Positions 1 through 41,622 of a stretch of DNA of 41,622 bases are shown in pieces. Both the position numbers and the translations under genes were made by a program. Origin of the DNA: Pseudomonas sp. BN417. GTDB taxonomy: Bacteria > Pseudomonadota > Gammaproteobacteria > Pseudomonadales > Pseudomonadaceae. The notes beneath the pieces were generated by a model. The model did no database searches. It had not been told where the DNA came from and saw only the letters and a list, made by a program, of their open reading frames with translations. Position 1 is the first letter of the stretch, and the number at the start of each line of letters is the position of its first letter. The DNA is taken from positions 1 through 41,622 of the forward strand of contig NZ_SSOJ01000096.1 in the NCBI RefSeq assembly GCF_029871205.1. The letters are read 5' to 3'.

Positions 1-144
1 GCAGCAGGCGGCCGTTGGGCCAGAGCACTTCGACGAGGAAATTCAGATAGGGTTCACGGACCGCCAGCAGGGTGTATTCACGCAGCAGGCGGCCGTTGGG
101 CCAGAGCACTTCGACGAGGAAATTCAGATAGGGTTCACGGACCG
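1..144. repeat. 81-bp period tandem duplication inside fimV
   Basis: Bases 1-63 are repeated without mismatch at 82-144, offset 81 bp, and the first copy is cut by the window edge. The copies diverge exactly after 63/144. 81 bp is 27 codons, so the fimV frame stays open through both copies. It could be a true tandem duplication or an assembly artefact at a contig end. Confidence 0.9.
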
Positions 145-448
145 GCTTGCTCGAGGTCACCCGGATGACACTGCGGCCATTGGGCTTGAGGACCGGGGTG
201 AATTTGAGGTCCGCCAGGAAGTACTGGCGATCGACGCCGGCCTTGGAGAACTCCTCGGCCGACGCCAGGCCCGGCTTGACCTCGGCCGATGCGAGATCGC
301 GCACTTCGAGCAGCTCGATCTCCGCGACCAGAGGCTGGTTCAAGGAGGAGCGCAGGGTGACTTCCCCAAGCCCGAGCGCGTGGGCCATGCCCGAAGTCAG
401 CGCGGATGCGGCCGCGATTGCCAGCACAAGTTTGCGAACCCGAACCAT
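1..448 (-). CDS. fimV: FimV-like pilus assembly/peptidoglycan-binding protein, N-terminal part
   Basis: Only the first ~149 codons are in the window; the gene runs off the left edge. It starts at ATG 448 with a signal peptide (MVRVRKLVLAIAAASALTSG, cleavage near AHA-LG), then the conserved FimV N-terminal domain (LGLGEVTLRSSLNQPLVAEI; SSKPVREPYLNFLVEVLWPNG). FimV is an inner-membrane, LysM-containing hub for type IV pilus assembly, twitching and cAMP signalling; those later domains are not visible here. It follows the asd paralogue, as I recall for P. aeruginosa. Oddity: the segment REPYLNFLVEVLWPNGRLL occurs twice, 27 residues apart, from an in-frame 81-bp duplication. Family assignment is firm; the intact length cannot be judged. 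Confidence 0.85.
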   Translation of the reverse strand, partial: MVRVRKLVLAIAAASALTSGMAHALGLGEVTLRSSLNQPLVAEIELLEVRDLASAEVKPGLASAEEFSKAGVDRQYFLADLKFTPVLKPNGRSVIRVTSSKPVREPYLNFLVEVLWPNGRLLREYTLLAVREPYLNFLVEVLWPNGRLL

Positions 449-541
449 AGAGTGATTCCCTTGTTTTATCTTTTTTCTCGCTGCGCGAGAGGAGGGTCTT
501 AAGTCGCTGCCTGCGCACGCCGAAACGGCGGCTCCCCATCA

Positions 542-568
542 ACGATAAGGCCAAGCCAGTATTGTCAA
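542..568 (-). promoter_or_regulatory. possible sigma-70 promoter for fimV
   Basis: On the minus strand a perfect TTGACA (568-563) is followed by TATCGT (547-542) with a short 15-bp spacer, in the 142-bp gap between the asd paralogue and fimV. The implied leader is roughly 85 nt. The perfect -35 is directly visible; the short spacer makes the call tentative. Confidence 0.4.
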
Positions 569-590
569 GCTAGAATATTTCTACAAATTT

Positions 591-1619
591 TCAGGTAAGT
601 ATCTTTGACAGATAGTGTTTTATCAATAACTCGGCAGACTGCACGGCATTGAGCGCAGCGCCTTTTCTTGCATTATCTGAAGCAATCCACAAATTGAGTT
701 CACAGGGGTCATCCAACCCGCCGCGCACCCTGCCTACATATACCGAATCCTGCCCCACAGCGTCGCCGACGGCGGTCGGATAATCGCCCTCGTCTTCCAC
801 CAATTCGACACACGGCGCCTGGCGCAGGCGCTCGAAAACGGCAGCAAGGTCCACTGCCTTGTCCGCCACCAGGGAAACCGCCAGGCTGTCGCCGAAGAAC
901 ACCGGCGCCAGGGCGCATGTGGCGGACACGCGCAACCCGGGCTCACCGAGCAATTGCCTGATTTCGCTGGCCATGCGCCGCTCCAGGGCGATATGCCCCT
1001 GGGCATCGGGCGCACCGGCCTGGGCCAGGATGTTGAAGGCGATCTGCCGGTCGAAGAAACGCGGCTCCAGCGGCCTGGCGTTGAGCAGTTCGGCAGTCTG
1101 CCGGGCCAATTCGGTGACCCCTTCGCGACCGCGGCTGGAGACCGCCAGGCTGGCCGTCACACTGAGGCGCTGCGCCGTGAACAGGTCCTTCAGGGGCGCA
1201 AGCACGCAGGCCAGGGCCACGGCGGAGGCACTGGGACTGGTCAGCTGATAGGGCGCCGCCAGACCTTCCAGCAACTGCGGGTTGGCTTCCGGCACCAGGC
1301 TTGGCGCCGCTGCGGCATCCAGGGCCCCGGAAAGGTCGATCAGCGAACAGCCCGCGGTGGTTGCCCGAGCAGCGAAGCTGCGGGTCACGGCCTCGCCGGC
1401 GGCGAAGAAGACCAGGCGCACCTGGGCGAAGTCGAAGTCGGCCACATCGCGGACGCGCAGGTTGCGCCCCTTGAAGGGCAACGAAGCGCCGGCGGACTCG
1501 CCACTGGCAAGGAGATGGAGGGTGCCGACCGGGAATTCCCGCTCCTCGAGGAGCTGGACGAGGGTTTCGCCAACGGTGCCGGTGGCGCCGATCACGGCGA
1601 TGTCGAGGGACTGGCTCAT
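591..1619 (-). CDS. aspartate-semialdehyde dehydrogenase homologue (Usg/Asd2-like), probably inactive as ASADH
   Basis: A 342-residue protein with the N-terminal Rossmann motif IAVIGATGTVGETL and overall ASADH layout, directly downstream of true asd. Where ASADH has the catalytic cysteine (GGNCTVS in the neighbouring Asd), this protein reads LTSPSASAVALA, so the nucleophile is replaced. This matches the Usg-type paralogue found beside asd in many gammaproteobacteria, whose role is not settled. It starts at ATG 1619 and ends 142 bp before fimV. The family is clear; loss of ASADH activity is inferred from the missing cysteine. Confidence 0.88.
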   Translation of the reverse strand: MSQSLDIAVIGATGTVGETLVQLLEEREFPVGTLHLLASGESAGASLPFKGRNLRVRDVADFDFAQVRLVFFAAGEAVTRSFAARATTAGCSLIDLSGALDAAAAPSLVPEANPQLLEGLAAPYQLTSPSASAVALACVLAPLKDLFTAQRLSVTASLAVSSRGREGVTELARQTAELLNARPLEPRFFDRQIAFNILAQAGAPDAQGHIALERRMASEIRQLLGEPGLRVSATCALAPVFFGDSLAVSLVADKAVDLAAVFERLRQAPCVELVEDEGDYPTAVGDAVGQDSVYVGRVRGGLDDPCELNLWIASDNARKGAALNAVQSAELLIKHYLSKILT

Positions 1620-1688
1620 GGGGGACTACTTCTGGCGATGCGGGGAGCGGCACTGTAACCGCCACCCCGTATGCAAGCAATCGAGGGC

Positions 1689-1720
1689 TGGGGATACCGA
1701 CGAGCCTAATCGGTACCCCA
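1689..1720 (-). terminator. hairpin after asd
   Basis: TGGGGATACCGA (1689-1700) faces TCGGTACCCCA (1710-1720), giving a long stem with one bulge just past the asd stop. There is no clear U-run, so it may attenuate or protect the 3' end rather than fully terminate. Confidence 0.4.
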
Positions 1721-1728
1721 GGAAACCA

Positions 1729-2841
1729 TCAACGCTCCAGCAGGATACGCAGCATCCGGCGCAGCGGCTCGGCGGCACCCCAGAGGAGCTGGTCGCCGAC
1801 GGTGAAGGCGCCGAGGTATTGCGAACCCATGTTGAGCTTGCGCAGACGGCCGACCGGAACGCTGAGGGTGCCGGTCACGGCAGTCGGGGTCAGTTCGCGC
1901 ATGCTGATTTCGCGCTGGTTCGGCACCAGTTTCACCCAAGGGTTGTGCTGGCTGATCATGCCTTCGATGTCGGCGATCGGCACGTCCTTGTTCAGTTTGA
2001 TGGTCAGCGCCTGGCTGTGGCAGCGCATGGCGCCGATGCGCACGCAGATGCCATCCACCGGGATCGGGCTCTTGAAGCGGCCGAGGATCTTGTTGGTCTC
2101 GGCCTGGCCTTTCCACTCTTCGCGGCTCTGGCCGTTGGGCAGTTCCTTGTCGATCCAGGGGATCAGGCTGCCGGCCAGGGGCACACCGAAGTTCTCGGTG
2201 GGGAAATCTTCGCCGCGCATGGCTTCGGCCACCTTGCGGTCGATGTCGAGGATGGCGCTGGCCGGATTGGCCAGGTCATCGGCGACAGCTGCATGGGTCG
2301 CGCCCATCTGCTTGATCAGCTCGCGCATGTTCTGCGCACCGGCGCCGCTCGCCGCCTGGTAGGTCATGGCGCTCATCCACTCCACCAGACCGGCTTCGAA
2401 CAGGCCGCCGAGTGCCATCAGCATCAGGCTGACGGTGCAGTTGCCGCCGATGTAGTTCTTGGTGCCCGCGTCCAGTTGCTGGTCGATGACCTTGCGGTTG
2501 ACCGGGTCGAGGACGATGACCGCGTCATCCTGCATGCGCAGGCTGGAGGCCGCGTCGATCCAGTAACCCTGCCAGCCGGCTTCGCGCAGCTTGGGGAACA
2601 CCTCGTTGGTGTAGTCGCCGCCCTGGCAGGTCAGGATCACATCGAGGCTCTTCAGCTCGTCGATGCTGTAGGCGTCCTTCAGCGGGGCAATGTCCTTGCC
2701 GACCGCCGGGCCCTGGCCACCGACATTGGAAGTGGTGAAGAACACCGGCTCGATCAGGTCGAAATCCCGCTCTTCCAGCATTCGCTGCATGAGCACGGAA
2801 CCCACCATGCCGCGCCAACCGATCAGACCTACACGCTTCAT
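1729..2841 (-). CDS. asd: aspartate-semialdehyde dehydrogenase
   Basis: Reduces L-aspartyl-4-phosphate to L-aspartate 4-semialdehyde with NADPH, at the branch to lysine/diaminopimelate, threonine and methionine; cytoplasmic. The 370-residue protein opens with the nucleotide-binding motif [12 protein letters not shown] and carries the catalytic cysteine at about residue 135 in [10 protein letters not shown]. Length and motifs match the gram-negative Asd subfamily. It lies 57 bp after leuB and 109 bp before its inactive-looking paralogue, all on the same strand. Start is ATG 2841. Confidence 0.97.
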
Positions 2842-2898
2842 GACAACTACACCTTTCGTGAAAAAGTGGGCCGCTGGTTTTCCAGCGAGCCCGACAGA

Positions 2899-3981
<1,083 letters not shown>

Positions 3982-4023
3982 GCTTTCCTCATCCATTAAT
4001 AGGCGCCGCAGCGCCGTCAATTC

Positions 4024-4788
4024 TCAGCGTTCGGCCCACAGCACCAGCACATCGGTACTGAAGGAGCCGTCCGCGGCAATCTCGAAATACTCGCGCACCT
4101 CCTCACCCACCGCGCTCTGCAGGGCGAGGATGGCATCGCGGAAAACCGCCGGGGTGCGCATGCGCTCGATCCAGGAGGCGAACTCCAGGCGCAGGCGCTG
4201 GCGCGTGTGCCCGGTGACGAACAACCCTGCTTCGCTGACCTGCTGCAGCCACTCGGCCGCGGAATAATCGCGCACATGGCTGGTATCGCGCAGCACTTCC
4301 ACCGTTTGCAGGTGGGTGTCGAGCAACGGGCTGCCGGGCGAGGCGACATCGATGAAGGCCGCCACGCCGCCGGGTTTCAGCACCCGGCGCACTTCGCGCA
4401 GGGCGAGGCCGAGGTCGCTCCAGTGGTGCGCCGAATAGCGGCTGAAGACGAAATCGAAGCTGGCATCGGCAAAGGGCAAGCGCTCGGCCGCGCCACGTTC
4501 GGTGTGTACATTGCCCAGGCCACGCTGGGCAGCGGCGCTGGCGACGACTTCGAGCATCTGCTCGGACAGGTCGTACGCCACCACCTCGCCGACCAGCGGC
4601 GCGACGTGGAAGCTGACATGTCCGGCGCCGCAGCCGAGGTCGAGCACGCGCGCGTCGCCACGGCCGTCGACCGCCGCCTGCAGCAGCGAGAACTCCACGC
4701 CCTGGGCATGCACCGCACTACTCAGGTAGGCATTGGCCTGCTCGCCGAACTGGCGCTGGACCACCTGCTCATGGGCTTTGTAGCTCAT
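4024..4788 (-). CDS. class I SAM-dependent methyltransferase
   Basis: A 254-residue Rossmann methyltransferase of the Methyltransf_11 type. Motif I is VLDLGCGAGHVS, then an acidic motif II in VVAYDLSEQML, and a later LKPGGVAAFIDV block. The substrate is not predictable; the fold resembles UbiE/BioC-type enzymes. It sits between leuD and leuB, the position of the P. aeruginosa homologue (PA3119 as I recall), so it is co-transcribed with leucine genes without an obvious leucine role. ATG 4788 has a GGTGGAGA site; a GTG at 4809, abutting the leuD stop, is a weaker alternative. Confidence 0.88.
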   Translation of the reverse strand: MSYKAHEQVVQRQFGEQANAYLSSAVHAQGVEFSLLQAAVDGRGDARVLDLGCGAGHVSFHVAPLVGEVVAYDLSEQMLEVVASAAAQRGLGNVHTERGAAERLPFADASFDFVFSRYSAHHWSDLGLALREVRRVLKPGGVAAFIDVASPGSPLLDTHLQTVEVLRDTSHVRDYSAAEWLQQVSEAGLFVTGHTRQRLRLEFASWIERMRTPAVFRDAILALQSAVGEEVREYFEIAADGSFSTDVLVLWAER

Positions 4789-4809
4789 TGCATTCTCCAC
4801 CGGGCGCAC

Positions 4810-5454
4810 TCAGGCGTCCCGAAACAGCCAGGGTTGGCGCTGCCGATAGCCGGCCTCGAAGGCCTTGATCGCGTCGGCGTCCTGCAGGGTCAGGCCGATG
4901 TCATCCAGGCCGTTGAGCAGGCAGTGCTTGCGGAAGGCATCCACCTCGAAGCCGTACTGCTTGCCGTCCGGACGGGTCACCGTCTGCGCCGCCAGGTCGA
5001 CGGTGAGCTGGTAGCCTTCATTGGCTTCCACCTGCTGGAACAGCTCATCGACTTCTTCTTCCTTCAGGATGATCGGCAGCAGGCCGTTCTTGAAGCTGTT
5101 GTTGAAGAAGATGTCGGCATAGCTCGGCGCGATGATGGCGCGGAAGCCGTACTCGTCCAGGGCCCAGGGCGCGTGTTCGCGGCTGGAACCACAACCGAAG
5201 TTCTCGCGGGCGAGCAGAACGCTGGCACCCTGGTAGCGCGGGAAGTTCAGCACGAAGTCCTGGTTCACCGGACGCTTGGAGTTGTCCTGGTTCGGCTGGC
5301 CGACATCCAGGTAGCGCCACTCGTCGAACAGGTTGGGACCGAAGCCGGTGCGCTTGATCGACTTGAGGAATTGCTTGGGAATGATCTGATCGGTGTCGAC
5401 GTTGGCGCGATCCAGCGGAGCGACGAGACCGGTGTGTTGGGTAAAGGCTTTCAT
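4810..5454 (-). CDS. leuD: 3-isopropylmalate dehydratase small subunit
   Basis: Swivelling subunit of isopropylmalate isomerase, which with LeuC converts 2- to 3-isopropylmalate. The 214-residue protein begins [20 protein letters not shown] and contains [12 protein letters not shown] and [13 protein letters not shown], both LeuD hallmarks. The frame is open upstream into leuC, but ATG 5454 has an AGGAGA site and the family N-terminus. It starts 11 bp after the leuC stop, consistent with coupled expression of the two subunits. Confidence 0.97.
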
Positions 5455-5465
5455 CTCGACTCTCC

Positions 5466-6890
5466 TTACTTGAGCAACTCGCGAACATCGACGAAACGGC
5501 CGGTCACCGCGGCGGCGGCGGCCATGGCCGGGCTGACCAGGTGGGTACGACCACCGGCGCCCTGGCGTCCCTCGAAGTTGCGGTTGGAGGTGGACGCGCA
5601 ATGCTCGCCACTCTCCAGGCGGTCCGGGTTCATCGCCAGGCACATGGAGCAGCCCGGCTCACGCCATTCGAAGCCCGCCTCGATGAAGATCTTGTCCAGG
5701 CCTTCCTGTTCGGCCTGCTGCTTGACCAGGCCCGAGCCCGGCACCACCAGCGCCTGCTTGACGGTCGCGGCGACCTTGCGGCCCTTGGCCACGACAGCGG
5801 CGGCGCGCAGGTCTTCGATGCGCGAGTTGGTGCAGGAACCGATGAATACGCGATCCAGCTGGATATCGGTGATCGCCTGGTTGGCGGTGAGGCCCATGTA
5901 CTTCAGGGCGCGCTCGATGGAGCCGCGCTTGACCGGGTCGGCTTCGGCGGCCGGGTCCGGCACGCGCTGGTCGACCGGCAGCACCATCTCCGGCGAGGTG
6001 CCCCAGCTGACCTGGGGAATGATGTCTTCGGCACGCAGCTCGACCACGGTGTCGAAGTGGGCATCGGCATCGGACACCAGGTCGCGCCAGGCGGCCGCGG
6101 CCTTGTCCCAGTCGGCGCCCTTCGGCGCGAAGGGACGGCCTTCGACGTAGGCGATGGTCTTCTCGTCCACCGCCACCAGGCCGACGCGGGCACCCGCTTC
6201 GATGGACATGTTGCAGATGGTCATGCGGCCTTCGACGGAAAGGTCGCGAATCGCGCTGCCGGCGAATTCCAGGGCATGGCCGTTGCCGCCAGCAGTGCCG
6301 ATCTTGCCGATGATCGCCAGTACGATGTCCTTGGCAGTGACGCCGGCAGGCAGCTCGCCCTCGACGCGCACCTGCATGTTCTTCATCTTTTTCGCCACCA
6401 GGCACTGGGTGGCCAGCACATGCTCGACCTCGGAGGTGCCGATGCCGTGGGCCAAGGCGCCGAAGGCGCCATGGGTGGAGGTGTGGGAGTCGCCGCAAAC
6501 CACGGTCATGCCCGGCAGGGTAGCGCCCTGCTCCGGGCCCACTACGTGGACGATGCCCTGGCGCACGTCGTTCATCTTGAACTCGAGGATGCCGAAGTCA
6601 TCGCAGTTCTCGTCCAGGGTCTTGACCTGGATGCGCGAGACCTCGTCGGCGATGGCTTCGAGGCCACCCTGGCGCTCGGCACGGGTGGTCGGCACGTTGT
6701 GGTCCGGGGTGGCGATGTTGGCATCGACGCGCCAGGGCTTGCGACCGGCCAGGCGCAGCCCTTCGAAGGCCTGCGGCGAGGTCACTTCGTGGAGGATGTG
6801 GCGGTCGATGTAGATCAGCGACGAACCATCGTCGCGACGCTTCACCTCGTGAGCATCCCAGAGCTTGTCGTAGAGCGTCTTGCCGGCCAT
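5466..6890 (-). CDS. leuC: 3-isopropylmalate dehydratase large subunit
   Basis: The [4Fe-4S] subunit of isopropylmalate isomerase, an aconitase relative. The 474-residue protein begins [16 protein letters not shown]; cluster cysteines are visible in GSCTNSR and in the CxxC of [29 protein letters not shown] is the conserved substrate-side block. First gene of the leuC-leuD-methyltransferase-leuB-asd run, divergent from a LysR gene. ATG 6890 follows a GAGG site. Control by the divergent LysR protein is inferred from layout and the palindrome at 7007. Confidence 0.97.
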
Positions 6891-6923
6891 CGTCAGGTCC
6901 TCATCAGCTTGTTTCGGTGCGCA

Positions 6924-6968
6924 GGGGTCGAAAGCCCCTTTTGCTTGTGGGGACGATCCTAGGGGCTT
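6924..6968 (-). promoter_or_regulatory. leuC leader with competing hairpins
   Basis: In the leuC 5' leader, AAGCCCCT (minus strand, 6968-6961) can pair perfectly with AGGGGCTT (6939-6932). The same GGGG can instead pair with a CCCC inside that loop or with the CCCC just downstream (GGGGCTTTCGACCCC, 6938-6924). Three mutually exclusive stems sharing one G-tract is an attenuator-like layout. No leucine-rich leader peptide is present, so a regulatory role is only a suggestion. Confidence 0.3.
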
Positions 6969-7006
6969 GCATCGAATAACTCAAATTCATATTTTTCATC
7001 CAAAGG

Positions 7007-7021
7007 ATTCCATTATGGAAT
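7007..7021. promoter_or_regulatory. LysR-type operator between leuC and its divergent regulator
   Basis: ATTCCATTATGGAAT is a perfect 15-bp palindrome and contains the LysR-family T-N11-A signature. It lies in the 219-bp gap between leuC and the divergent LysR gene. A weaker GAAT-N7-ATTC dyad lies at 6974-6988, nearer leuC, as expected for a second (activation) site. The site is directly visible; binding by the adjacent regulator is inferred. Confidence 0.7.
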
Positions 7022-7109
7022 AGAAATACGTTACAACCTTCAAGCCGCGAGCAAACCTCCGTACAGACCCGCTTGCGACTTGAAAATCCGCCGCCTGGAG
7101 CTCAAGAAA

Positions 7110-7997
7110 TTGGATCTCGCCAGCCTCAATGCCTTCATCGCCATCGCCGAGACCGGCAGCTTTTCCGAAGCCGGCGAACGCCTGCACCTGACCCAGCCAG
7201 CGGTCAGCAAGCGCATCGCTTCCCTCGAGCAACAGCTCACCGTGCGGCTGTTCGACCGCCTGGGCCGCGAGGTGAGCCTGACCGAAGCAGGACGCGCCCT
7301 GCTCCCTCGGGCCTATCAGATCCTCAATGTGCTGGACGACACCCGCCGTGCCCTGAGCAACCTCTCCGGCGATATCAGCGGCCGCCTGACCCTGGCCACC
7401 AGCCACCACATCGGCCTGCACCGCCTGCCGCCGCTGTTGCGCGCCTTCACCAAGGCTTACCCGCAGGTGGCGCTGGACATCCAGTTCCTCGATTCGGAAG
7501 TGGCCTATGAGGAGATCCTTCATGGCCGTGTCGAGCTGGCGGTGATCACCCTGGCTCCGGAAACCGCGCTGCCGGTGCAGGCGGTGCCGGTATGGAACGA
7601 CCCACTGGACTTCGTCGCCGCGCCCGAGCATCCCCTTGCCCGCGACAAGACCATCTTCCTCCCCGACGTGGCGCGACATCCGGCGGTATTCCCCGGCGGC
7701 AACACCTTCACCCACCACATCGTCCGCCGCCTGTTCGAGGCCGAGGGCCTGACGCCGAACATCGCCATGAGCACCAACTACATGGAAACCATCAAGATGA
7801 TGGTTTCCATCGGCATCGCCTGGAGCGTGCTGCCGCGCACCATGCTCGACGATTCGGTGGTGCGCCTGCCGCTGCAGGACATCCAGCTGAGCCGCCAGCT
7901 CGGCTACATCCTGCATACCGAGCGCACCCTGTCCAATGCCGCCAAGGCCTTCATGGCCCTGCTCGACGCCCAGCGCGACGGCCTTGCGTACCTGTGA
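7110..7997 (+). CDS. LysR-family transcriptional regulator, probable regulator of leuC operon
   Basis: A ~295-residue LTTR. The N-terminal helix-turn-helix (DLASLNAFIAIAETGSFSEA, then TQPAVSKRIASLEQQL) is followed by an effector-binding domain with two Rossmann-like lobes (RLTLATSHHIGLHRLPPLL onward). No ATG fits. TTG 7110 is preferred because it gives the usual few residues before the HTH and has GGAG 9 nt upstream; TTG 7080 is possible but lacks a ribosome-binding site. It diverges from leuC as in P. aeruginosa. The co-inducer is unknown; a leucine-pathway intermediate is a guess from context. Confidence 0.88.
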   Translation: MDLASLNAFIAIAETGSFSEAGERLHLTQPAVSKRIASLEQQLTVRLFDRLGREVSLTEAGRALLPRAYQILNVLDDTRRALSNLSGDISGRLTLATSHHIGLHRLPPLLRAFTKAYPQVALDIQFLDSEVAYEEILHGRVELAVITLAPETALPVQAVPVWNDPLDFVAAPEHPLARDKTIFLPDVARHPAVFPGGNTFTHHIVRRLFEAEGLTPNIAMSTNYMETIKMMVSIGIAWSVLPRTMLDDSVVRLPLQDIQLSRQLGYILHTERTLSNAAKAFMALLDAQRDGLAYL

Positions 7998-8108
7998 CGG
8001 CAAGGGCTAAGTTGAGCCGCACAGCATAAGAACAGGGTCGGAAGGCGCATTGCCCAGCGCGCCGGTCACCGACCCGAATATCTGCCCTACCGCCGGAAAG
8101 GGGCGCGC

Positions 8109-11100
8109 ATGCGCAAAGCCAGTGACCCGACTCCCCCGCTTCCCCATATTCCAGCCCTCGATCCCGTCGCCTTCGAGCAATCCTGGCAAGACGCCCACAG
8201 CCTGCTGGCCGCGCTGAACGGCGCACAACTGGGCGCCTGGTCCTGGGATATCGACACCGGCCGGGTCACCTGGTCCCGCGGCGCCCAGGCACTATTCGGC
8301 CTCGACCCACACCGGCCACTGAGCGAGCCGGTCGACTACATCCAGCTGATTCCCGAAGACGACCGCGGCGAGGTGCTGCACCTGTTCCGGGAAGTCCTCG
8401 CCGGGCGCCAGGCCGAGCGCGCCATGCGCCACCGAATCCGCTGGCCCGATGACAGCCTGCGCTGGCTGGAAATAAGCGGCAGCCTGCAGCCCGAGGCCGA
8501 TGGCCGGCGACGGATGATCGGCGTGATCCGCGATGTCACCCTGCAGCAACAGCGTGCCCAGGACCTGATCAGCTCGCAGCAGCGCTATTCCAGCCTGTTC
8601 CACCTGAGCCCGGACGTGGTGCTGCTGGTCCGCCTGACCGACAGCCTGATAGTCGAGGCCAACCAGCACTTCGAAAACGTGCTCGGCTGGCCGGCGGCCG
8701 AGACCATCGGCCATACCACCCTCGAACTGGGTATCTGGGTCGACCTGGACCAGCGCGAATGGCTGCACCGCCATACCCGTGGCAATAGCGCTCCAGTGTC
8801 CCAGGAGGTCAAGCTGCGCACCCGCGCCGGCGGCATCCTCTACGGCGTGCTGTCGAGCCAGTACATCGAGCTGGAAGGGCACCCCTACCTGATCAGCACC
8901 TTCCTCGACACCACCGAGCGCAAGCGCGCCGAGAACGCCCTGCGCAAGAGCGAGGAGAAGTTCGCCAAGGCCTTCCGCAGCACGCCCGAGGCGGTGGTGA
9001 TCACCGATCGCACCAGCGGCCGCTTCATCGAGATCAACGCCGGCTTCGAGCGCCAGTTCGGCTGGAGCAAGGACGAGACCATCGGCCGCAGCTCCCTGGA
9101 CCTGGGTATCTGGGAAGACCCAAGGCAGCGCCAGGCGATGCTCGACACCCTGCAGCAGGACGGCAGCCTCAGCGAGCTGGAAGTCAACTTGCGCTACCGT
9201 GACGGCACCCGCGGTACCTGCCTGCTCTACGGCGAGGAGATCGAGCTGGATGGCAACACCTGCCTGGTGCTGACCGCCCGCGACATCACCCGCCAGCGCG
9301 CCCAGGAACAGGCCCTGAGGGAAAGCCAGGAGCGCCTCAACCTGGCGCTGGAATCCGCCGACCTCGGTACCTGGGACTGGCATATCGCCAATGGCACCCT
9401 CTATGGCTCCGCCCGCGCCTCGGCCCTGCACGGCCTGGCCAAGGAGCCCTTCGAAGGCGCGTTCGGCGACTTTTTCGTCTGCGTCCCGGAGGAAGACCAG
9501 CAGAACATGCGCCGCGCCTACCAGGAGCTGCTGGAGGGGCGCGACAGCGAGTACCAGGTGACCTATCGCACGCGCTTCGCCAACGGCGAGGTTCACTACC
9601 TGGAAAGTACCGCCAAGCTCTATCGCGACGCGCTGGGCCGGCCGCTGCGGATGACCGGCATTCTCATGGATATCAGCGAACGGGTGCGCCGCGAGCAGCG
9701 CCTGGCGGCTTCGGAGGAGAAGTTCGTCACCCTGTTCCAGGCCAGCCCCGATCCCATCTGCGTCTCGCGTATCCGCGACGGCGTGTTCATCGAGATCAAC
9801 CCCAGCTTCAGCGAAGTGTTCGGCTGGCAGCCGGAGCAGATCGTCGGCCGCAGCGGACCCGAAGTGAATTTCTGGGCCGAGCCCGAGCAGCGCGCGCAAC
9901 TGTTCAGCGAGCTGCTGCGCGACCAGTGCCTGGACAACGTCGAGGCGCGCTTCCTGACCCGTGACGGCCGCCTGCTGACCTGCGTGGTGTCCAGCCGCTT
10001 CATCCGCGTCGAGCGCCAGCTCTGCATCACCACCACCTTTCGCGACATCACCGCGCGCCAGCAGGCGGAGGCGGCGCTCAAGGCCAGCCAGGAGAAGTTC
10101 GCCAAGGCCTTCCACTCCAGCCCCGACGCCATCACCATCACCGAGCGCAACACCGGGCGCTACATCGAAGTCAACGATGGTTTCTGCCGACTCACCGGCT
10201 ATCGCCCGGAGGATGTGCTGGGTCGTACCGCCAGCGAGATGAACATCTGGGCCAGGCCCACCGAGCGCGACCAGCTGATCGAGATCATCACGCGCAACGG
10301 TCGCGTGCACCACCTGGAGATGCTCGGCCAGCACCGCGACGGCAGTCAGAAGACGGTGGAAGTCTCGGTGGAGCAGATCGAGCTGGACGGCACGCCCTGC
10401 CTGCTGCTCACCGCGCGCGACATCAGCGCCCTGAAGGACGCCCAGGCGCAGATCCAGCACCTGGCCTACCACGACCCGCTGACCAACCTGCCCAACCGCG
10501 CGCTGCTGACCGATCGCCTGACCCAGCAGATCGCCCTGCTGCAGCGCCACAACATGCGCGGCGCCCTGCTCTTCCTCGACCTCGACCACTTCAAGCACAT
10601 CAACGATTCCCTCGGCCACCCTCTGGGCGATGCGGTGCTGAAAATGGTCACCGCCCGCCTGGAAGCCAGCGTCCGGCTGGAAGACACGGTGGCGCGCCTG
10701 GGTGGCGACGAGTTCGTGGTGCTGCTCACCGGGCTGGAGGGCAAGCGTTCGGAGGTCACCCGCCAGGTGCGCATGATCGCCGACAAGCTGCGCAAGCTGC
10801 TGGCCGAACCCATGCTGCTGGAGGGTCACCGCCTGCAGGTCACCCCGAGCATCGGCATCGCCCTGATCCCGGACCACGGCGCCAGCCCAGCCGACCTGCT
10901 CAAGCGCGCCGACATCGCCCTGTACCGGGCCAAGGATTCCGGACGCAACGCCATCCAGATGTTCCGCAGCACCATGCAGGACGCCGCCAGCGAACGCCTG
11001 CGGCTGGAGAGCGACCTGCGCATGGCGCTCGCCCGCGGCGAGTTCGAACTGCACTTCCAGCCCCAGGTGGATGCCCGCAACAACCGGGTGGTGGGCGCCG

Positions 11101-11789
11101 AAGCCCTGCTCCGCTGGCAGCACCCGAGCCTGGGCCCACAGTCGCCCGGACAGTTCATCCAGGTACTGGAAGAAAGCGGGCTGATCCTCGATGTCGGCGC
11201 CTGGGTGCTGGCCGAGGCGTGCCATGTCTGCGAACAACTGGTCGCCGAGGGTCTGGCCGAGGCCAGGGGCTTCAGCCTGTGCGTGAACATCAGCCCGCGG
11301 CAGTTCCGCCAGAGCGATTTCGTCGAACGGGTCGAGCGCAGCCTGGAGCGTAGCCGCCTGCCGGCGCAGATGCTGAAGCTGGAAATCACCGAAGGCATCG
11401 TCATCCAGAACCTCGACGACACCATCGGCAAGATGCGCCGGCTGAAGAAGCTGGGCCTGAGCTTCGCCATGGACGACTTCGGCACCGGCTATTCGTCCCT
11501 CACCTATCTCAAGCGCCTGCCGGTGGACGCCCTGAAGATCGACCAGTCCTTCGTCCGCGACGCCACCCAGGACCCCAACGACGCCGAGATCATCCGCGCC
11601 ATCGTGGCCATGGCCCGCAGCCTGGGCCTGGAGATGATCGCCGAAGGCGTGGAGCGAGAAGAGCAGTTGGCCTTCCTCGAACAGCAGGGCTGCCACCTCT
11701 ATCAGGGCTATCTCTACAGCAAGCCGCTACCCCTGGCCGAATTCCGCGCCGTGTTGGCCCACAGCCGGCAGCGGCCGACGCCGGTCTGA
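8109..11789 (+). CDS. multi-PAS GGDEF-EAL cyclic-di-GMP enzyme
   Basis: A 1226-residue cytoplasmic protein with no membrane segment or signal peptide. Six PAS-like repeats precede the output domains (about residues 30-145, 158-272, 283-398, 405-530, 534-652, 660-777), joined by short coiled linkers of the ERKRAENALRKSEEKF type. The diguanylate cyclase domain (785-950) has an intact GGDEF at 865-869 and an I-site RLED five residues before it. The phosphodiesterase domain (960-1215) keeps EALLRW, LEITEG, DDFGTGYSS, KIDQSF and AEGVE. Both activities look possible; which dominates cannot be told. Start ATG 8109 follows GGAAAGGGG. The gene stands alone. Confidence 0.93.
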   Translation: MRKASDPTPPLPHIPALDPVAFEQSWQDAHSLLAALNGAQLGAWSWDIDTGRVTWSRGAQALFGLDPHRPLSEPVDYIQLIPEDDRGEVLHLFREVLAGRQAERAMRHRIRWPDDSLRWLEISGSLQPEADGRRRMIGVIRDVTLQQQRAQDLISSQQRYSSLFHLSPDVVLLVRLTDSLIVEANQHFENVLGWPAAETIGHTTLELGIWVDLDQREWLHRHTRGNSAPVSQEVKLRTRAGGILYGVLSSQYIELEGHPYLISTFLDTTERKRAENALRKSEEKFAKAFRSTPEAVVITDRTSGRFIEINAGFERQFGWSKDETIGRSSLDLGIWEDPRQRQAMLDTLQQDGSLSELEVNLRYRDGTRGTCLLYGEEIELDGNTCLVLTARDITRQRAQEQALRESQERLNLALESADLGTWDWHIANGTLYGSARASALHGLAKEPFEGAFGDFFVCVPEEDQQNMRRAYQELLEGRDSEYQVTYRTRFANGEVHYLESTAKLYRDALGRPLRMTGILMDISERVRREQRLAASEEKFVTLFQASPDPICVSRIRDGVFIEINPSFSEVFGWQPEQIVGRSGPEVNFWAEPEQRAQLFSELLRDQCLDNVEARFLTRDGRLLTCVVSSRFIRVERQLCITTTFRDITARQQAEAALKASQEKFAKAFHSSPDAITITERNTGRYIEVNDGFCRLTGYRPEDVLGRTASEMNIWARPTERDQLIEIITRNGRVHHLEMLGQHRDGSQKTVEVSVEQIELDGTPCLLLTARDISALKDAQAQIQHLAYHDPLTNLPNRALLTDRLTQQIALLQRHNMRGALLFLDLDHFKHINDSLGHPLGDAVLKMVTARLEASVRLEDTVARLGGDEFVVLLTGLEGKRSEVTRQVRMIADKLRKLLAEPMLLEGHRLQVTPSIGIALIPDHGASPADLLKRADIALYRAKDSGRNAIQMFRSTMQDAASERLRLESDLRMALARGEFELHFQPQVDARNNRVVGAEALLRWQHPSLGPQSPGQFIQVLEESGLILDVGAWVLAEACHVCEQLVAEGLAEARGFSLCVNISPRQFRQSDFVERVERSLERSRLPAQMLKLEITEGIVIQNLDDTIGKMRRLKKLGLSFAMDDFGTGYSSLTYLKRLPVDALKIDQSFVRDATQDPNDAEIIRAIVAMARSLGLEMIAEGVEREEQLAFLEQQGCHLYQGYLYSKPLPLAEFRAVLAHSRQRPTPV

Positions 11790-11798
11790 ACCCTTGAT

Positions 11799-11856
11799 GG
11801 TGCGCATGGCGCACCCTACGCGAAGGTCGTGACTGGTAGGGTGCGCCGTGCGCACC
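11799..11856. repeat. imperfect inverted repeat of ~20-bp GTGCGC-rich arms
   Basis: GGTGCGCATGGCGCACCCTA (starting 11799) and TAGGGTGCGCCGTGCGCACC (11837-11856) are inverted copies with one mismatch; each arm is itself partly palindromic. It resembles the dispersed extragenic palindromes common between Pseudomonas genes and sits between two convergent genes. Confidence 0.7.
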
Positions 11857-11870
11857 GATACCCGCCAATG

Positions 11871-11893
11871 AAAAAGGGCGCCCGCAGGCGCCC
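11871..11893. terminator. bidirectional intrinsic terminator
   Basis: GGGCGCC (11876-11882), loop CGCA, GGCGCCC (11887-11893), with five A on the left and a pyrimidine-rich right side. On the minus strand the stem is followed by TTTTT, ending the small heat-shock gene; on the plus strand by TCTTCCTTT, ending the GGDEF-EAL gene. Confidence 0.85.
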
Positions 11894-11917
11894 TCTTCCT
11901 TTCTCAGTGGATGACCA

Positions 11918-12367
11918 TCAGCTTTCCAGCACGGCGCGATGCCCGTTGATCGGGATGCGCTTGGCCTTGGCCTCTTCCGGCACCACGCGCACCAGGTCGA
12001 TGTGCAGCAGGCCGTTCTGCAGCGCGGCGCCCTTGACCTCGATATGGTCGGCCAGGCGGAACGACAGCTTGAACGCTCGCTGGGCGATGCCATGGTGCAG
12101 GTAGGTGACTGCGGCGTCGTCAGTCTTCTCGCGCTTGCCGCCGCTGACCGCCAGCACGCCACGCTCTACTTGCAGGTCCAGGTCTTCTTCCTGGAAGCCG
12201 GCCACGGCAATGACGATGCGGTACTGGTCGTCTCCGTGCTTCTCGACGTTGTAGGGCGGGTAGGTGCTGCCGCCTTCATTGCGCAGGGCCGATTCGAACA
12301 GGTCGTTGAAGCGGTCGAAGCCCACGGAATGACGGAACAGGGGGGCGAGGGAAAATGCAGTGCTCAT
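11918..12367 (-). CDS. ibpA: small heat-shock protein, Hsp20/IbpA family
   Basis: A 149-residue ATP-independent holdase that binds unfolding proteins in the cytoplasm. It begins MSTAFSLAPLFRHSVGFDRF, like IbpA; the alpha-crystallin domain spans about residues 35-130 (YPPYNVEKHGDDQYRIVIAV, GVLAVSG), followed by NGLLHIDLVRVVPEEAKAKRI carrying the C-terminal I-P-I motif (RIPI). ATG 12367 has an AGGAGA site, itself sequestered in a hairpin; an upstream in-frame start at 12400 would lie inside that RNA element and is rejected. Heat regulation is directly supported by the RpoH promoter and thermometer upstream. Confidence 0.93.
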   Translation of the reverse strand: MSTAFSLAPLFRHSVGFDRFNDLFESALRNEGGSTYPPYNVEKHGDDQYRIVIAVAGFQEEDLDLQVERGVLAVSGGKREKTDDAAVTYLHHGIAQRAFKLSFRLADHIEVKGAALQNGLLHIDLVRVVPEEAKAKRIPINGHRAVLES

Positions 12368-12434
12368 GGTGATCTCCTGAATAATCAGCAAGTGTTTCAA
12401 TGGCAGGACCCGACTTCGGCATCCCGCATTACCC
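12368..12434 (-). ncRNA. ROSE-type RNA thermometer in ibpA 5' UTR
   Basis: The 67-nt leader folds into an upper hairpin (GCGGGA..CCG AAGT CGG..TCCTGC) and a start-proximal hairpin CTTGCTGA-TTAT-TCAGGAG (minus strand, 12392-12374). The latter pairs UUGCU with the AGGAG ribosome-binding site and leaves a G-G mismatch. That UUGCU/AGGAG pairing with a G-G opposition is the hallmark of ROSE elements, known upstream of Pseudomonas ibpA genes. Confidence 0.8.
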
Positions 12435-12463
12435 TAGATAGGGACGCTCGAAATCATTTCAAG
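12435..12463 (-). promoter_or_regulatory. RpoH (sigma-32) promoter of ibpA
   Basis: On the minus strand: CTTGAAA (12463-12457), 13-bp spacer, CCCTATCTA (12443-12435). This matches the sigma-32 consensus CTTGAAA / CCCCATNTA with one mismatch and leaves a leader of about 60 nt before ibpA. Confidence 0.85.
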
Positions 12464-12479
12464 TCCCCGAGGAGAACTC

Positions 12480-13226
12480 ATGCAGAAAGTCATGCTCATC
12501 ACCGGCGCCAGCCGCGGCATCGGCGCTGCCACCGCACGCCTCGCCGCGCAGCGCGGCTATGCCCTGGGCATCAACTACCGCCAGCAGCGGGAGGCGGCCG
12601 AGGCGCTGGTGCGCGAGATCGAGGCCGCCGGAGGCCGCGCCCTGGCCCTCGGCGCCGACGTGGGCGACGAGACCCAGGTGCTGCGGATGTTCGAACACCT
12701 GGACCGGGCGTTCGGCCGGCTGGATGTGCTGGTCAACAACGCCGGCATGCTGGAGCGCCAGATGCGCCTGGAAGACATGGACGTGGCGCGCCTGGAACGG
12801 GTCCTGCGGGCCAACGTGGTGGGCAGCTTCCTCTGCGCGCGGGAGGCCATCAAGCGCATGTCTACCCGCCATGGCGGTCAGGGCGGGGCGATCGTCAACC
12901 TGTCCTCCATCGCCGCCCGCCTGGGTGCACCCAACGAATACATCGACTACGCAGCGGCCAAGGGCGCCATCGACAGCATGACCCTGGGCATGGCCAAGGA
13001 GCTGGCGGCCGACGGCATCCGCGTCAACGCCGTGCGCCCGGGCGTGATCCGCACCGAGATCCACGCCAGCGGCGGCGAGCCGGACCGGGTCGAGCGGGTG
13101 CGCCAGTCGGTGCCCATGGGGCGTGGCGGCGAAGCGGAAGAAGTGGCCAACGCGATCCTCTGGCTGGCCAGCGAGGAGGCTTCGTATACCAGCGGGGCCC
13201 TGCTGGATGTGGGGGGTGGGCGCTAG
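12480..13226 (+). CDS. SDR-family oxidoreductase
   Basis: A 248-residue classical short-chain dehydrogenase. Cofactor motif TGASRGIG near residues 8-15, NNAGMLER near 90, catalytic serine in NLSS and YAAAK as the YxxxK pair, with the C-terminal GALLDVGGGR typical of FabG-like enzymes. An arginine in the early INYRQQ segment suggests NADP(H) preference. Substrate unknown. ATG 12480 follows GAGGAGA. It diverges from ibpA, so its promoter must overlap the RpoH promoter region, but I see no heat-shock promoter facing it. Confidence 0.9.
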   Translation: MQKVMLITGASRGIGAATARLAAQRGYALGINYRQQREAAEALVREIEAAGGRALALGADVGDETQVLRMFEHLDRAFGRLDVLVNNAGMLERQMRLEDMDVARLERVLRANVVGSFLCAREAIKRMSTRHGGQGGAIVNLSSIAARLGAPNEYIDYAAAKGAIDSMTLGMAKELAADGIRVNAVRPGVIRTEIHASGGEPDRVERVRQSVPMGRGGEAEEVANAILWLASEEASYTSGALLDVGGGR

Positions 13227-13262
13227 CGGCGCGGTAGGGAGCCGGGGCAAGCCTGCGGCCTG

Positions 13263-13293
13263 CTTTCGCGAATGAATTCGCCCCCACAGGAAA
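13263..13293. repeat. REP-like element copy 1
   Basis: A 31-bp block (CTTTCGCGAATGAATTCGCC followed by CCCACAGGAAA) identical to 13435-13465. The core GCGAATGAATTCGC is palindromic. Related, more degenerate copies lie at 19698, 25262 and 41446. Confidence 0.85.
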
Positions 13294-13340
13294 TGCATCA
13301 CGCCCGCCCCTCGCGCGGATTGCCCCCTGGCAGCAAGTAG

Positions 13341-13367
13341 GTTGGGCTGAGCTCCGCGAAGCCCAAC
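13341..13367. repeat. GTTGGGC/GCCCAAC inverted repeat
   Basis: GTTGGGC (13341-13347) and GCCCAAC (13361-13367) with a 13-bp loop. The same arms and spacing recur at 25376-25402, so this is a second dispersed palindrome family. Confidence 0.7.
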
Positions 13368-13434
13368 AGCCCAACTTCGGCGTTCAGGATCGCTGGGGCT
13401 CGCAGGCCAGGGTCTGCGGGGCCGCTAAGCGGCC

Positions 13435-13465
13435 CTTTCGCGAATGAATTCGCCCCCACAGGAAA
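13435..13465. repeat. REP-like element copy 2
   Basis: Identical over 31 bp to 13263-13293, in direct orientation, preceded by the hairpin GGGGCCGCTAAGCGGCCC. Together the copies fill most of the 256-bp gap between the SDR gene and the convergent oxidoreductase. Confidence 0.85.
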
Positions 13466-13482
13466 AGCACCAAGGCAGGCCT

Positions 13483-14535
13483 TCAATCCTGCGCCACCTC
13501 CACCACCCCGCCCTCGCGCGCCGCCCGGGCGATGGCCTCCACCACCCGCAGGTTCTGCAAGCCGTCGCGGACGCTCACCAGGGGTTCGGCCTCGCCACGG
13601 ATGACCTGACAGAAATGTTCCAGCTGCAGCGCCAGGGGATCTTCACGGCGCAGTTCAGCCACTTCGCAGGTGAAGGGCTTCCACCAGGAGCGGTCCTCCG
13701 GCTGGTCGTAGCACTTCAGGCGCAGGGTGGGCACGGCCAGGGAGCCGCCGGTGCCGGCAATCAGGTAGCAGTCCTCGTCGTCGTAGCTGGGGTAGTCGCG
13801 ATTCTCACCGGAGGTCTGTTCCCAACTGCGGGCAGAAGCGGCGGTGTCGGAAAGCAGGAAGCTGCCCAGCGCGCCATTGGCGAAGCACAGGCTGATGGCC
13901 ACCGTGTCTTCCACCGGGAATCCACGAGTGGCGCTGGAGGCCAGGGCCTGGACCGCGGTTATCTCGCCGCACAGCGAACGGAGGTTGCCGATCTCGTGGA
14001 TCAGGTTGATGAGCACCGGGCCGCCGCCGGCCTCGCGGCGCCAGGGCGCGGCATCGAAATAGTCGTCCGGCTTGTAGAAGAGCGCGCTGCCCATCACCGC
14101 CACCAGCGCCCCCAGGCTACCCTGGCGGATGATCTCCCGAGCCTGGGCCAGGATCGGACTGTGGGCGCGGTGGTGGCCCACCAGCAATGGCACCCGCGAG
14201 CCACGGGCCGCCGCCAGCAGCCGCTCGCCCTCTTCCAGGGTATGCGCCACGGGCTTCTCGACCAGCGCGGCGACACCGGCCTGCAGGCAGGTCAGGGCCT
14301 GCTCCACGTGCAGCTGGTTGGGGGTGGCGAGGATGATCCCGTCCGGCCGCGCCTGCTCGAACAGCGCCTCCAGCGAGGGGAACAGCGGCACTCCGGCCCG
14401 TTCGGCCACCTCGCGGGCGGCGGGCGCTGGGTCGACCAGGGCCACGGGTTCGCAGGAGCGGCTGGCCTGGAGGAGTTCGAGGTGGCGCTGGCCGATCAGG
14501 CCGGCGCCGGCAATGGCGATGCGGAGGCTGTTCAT
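13483..14535 (-). CDS. Gfo/Idh/MocA-family oxidoreductase
   Basis: A 350-residue NAD(P)-dependent dehydrogenase of the inositol/glucose-fructose family. N-terminal Rossmann motif IAIAGAGLIGQRH, then ATPNQLHVEQA and the family EKP motif (VEKPVAHT), with catalytic-domain histidines in INLIHEIGNL. The substrate, probably a polyol or sugar derivative, is unknown. ATG 14535 gives the family N-terminus; a GTG at 14589 would add 18 unrelated residues. It diverges from a LysR gene 77 bp away, the usual arrangement for a regulated catabolic enzyme. Confidence 0.9.
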   Translation of the reverse strand: MNSLRIAIAGAGLIGQRHLELLQASRSCEPVALVDPAPAAREVAERAGVPLFPSLEALFEQARPDGIILATPNQLHVEQALTCLQAGVAALVEKPVAHTLEEGERLLAAARGSRVPLLVGHHRAHSPILAQAREIIRQGSLGALVAVMGSALFYKPDDYFDAAPWRREAGGGPVLINLIHEIGNLRSLCGEITAVQALASSATRGFPVEDTVAISLCFANGALGSFLLSDTAASARSWEQTSGENRDYPSYDDEDCYLIAGTGGSLAVPTLRLKCYDQPEDRSWWKPFTCEVAELRREDPLALQLEHFCQVIRGEAEPLVSVRDGLQNLRVVEAIARAAREGGVVEVAQD

Positions 14536-14592
14536 GTCGTTCGATCTGTTCCGGTGGAGGAAAGGGGCGAGCGAAAGACTAATATTCACTAT

Positions 14593-14607
14593 CGGATCTA
14601 TAATCCG
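14593..14607. promoter_or_regulatory. palindrome overlapping TATAAT of the LysR gene
   Basis: CGGAT-N5-ATCCG (14593-14607) overlaps a perfect TATAAT (14599-14604) facing the downstream LysR gene. The -10 lies only 8 bp before ATG 14613. The dyad is well placed for autorepression and for control of the divergent oxidoreductase. Confidence 0.5.
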
Positions 14608-14612
14608 CCTCC

Positions 14613-15557
14613 ATGAAAAATCAGAATGCGCTATTAGCGAATAATGACCCCTTCCTCCGCGACCTCTTGCTGTTCTGCAGTGTGGCGCGGCGTTCCAGCT
14701 TCGTCGCCGGGGCGACCGAGCTGGGCATCTCCCCGGCCCACGTCAGCAAGCGCATCGCCATGCTGGAAGAGTCCCTCGGGGTCAAGCTGTTCAACCGCAC
14801 CACGCGGCGGGTGAATATCACGGCCGACGGCGAGGCCGCCTTCGCCTGGGCGCAGAAGATCCTCGAAGACGTGGAAGGCATGGTCGAGGCCCTCTCCGGG
14901 CTGCGCGGCGAACCGACCGGCGTGCTGCGCATCGCCACCAGCCTGCGCCTGGGCCGCGACTACCTGTCGCCGGTGCTGTCGCTGTTGCGCCAGCGCTATC
15001 CGGGCCTGGAAGTCTGGCTGGAGCTGCTGGACCGGCGGGTGGACCTGATCGGCGAGAACTTCGACATCGACCTGCGCGTGGGCGAGGTGCACGAGCCGCA
15101 CCTGATTGCCCACAAGATCGCCGAAAGCTACCGCATGCTCTGCGCCGCGCCGGCTTACCTCGAGCGGCATGGCCAGCCGCGCACCCTGGCCGACCTGGCA
15201 CAGCACGATTGCCTGCTGTTCCGCGAGCGCGAGCTGGGCTTCGGCGTCTGGCGCCTGAGCGGCCCCAACGGCGAGGAAACGGTGAAAGTGACCGGCCCCA
15301 TGGCCTCCAACCACAGCGACGTGGTGCGCCAATGGGCCCACGAAGGCCACGGAGTGATCATGGCGTCGGTCTGGGACGCCGCGCCCAGCATCAGGGCTGG
15401 CAAACTGGTGCAGGTGCTGCCGGCCTACCGGCAGGCCGCCGACGTCTGGGCGGTGACCGCCGCCAGGGCTTCCGGCTCGGCCAAGGTGAAACTGTGCATC
15501 GACTTCCTTGCGGAAAAACTGACCCGGGGCCCCCACGCCCTGGACACCCACCTCTGA
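14613..15557 (+). CDS. LysR-family transcriptional regulator (DmlR/TtdR-like group)
   Basis: A 314-residue LTTR with HTH region LRDLLLFCSVARRSSFVAGA and SPAHVSKRIAMLEESLGVKL, followed by FNRTTRRVNITADGEA, wording typical of the large tartrate/malate-regulator-like subgroup. The effector domain begins near GVLRIATSLRLGRDYL. It most likely controls the divergent Gfo/Idh/MocA gene; effector unknown. ATG 14613 has no ribosome-binding site, and the TATAAT just upstream predicts a leaderless transcript. Confidence 0.9.
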   Translation: MKNQNALLANNDPFLRDLLLFCSVARRSSFVAGATELGISPAHVSKRIAMLEESLGVKLFNRTTRRVNITADGEAAFAWAQKILEDVEGMVEALSGLRGEPTGVLRIATSLRLGRDYLSPVLSLLRQRYPGLEVWLELLDRRVDLIGENFDIDLRVGEVHEPHLIAHKIAESYRMLCAAPAYLERHGQPRTLADLAQHDCLLFRERELGFGVWRLSGPNGEETVKVTGPMASNHSDVVRQWAHEGHGVIMASVWDAAPSIRAGKLVQVLPAYRQAADVWAVTAARASGSAKVKLCIDFLAEKLTRGPHALDTHL

Positions 15558-15602
15558 GGCTGGGTCGACAAGCTCCGCCTCCTTGGCTAGACCTCTAGGC
15601 AG

Positions 15603-15626
15603 GTGGCCCCGTTGTCGCGGGGCCAC
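15603..15626 (+). terminator. strong hairpin between LysR and gltS-like genes
   Basis: GTGGCCCC (15603-15610) and GGGGCCAC (15619-15626) form a perfect 8-bp GC-rich stem, followed by GTCTGG rather than a U-run. It is a plausible end for the LysR transcript but a weak intrinsic terminator. Confidence 0.45.
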
Positions 15627-15646
15627 GTCTGGCAGGGAGCTCTGAC

Positions 15647-16840
15647 GTGACGCTGCAACCCCTGGAAACCCTTCTCGTGGCCGCCCTGGCGCTGCTCCTG
15701 GGGCGTCTGGTCAATCGCCTCATTCCCGTGCTGTCTCGCTACAACATCCCGGAGCCGATCACCGGAGGCCTGGTGGTCTCCATCGGCCTGGCCCTGGCAG
15801 GCGCGGCAAGCGACTTCAGCGTGGAGTTCGACACCACCATGAAGCCGGCCCTGCTGCTGGCCTTTTTCTCCGCCGTGGGACTGTCGGCGGACCTGGCCAT
15901 GCTCAAGCACGGCGGCAAGCGCCTGGTTCTATTCGTCATCGCCCTGATTCCCTTCCTCTTCCTGCAGAACATCCTCGGCATCCTGGTCGCCTGGGGCCTG
16001 GACATGCACCCGCTGATGGGGCTGGTGGGCGGCACCATTACCCTGGTCGGCGGCCACGGCACCGGCGCCGCCTATGCCGAGCGCTTCGCCGAAGTGAACA
16101 ACCTGCAATCGATCATGGAGCTGTCGATGACCGGCGCCACCCTCGGCCTGGTGGCCGGCGGGATCATCGGCGGGCCGCTGGCGCAATGGCTGATCAAGCG
16201 CCATCAACTAGCGGGTAACGCCGCCCATGCCGGACACCACGAGATTGCCGGTGACGACACGACCGCTCCCGCCACCGCCGGCAACTTCCTCACCGTACTG
16301 GCGGCCACGCTGGCGGCGCTGGTGGCCGGGCAGGTGCTGGCCGGACTGTTCGGCGAGGGCGCGGTTACCCTGCCGAGCTTCCTCTGGTGCCTGCTGCTGG
16401 GGGTCGCGATTCGCAACCTCCTGCCTCTGGCAGGCGTGCGTCTGAACGACGGCTCCATCGACCTGCTGGCCTCGGTCACCCTCTCGCTGTTCCTGGTGAT
16501 CACCATGATGGCGCTCAACCTCGGCCACGTCGCCAGCGTGGCCGGCCCGTTGCTGCTGATGCTGATCGGGCAGTCGGCGCTCGCCATGGTCTACGGCGCC
16601 TGGGTGGTCTACCGCTATACCGGCCGGGACTACGAAAGCGCGGTGCTTTCGGCGGCGTTCTGCGGGTTCGCCATCGGCGCCACGGCCACCGCCATCGCCA
16701 ACATGCAGGCCATCGCCCACAAATACGGGCCGGCACCGGAGGCCTTCATCGTCGCGCCGCTGGTAGGTGCCTTCCTCATCGACCTGCTCAATGCGCTGGT
16801 GCTCACCGGCTTCCTGGCATTGCCGGGAATGGGAGGTTGA
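15647..16840 (+). CDS. gltS: GltS-like sodium/glutamate symporter
   Basis: A 397-residue inner-membrane transporter of the ESS (glutamate:Na+ symporter) family with about ten hydrophobic segments in two halves. Family features include NIPEPITGGLVVS near the N-terminus, GGHGTGAAYAERF in the first re-entrant loop region and FCGFAIGATATAIANMQA in the second. It would take up L-glutamate with Na+. The start is GTG 15647 with GGGAG 9 nt upstream. The next gene begins 2 bp after its stop and its ribosome-binding site lies inside the last gltS codons, so the two are translationally coupled. Confidence 0.92.
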   Translation: MTLQPLETLLVAALALLLGRLVNRLIPVLSRYNIPEPITGGLVVSIGLALAGAASDFSVEFDTTMKPALLLAFFSAVGLSADLAMLKHGGKRLVLFVIALIPFLFLQNILGILVAWGLDMHPLMGLVGGTITLVGGHGTGAAYAERFAEVNNLQSIMELSMTGATLGLVAGGIIGGPLAQWLIKRHQLAGNAAHAGHHEIAGDDTTAPATAGNFLTVLAATLAALVAGQVLAGLFGEGAVTLPSFLWCLLLGVAIRNLLPLAGVRLNDGSIDLLASVTLSLFLVITMMALNLGHVASVAGPLLLMLIGQSALAMVYGAWVVYRYTGRDYESAVLSAAFCGFAIGATATAIANMQAIAHKYGPAPEAFIVAPLVGAFLIDLLNALVLTGFLALPGMGG

Positions 16841-16842
16841 CC

Positions 16843-18336
16843 ATGATCCGCGCCCTGCTGGTCGGCCTGCTGGCACTGACGCTCGCGGCCTGCTCCAAAG
16901 GCCCCGACCAGACCACCCTGGAAAACGAAGTGCAGCAACGCCTGCAACAGGCCTTTGGCGCCAACGTGCTCAGTCTTGAACAACTGGACCGGCGTGGATC
17001 GGCCAGCGACGCCAATGCCCCGCCCGGCGAAAAGCGCCTGGTGATCTACTTCGATAGCACCCTCGAAGTCGAACGCGACCAGGACTTCGGCTCCTGGGAT
17101 TCCCCCGGCGTCGCCAGCCTGATCAGCGCCCTGGGCGCGGGCCCGCGCGGCCTGTCCGGAATCCGCAGCGGCGGCAATAAACAGGGCGATCTTCTGCTGG
17201 CCCACGGCAGCCTGATCTACCGCCAGCAAGGCGACGGCTGGCAGGCAGTGGTGCCCCAGGGCTTCAAGGCCCCGCCGGCGCCCGAAACCATCGAGCCGGG
17301 TGTGGGCCAGACCCGCGAGCAACTGGTGGCGGCCATGAGCACAGCGCTCAACCTCTCGCCCGGCGGCACCGGGGTGAAGGAGCGGGCGATCATCTCCGAC
17401 GAGGTGAGCCGTGCAGTGAGCAATATCCAGGGCCGGCTGAGCCGCCTGCAGAAGGGCTTCCCCCTGGCCGGTGGGCCCGCTGCCGGACAATACGCGCGCC
17501 TGGCCCAGGCCATGACCAGCCTGCTGCACCCCAAAGGCCTGCAACTGATGCCTCTGAATACCGAGGGCGGCCTGGACAACCTGCGCATGCTGCGCCGGGG
17601 CGACGTAGTTCTGGCCCTGTCCCAGAGCGACATGGCGCAGCTGGCAGTCAACGGCAGCGGCCCCTTTGCCGAGACCGGCCCCTACTCCGGCCTGCGCGCC
17701 CTGGCCAGCCTCTATCCGGAACCGGTGCATGTGCTGGTTCGCGGAGACAGCCCGGTGCGCGACCTGGCCGGCCTGCGCGGCAAGCGGGTCAACCTGGGCC
17801 AGCCGGGCTCCGCCTCGCGGGATACCGCCCTGGCCGTGCTGGCGGCCCACGGCCTACAGCCCGAAGACCTCGCCGAAGCGGCCAGCCTGGACCTGCAACA
17901 GGCCCTGACGGCCATTCGCGACGGACGCCTGGACGCCACCCTGCAGGTGATAGGCGCGCCCGCCGACAGTATCCGCGCCGCCAGCGAGGCCATGCAGCTG
18001 CGCCTGCTGCCCCTGGAGGAATCCGCCATACGCCAACTGGAAGCCAGCCGCCCCGGCACCTTCGCCACCCAGGTGGCGGCCGGGACCTACCCCAACCAGA
18101 CAGCGCCCGTGCCCACCCTGGCCGTGAGCGCCCTGCTGCTCTGCGACGCAAAACTCAGCGCGGGCGAGGTCGACCAACTGGTGCGCCAGGTGTTCGCTCC
18201 GGACAACGACTGGTTGGCCGCCGGCAGCATCCAGGGCGAGCAATTGTCACCGGCCAACGCCCGGCGCGGCCTGGCCATTCCCCTCCACGAAGGCGCACTG
18301 CGCGCCCTGGGCCAGCCGCAAGAGCCCACCCCGTAG
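16843..18336 (+). CDS. TAXI-family solute-binding-like lipoprotein
   Basis: A 497-residue lipoprotein: signal peptide with lipobox LAAC (Cys17), then a region of ~200 residues I do not recognise, then a TAXI (TRAP-associated extracytoplasmic immunogenic) domain. The domain contains GGLDNLRMLRRGDVVLALSQ, GPYSGLRALASLYPEPVHVL and LAGLRGKRVNLGQPGSASRD. TAXI proteins normally feed TRAP transporters, but no TRAP membrane subunit is present; the partner by context is the GltS-like symporter. ATG 16843 uses the GGGAGG at the end of that gene. A role in glutamate-like ligand binding or sensing is inferred only from coupling. Confidence 0.85.
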   Translation: MIRALLVGLLALTLAACSKGPDQTTLENEVQQRLQQAFGANVLSLEQLDRRGSASDANAPPGEKRLVIYFDSTLEVERDQDFGSWDSPGVASLISALGAGPRGLSGIRSGGNKQGDLLLAHGSLIYRQQGDGWQAVVPQGFKAPPAPETIEPGVGQTREQLVAAMSTALNLSPGGTGVKERAIISDEVSRAVSNIQGRLSRLQKGFPLAGGPAAGQYARLAQAMTSLLHPKGLQLMPLNTEGGLDNLRMLRRGDVVLALSQSDMAQLAVNGSGPFAETGPYSGLRALASLYPEPVHVLVRGDSPVRDLAGLRGKRVNLGQPGSASRDTALAVLAAHGLQPEDLAEAASLDLQQALTAIRDGRLDATLQVIGAPADSIRAASEAMQLRLLPLEESAIRQLEASRPGTFATQVAAGTYPNQTAPVPTLAVSALLLCDAKLSAGEVDQLVRQVFAPDNDWLAAGSIQGEQLSPANARRGLAIPLHEGALRALGQPQEPTP

Positions 18337-18394
18337 GGGTGGGCCGGGCGGCGATCCGCTTCAGCCGACCGCCGAGATCGATAGTCGGCCGAAG

Positions 18395-19090
18395 TCAAGG
18401 CACGTAGCCGCTTTCCATGACATCCCGGTAGGCCGCGGCGAAGGCCTTCCAGTCCTCTTCCGGCATCGGCTTGTGCAGCTGCTTGAACTGCTCGTAGTCA
18501 TGCTTGGCGGCGCTGTAGCTGGTCAAGCGATGACAGCTCTTGGCCAGGCCAAGCATGGCAATCTCCACCGTCTTCTCCCGCCCGCCCGTTACCTTGACGA
18601 AGATGTTCTTCGGGTACAGGCGGCCATGCTCCCAGCCGCCGAGGTGCATGCGTCCCACGGTGTTGGCCAGTTGCTGGAGCACCTGCTGGTTGAGCTCCGC
18701 CGGCGCCGGTTCGGCATACCATTCCTCGAGGCTGCGGAAGCCGTCCAGGCTCTCGGTAATGAGCAGGGCCTGCCATTCGGTCTCGGTCTTGCGCGCCGCG
18801 CTGAACACCACCTTGGGTACGCGGATGCCCAGCCGCGCCAGGGCCTGCAGGGCCTGCAGCTCGTGGAGGATGGTGGGCTGGCCGAAGGGATGGACCATGG
18901 AGCGGTGGAAATGATTGATCTGGCGCTTGCTGTAGAGCAACTGGCCGTCCGGCGTGTGCAGCCGCTGGATGCCGCTTTCCCCGCTGTAGAGCTGATCCTG
19001 GGACTCGAACCACTCGCCATAGGTGTCCCACCACTTGTCGAAGCTGGCGTCCTCGGTGGCGCTGTCGTGCCTGAACCACTGGGTGTTCAT
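18395..19090 (-). CDS. inaA: InaA-like kinase-fold protein
   Basis: A 231-residue protein of the lipopolysaccharide-kinase/InaA group. The N-lobe (HRSMVHPFGQPTILHELQAL) and C-lobe are recognisable. The catalytic-loop equivalent reads EHGRLYPKNIFVK, so the HxD aspartate of active kinases (HGDLHPKN type) is replaced by arginine, and the metal-binding DFG-like region reads AMLGLAKS. It may be a pseudokinase, as InaA proteins often look. ATG 19090 has GGAGG upstream. The gene stands alone, convergent with the TAXI gene. Confidence 0.82.
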   Translation of the reverse strand: MNTQWFRHDSATEDASFDKWWDTYGEWFESQDQLYSGESGIQRLHTPDGQLLYSKRQINHFHRSMVHPFGQPTILHELQALQALARLGIRVPKVVFSAARKTETEWQALLITESLDGFRSLEEWYAEPAPAELNQQVLQQLANTVGRMHLGGWEHGRLYPKNIFVKVTGGREKTVEIAMLGLAKSCHRLTSYSAAKHDYEQFKQLHKPMPEEDWKAFAAAYRDVMESGYVP

Positions 19091-19318
19091 CGGAGCACCT
19101 CCTCGCGGAGCACGACCGCCCCGCAGGGTTACTGCCAAGGCAACCCTTCGCGGGCCGCCGCCTGAGGCCGGGAACCTGACCCCCTGGAATTCAACTTAGC
19201 GCCCTTTTGCACCTTTTGCCGGCGCGTTTACAGGCACCTGGGGGTCGAATCCAGACAACTCCCGGTACGGCATTGGAAATATGGTGACGGACCTTTCATC
19301 AGATCGATTGGAGCTGAC

Positions 19319-19663
19319 ATGTCTGATTTCATCACCGTTCTGCGCGAAACCTGCCCCACTCCGGTCCTGGATGCCACCAAGTGGAAACGCATCGGCGGCG
19401 ATCCGCACACCGTGAACCTCAATGCCTACCTCTCCAAGGACGGCAGCAAGATCATGGGCACCTGGATCTGCACCCCGGGCAAGTTCGAGGTGAACTACGA
19501 GAAGTGGGAGTACTGCCACTTCCTCGACGGCTACTGCATCATCACCCCGGAAGGCGAGCAGCCGGTGCACCTGAAGGCCGGTGATGTGTTCGTGATCGAG
19601 CCCGGCATGAAGGGCACCTGGGAAGTGGTGGAAACGGTGCGCAAGTACTTCGTCTTCGCCTGA
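19319..19663 (+). CDS. small cupin-domain protein (cupin_3/EutQ-like)
   Basis: A 114-residue single-domain beta-barrel. The cupin core includes MGTWICTPGKFEVNYEKWEY, CHFLDGYCIITPEGEQPVHL and KAGDVFVIEPGMKGTWEV, the wording typical of the DUF861 group. Metal-binding residues of the classical cupin motifs are only partly present, and no function can be assigned. ATG 19319 has GGAG 5 nt upstream. It has its own terminator and no operon partner. Confidence 0.88.
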   Translation: MSDFITVLRETCPTPVLDATKWKRIGGDPHTVNLNAYLSKDGSKIMGTWICTPGKFEVNYEKWEYCHFLDGYCIITPEGEQPVHLKAGDVFVIEPGMKGTWEVVETVRKYFVFA

Positions 19664-19697
19664 GCCCGTTCGGATTGACAGGTATCGCTGCTCTCGA

Positions 19698-19724
19698 CCT
19701 GTAGGAGCGAATTCATTCGCGAAA
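19698..19724. repeat. REP-like element copy 3 (inverted)
   Basis: CCTGTAGGAGCGAATTCATT continuing CGCGAAA is the reverse complement of the 13263/13435 element with small changes, including TAGGAG in place of GGGGG. Confidence 0.75.
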
Positions 19725-19766
19725 TGGCCAAGCGCCCCTCTGCCTGGGAGCAGAGGTGAAAAAGTA

Positions 19767-19794
19767 AAGGCCGGGCAATCGCCCGGCCTTTTCT
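19767..19794. terminator. bidirectional intrinsic terminator
   Basis: AAGGCCGGGC (19767-19776), loop AATC, GCCCGGCCTT (19781-19790) followed by TTCTTC. It separates the cupin gene from the convergent SDR gene. Confidence 0.9.
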
Positions 19795-19806
19795 TCGTCT
19801 GCCCGA

Positions 19807-20604
19807 TCAGGCCTTGTAGCGCGCAGCGGCCTTCGACAGCGACAGGTTCGGCGCCATCTGGAAGCGCGCGGCAGTGAAGCGCTCCCAGTCAGCCTGCTCC
19901 GGCAGCGAGGGGATGGTCACCAGTTCGCCCTGGTCCAGGCCGGCCAGCGCCGCATCGACCATCTCGTCCACGTCCATGAGGATTTCCTGGGGAATGTTCT
20001 CGATACCGGTGCCCGAGCGCTCCCAGATTTCCGTACGGGTCGCCCCCGGCAGCACCACCTGGACGCGCACACCCTTGTCCCGCACCTCCTGGTTCAGCGA
20101 CTGGCTGAGGTTCAGCACGTAGGCCTTGGTGCCGCTGTAGGTGCCATTGAACATTTCCGGGGCCAGGGCCAGCACCGAGGCGATGTTGATCAGCGTGCCG
20201 CGCCCCTGGGCGACGAAATTTGCGGCCGCAGCGGCGGCCAGGTGAGTCACCGCCACCACGTTGAGCTGGATCATCGCGTCGAAGCGGTCCAGGTCGGTAT
20301 CCAGCAGGCTGCCGCTGATGGCCACGCCGGCGTTGTTCACCAGCAGGCTGATGGCTGCATCACTGCGCAACCGTTGCGCCACGCGGTTCAGGTCGGCCCT
20401 GTCGGTCAGGTCGGCCTTCATCACCTCCACCTTCACCCCGGCCTGCTCACGCAATTGTGCCGCCAGGGCTTCCAGGCGGGCCTGGTCACGGGCGACCAGC
20501 AGCAGGTCGTAGCCCCGCTCGGCCAGGCGCCTGGCATAGGTGGCACCGATGCCGGTGGACGCGCCGGTGATCAGGGCAACGCCTTGGTGCTTCTGTTCGC
20601 TCAT
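19807..20604 (-). CDS. SDR-family NAD(P)-dependent oxidoreductase
   Basis: A 265-residue short-chain dehydrogenase with TGASTGIGATYA, the YDLLLVARD second strand, LLVNNAGVA, catalytic serine in INIASVLA and YSGTK as YxxxK. This layout is typical of the YqjQ/DltE-like group. Substrate unknown. ATG 20604 follows a GGAG site. It lies 128 bp downstream of tatA on the same strand but has its own promoter with a palindromic operator, so it may be regulated separately from the flavoprotein cluster. Confidence 0.9.
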   Translation of the reverse strand: MSEQKHQGVALITGASTGIGATYARRLAERGYDLLLVARDQARLEALAAQLREQAGVKVEVMKADLTDRADLNRVAQRLRSDAAISLLVNNAGVAISGSLLDTDLDRFDAMIQLNVVAVTHLAAAAAANFVAQGRGTLINIASVLALAPEMFNGTYSGTKAYVLNLSQSLNQEVRDKGVRVQVVLPGATRTEIWERSGTGIENIPQEILMDVDEMVDAALAGLDQGELVTIPSLPEQADWERFTAARFQMAPNLSLSKAAARYKA

Positions 20605-20649
20605 GGTTCTGTCTCCAGGAAATTATTCGGGGATTCGAGTGAGGAACTT

Positions 20650-20678
20650 AAATTACACTCGTAATATTACGGGAGCAA
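20650..20678 (-). promoter_or_regulatory. promoter with palindromic operator for the SDR gene
   Basis: On the minus strand TTGCTC (20678-20673) and TAATTT (20655-20650) are 17 bp apart, and the spacer holds CGTAATATTACG (20660-20671), a perfect 12-bp palindrome. An operator between -35 and -10 is typical of TetR-type repression. The palindrome is certain; the promoter elements match consensus only partly. Confidence 0.5.
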
Positions 20679-20732
20679 TATATCTCATTCGCCACTCGTC
20701 GTTCCATGAACCTGGAAGGTCCCGGATGCCCT

Positions 20733-20981
20733 TCAGCCGCCTTGTGACGAAGCGGGAACCTCAGCGGCGCGTACGACCGCAGGCGGCCCCGGCTTGGCTA
20801 GGGTTGGCGACGGCTCCGCGATGACGGACGGGGAGTCCGCCGCCTCCGGGCTCATCGCCCGGCGAAAGCCCTTGATGGCCTCGCCCAGATCGGGGCCGAG
20901 GGTCTTGAGGCGTTTGGTGCCGAACAGCAGTACGGCGACGACGATGATGACCAGCCAGTGCTTCCAGTCGGTGATGCCCAT
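20733..20981 (-). CDS. tatA: orphan TatA-family twin-arginine translocase component
   Basis: An 82-residue protein with one N-terminal membrane helix ([13 protein letters not shown]), then the TatA amphipathic-helix signature [20 protein letters not shown] and a proline-rich tail. TatA oligomers form the passage for folded proteins targeted by TatBC. No tatB or tatC is nearby. It is the last gene of the cluster whose flavoprotein bears a twin-arginine signal, so it probably serves that cargo. The ~68 bp to the upstream gene fits one operon. Start ATG 20981. Confidence 0.9.
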
Positions 20982-21049
20982 GGTCTCGCTCCTCGCGGGA
21001 ATTCAGGGAAATTCTGGGCGGGCACCGGTGTGGCAACCCGCCCGCCGCA

Positions 21050-21508
21050 TCATTGGTTCAGCCAGGGATAGCGCGCGGAATCGCGGCCGCCGTAGTCCGG
21101 GTCGAGGTAGATGAAGCAGCGCTGGATCTTCCAGTCGCGGATCTCGAACACGTCGCACCAATGGCCCGCACCCCAGCCGGGTATGCCGGCTCGCCAGGGG
21201 CCGTCGACATGCTCGCCGTGACTGGTGCCCTCGCAGACCACCAGGTCGCTGCCTGAGAAGATCCAGTTGAAGTGCGAGTAGTCATGGGTGATCGACTTGA
21301 GGCGGCTACCGAGGTCGCCGAACATCTTGCCGATCTGCTCACGGCCGGTGGCCAGGCCCCACTTGGGAAACAGCACCTGGGCGTCTTCGGCGAAGAGGTC
21401 GAGGATGCTGCCACCCGTGGAGGTGATACCGCCGTTGTCGAAGGCTTTCAGGTATTCCAGCGCCACCGACTTGCGCTGCTCGTCGGTCATGGTCTGTGTG
21501 CTCAGCAT
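21050..21508 (-). CDS. NTF2/SnoaL-like protein
   Basis: A 152-residue protein with the NTF2-like cone fold inferred from VALEYLKAFDNGG, ILDLFAEDAQVLFPKWG, GREQIGKMFGDLG and the C-terminal HWCDVFEIRDWKIQRCFIYL. The superfamily includes ketosteroid isomerases, SnoaL cyclases and catalytically idle binding proteins. No signal peptide is present, so it is likely cytoplasmic, unlike its neighbours. ATG 21508 follows GGAG. Lying between cytochrome c and tatA, it could process the product of the exported dehydrogenase after uptake; this is inference. Confidence 0.82.
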   Translation of the reverse strand: MLSTQTMTDEQRKSVALEYLKAFDNGGITSTGGSILDLFAEDAQVLFPKWGLATGREQIGKMFGDLGSRLKSITHDYSHFNWIFSGSDLVVCEGTSHGEHVDGPWRAGIPGWGAGHWCDVFEIRDWKIQRCFIYLDPDYGGRDSARYPWLNQ

Positions 21509-21534
21509 GGGAGTCTCCGGTTCGCGAAAATGGA

Positions 21535-21918
21535 TCAGTGCAGGGACTGGACGTACTGGATGATCCGGGCGCGCTTGGCCGGGTCATCCTGGAAGTAGGT
21601 CATGGCGTTGCCCGGCGCCACCGCCTGGGTGTCGGTCAGCCAGGCATCGAGCAGCTGGTTGTCCCAGGTCTTGTCTGCCATGGCCTGGCGGAAGCCCTCG
21701 GAGTAAGTGAAACCGGCCGCGCTGCCCGCCTTGCGGCCGATCAGGCCGTACAGGTTCGGACCCTGGCCGTGGGGCTCGCCCTGCTTGAAGGTGTGGCAGA
21801 CCGCGCAGTGGTTGCTGGTCAGCTTTTCGGCCAGGGCCAGGTCGTCGGCCTGGGCCGCGCCGGCGGCGCCAAGGAACAGCAGGCCCAGGGCCAGCTCGCG
21901 CTTGAAGGGATTGCGCAT
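21535..21918 (-). CDS. periplasmic class I cytochrome c, mitochondrial/c2 type
   Basis: A 127-residue monohaem cytochrome: signal peptide (LALGLLFLGAAGAAQA), haem motif CAVCH at residues 38-42, then GPNLYGLIGRKAGSAAGFTY, closely like mitochondrial cytochrome c, and a probable axial methionine at 106 (GNAMTYF). It sits 30 bp downstream of the exported flavoprotein and is its likely electron acceptor, passing electrons on to a terminal oxidase. The pairing resembles exported flavoenzymes with cognate cytochromes, such as nicotine oxidoreductase with CycN, though the flavoenzyme fold differs. ATG 21918. Confidence 0.92.
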   Translation of the reverse strand: MRNPFKRELALGLLFLGAAGAAQADDLALAEKLTSNHCAVCHTFKQGEPHGQGPNLYGLIGRKAGSAAGFTYSEGFRQAMADKTWDNQLLDAWLTDTQAVAPGNAMTYFQDDPAKRARIIQYVQSLH

Positions 21919-21948
21919 CGTGATTGCCTCGCGGGTACGGCGGCCGGG

Positions 21949-23679
21949 TCAGGCCTTCTTGGATTCGAGATGGGCCTTGTTCGCCGCACGGTAGGCGAAG
22001 GCCAGGATCGGGCCGAGGGTTGCGCCGCCGGCCCAGTAAGCGCGGCCGGATGCCGAGGCGACGCAGTTGCCAACACCGTAGAGCCCCGGGATGGGTTGGT
22101 TGGCGTTGTCCAGCACCTGGCCGTGGGAGTTGGTTTTCGGACCGCCCTTGGTATCAAGGTTGCCGCCGGTGATCAGCGCCGCGTAGTACGGCCCCTCCCC
22201 CGCCAAAGGGTGCAAGGTGGGGTTGGCGGAGTCCTCGCCCGGCTTCACGTTGCCATTGAAGAGCTTTTCGACGGTCAGCTCACCGCGTTGGAAGTCGCTG
22301 TCCTTGCCGGCCTTTGCCAGAGCGTTGAAGCGCGCGACGCTGCCCTTCAGGTTGTCGAGGAAGTCAGCAGCGAGCGTCAGCCCGCCGGTCTCGGAACGGT
22401 ATTTCTCCAGACGCTCTTCGATGGCCTTGGCCAGGGCTTCCAGGGTGTCGCCCTTGATCACATGGCGGTCGTTGGCGCCCGCCGGGACGATGGGCGAGCC
22501 GTACTCGTCGCTGGCGCAGTAGGTCTGGGCGCGCTGGTCCCAGATGGAAATCATCACCAGGTTGGGGTATTCGGCCCTGCTGCCATCCCACTGGAAGAAG
22601 GTGGGCACCAACTCGTTGTAGACGGTTTTCTCGTTCACCACGCGCTTGCCGTACTTGTTCACCATCAGCATGGAGTCGCCGGTCATGGTGAAGATGCCGG
22701 ACATGGAACCGTCCCTGGCCAGGGCCTTCTCCAGCAGGATCGGGCAGTGCCAGGCGTAGTTCATGTTGCGCAGTTGCACGCCCAGTTCGCTGGCGATGCG
22801 GATGAAGTCGCCCTCGTTGGTCAGGGTGGCGCAGCCGCCGTAGACCGGGGCGTTGAGGAAGTTGCGGCGCAGTTCGGCATCGTGGGTGAAGCCGCCGCTG
22901 GCGAAGATCACCGCCTTGCGTGCGCGCACCCGCTGCAAGGTGCCCTCTTCGGTTTCCACCTCGACGCCGATGGCGGCGTCCTGTTCGTTGGTGAGCACGC
23001 GGGTCACCCGCGTCCCGGTGCGGATCACCACGCCGTCGCGGCGCGCCGCGGCGGTCAGGGTACGGATCGCCACGCGGCCACCGTCGGACATGCTCGGGCG
23101 CGCATCACGGGGCACCAGCACGCGCCCTTTCGGCGCCTTGTCCTCGGGAATCTCGCACCAGTAGTCCGGCACGTCGGCACAGTGGCGATACGGCAGGGCG
23201 TCCTTCTCGGCCAGCAGTTCGGCGGCGGGTGAAGCGCTGTCGTAGATCGCCTCGCACATTTCGTACTCCCAGTCGCTCAGGCCCAGCTTGGGCAGCGCGG
23301 GATCGAAGGATTGCGGACGGGTGAGCCGCGCCACATAGCGCAGGAAGTCCGGCTTCGGGTCGCTCATGCCGGCATCGCGCATGGCCTTGTTGTTCGGCAC
23401 CCAGTACCAGAACGCGGCCTTGGCAGCGGTGCCGCCTGGGCTCGCGGCCTTTTCCAGGATGACCACATCGTTGCCCAGCCAGCGGGCGAACAGGGCAGCA
23501 GGCAGGCCGCCCCCTCCCCCGCCGCAGACCACGATGTCGTGTTCGCTGTCGAATGGCTCGCCTTCCGCGCTGGCCTTGCCGACCGCCAGCCCGCCAAGGG
23601 CCATGGCCGCGGTGCCGGCGCCGGCGGCCTTGATGAAGTTGCGTCGGGTGGTGGCGAGCTTCTGTTGTTCGTCGTTCAT
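21949..23679 (-). CDS. Tat-exported FAD dehydrogenase, ketosteroid-dehydrogenase/fumarate-reductase fold
   Basis: A 576-residue flavoprotein. The Tat signal TTRRNFIKAAGAGTAAMALG has arginines at 12-13. The FAD motif follows (DIVVCGGGGGGLPAALFARW, then VVILEK, about residues 47-77). The C-terminal part (about 495-565: PYYAALITGGNLDTKGG, PIPGLYGVGNC, GRAYWAGGATLGPILAFAY) resembles 3-ketosteroid delta-1-dehydrogenases. I see no haem motif within it, unlike flavocytochrome c; the cytochrome is a separate gene downstream. The likely reaction is dehydrogenation of a ring or enone-type substrate in the periplasm; the substrate is unknown. ATG 23679 has GGAGAG. Confidence 0.9.
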   Translation of the reverse strand: MNDEQQKLATTRRNFIKAAGAGTAAMALGGLAVGKASAEGEPFDSEHDIVVCGGGGGGLPAALFARWLGNDVVILEKAASPGGTAAKAAFWYWVPNNKAMRDAGMSDPKPDFLRYVARLTRPQSFDPALPKLGLSDWEYEMCEAIYDSASPAAELLAEKDALPYRHCADVPDYWCEIPEDKAPKGRVLVPRDARPSMSDGGRVAIRTLTAAARRDGVVIRTGTRVTRVLTNEQDAAIGVEVETEEGTLQRVRARKAVIFASGGFTHDAELRRNFLNAPVYGGCATLTNEGDFIRIASELGVQLRNMNYAWHCPILLEKALARDGSMSGIFTMTGDSMLMVNKYGKRVVNEKTVYNELVPTFFQWDGSRAEYPNLVMISIWDQRAQTYCASDEYGSPIVPAGANDRHVIKGDTLEALAKAIEERLEKYRSETGGLTLAADFLDNLKGSVARFNALAKAGKDSDFQRGELTVEKLFNGNVKPGEDSANPTLHPLAGEGPYYAALITGGNLDTKGGPKTNSHGQVLDNANQPIPGLYGVGNCVASASGRAYWAGGATLGPILAFAYRAANKAHLESKKA

Positions 23680-23763
23680 GGTCGACTCTCCAGGTGCGAT
23701 GAAGGCCCCGGGCGGTATGCCGGGGCGCGTCGGGAAATGGGAAAAGGCGAGGCGCCGGGCGGA

Positions 23764-24678
23764 TTACCAGTAGTGCCAGAGCTGCAGGAACAGGCCGTCG
23801 GTGACACTGGTGTTGCGGCCTTCCACGCCCTTGGAGTAATGCAGCGAGACCTGGTCCCACATCTTCTGGGCATAGAGGCTCTGGATGCCCGGCTTGAGCT
23901 GGAACAGCACGCCAGCGCCGAGGGCGGTTTCGTCGGATTCGGAGTCGGGGATGATGCGGCCCCAGCGGTCGTCGGATCCCCAGGTCTTCTGGTGGTCGTA
24001 ACTGAGGAATGGCGTCATCTGGTAGGTGGGCCGGTCGAGCACGTTGTAGCCAAGGCGCAGGTTGGCGTGGAAGGTGTTGCCCGGCTCCGTGTCGTGCGGA
24101 CCGTCGCCACGGAGGATGCCGCCCACCAGCAGGTCGACGTTCACCTTGCCAAACCACTCGTTGTAGAAGAGCGACGGCCAGAAGGACCAGGTGTCGCTGC
24201 TTACCGAGTCGGCGCCGACCGGCACCTGCACGTAGGCTTGCGCGCCGAGGGTGCGCAGCGGCGTGGGGTTGTACCAGACCAGGCCGCCAACCAGGGGATC
24301 GCCCAGGCCGCTGACGCGCACGCCATTTCCGCGCACGGCCACCTCCGGTACGGTGATGCTCGCGATGAAGCCGTTCTTCGGCAGGCCGTCGACCTTCCAG
24401 TAATGCAGCAGCGAGGACAGGCCGACGTAGGTATCGGTGCCGCTGCCCTTGACCTTGTCGCCGTCGTCGTCGAAGCGCTTGCTGTCGTCGTTCCACTGCA
24501 CGTATTGGCCGAACGAGTTGTAGGGCTCGGTGAAGTCCGAGCTGAACTGGAAGCTCTGCGGCCGGTTGCCCGCAAAGGGGATCCCCGAGGCCTGGGCTTG
24601 CGGGTGCGGAAGGAGGCCGGCACCCAGCATCAAAGTGCTCAGTGCCATCGAAGGGGCCCTGCTGTTTACTAAGCGCAT
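23764..24678 (-). CDS. outer-membrane protein, MetA-pathway (SphA-like) transporter family
   Basis: A 304-residue protein with a signal peptide (cleavage near AQASG) and alternating beta-strand pattern through to a terminal aromatic run (LFLQLWHYW), as in outer-membrane barrels ending in an aromatic. It resembles the 'MetA-pathway of phenol degradation' family, linked to hydrophobic-substrate uptake and catabolism. It is the first gene of the cluster, 84 bp upstream of the flavoprotein. ATG 24678 has AGGA 8 nt upstream; ATG 24648 is also possible. Confidence 0.82.
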   Translation of the reverse strand: MRLVNSRAPSMALSTLMLGAGLLPHPQAQASGIPFAGNRPQSFQFSSDFTEPYNSFGQYVQWNDDSKRFDDDGDKVKGSGTDTYVGLSSLLHYWKVDGLPKNGFIASITVPEVAVRGNGVRVSGLGDPLVGGLVWYNPTPLRTLGAQAYVQVPVGADSVSSDTWSFWPSLFYNEWFGKVNVDLLVGGILRGDGPHDTEPGNTFHANLRLGYNVLDRPTYQMTPFLSYDHQKTWGSDDRWGRIIPDSESDETALGAGVLFQLKPGIQSLYAQKMWDQVSLHYSKGVEGRNTSVTDGLFLQLWHYW

Positions 24679-25058
24679 TCAGGACATTCCTGCTGTTGTT
24701 CTTGTTTTCGGGACGAAGCGCTCCCGTTTGCGCGACCTCGCGGGCCGAGCAATGGGGCATCTGCAATCGGTTGCGGTGCGGGACCGGCGTCAGGCGTCAG
24801 GCGCCGCTTTCGCACGGTCAGGCAGTGGTGCAGGTGGATGCCGACCAGGGTTCGCAGGGCAGGCGCGCTGGAGCGGGAGTCGTGCAGAATCGAACGGGAG
24901 CGAGGTGAGTGAGGACGCATGGCATTGACCTTGTTGTTATTCGTTCGCCTGTGGCCGTCGGCAGTGACATGCGGAGGAAGGCAGCCCGCTTGCCCTGTCG
25001 AAGCCGATGCGTGGGGCGGATCGGCTCGTGCGGCTGGGGCACGCTACAAAACGCCCTC

Positions 25059-25085
25059 ATCGGCAACAATGTCGCTTTTGCCGAT
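25059..25085. promoter_or_regulatory. palindrome A upstream of the flavoprotein cluster
   Basis: ATCGGCAA (25059-25066) and TTGCCGAT (25078-25085) are perfect 8-bp inverted arms with an 11-bp centre, extendable outward (CTCAT / ATGAG) with a one-base bulge. A candidate operator. Confidence 0.5.
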
Positions 25086-25090
25086 ATGAG

Positions 25091-25109
25091 TGTTCGCGAG
25101 TCGAGAACA
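25091..25109. promoter_or_regulatory. palindrome B upstream of the flavoprotein cluster
   Basis: TGTTCGCGAGTCGAGAACA is a 19-bp near-perfect palindrome broken by one base pair, five bases from palindrome A and about 410 bp before the outer-membrane gene. A candidate dimeric regulator site. Confidence 0.5.
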
Positions 25110-25261
25110 ATCAGGTATCGCTGCCAGGCTCGGGGCGCACGGCCAGCAGGGACGGGGCTTCTGTGCAATGAGGCGGTGGCAAGGAGGGAATGGGAACGCG
25201 TGCGTGACGGCCGATAATCGCCCGGATTCCCAAATCCAGCACCCGTGGGGCTGCAACCTGG

Positions 25262-25287
25262 TCTTGTGGGGGCGACTTCAGTCAATC
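25262..25287. repeat. degenerate REP-like element
   Basis: CTTGTGGGGGCGACTTCAGT continues the CTGTGGGGGCGAATTCATTC theme of the 13263/13435 copies with several changes. Confidence 0.5.
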
Positions 25288-25375
25288 GATCAGCCAGCTC
25301 GGGAGCCCAATGATTCTCGCGCCCGTCGCGCATTCCAGGGCCAGGCACAGATCGCCCGGCAAGGCCTCCAACATA

Positions 25376-25402
25376 GTTGGGCTTGGTGAGGCTCTGCCCA
25401 AC
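25376..25402. repeat. GTTGGGC/GCCCAAC inverted repeat, second copy
   Basis: Arms 25376-25382 and 25396-25402 with a 13-bp loop, the same arms and spacing as 13341-13367; flanked by CTACC. Confidence 0.7.
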
Positions 25403-25422
25403 CTACCCTTGCGGCACAAAGA

Positions 25423-25454
25423 AAAACGCCGCAGTCATGAGACTGCGGCGTTTT
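25423..25454. terminator. strong bidirectional terminator after cmk
   Basis: AAAACGCCGCAGTC (25423-25436), loop ATGA, GACTGCGGCGTTTT (25441-25454): a perfect 14-bp stem with A/T flanks, 17 bp past the cmk stop. It closes the gyrA-to-cmk block. Confidence 0.95.
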
Positions 25455-25470
25455 CAGTTGCGGCGCTGGA

Positions 25471-26157
25471 TCAGTCGTCCAGGCCGAGGGCAGCGAAGGC
25501 TTCGAGGATCTTGTCCTGCACTTCTTCGATGCTGAGGCTGGTGGAATCCAGGATCAGTGCGTCTTCGGCCGGTTTGAGCGGCGCCACCGAGCGCTGGCTG
25601 TCGCGCTCGTCGCGCTCCTGGATTTCCAGCAGCAGGGAGGCTTGGTCGGCTTCCATGCCCTTGCCCTTGAGCTGCAGGTAGCGACGGCGGGCGCGCTCCT
25701 CGGCGCTGGCAGTGAGGAAGATCTTCAACTGCGCCTGGGGGAAGACAACGGTGCCCATGTCGCGGCCATCGGCCACCAGGCCGGGGGCTTCGAGGAAGGC
25801 GCGCTGGCGTTGCAGCAGGGCCTCACGCACCACCGGCAGCGCGGCAACCTGCGAGGCGCCGGCGCCCACCTGTTCGGAGCGAATCACGTCGGTGACGTCC
25901 TCGCCTTCCAGGATGATGCGCTGGCCACCACCGGCCTTGGCGTTGAACTGCACGTCCAGGTGCGCCGCCAGGACCTTGAGGGATTCCTCGTTGGTCAGGT
26001 CGACGCCGTGGTTGCGCGCGGCGAAGGCCAGCAGGCGGTACAGCGCGCCGGAGTCCAGCAGGCGCCAGCCCAGGCGCTTGGCCAGCAGGCCGGCGACTGT
26101 GCCCTTGCCGGAGCCGCTGGGTCCGTCGATGGCGATCACGGGCACGATGACGCTCAT
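25471..26157 (-). CDS. cmk: cytidylate kinase
   Basis: Phosphorylates CMP and dCMP with ATP. The 228-residue protein has the P-loop [11 protein letters not shown], the substrate-binding LLDSGALYR and [13 protein letters not shown], and the lid region [17 protein letters not shown] 26157 overlaps the tyrA/aroA stop by 4 nt (ATGA), so the two are translationally coupled. In P. aeruginosa, as I recall, rpsA follows cmk; here a terminator and unrelated genes follow. Confidence 0.97.
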
Positions 26158-28397
26158 GCCTTGCCCTCTTCCGCAACGCGGATGCCGACCTGGGCCGCGA
26201 GGCCGAGGAAGTTCGGGAAGGAGGTGGCGACGTTGGCACAGTCATGGATGCGGATCGGCGCGCTGGCGCGCAGGGACGCAACGCTGAAGGACATGGCGAT
26301 GCGGTGGTCGCCATGGCTCCAGACTTCGCCGCCGCCCATGGGGCCGCCTTCGATGACGATGCCGTCCGGAGTCGGTTCGGCCTTCACGCCCAGGGCCTGC
26401 AGGCCGTCGGCCATGACCTGGATGCGGTCGGACTCTTTCACCCGCAGTTCCTCGGCGCCCCGCAGCACGGTGCGGCCTTCGGCACAGGCGGCAGCAACGA
26501 AGAGCACGGGGAATTCGTCGATGGCCAGCGGCACCAGGTCCTCGGGGATGTCGATACCCTTCAGCTTGGCCGAACGCACACGGATGTCCGCCACCGGTTC
26601 GCCGCCCACTTCACGGACGTTCTCCAGGGTGATGTCGCCGCCCATCAGGCGCAGGATGTCGATCACGCCGGTACGGGTCGGGTTGATGCCGACGTGCTCC
26701 AGCAGCAGCTCGGAGCCTTGGGCGATGCTGCCGGCCACCAGGAAGAAGGCGGCCGAGGAGATATCCGCCGGCACTTCGATACGGCAGGCGCTGAGCTTGT
26801 GGCCGCTCTCGACAGTGGCGGTGTTGCCGTCCACCTTCACCGGGTAGCCGAAGCCTTGCAGCATGCGCTCGGTGTGGTCGCGAGTCGGTGCCGGCTCGCT
26901 CACCGAGGTTTCGCCGGCGGCGTAGAGGCCGGCGAGCAGCAGGCAGGATTTCACCTGGGCGCTGGCCATCGGCATTTCGTAGCTCATGCCGCTGAGGCGC
27001 TGGCCACCGCGGATGGTGAGCGGCGGACGGCCTTCGGGGCCGGTCTCGATGACCGCGCCCATTTCGCGCAGCGGCTTGGCCACGCGGTTCATCGGACGCT
27101 TGGACAGCGAAGCGTCTCCGGTCAGGGTGGTGTCGAAGGGCTGGGCCGCCAACAGGCCGCTGAGCAGGCGCATGGAGGTGCCGGAGTTGCCCAGGTAGAG
27201 CGGGCCGGGCGGCGGCTTCAGGCCGTGCAGGCCGACGCCGTGGATGGTCACGCGGCCGTGGTGCGGCCCCTCGATGACCACGCCCATGTCGCGGAAGGAC
27301 TGCAGGGTCGCGAGGGCATCCTCGCCTTCGAGGAAGCCTTCGACCTCAGTGGTGCCTTCGGCCAGGGAGCCGAGCATGATCGAACGGTGGGAAATGGACT
27401 TGTCGCCCGGCACGCGGATGCGCCCGGCAAGTTGGCCACCCGGCTGCGCCAGGTAAATCAGGTCGTTGTTGTGCATGGCGTCCACATAGGCCCTACGGGC
27501 CAGGATTTTGCTGAAATGCTCGCGGGCGAAGCGGGCGCGGGTGAACACGCCCAGCAATTCATGCCCATCCCCTGCGTCGACCGCGCCGCGCAGGGCGTCG
27601 AGGTCGGCGCGAAAAGCGTCCAGGATGCGCAGCACAGCCTCGCGGTTGGCGAGGAAGATGTCATGCCACATCACCGGATCGCTGCCGGCGATCCGCGTGA
27701 AATCGCGGAAGCCGCCAGCGGCGTAACGGAAAATCTCCAGGTTCTCGCTGCGCTTGGCCAACGAGTCGACCAGGCCGAATGCCAGCAGGTGCGGCAGGTG
27801 GCTGGTCGCCGCGAGCACCTCGTCATGGTGCTCGACTTCCATGTGTTCTACATCTGCACCCAGGGCACGCCAGAGCTGGTCGACGCGCTGCAGGGCGTTT
27901 CTGTCGGTGTTCTCCAGCGGCGTGAGTATCACCTTGTGCCGGCGGAACAGGCCGGCGTTGGCCGCCTCCACTCCGCTCTTCTCCGAACCGGCGATGGGAT
28001 GCCCGGGCACGAAGAGCGCCGGCATGCCATCGAAGACCCGGCTCGCGGCGCGCACCACATTGCCCTTGGCGCTGCCGACGTCGGTCAGTATCGCGCTCCC
28101 CAGGTCCAGGCGGGCCAACTTGCCGAGGAGTTTTTCCATGGCCAGGATAGGCACCGCCAGCTGGATCACATCGGCACCGCAACAGGCAGCGGCGAGGTCG
28201 GCTTCGCAACGGTCGACGACGCCGGTTTCCACGGCGATGCGGCAGGACTCCTGGTCCTTGTCGACACCCACCACTTCGGCGAACAGCCCCTTCTCGCGCA
28301 GCCCCTTGGCAAAGGAGCCGCCGATCAGGCCCAGGCCGATCACCACCAGGCGCCCGAAGATAGGCGCGCCCTGTTGCACGGACATGACATCAGCCAC
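26154..28397 (-). CDS. tyrA-aroA: bifunctional prephenate/arogenate dehydrogenase - EPSP synthase fusion
   Basis: A 747-residue fusion. Residues ~1-300 are TyrA ([39 protein letters not shown]), oxidising prephenate/arogenate toward tyrosine. Residues ~310-747 are AroA ([48 protein letters not shown]), making 5-enolpyruvylshikimate-3-phosphate. The fusion is known in Pseudomonas. Placing a shikimate step and a tyrosine step in one polypeptide fits its aromatic operon. GTG 28397 overlaps the hisC stop by 8 nt and has AAGGTG upstream; ATG 28385 is an alternative with a poorer site. Confidence 0.95.
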
Positions 28398-29502
28398 GGC
28401 CGAGCACCTTGGCCAGGGCCTCCAGGCAGCGGGCGTTCTCTTCTGGCAGGCCGATGGAGATGCGCAGGAAAGTAGGCATGCCGTAGCCGGCCACGGGGCG
28501 CAGGATCACGCCTTCTTGCAGCATGGCCAGGTTGATCGGCGCGGCATCGCGGCCGAAGTCGACGGCGATGAAGTTGCCCTTGGAGGGAATCCAGCCGAGG
28601 TCCAGGGCGCGGCAGCCCTCTTCCAGCTGGGCCATGCCGGCATCGTTGACGCGACGGCTCTCGGCCAGGTAGTCGGCATCCTCCAGCACCGCACAGGCGG
28701 CCGCCAGGGCCAGGCTGTTGACGTTGAAAGGCTGGCGCACGCGGTTCAGTACATCCGCCACCTGGGCGCTGGACAGGCCGTAGCCGACCCGCAGCGCGGC
28801 CAGGCCATAGGCCTTGGAGAAGGTGCGTGAAACCAGCAGGTTCGGGTAACGGGCCAGGTAGTCGAGGCCGTCTGGCAGTTCATCGCCCTCGGCGTATTCG
28901 ATGTAGGCCTCGTCCAGCACCACCAGGACGCTTTCCGGGACCTTGGCGAGGAAATCTTCCAGCGCCGCCGGGCCGAACCAGGTACCGGTGGGGTTGTTCG
29001 GGTTGGCGATGAAGACCACACGGGTCTCGGCATCGATGGCCGTCAGCATGGCCGGCAGGTCATGACCGTAGTCCTTGGCCGGGACCACCTTGCCGGTAGC
29101 GCCCACGGCCTGGGTGGCGATGGGGTAGACGGCGAAGGCGTGCTGGCTGAACACGGCGTTCAGGCCCGGTGCCAGGTAGGCGCGGGCGACCAGGTCGAGG
29201 ATGTCGTTGGAGCCGTTGCCCAGGGTGACCTGGGCCGGGGTCACGCCACAGCGCTCGGCCAGGCGGCGCTTGAGTTCGAAGCCGTTGCCGTCCGGGTAGC
29301 GGGTCAGCTCGGCCAGTTCGTTGCGGATGGCCTCCAGGGCCTTGGGGCTCGGACCCAGCGGGTTCTCGTTGCTGGCCAGTTTGACGATGCCGGCCGGGTC
29401 GAGGTCCAGCTCGCGGGCCAGTTCATCCACCGGCTTGCCGGGAACATAGGGCGAAAGTTTCTGCACGCCCGGCTGGGCAAGGGCGAGGAAGTCACAGCTC
29501 AT
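28390..29502 (-). CDS. hisC: histidinol-phosphate/aromatic aminotransferase
   Basis: A 370-residue class I/II PLP aminotransferase of the HisC group. KLASNENPLGPSPKA at the N-terminus, NPNNPTGTW, DEAYIEY and the PLP lysine in SRTFSKAYGLAALRVGY are all present. In the pheA-hisC-tyrA context it is the paralogue usually called hisC2, expected to act on aromatic 2-oxo acids (phenylpyruvate or prephenate) as well as histidinol phosphate. ATG 29502 is preferred over TTG 29508. Its promoter or ribosome-loading region is the 72 bp after cysC. Confidence 0.95.
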   Translation of the reverse strand: MSCDFLALAQPGVQKLSPYVPGKPVDELARELDLDPAGIVKLASNENPLGPSPKALEAIRNELAELTRYPDGNGFELKRRLAERCGVTPAQVTLGNGSNDILDLVARAYLAPGLNAVFSQHAFAVYPIATQAVGATGKVVPAKDYGHDLPAMLTAIDAETRVVFIANPNNPTGTWFGPAALEDFLAKVPESVLVVLDEAYIEYAEGDELPDGLDYLARYPNLLVSRTFSKAYGLAALRVGYGLSSAQVADVLNRVRQPFNVNSLALAAACAVLEDADYLAESRRVNDAGMAQLEEGCRALDLGWIPSKGNFIAVDFGRDAAPINLAMLQEGVILRPVAGYGMPTFLRISIGLPEENARCLEALAKVLGRG

Positions 29503-29574
29503 AAGCAATGCTCTTGGTTCCTGTGGTCGCGATGATCGTTGTCGATTCGCTGCGGTTCAGGTCATGGCCGTTCA

Positions 29575-30186
29575 TCAGGCGCCCGGCCCTTGCAGAAATC
29601 GATGGTGTCGAAGGTAGTCATGTATCTGCTGGACCGCCGTCTCCACGCTCAGGTCGGTGGTATCGAAGGTCAGCTCGGCCGCCAGTGGCTTCTCGAACGG
29701 TGAGTCCAGGCCGGTGAAATCCTTCAGCAGACCCGCGCGCGCCTTGCGATAGAGCCCTTTCGGGTCACGCTGCTCGCAGACAGCCAGAGGGGTATCGACG
29801 AAGACCTCGACGAAGCGTCCCGGAAGCAGTTGGCGGATCGCGTCGCGGTCGCTGCGAAAGGGCGAGATGAAGGCAGCGATGACGATCAATCCTGCGTCGA
29901 CCATCAGCGCCGCGACTTCGCCGACCCGGCGGATGTTTTCCTTGCGGTCCTGCGCGGTGAAGCCCAGGTCGCCGTTCAGGCCATGGCGCAGGTTGTCGCC
30001 ATCGAGCAGGTAGGTGTGCCGGCCCTCGCTGTGCAACCGACGCTCCAGGGCGTCGGCCAGGGTCGACTTGCCCGCGCCGCTGAAGCCGGTGAGCCAGACG
30101 AGGCAAGGTTCCTGCTGCTTGAGACTGGCGCGTTGGCCACGGTCCACCAGCAAGGAGCGCCACTCGACCTGACGGCTGCCGTCCAC
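29575..30186 (-). CDS. cysC: adenylylsulfate (APS) kinase
   Basis: Phosphorylates APS to PAPS, the activated sulfate used for assimilation and sulfation. The 203-residue protein has P-loop GFSGAGKST, LLDGDNLRHGLN, DRKENIRRVGEVA and the ISPFRSDR region with the phospho-serine position, then FVEVFVDTPLAVCEQRDPKG. GTG 30186 overlaps the pheA stop by one base (TAGTG), so it is coupled to pheA. A free-standing cysC in an aromatic operon is unexpected and probably a later insertion; I see no sulfotransferase or cysDN nearby. Confidence 0.92.
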   Translation of the reverse strand: MDGSRQVEWRSLLVDRGQRASLKQQEPCLVWLTGFSGAGKSTLADALERRLHSEGRHTYLLDGDNLRHGLNGDLGFTAQDRKENIRRVGEVAALMVDAGLIVIAAFISPFRSDRDAIRQLLPGRFVEVFVDTPLAVCEQRDPKGLYRKARAGLLKDFTGLDSPFEKPLAAELTFDTTDLSVETAVQQIHDYLRHHRFLQGPGA

Positions 30187-31280
30187 TAGAGCACCGCTTT
30201 CGGGTAGGAACCCAGCACCTTCAGGGCAACGGCTTCCTGGTTGATCTTCTCCAGCACGTCCTTGATCAGCGGATCACGATGGTGGCCGACGAAGTCGATG
30301 AAGAACACATAGGTCCACTTGCCACTGCGGGACGGGCGGGTCTCGATGCGGGTCAGGTCGATGCCGTTGTTGTGGAAGGGCACCAGCAGCTCGTGCAGGG
30401 CACCCGGCTTGTTGCGCATGGATACGATGATCGAGGTCTTGTCGTCGCCGGTCGGAGGGACTTCCTGGTTGCCGATGATGAGGAAGCGCGTGGAGTTGTC
30501 CGGGCGGTCCTCGATCTTCTCGCAGAGCTTGGTCAGGCCGTAGAGGCTCGCCGCCATGTCGCCGGCGATGGCCGCCGAGTTCCACTCGCTCTTCACCCTT
30601 TTCGCCGCGTCGGCGTTGCTGGAAACCGCCACGCGCTCTACGTTCGGGTAATGGGCGTCCAGCCACTTGCGGCACTGGGCCAGGGACTGGGCGTGGGAGT
30701 AGATGCGGGTGATGTTGTCGGTCTTGGTGGTATCGCCCACCAGCAGGTGGTGGTGGATGCGCAACTCCACCTCGCCACAGATGACCATGTCATGCTCGAG
30801 GAAGCTGTCCAGGGTGTGGTTCACCGCCCCCTCGGTGGAGTTCTCCACGGGCACCACGCCGAAGTTCACCGCACCGGCGGCAACTTCGCGGAAGACTTCG
30901 TCGATGGCCGCCATCGGCGCGCTGATCACCGCATGGCCGAAATGCTTGAGCGCCGCGGCCTGGGTGAAGGTGCCCTCGGGGCCGAGGTAGGCGACCTTGA
31001 GCGGCTGTTCCAGGGCAAGGCAGGAGGACATGATCTCGCGGAAAAGCCGCGCCATCTCTTCGTTGTCCAGCGGGCCCTTGTTGCGGTCCATGATGTGCTT
31101 GAGCACCCAGGCTTCGCGCTCGGGGCGGTAGAAGACCGGCGTCTCGCCCGCGGGCAGGGACTGCATCTTCACCCGCGCCACGTCCTGGGCGCAGCGAGCG
31201 CGCTCGCTGATCAGCTCGAGGATCTTCTCGTCGAGGTTGTCGATGCGAACCCGCAGCGCCTTGAGTTCTTGCTCGGACAT
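30186..31280 (-). CDS. pheA: bifunctional chorismate mutase/prephenate dehydratase (P-protein)
   Basis: A 364-residue enzyme with three parts: AroQ chorismate mutase (residues ~1-90, LRVRIDNLDEKILELISERA), prephenate dehydratase (~95-275, VAYLGPEGTFTQAAALKHFG, VPVENSTEGAVNHTLD) and an ACT domain (~285-360, NKPGALHELLVPF, ETRPSRSGKW) for phenylalanine feedback. It makes phenylpyruvate from chorismate. The frame is open upstream within serC, but ATG 31280 has GGAGCACGG and shares its A with the serC stop (TGATG). Confidence 0.97.
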   Translation of the reverse strand: MSEQELKALRVRIDNLDEKILELISERARCAQDVARVKMQSLPAGETPVFYRPEREAWVLKHIMDRNKGPLDNEEMARLFREIMSSCLALEQPLKVAYLGPEGTFTQAAALKHFGHAVISAPMAAIDEVFREVAAGAVNFGVVPVENSTEGAVNHTLDSFLEHDMVICGEVELRIHHHLLVGDTTKTDNITRIYSHAQSLAQCRKWLDAHYPNVERVAVSSNADAAKRVKSEWNSAAIAGDMAASLYGLTKLCEKIEDRPDNSTRFLIIGNQEVPPTGDDKTSIIVSMRNKPGALHELLVPFHNNGIDLTRIETRPSRSGKWTYVFFIDFVGHHRDPLIKDVLEKINQEAVALKVLGSYPKAVL

Positions 31281-32365
31281 CAGCCGTGCTCCTTCTCGAA
31301 CTCCGCCATATAGGCCACCAGGGCTTCCACCGCGTCGAGACCGACCGCGTTGTAGATGGAGGCGCGCATGCCGCCCACCGAGCGGTGGCCCTTGAGATTC
31401 AGCAGACCACGGGCGTCGGCGCCGGCCAGGAAGGGTTTGTCCAGGCGCTCGTCGGCCAGGCGGAACGGCACGTTCATCCAGGAACGGGCGTTTGTGGCGA
31501 TGGGGTTGGTGTAGAACTCGCTCTTGTCGATGACGCCGTAGAGCAGGTCCTTCTTCGCCTTGTTGCGTTGCTCCATGGCCTCGACGCCGCCCTGCTCCTT
31601 GAGCCACTCGAAGACCAGGCCCGAGAGGTACCAGGAAAAGGTGGCCGGGGTGTTGTACATGGAGCCGTTATCGGCGGCGACCTTGTAGTTGAGCATGGTC
31701 GGGCAGCTGGCGCGGGCGCGGCCGAGCAGGTCCTCGCGGACGATGACCACGACCAGGCCGCTGGGGCCGATGTTCTTCTGCGCGCCGGCGTAGATCAGGC
31801 CGAAGCGGGAAATGTCCAGCGGGCGGGAGAGGATGTCCGAGGACGTGTCCACCACCAGGGGCACGTCGCCCACTTCCGGGATCCAGTCGAACTGCAGGCC
31901 GCCGATGGTTTCGTTGGAGGCGTAGTGCAGGTAGGCCGCGTCCTTGGACAACTGCCACTCGTTCTGCCCGGGGATGGCGAAGTAGTCGTAGCCCTTGGCG
32001 CTGGCGGCGACGTTCACGCGGCCGAAGCGGCTGGCCTCGTCAATGCTCTTCTTCGACCAGATGCCGGTGTCGATGTAGTCGGCCACGCCGTTCTCGGGCA
32101 GCAGGTTGAGCGGGATCTCGGCAAATTGCTGGCTGGCGCCGCCCTGGAGGAACAGCACCTTGTAGTTCGAGGGGATGGACAGCAGGTCGCGCAGATCCTG
32201 CTCGGCCTTCTCGGCAATGGCGACGTATTCATCGCTGCGGTGGCTCATCTCCATGACGGACAGGCCTTTGCCCTGCCAATCGAGGAGTTCCGCCTGGGCG
32301 CGTTGCAGAACAGCTTCCGGAAGCGCGGCCGGGCCGGCGCAGAAGTTAAAGGCTCGCTTGCTCAC
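31280..32365 (-). CDS. serC: phosphoserine aminotransferase
   Basis: PLP enzyme converting 3-phosphohydroxypyruvate to phosphoserine and the pyridoxine-pathway analogue. With start GTG 32365 the protein is 361 residues, beginning MSKRAFNFCAGPAALPEAVL, the family N-terminus and length. The PLP lysine lies in YAGAQKNIGPSGLVVV. The frame extends ten codons further to 32395, but those residues are not family-like. It overlaps pheA by one base and follows gyrA after a 98-bp gap. Confidence 0.96.
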   Translation of the reverse strand: MSKRAFNFCAGPAALPEAVLQRAQAELLDWQGKGLSVMEMSHRSDEYVAIAEKAEQDLRDLLSIPSNYKVLFLQGGASQQFAEIPLNLLPENGVADYIDTGIWSKKSIDEASRFGRVNVAASAKGYDYFAIPGQNEWQLSKDAAYLHYASNETIGGLQFDWIPEVGDVPLVVDTSSDILSRPLDISRFGLIYAGAQKNIGPSGLVVVIVREDLLGRARASCPTMLNYKVAADNGSMYNTPATFSWYLSGLVFEWLKEQGGVEAMEQRNKAKKDLLYGVIDKSEFYTNPIATNARSWMNVPFRLADERLDKPFLAGADARGLLNLKGHRSVGGMRASIYNAVGLDAVEALVAYMAEFEKEHG

Positions 32366-32385
32366 ATCCACTCTCACTGGGTAGC

Positions 32386-32447
32386 GCGGGGGCACCAGTA
32401 CCCCCGCCGATTGTCATCTACCGAATGGACAGGCCGGCGACGGCCTG
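32386..32447 (-). terminator. two hairpins between gyrA and serC
   Basis: GCGGGGG/CCCCCGC (32386-32392 and 32401-32407) and CAGGCCG-GCGA-CGGCCTG (32430-32447) lie in the 98-bp gap. Neither has a U-run, so they probably shape the gyrA 3' end or partly attenuate serC rather than stop transcription. Confidence 0.4.
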
Positions 32448-32463
32448 CCCGTTTCTGCTGCTC

Positions 32464-35241
<2,778 letters not shown>

Positions 35242-35484
35242 GAGAAGCCTGGTTCCTTTTTCTGATGAAACTCCGCCCCGCTCGTCCTGAGCGGCGCGAA
35301 GCTCGTCACTGCGGCCAGATGCGGCAGCGACTCACGACAAATCAACGAGTTAAGCCAAGGATCTGTGCAATTCGGCCGCCTCATCGGAGGGGCCGCGATA
35401 ACTGCCGGAGCTTACCACAGTCACCGCCTTGCACCTACCCCGCCGGGCGGCCTGCCGGCAGGGTAAAAATGCCGCAGCGAAGCC
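35242..35484. other. 243-bp gap upstream of gyrA
   Basis: Holds the gyrA promoter region and the mtnA 3' end. The palindrome CCTGCCGGCAGG (35451-35462) lies just beyond the mtnA stop and could form a 3' hairpin. I could not pick a convincing gyrA -35/-10 pair. Confidence 0.4.
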
Positions 35485-36561
35485 TCAGTGCAGGCGCTTG
35501 CGGCACATCAGCTGAGCCATCTTGGCGGCGTCGGGGCGTTCTACCACGCCCTTCTCGGTCACGATGGCATCGATCAGGTCGGCCGGAGTCACATCGAATA
35601 CCGGGTTCACCGCATGAACCTCGGCGGCGACACGGCGACCACCCAGATCCAGCAACTCGGAGCCGTCGCGCTCCTCGATCGGGATGTCGTCGCCACTTTC
35701 CAGGGACATGTCGATAGTGGAACTGGGCGCCACCACCATGAAGCGCACCCCGTGGTGCATGGCGTTGACCGCCAACTGGTAGGTGCCGATCTTGTTCGCC
35801 ACGTCGCCATTGGCGGTGATGCGGTCGGCGCCGACTATCACCCAGGTGATACCCGCGGTCTTCATCAGGTGGGCGGCGGCGGCATCGGCATTCAGGCTCA
35901 CCGGCACCCCTTCGTTGGCCAGCTCCCAGGCGGTCAGGCGGGCACCCTGCAGCCAGGGGCGGGTTTCGTCGGCGTAGACCCGCTCCACCAGCCCGTCGAG
36001 GTGGGCGGCGCGGATCACCCCGAGGGCGGTACCGAAACCGCCGGTAGCCAGGGCGCCGGTGTTGCAGTGGGTCAACAGGGCCTGCGGACTACCCTGGTGC
36101 TTGCGAATCAGCTCCATGCCCAACTGGGCCATGGTCAGGTTGGCCTCGCGGTCGCTCAGGTGGATGGAGATGGCCTCGGCCTCCAGGGCCTGCAACGGGG
36201 TTTCACCATCGCGCAGGCGCTGCAGGCGCTCGCGCATGCGGTTCAGCGCCCAGAACAGGTTGACTGCGGTCGGCCGGGAATCGGCCAGCGCCTTGAAATC
36301 GAGCTCCAGCGCTTCGCGCCAGTCGCCACCGGCGGCGATACGGGCCCGGGCGCCCAGCACCACGCCATAGGCTGCACTGATGCCGATCGCCGGCGCGCCA
36401 CGCACCACCATCTGGCGGATGGCCTGGGCCACGCCTTCGGCGGAGTCGTAGGCCAACCAGACTTCCTCGGCCGGCAGCAGGCGCTGGTCGAGCAGGTGGA
36501 GTACGCCGTCACGCCAGTCGATGGCCTTGACCTTCTCGGCTGCTAACAGTTGTTCACGCAT
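35485..36561 (-). CDS. mtnA: methylthioribose-1-phosphate isomerase
   Basis: Converts 5-methylthioribose-1-phosphate to the ribulose form in methionine salvage. The 358-residue protein starts [20 protein letters not shown]. Family blocks are [35 protein letters not shown] (catalytic cysteine), [20 protein letters not shown] and [19 protein letters not shown] (catalytic aspartate). ATG 36561 is chosen; the frame is open upstream but not family-like. It diverges from the MTA deaminase gene, which supplies its pathway. Confidence 0.96.
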
Positions 36562-36600
36562 CGACCACCTCGCCACCCGTAACTCGCGGAAAAACCGCAG

Positions 36601-36638
36601 ATTATAGCGAGCCGGAGGCCATCTGGCTCGGGTATACT
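36601..36638. promoter_or_regulatory. divergent promoter pair mtnA / MTA deaminase
   Basis: A perfect minus-strand TATAAT (36606-36601) faces mtnA and TATACT (36633-36638) faces the deaminase. Between them CGAGCC (36608-36613) and GGCTCG (36625-36630) form an inverted repeat with an 11-bp centre, placed to control both promoters at once. Neither -35 is strong. Confidence 0.5.
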
Positions 36639-36673
36639 GCCGACACTTCGTTTTGCGCCCAGGATGCGCCTCC

Positions 36674-37999
36674 ATGCCCAGCCCCAACGCCCCGCTCGAT
36701 CTGCTTCTGCTGCCGTCCTGGATAGTCCCGGTAGAGCCTGCCGGCGTAGTCCTGCGGGATCATGCGCTGGGCATCCGCGACGGCCGCATCGCCCTGCTGG
36801 CCCCGCGGGACCTGGCGCTGCGCGTCGACGCCCGCGAACGCCGCGAGCTGCCGGGCATGCTGCTGGCCCCCGGACTGATCAACGCCCACGGCCACGCCGC
36901 GATGACGCTGTTCCGCGGACTGGCCGACGACCTGCCGCTGATGACCTGGCTACAGGAACACATCTGGCCCGCCGAGGCCAAGTGGGTCAATGAGTCATTC
37001 GTCCGCGACGGCACCGAACTAGCCGTAGCCGAGCAGATCAAGGGCGGCATCAGCTGCTTCTCCGACATGTACTTCTTCCCGGCCCAGGCCAGCGCCGCCA
37101 TCCACGCCACGGGCATCAAGGCCCAGCTGGCGATACCGGTGCTGGACTTCCCGATCCCCGGCGCGGTCGACGCGGTCGAGGCCATTCGCCGTGGCGTCGA
37201 GCTGTTCAGCGACCTCAAGCACCACCCGCGGATCAAGGTGGCCTTCGGCCCCCATGCGCCCTACAGCGTCAGCGACGACAAGCTGGAGAACATCCGCGTG
37301 CTGGCCGAGGAACTGGACGCCGGCATTCATATGCACGTCCAGGAAACCGCCTTCGAGGTCCAGCAGAGCCTGGAGCAGCGCGGCGAGCGCCCCATGGCCC
37401 GACTCGCCCGCCTCGGCCTGCTGGGACCGCGCTTCCAGGCCGTGCACATGACCCAGGTGGACGACGCCGACCTCGCCCAGCTGGTGGAAAGCAACAGCAG
37501 CGTGATCCACTGCCCCGAATCCAACCTCAAGCTGGCCAGCGGCTTCTGCCCAGTGGAACGCCTCTGGCAGGCCGGCGTCAATGTCGCCATCGGCACCGAT
37601 GGCGCGGCCAGCAACAACGATCTGGACCTGCTCGGCGAAACCCGCACCGCCGCCCTCCTGGCCAAGGCGGTCGCCGGCTCGGCCCGCGCCCTGGATGCCC
37701 ACCGCGCCCTGCGCATGGCCACTCTGAATGGCGCACGCGCCCTGGGGCTCGAGCAGGACACCGGCTCCCTGGAAGTCGGCAAGGCCGCCGACCTGGTCGC
37801 CTTCGACCTTTCCGGGCTGGCCCAGCAACCGGTCTACGACCCGGTTTCCCAACTCATCTATGCCACCGGGCGCGATTCGGTGCGGCACCTCTGGGTCGAC
37901 GGCAGGCAACTGCTGGACGACGGCCGCCTGACCCGCCTGGACGAAGAGCGCCTGGGCGTCACCGCCCGCGCCTGGGGCGATCGCATCGCCGGCCGCTGA
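36674..37999 (+). CDS. mtaD: 5'-methylthioadenosine/S-adenosylhomocysteine deaminase
   Basis: A 441-residue amidohydrolase. Metal ligands appear in [14 protein letters not shown] (HxH), IHMHVQET and [11 protein letters not shown]. In P. aeruginosa the orthologue deaminates MTA to methylthioinosine, which is then phosphorolysed to methylthioribose-1-phosphate, the MtnA substrate; the neighbouring mtnA supports the same route here. ATG 36674 follows AGGA; a start at 36653 would add seven residues. Position just upstream of ubiG is also the expected one. Confidence 0.93.
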
Positions 38000-38020
38000 A
38001 TTCTGTTTCGAGGACATCCC

Positions 38021-38719
38021 ATGACCAACGTCGACCACGTCGAAATCGCCAAGTTCGAGGCCCTCGCCCACCGCTGGTGGGACCGCGAGAGCGAGTTCAA
38101 ACCCCTGCACGACATCAACCCGCTGCGGGTCAACTGGATTGACGAACGCGTCAAGCTGGCCGGCAAGAAGGTGCTGGACGTCGGTTGCGGCGGCGGCATC
38201 CTCAGTGAATCCATGGCCCAGCGCGGCGCCACGGTCACCGGCATCGACATGGGTGAAGCGCCCCTGGCGGTAGCCCAGCTGCACCAACTGGAGTCCGGCG
38301 TACCGGTGGAGTACCGGCGCATCACCGCCGAAGCCCTGGCCGCTGAGATGCCGGGCCAGTTCGATGTGGTCACCTGCATGGAAATGCTTGAACACGTGCC
38401 GGACCCGGCCTCGGTGATCCGCGCTTGCCATACCCTGGTGAAGCCGGGCGGCCAGGTGTTCTTCTCCACCATCAACCGCAACCCCAAGGCCTATCTCTTC
38501 GCCATTGTCGGCGCCGAGTACATCATGGGCCTGCTGCCCCGCGGCACCCACGACTTCAAGAAATTCATCCGCCCCTCCGAGCTCGGCGCCTGGAGCCGTG
38601 CGGCCAGCCTGACGGTCAAGGACATCATCGGCCTGACGTACAATCCGCTGACCAAGCACTACAAGCTGGAAGCTGACGTGGACGTCAACTACATGATCCA
38701 GACCCTGCGCGAGGAGTGA
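38021..38719 (+). CDS. ubiG: ubiquinone biosynthesis O-methyltransferase UbiG
   Basis: Methylates both hydroxyl positions in ubiquinone synthesis using SAM. The 232-residue protein has [19 protein letters not shown], the SAM motif [24 protein letters not shown] and [20 protein letters not shown], all UbiG hallmarks. ATG 38021 follows GAGG. The following gene overlaps it by codon sharing (GTG 38716) or starts at 38725, so they are co-transcribed. Confidence 0.97.
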
Positions 38720-38724
38720 CCGGC

Positions 38725-39396
38725 ATGCGACTCAGAGCGGTTCTCTTCGATATGGACGGCACCCTGCTGGATTCGGCGCCGGACTTCATCGCCATCTGCC
38801 AGGCCATGCGCGCCGATCGCGGCCTGCCGCCGCGGGACGAGAAGGCGATCCGCGACGTGGTTTCCGGCGGTGCCCGCGCCATGGTCGCCTGCGCCTTCGA
38901 GATGGATCCGGATGCAGCGGAATTCGAGCCCCTGCGCCTGGAATTCCTCGAGCGCTACCAGAGCCACTGCGCCGTACTCACCCGCCCCTTCGACGGCATC
39001 GACGAGCTGCTGGCGGACATCGAGCAGGCCAAGCTGATCTGGGGCGTGGTAACCAACAAGCCGGTGCGTTTCGCCGAACCCATCATGGCGCAGCTCGGCC
39101 TCGCCGATCGCTCCGCCGTGCTGATCTGCCCCGACCATGTGAAGAACAGCAAGCCGGACCCGGAAATGCTGCTGCTCGCCTGCAGCAAGCTGAACCTCGA
39201 CCCGGCCAGCGTGCTCTTCGTCGGTGACGACCTGCGCGATATCGAGTCCGGTCGCGCCGCCGGCACCCGCACCGCCGCGGTCAGCTACGGCTACATCCAC
39301 CCCAGCGACAACCCCACGCACTGGGGCGCCGATGTCGTGGTCGACCATCCGCTTGAATTGCGCGCCGTACTCGATCGCGCGCTGTGCAGCTGCTGA
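38725..39396 (+). CDS. mupP: HAD phosphatase, N-acetylmuramic acid 6-phosphate phosphatase
   Basis: A 223-residue HAD hydrolase: motif [12 protein letters not shown], motif II TNKPV, motif III lysine in NSKPDPEM and motif [17 protein letters not shown]. Its place between ubiG and yciK matches Pseudomonas MupP, which dephosphorylates MurNAc-6-P in the peptidoglycan-recycling bypass linked to fosfomycin tolerance; gph-type phosphoglycolate phosphatase is the alternative. ATG 38725 has GAGGAG; a GTG overlap start at 38716 is less likely. Confidence 0.9.
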
Positions 39397-39408
39397 GGCG
39401 GCAGCGGT

Positions 39409-39477
39409 AAGCTTCAAGCGACAAGCTTCAAGCTGGCCGGTGCTTTCCAGATGCTTTTACTTGCTGCTTGAAGCTTG
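39409..39477. repeat. AAGCTTCAAGC direct and inverted repeat cluster
   Basis: AAGCTTCAAGC occurs at 39409-39419 and 39423-39433 (14-bp period), and the inverse GCTTGAAGCTTG at 39466-39477 pairs with CAAGCTTCAAGC (39422-39433). It forms a ~55-nt hairpin in the 113-bp gap between mupP and yciK. This short palindromic repeat style is common between Pseudomonas genes. Confidence 0.75.
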
Positions 39478-39509
39478 CGACTTGCAGCTCTCCAAAGGAG
39501 CCCTCTCAC

Positions 39510-40250
39510 ATGTTCCAGTACTCCGCCCGCCCCGACCTGCTCAAGGATCGGGTCATCCTGATCACCGGCGCCGGTCGCGGCATCGGTGCGGCCGCCGCCA
39601 AGACCTTCGCCGCCCACGGCGCCACCGTGCTGCTGCTGGGCAAGACCGAGGCCAGCCTGAATGCCGTCTATGACGAGATCGAGGCTGCCGGTCACCCGCA
39701 GCCCGCGGTGATCCCGTTCAACCTGGAAACCGCCCAGCCGCACCAGTACGACGAACTGGCAGCGACCCTGGAGGCCGAGTTCGGACGCATCGATGGCCTG
39801 CTGCACAATGCTTCCATCCTCGGCCCGCGCACACCCATCGAGCAGCTGTCCGGCGAAAACTTCATGCGCGTCATGCAGGTCAACGTCAACGCCATGTTCA
39901 TGCTGACCAGCACACTGCTGCCGCTGCTGAAGCTGTCCAGGGACGCCTCGGTGGTCTTCACCTCCAGCAGCGTCGGCCGCAAGGGTCGCGCCTACTGGGG
40001 CGCTTACGCGGTCTCCAAGTTCGCCAGCGAAGGCCTGATGCAGGTGCTGGCCGATGAGGTCGACGGCATCGCCAGCGTCCGTGCCAACAGCGTCAATCCC
40101 GGCGCCACCCGTACCGACATGCGCGCCCAGGCCTACCCCGGTGAAAACCCTGACAACAATCCGGAACCTGCCACGATCATGCCTGTCTACCTCTATCTCA
40201 TGGGGCCGGACAGCGCTGGCGTGAACGGCCAGGCTTTCGACGCGCAATGA
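39510..40250 (+). CDS. yciK: YciK-family SDR oxidoreductase
   Basis: A 246-residue short-chain dehydrogenase: ITGAGRGIGAAAAKTFAAHG for the cofactor, LLHNASILGPRTPIE (HNAS replacing NNAG, usual in YciK), catalytic serine in TSSSVGRKG, and YAVSK. The physiological substrate is unknown. ATG 39510 with AAAGGAG is preferred over an upstream frame extension inside the repeat. It stands at its normal place after mupP. Confidence 0.93.
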   Translation: MFQYSARPDLLKDRVILITGAGRGIGAAAAKTFAAHGATVLLLGKTEASLNAVYDEIEAAGHPQPAVIPFNLETAQPHQYDELAATLEAEFGRIDGLLHNASILGPRTPIEQLSGENFMRVMQVNVNAMFMLTSTLLPLLKLSRDASVVFTSSSVGRKGRAYWGAYAVSKFASEGLMQVLADEVDGIASVRANSVNPGATRTDMRAQAYPGENPDNNPEPATIMPVYLYLMGPDSAGVNGQAFDAQ

Positions 40251-40259
40251 CCTCCCTCC

Positions 40260-40303
40260 GCGGCGGTCATCGGACCGCCGCAGCCTCCGTCGGGTTTCCG
40301 ACG
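40260..40303 (+). terminator. hairpins after yciK
   Basis: GCGGCGGTC-ATCG-GACCGCCGC (40260-40281) is a perfect 9-bp stem, followed by a second small hairpin CGTCGG-GTTT-CCGACG. No clear U-run, but the tandem stems probably end the ubiG-mupP-yciK transcript. Confidence 0.6.
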
Positions 40304-40429
40304 ACTCCGCCCCGTGAACGGCATCACATTGCCATTATTTCGCCATCAGCCGGCAAAGGCTTGCCGCCTGGCGTCGAAAGAAACAGCTAACTGATTGAAA
40401 AACAAGGTTTTCAACTGCTAACGAGCTCC

Positions 40430-40445
40430 TGGCACGAAATTAGCT
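40430..40445 (+). promoter_or_regulatory. sigma-54 (RpoN) promoter of the GGDEF gene
   Basis: TGGCACGAAATTAGCT matches the -24/-12 consensus TGGCACG-N4-TTGC with one mismatch and exact GG-N10-GC spacing. It lies 43 bp before ATG 40489, giving a leader of about 30 nt. Confidence 0.7.
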
Positions 40446-40488
40446 GTATGCCTGGTGTCGTCGCTATTTGCGTCAGAGGTTCAATTCA

Positions 40489-41415
40489 ATGGTTCCTCCC
40501 ACCCGGACCAACACCATCGATTTCGATGCCGCCAAGCTGCAGCGGCTCGGCTTCACCGGCAATCGCCAACCCAAGCTGCGCCCCACCAGCCTGGCGGAGC
40601 TGCGTCGGCAGCTGACCCTGCAACTGCAGACCAGCCTGGAAGTCGAGCGCATCGTCAGCCTGTTCTTCGACGAAGTGCAGCGCCTGGTGCCCCTGGACGC
40701 CCTGGCCTACCAGCACCAGAGCAGCGACCTGCGCCTGGAATTCGGCACCCGCTCCAGCCATTCCGCAGGCTACCGCCTCAGTCACGAAGGCGAGTACCTG
40801 GGCGAGCTGATTTTCCGCCGCAACCAGCGCTTCGACGAGCAGGAGCTGAACCAGCTGGAGTCCCTGCTCTCCAGCCTGCTCTTCCCGCTGCGCAACGCCC
40901 TGCTCTACCGCGCCGCGATCCAGAGCGCACTGCGCGACCCGCTGACCGACACCGGCAACCGCATCGCCATGGAGCAGACCCTACAGCGCGAGGTTGACCT
41001 GGCGCGGCGCAACCTGCAGCCACTGTCCGTGCTGATGCTGGACATCGATCACTTCAAGCGGATCAACGACCAGCACGGCCATGGCACTGGCGATGAAGTG
41101 CTGAAGGCGGTGGCCACCACGCTCAAGGTACGCCTGCGCAATGTCGACATGGTGTTCCGCTTCGGCGGCGAGGAATTCCTCGTGCTGCTCTCCGGCACCT
41201 GCCGCGAAGCCGCTGCCCTGGTGGGCGAACGCCTGCGCCTGGGCATCCTCGAATTGCAGTGCCTGGTCCAGGGCCATCCACTGGACCTGTCCATCAGCCT
41301 CGGTTGCGCCACCCTGTTGCCGGCCGAATCGGTAGACAGCCTGCTGCGCCGCGCGGACAACGCCCTTTATGTGGCCAAACGGGAAGGTCGCAATCGGTTG
41401 TCCATGGCGGGGTGA
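40489..41415 (+). CDS. diguanylate cyclase (GAF-like N-terminus, GGDEF)
   Basis: A 308-residue soluble protein. An N-terminal ~150-residue sensor-like region (LEVERIVSLFFDEVQRLVPL, YLGELIFRRNQRFDEQELN) has a GAF-type look, followed by a GGDEF domain with FGGEEF and the inhibitory I-site RNVD five residues before it, both intact. It should make cyclic di-GMP from two GTP with product feedback. ATG 40489 follows AGAGG; a TTG at 40468 is less likely. Expression is probably RpoN-dependent given the upstream promoter. Confidence 0.93.
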   Translation: MVPPTRTNTIDFDAAKLQRLGFTGNRQPKLRPTSLAELRRQLTLQLQTSLEVERIVSLFFDEVQRLVPLDALAYQHQSSDLRLEFGTRSSHSAGYRLSHEGEYLGELIFRRNQRFDEQELNQLESLLSSLLFPLRNALLYRAAIQSALRDPLTDTGNRIAMEQTLQREVDLARRNLQPLSVLMLDIDHFKRINDQHGHGTGDEVLKAVATTLKVRLRNVDMVFRFGGEEFLVLLSGTCREAAALVGERLRLGILELQCLVQGHPLDLSISLGCATLLPAESVDSLLRRADNALYVAKREGRNRLSMAG

Positions 41416-41622
41416 CCTCACGCAGACATTCAAATACAGGGGAACCTTGTGGGGGCAAATTCATTGGCTATGTCTGCATTCAGTGTTGCTAAAACCACCT
41501 GAACCAGGCTGATTGTCGAGCGGGCTGCGAGTCCCTGTTTCGCCTCCCGGCGAGTCTCTTTTTTCAGTCGTCGGAATGCCGCCCACAAAAAAGAAACCAA
41601 AAACGCTTGCCCCTGCATCCGG
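41416..41622. other. non-coding right end with REP-like sequence
   Basis: CTTGTGGGGGCAAATTCATT (from 41446) is a degenerate copy of the REP element at 13263. The remainder, including a purine/pyrimidine-skewed stretch ending AAAAAAGAAACC, shows no recognised gene. A 62-codon minus-strand frame (41430-41618) lies over the repeat and has no recognisable family. Confidence 0.5.

Follow-up and report, generated by a model that had tools for sequence, protein, structure and literature searches.

Background

Cyclohexanone dehydrogenase (CDH; EC 1.3.99.14) of Alicycliphilus denitrificans K601, represented by structures 8AM3, 8AM6 and 8AM8, acts on cyclohexanone and 3-methylcyclohexanone (PMC10966990). 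It is reported beside a molybdenum 3-hydroxycyclohexanone dehydrogenase, in a pathway that runs via 3-hydroxycyclohexanone, and was assayed with DCPIP. The main text of the structure paper (PMC10966990), in a word search for cytochrome, signal, periplasm, Tat and electron acceptor, contained none of these terms, and one genome paper mentions the periplasm and cytochrome c in connection with nitrate reductases and oxidases rather than with CDH. In the literature covered, subscription journals excepted, CDH has so far been an isolated, dye-assayed enzyme with no physiological acceptor or location given.

The genes of the hydroquinone pathway are named PnpCDEFG or Hap, and its known feeders, 4-nitrophenol and 4-hydroxyacetophenone, start from aromatic rings. 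In Pseudomonas putida S16, NicA2 and Pnao are described as flavodehydrogenases with predicted export signals, whose electron acceptor is the cytochrome c CycN from the same operon (excerpt of PMC9396064). An extra TatA-type component, TatE of Pseudomonas stutzeri, is tied to a single Tat substrate, NosZ (excerpt of PMC4361764).

Organization of the locus

The window analyzed here is a stretch of 41,622 nucleotides from Pseudomonas sp. BN417. On its minus strand, from 24678 to 20733, it carries genes for an outer membrane protein (OMP), a Tat-type flavoprotein, a cytochrome c, an NTF2-fold SnoaL-like protein and a TatA (Table 1), separated in this order by 84, 30, 26 and 68 nt. The initial annotation had placed all five correctly and on one strand; the unit is longer than it proposed, with a short-chain dehydrogenase/reductase (SDR) gene as a sixth member, 128 nt after TatA, and a terminator-like hairpin extending it to 19766. 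Purine-rich stretches were seen by eye ahead of every gene except that of the OMP. The hairpin is the sole minus-strand terminator-like site found between 19600 and 25500; the count of such sites on both strands of this interval, 5 against 4.1 expected in shuffles, is itself uninformative. A promoter scan of the locus returned no promoter. The six genes form a real operon.

Table 1. Features of the operon, with the matches that support each assignment
Feature	Position	Strand	Evidence
Outer membrane protein, Phenol_MetA_deg family, Sec-type signal	23764..24678	-	PF13557 2.3e-20, 74.1 bits, cut-off 22
Cyclohexanone-dehydrogenase-type flavoprotein, Tat signal near residues 10-38	21949..23679	-	PF00890; TIGR01409; 8am3 E 1.3e-246
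Class I cytochrome c, Sec-like signal (by eye), CAVCH haem site	21535..21918	-	PF00034
NTF2-fold SnoaL_2 protein	21050..21508	-	PF12680
Stand-alone extra TatA	20733..20981	-	PF02416 and TIGR01411, both over cut-off
Short-chain dehydrogenase/reductase (SDR)	19807..20604	-	PF00106 3.7e-46
Terminator-like hairpin, T-rich tail, behind SDR gene	19766..19791	-	11-pair stem, 8 G-C

The flavoprotein is a CDH-type enzyme

The closest solved relative of the flavoprotein is CDH (8AM3), matched over its full length, with 356 of 567 aligned residues identical (63%), which does not support the earlier idea of an undescribed enzyme. Identities and site residues were used in place of a wider phylogeny. All ten CDH site residues, whose roles are taken from PMC10966990, are the same in the window protein (W113, Y195, C305, F352, Y376, Y415, F496, L530, Y570 and G574 in CDH numbering). 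The catalytic set of CDH, Tyr195/Tyr376/Tyr570/Gly574, corresponds to Tyr173/Tyr354/Tyr548/Gly552 and is retained in 37 to 38 of the 38 rows of an alignment that takes in CDH itself, two duplicate records and one truncated row (L041), the last two sites having a single gap each. Cys305 of CDH, which binds the FAD C8M, is matched by Cys283, predicted to form the same covalent link and present in all 38 rows and in 14/14 further rows. The small aromatic-gated pocket of W113, Y415, F496, F352 and L530 is likewise intact, Y415 being replaced by Phe in 2 of the 38 rows. Seven further close relatives, including those of a third gene arrangement described below, have the same ten residues (7/7), and Trp113 is lost in all seven distant relatives at 38 to 44% identity. 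In CDH, changing Trp113 to Ala lets the bulkier dihydrocoumarin in (PMC10966990).

KstD was considered as an identity and rejected: the nearest structure is CDH, the small-ring pocket is fully retained, and the highest-scoring NCBIfam KSTD model reaches 234.7 bits, its cut-off being 789. The earlier lean toward a KstD-like, steroid-directed enzyme is accordingly abandoned, and by homology and active-site residues the protein is of the CDH type. Its Tat signal matches TIGR01409 (26.1 bits, cut-off 16.7), while PF10518 falls slightly below its cut-off (22.0 against 22.7 bits); CDH also has a Tat-like motif, SRRGFLR, near its own N terminus. The seven Pfam matches at the locus include PF00890 for this protein and no flavin amine oxidase family. 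The proposed likeness to NicA2-CycN in logic, with an unrelated fold, held: NicA2 and Pnao are flavin amine oxidases by family, whereas the window protein belongs to the succinate dehydrogenase/fumarate reductase superfamily, and the acceptor role of its cytochrome is a prediction.

Conservation of the module and pairing with cytochrome c

Among 31 related loci, defined as those from named genomes, the genes for OMP, flavoprotein, cytochrome and SnoaL occurred together on one strand and in that order in 29, as had been anticipated for other proteobacteria, and therefore the set is not due to chance. The loci cannot be counted as independent: L016 and L017 appear near-identical, a large number come from Caballeronia species, and L013 and L046 apparently represent one genome. 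An OMP relative lies directly upstream of the flavoprotein gene in 29 of the 31 and a cytochrome relative directly 3' of it in every one, as is a SnoaL relative present throughout, though 6.5 kb away in one locus. Outside this set, the five third-arrangement loci and L054, L055 and L057 gave no OMP match, and of the five just one gave a SnoaL match.

The prediction of an exported flavoprotein with an adjacent cytochrome was borne out at the level of sequence motifs. Of the 41 loci with at least about 55% identity, 40 show the Tat motif and 39 encode a CXXCH protein immediately downstream; the only one without Tat, from Shinella (L057), also lacked the cytochrome. Under a strict signal-peptide rule applied to 54 rows, six of them own-genome paralogues at 24 to 30% identity, 35 had Tat with a cytochrome, 11 had Tat without one, and 8 had neither. 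Six of the 11 fall in the close clade; five of these (L024, L026, L029, L037 and L068) show a CXXCH segment overlooked by the strict rule, and the sixth, L032, reads SXXCH. The remaining five are L076 to L079 and L006, an own-genome paralogue with an internal motif. For L076 to L078, three of the seven distant relatives (38 to 44% identity), no cytochrome was found in the scanned stretch and the Tat motif is present.

The neighboring cytochrome resembles mitochondrial cytochrome c and is presumably a high-potential carrier. Both proteins are predicted to be exported, the flavoprotein by its Tat family match and the cytochrome by a Sec signal recognized by eye, and the cytochrome is the proposed electron acceptor of the flavoprotein. 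The locus suggests the periplasm as the location, and cytochrome c as the acceptor, for CDH.

Linkage to hydroquinone ring cleavage

Hydroquinone 1,2-dioxygenase genes (PnpC and PnpD) share the locus with the module in 22 of the 31 loci, and in 14 of these they follow SnoaL by 131 to 144 nt on the same strand. Seven of the nine other genomes carry PnpD elsewhere; in G416 (L026), one of these seven, it is about 12 kb from the module on a shared contig. In the third arrangement, found in four Burkholderiales genomes, PnpD lies 8 to 11 kb from the flavoprotein-cytochrome pair. Three gene arrangements thus tie the CDH family to hydroquinone ring cleavage. PnpD was absent from 2 of the 31 genomes (L015 and L041) and from G405, G407 and the Shinella record. 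At L026, L039 and L040 an intradiol dioxygenase occurs without PnpCD in the stretch examined, so hydroxyquinol is also allowed as the entry compound.

In the window and in a congener, G012, no hydroquinone dioxygenase gene is adjacent to the module. A complete hydroquinone cluster is present in the window's genome away from the module, on contig C134, with relatives of PnpC, PnpD and hydroxyquinol dioxygenase (structures 4zxa, 3n9t and 1tmx). The initial annotation missed this link, the genes lying outside the window. Genome-level co-occurrence with PnpD was rejected as strong evidence and is weak, because 13 of 18 genomes of the window's genus carry hydroquinone dioxygenase, a base rate that covers that genus only. 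In Marinobacter (L015) and at L054, from a genome of another class, other aromatic-ring genes lie nearby; in Marinobacter, MMPL, DUF1302 and DUF1329 genes adjoin the module.

Proposed function

The reading we favor, and consider fairly probable, is that a small alicyclic ketone is desaturated in the periplasm, with electrons passing to cytochrome c and the ring being cleaved inside the cell by the hydroquinone pathway. The OMP would let the compound in, and the flavoprotein would remove an alpha proton and pass the hydride of the beta carbon to the cysteine-linked FAD, from which cytochrome c would carry electrons singly to the respiratory chain. The product would be a phenol or hydroquinone, or soon turn into one, and after import would be cleaved in the cytoplasm by PnpCD, a semialdehyde dehydrogenase and maleylacetate reductase. 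Such a route would open a new way into aromatic catabolism, and the self-contained pair of desaturase and acceptor could find use in the production of enones and phenols.

The presence of hydroquinone genes beside the module in relatives suggests that a non-aromatic ring is made aromatic outside the cytoplasm. In this more specific form, which we put forward tentatively, an alicyclic 1,4-diketone or related ring would be converted to hydroquinone in the periplasm by the covalent-FAD desaturase and its dedicated cytochrome c before cytoplasmic cleavage, so that ring aromatization itself would supply respiratory electrons. The feeder would then be a non-aromatic ring, in contrast to the aromatic feeders described. 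The substrate might, as a guess, be 1,4-cyclohexanedione, or an alcohol precursor oxidized by the SDR; with the former, a single desaturation would give cyclohex-2-ene-1,4-dione, a tautomer of hydroquinone. A flavoenzyme precedent for this chemistry is provided by ene reductases, which take 1,4-cyclohexanediones as hydrogen donors and yield hydroquinones at up to 20% conversion (excerpt of PMC4413776).

Alternatively, the enzyme might, as in Alicycliphilus, serve a cyclohexanol pathway by performing only the step from cyclohexanone to 2-cyclohexenone, the hydroquinone genes being neighbors by chance or for another reason. The substrates of the nearest characterized enzyme (PMC10966990), the identity of the site residues and the lack of adjacent hydroquinone genes in the window and G012 are in keeping with this, but PnpCD occurs in the module's locus in two arrangements and within 8 to 11 kb in the third, and we regard it as unlikely. 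Periplasmic attack of a KstD-like kind on a steroid, terpenoid or other large ring system appears very improbable: against superfamily-level similarity to KSTD models and to 7p18 and 4c3x, an OMP family tied to hydrophobic compounds and the Marinobacter neighbors stand the low KSTD score, the retained pocket with Trp113, where Ala is what admits dihydrocoumarin, the loss of that residue in all of the distant relatives, and the alignment of 7p18, which has Ala at Trp113 and Trp at the FAD-linking Cys. Least credible is the reverse reaction, a respiratory enone reductase fed by the cytochrome in the manner of UrdA or flavocytochrome c. In its favor, the superfamily includes urocanate reductase as well as fumarate reductases of the flavocytochrome c type; against it, the catalytic Tyr set is that of a desaturase, the mitochondrial-like cytochrome is presumably high-potential, and the gene linkage is to oxidative catabolism.

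Accessory proteins

The OMP is a probable uptake channel. Its AlphaFold model was all-beta but of low confidence (pLDDT 49) and therefore too poor for a fold search. The SnoaL protein, for which no signal peptide was seen by eye, was modeled with an NTF2 fold (pLDDT 79.6), and its alignment contains many invariant polar residues. A fold search returned limonene epoxide hydrolases, ketosteroid isomerase, TerC and designed proteins with similar E-values. The SnoaL protein probably works in the cytoplasm as an isomerase or hydratase on an enone-type product, although this role is a guess.

TatA had been taken as the module's own export component, but as part of a widely conserved module it was rejected: together with the SDR gene it was found in 1 of the 31 loci and in the congener G012, and overall the pair was seen in 3/3 carriers from the window's genus and only there. 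The genome has four TatA-like genes and a single TatC, which adjoins a TatA-like gene other than the operon's. In this genus the extra TatA probably aids export of the large flavoprotein, a guess from its position, paralleled by TatE of P. stutzeri, which serves a different substrate. In the congeners L013/L046 and L051 the SDR gene also follows TatA, and its product may, as a guess, be an alicyclic alcohol dehydrogenase.

Operon organization

Five same-strand genes had been proposed in the initial annotation as a set, and all five lie on the minus strand (table below), but a sixth, encoding a short-chain dehydrogenase/reductase (SDR), had been overlooked. The intergenic gaps are, in order, 84, 30, 26, 68, and 128 nt, and the terminator-like site directly behind the SDR gene is the sole one detected on the minus strand within 19600 to 25500.

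Features of the operon and its downstream flank in the window
Feature	Coordinates	Strand
Phenol_MetA_deg outer-membrane protein (OMP)	24678-23764	minus
Flavoprotein with Tat signal	23679-21949	minus
Cytochrome c	21918-21535	minus
SnoaL_2/NTF2 protein (SnoaL)	21508-21050	minus
TatA	20981-20733	minus
SDR	20604-19807	minus
Terminator-like site directly behind SDR	19791-19766	minus
Cupin gene, next after operon	19319-19663	opposite to operon

A cmk-like gene (25471 to 26157, named by eye) precedes the operon; in Pseudomonas, rpsA is expected behind cmk. In the congener G012 (L051), the operon, SDR, cupin, and an inaA-like gene are grouped at a site without a cmk match.

The flavoprotein belongs by sequence to the cyclohexanone dehydrogenase class

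The top solved relative of the flavoprotein was cyclohexanone dehydrogenase (CDH) of Alicycliphilus denitrificans (8am3; E value, 1.3e-246), with 356/567 residues identical in a MAFFT alignment. After CDH variants, the next was KstD 7p18 (1.2e-42). The accessible text of the CDH study (PMC10966990) names the catalytic residues Tyr195, Tyr376, Tyr570, and Gly574, Cys305 at 1.84 Å from C8M of FAD, and Trp113, Phe352, Tyr415, Phe496, and Leu530 at the pocket and its mouth; every one was retained in the window flavoprotein (MAFFT alignment). Among 38 alignment rows (the window, the 31 loci described below, five further copies, two of them duplicates, and CDH, with the truncated L041 included), departures at these sites comprised two Tyr415-to-Phe changes and, at some positions, a single gap. 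The same ten residues were found in seven further close relatives, including five loci of a third gene arrangement and Shinella. In distant relatives (38 to 44%; n = 7), the cysteine was kept in all seven and the four catalytic residues in six, while Trp113 was lost in all seven. KstD 7p18, by comparison, has Trp opposite the FAD cysteine and Ala opposite Trp113. The flavoprotein is thus assigned to the CDH class, with a pocket predicted to suit a cyclohexanone-sized ring. Three more flavoproteins of the superfamily occur within 25 kb on contig C158 of the same genome (27 to 51 kb; L049 and L050).

Conservation and distribution of the module

Scanning one genome per species with peptide patterns, a method that detects close relatives only, yielded 32 loci, and 31 were counted after exclusion of L044 (23% identity). 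Relatives of the flavoprotein, cytochrome, and SnoaL were present in all 31 and of the OMP in 29; an OMP match was absent from L043 and from Marinobacter (L015), where SnoaL lay 6.5 kb off. The expected recurrence of the five genes in order was borne out for OMP, flavoprotein, cytochrome, and SnoaL, found in that order on one strand in 29/31 loci, but not for TatA, which together with the window-type SDR was found in a single locus (Pseudomonas sp. BN102). Weaker SDR matches in L037 and L041 (27 to 43%) were different SDRs.

Within the genus of the window, 3/18 genomes carried the flavoprotein, all three with TatA and SDR behind SnoaL. TatA diverges faster than the flavoprotein (65% versus 91% to G012). 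Since the single TatC of the genome is encoded near a different TatA, the operon TatA would have to operate with that translocon. The NosZ-specific TatE of P. stutzeri, as described in the accessible text of PMC4361764, offers a precedent.

The flavoprotein is rare: it was found in 3/398 genomes drawn from the phylum and 3/369 from the class at 1e-50 (two being distant relatives), own genome counted in both, and, with CDH as query, in 6/399 from the order around Caballeronia, centre counted. In Candidatus Paraburkholderia schumanniana (L041, 8001 to 9707; 2.4-Mb genome without PnpD), the flavoprotein frame ends early, at 381 residues, and the module may be decaying.

Export and cytochrome pairing

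In a close-clade sample of 41 loci at an identity of at least about 55% (the 31 loci plus L051, L054 to L057, and L067 to L071), 40 had a twin-arginine motif ahead of the flavin domain, and in 39 the gene immediately downstream encoded a CXXCH protein. Shinella L057 had neither. In L032 (about 9752 to 10096), the haem site is SXXCH, with SAVCH in place of CAVCH, and the cytochrome encoded downstream in L054 and L055 has a different type of sequence, unmatched by that of the window. Seven more distant relatives were mixed: L060 had both motif and cytochrome; L079 had the motif, and the next gene downstream, in the same orientation, encoded a CXXCH protein that did not pass the signal-peptide rule applied; L076 to L078 had motifs and no convincing cytochrome within the stretch scanned; and L058 and L059 had neither. 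The pairing is thus firm within the close clade and loose beyond it.

CDH itself has a Tat-like SRRGFLR visible near its N terminus. A word search of the main text of PMC10966990 returned none of "signal," "periplasm," "Tat," "cytochrome," or "electron acceptor," and the accessible part of the Alicycliphilus genome paper mentions periplasm and cytochrome c solely for nitrate reductases and oxidases.

The Shinella locus (9869 to 13595) retains all ten site residues and contains two SnoaL genes and an SDR; its copy is perhaps a cytoplasmic version using another acceptor. On a Rhodococcus plasmid (L059, 9381 to 11820), a relative (40%) is flanked by genes for an NTF2 protein and a ferredoxin, as if the acceptor had been swapped.

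Hydroquinone cleavage genes beside the module

Relatives of the hydroquinone dioxygenase subunits PnpC and PnpD (the latter recognized by PF18191) and of aldehyde dehydrogenase shared the locus in 22/31 cases (8 Pseudomonas, 14 Caballeronia group). An intradiol dioxygenase was present in 25 loci, a Rieske protein in 23, and a maleylacetate-reductase-type Fe-ADH in 23, one of these (L014) at 28% only. In the Caballeronia group (14 loci), PnpC follows SnoaL on the same strand after 131 to 144 nt, as measured from match ends, and in Pseudomonas (8 loci), a LysR gene lies between them. The same block, with NCBI names, is on plasmid pNK83 of Caballeronia sp. NK8; there, both dioxygenase subunit genes (L056, 14707 to 16229) are annotated as hydroxyquinol 1,2-dioxygenase, apparently a misnaming.

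The third arrangement, in Burkholderiales G440, G482, G535, and G574, runs PnpD, aldehyde dehydrogenase, Fe-ADH, branched-chain ABC importer, flavoprotein, cytochrome, and intradiol dioxygenase, with PnpD 8 to 11 kb from the flavoprotein; in G759, where the contig with the flavoprotein is short, PnpD is on another contig. Across these five loci, OMP was matched in none and SnoaL in one (G482, 81%).

Nine of the 31 loci had no local PnpD, and seven of the nine genomes carried the gene elsewhere; in G416 (L026), about 12 kb of the same contig separates it from the module. The two PnpD-free genomes were those of L041, with its small genome and truncated flavoprotein, and of Marinobacter. At the Marinobacter locus, genes for an aromatic-ring hydroxylase, a glyoxalase/dioxygenase-family protein, and an FAA hydrolase were present. 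PnpD was also not found in G405, G407, or the Shinella record; in G405 (L054), an HpaB-type phenol hydroxylase lies 2 kb downstream.

In the window genome, the hydroquinone cluster is on contig C134, where PnpC and PnpD match the small and large subunits of 4zxa and the intradiol enzyme matches 3n9t and 1tmx, the latter named hydroxyquinol 1,2-dioxygenase. Because PnpD is present in 13/18 genomes of the genus, the weight of the hydroquinone link rests on adjacency rather than co-occurrence.

Proposed chemistry

Taken singly, the parts of the system all have known counterparts. What is new, to the extent of the open-access literature searched, is the linking of CDH-class enzymes with export, with a cytochrome partner, and with hydroquinone cleavage. 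Beyond the gene cluster, homology, active site, signals, and adjacency, which are read from sequence, a small cyclic ketone would be desaturated in the periplasm, and cytochrome c would take up the electrons. Our guess for this ketone is 1,4-cyclohexanedione or a close relative, proposed because desaturating it gives a tautomer of hydroquinone. Ene reductases take 1,4-cyclohexanediones as hydrogen donors, yielding hydroquinones at a conversion of up to 20%, according to the accessible text of PMC4413776. The putative electron transfer is modeled on NicA2/Pnao-CycN, flavodehydrogenases with a cytochrome c acceptor in the part of PMC9396064 available. A ring substrate yielding hydroxyquinol is a possible alternative to the cyclohexanedione.

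The SnoaL model (pLDDT, 79.6) has an NTF2 fold, and a fold search placed it close to structures of limonene epoxide hydrolase and ketosteroid isomerase. Given these neighbors, the absence of a signal, and the many polar residues kept in the alignment, SnoaL could at most plausibly be assigned a cytoplasmic role, as an isomerase or hydratase.
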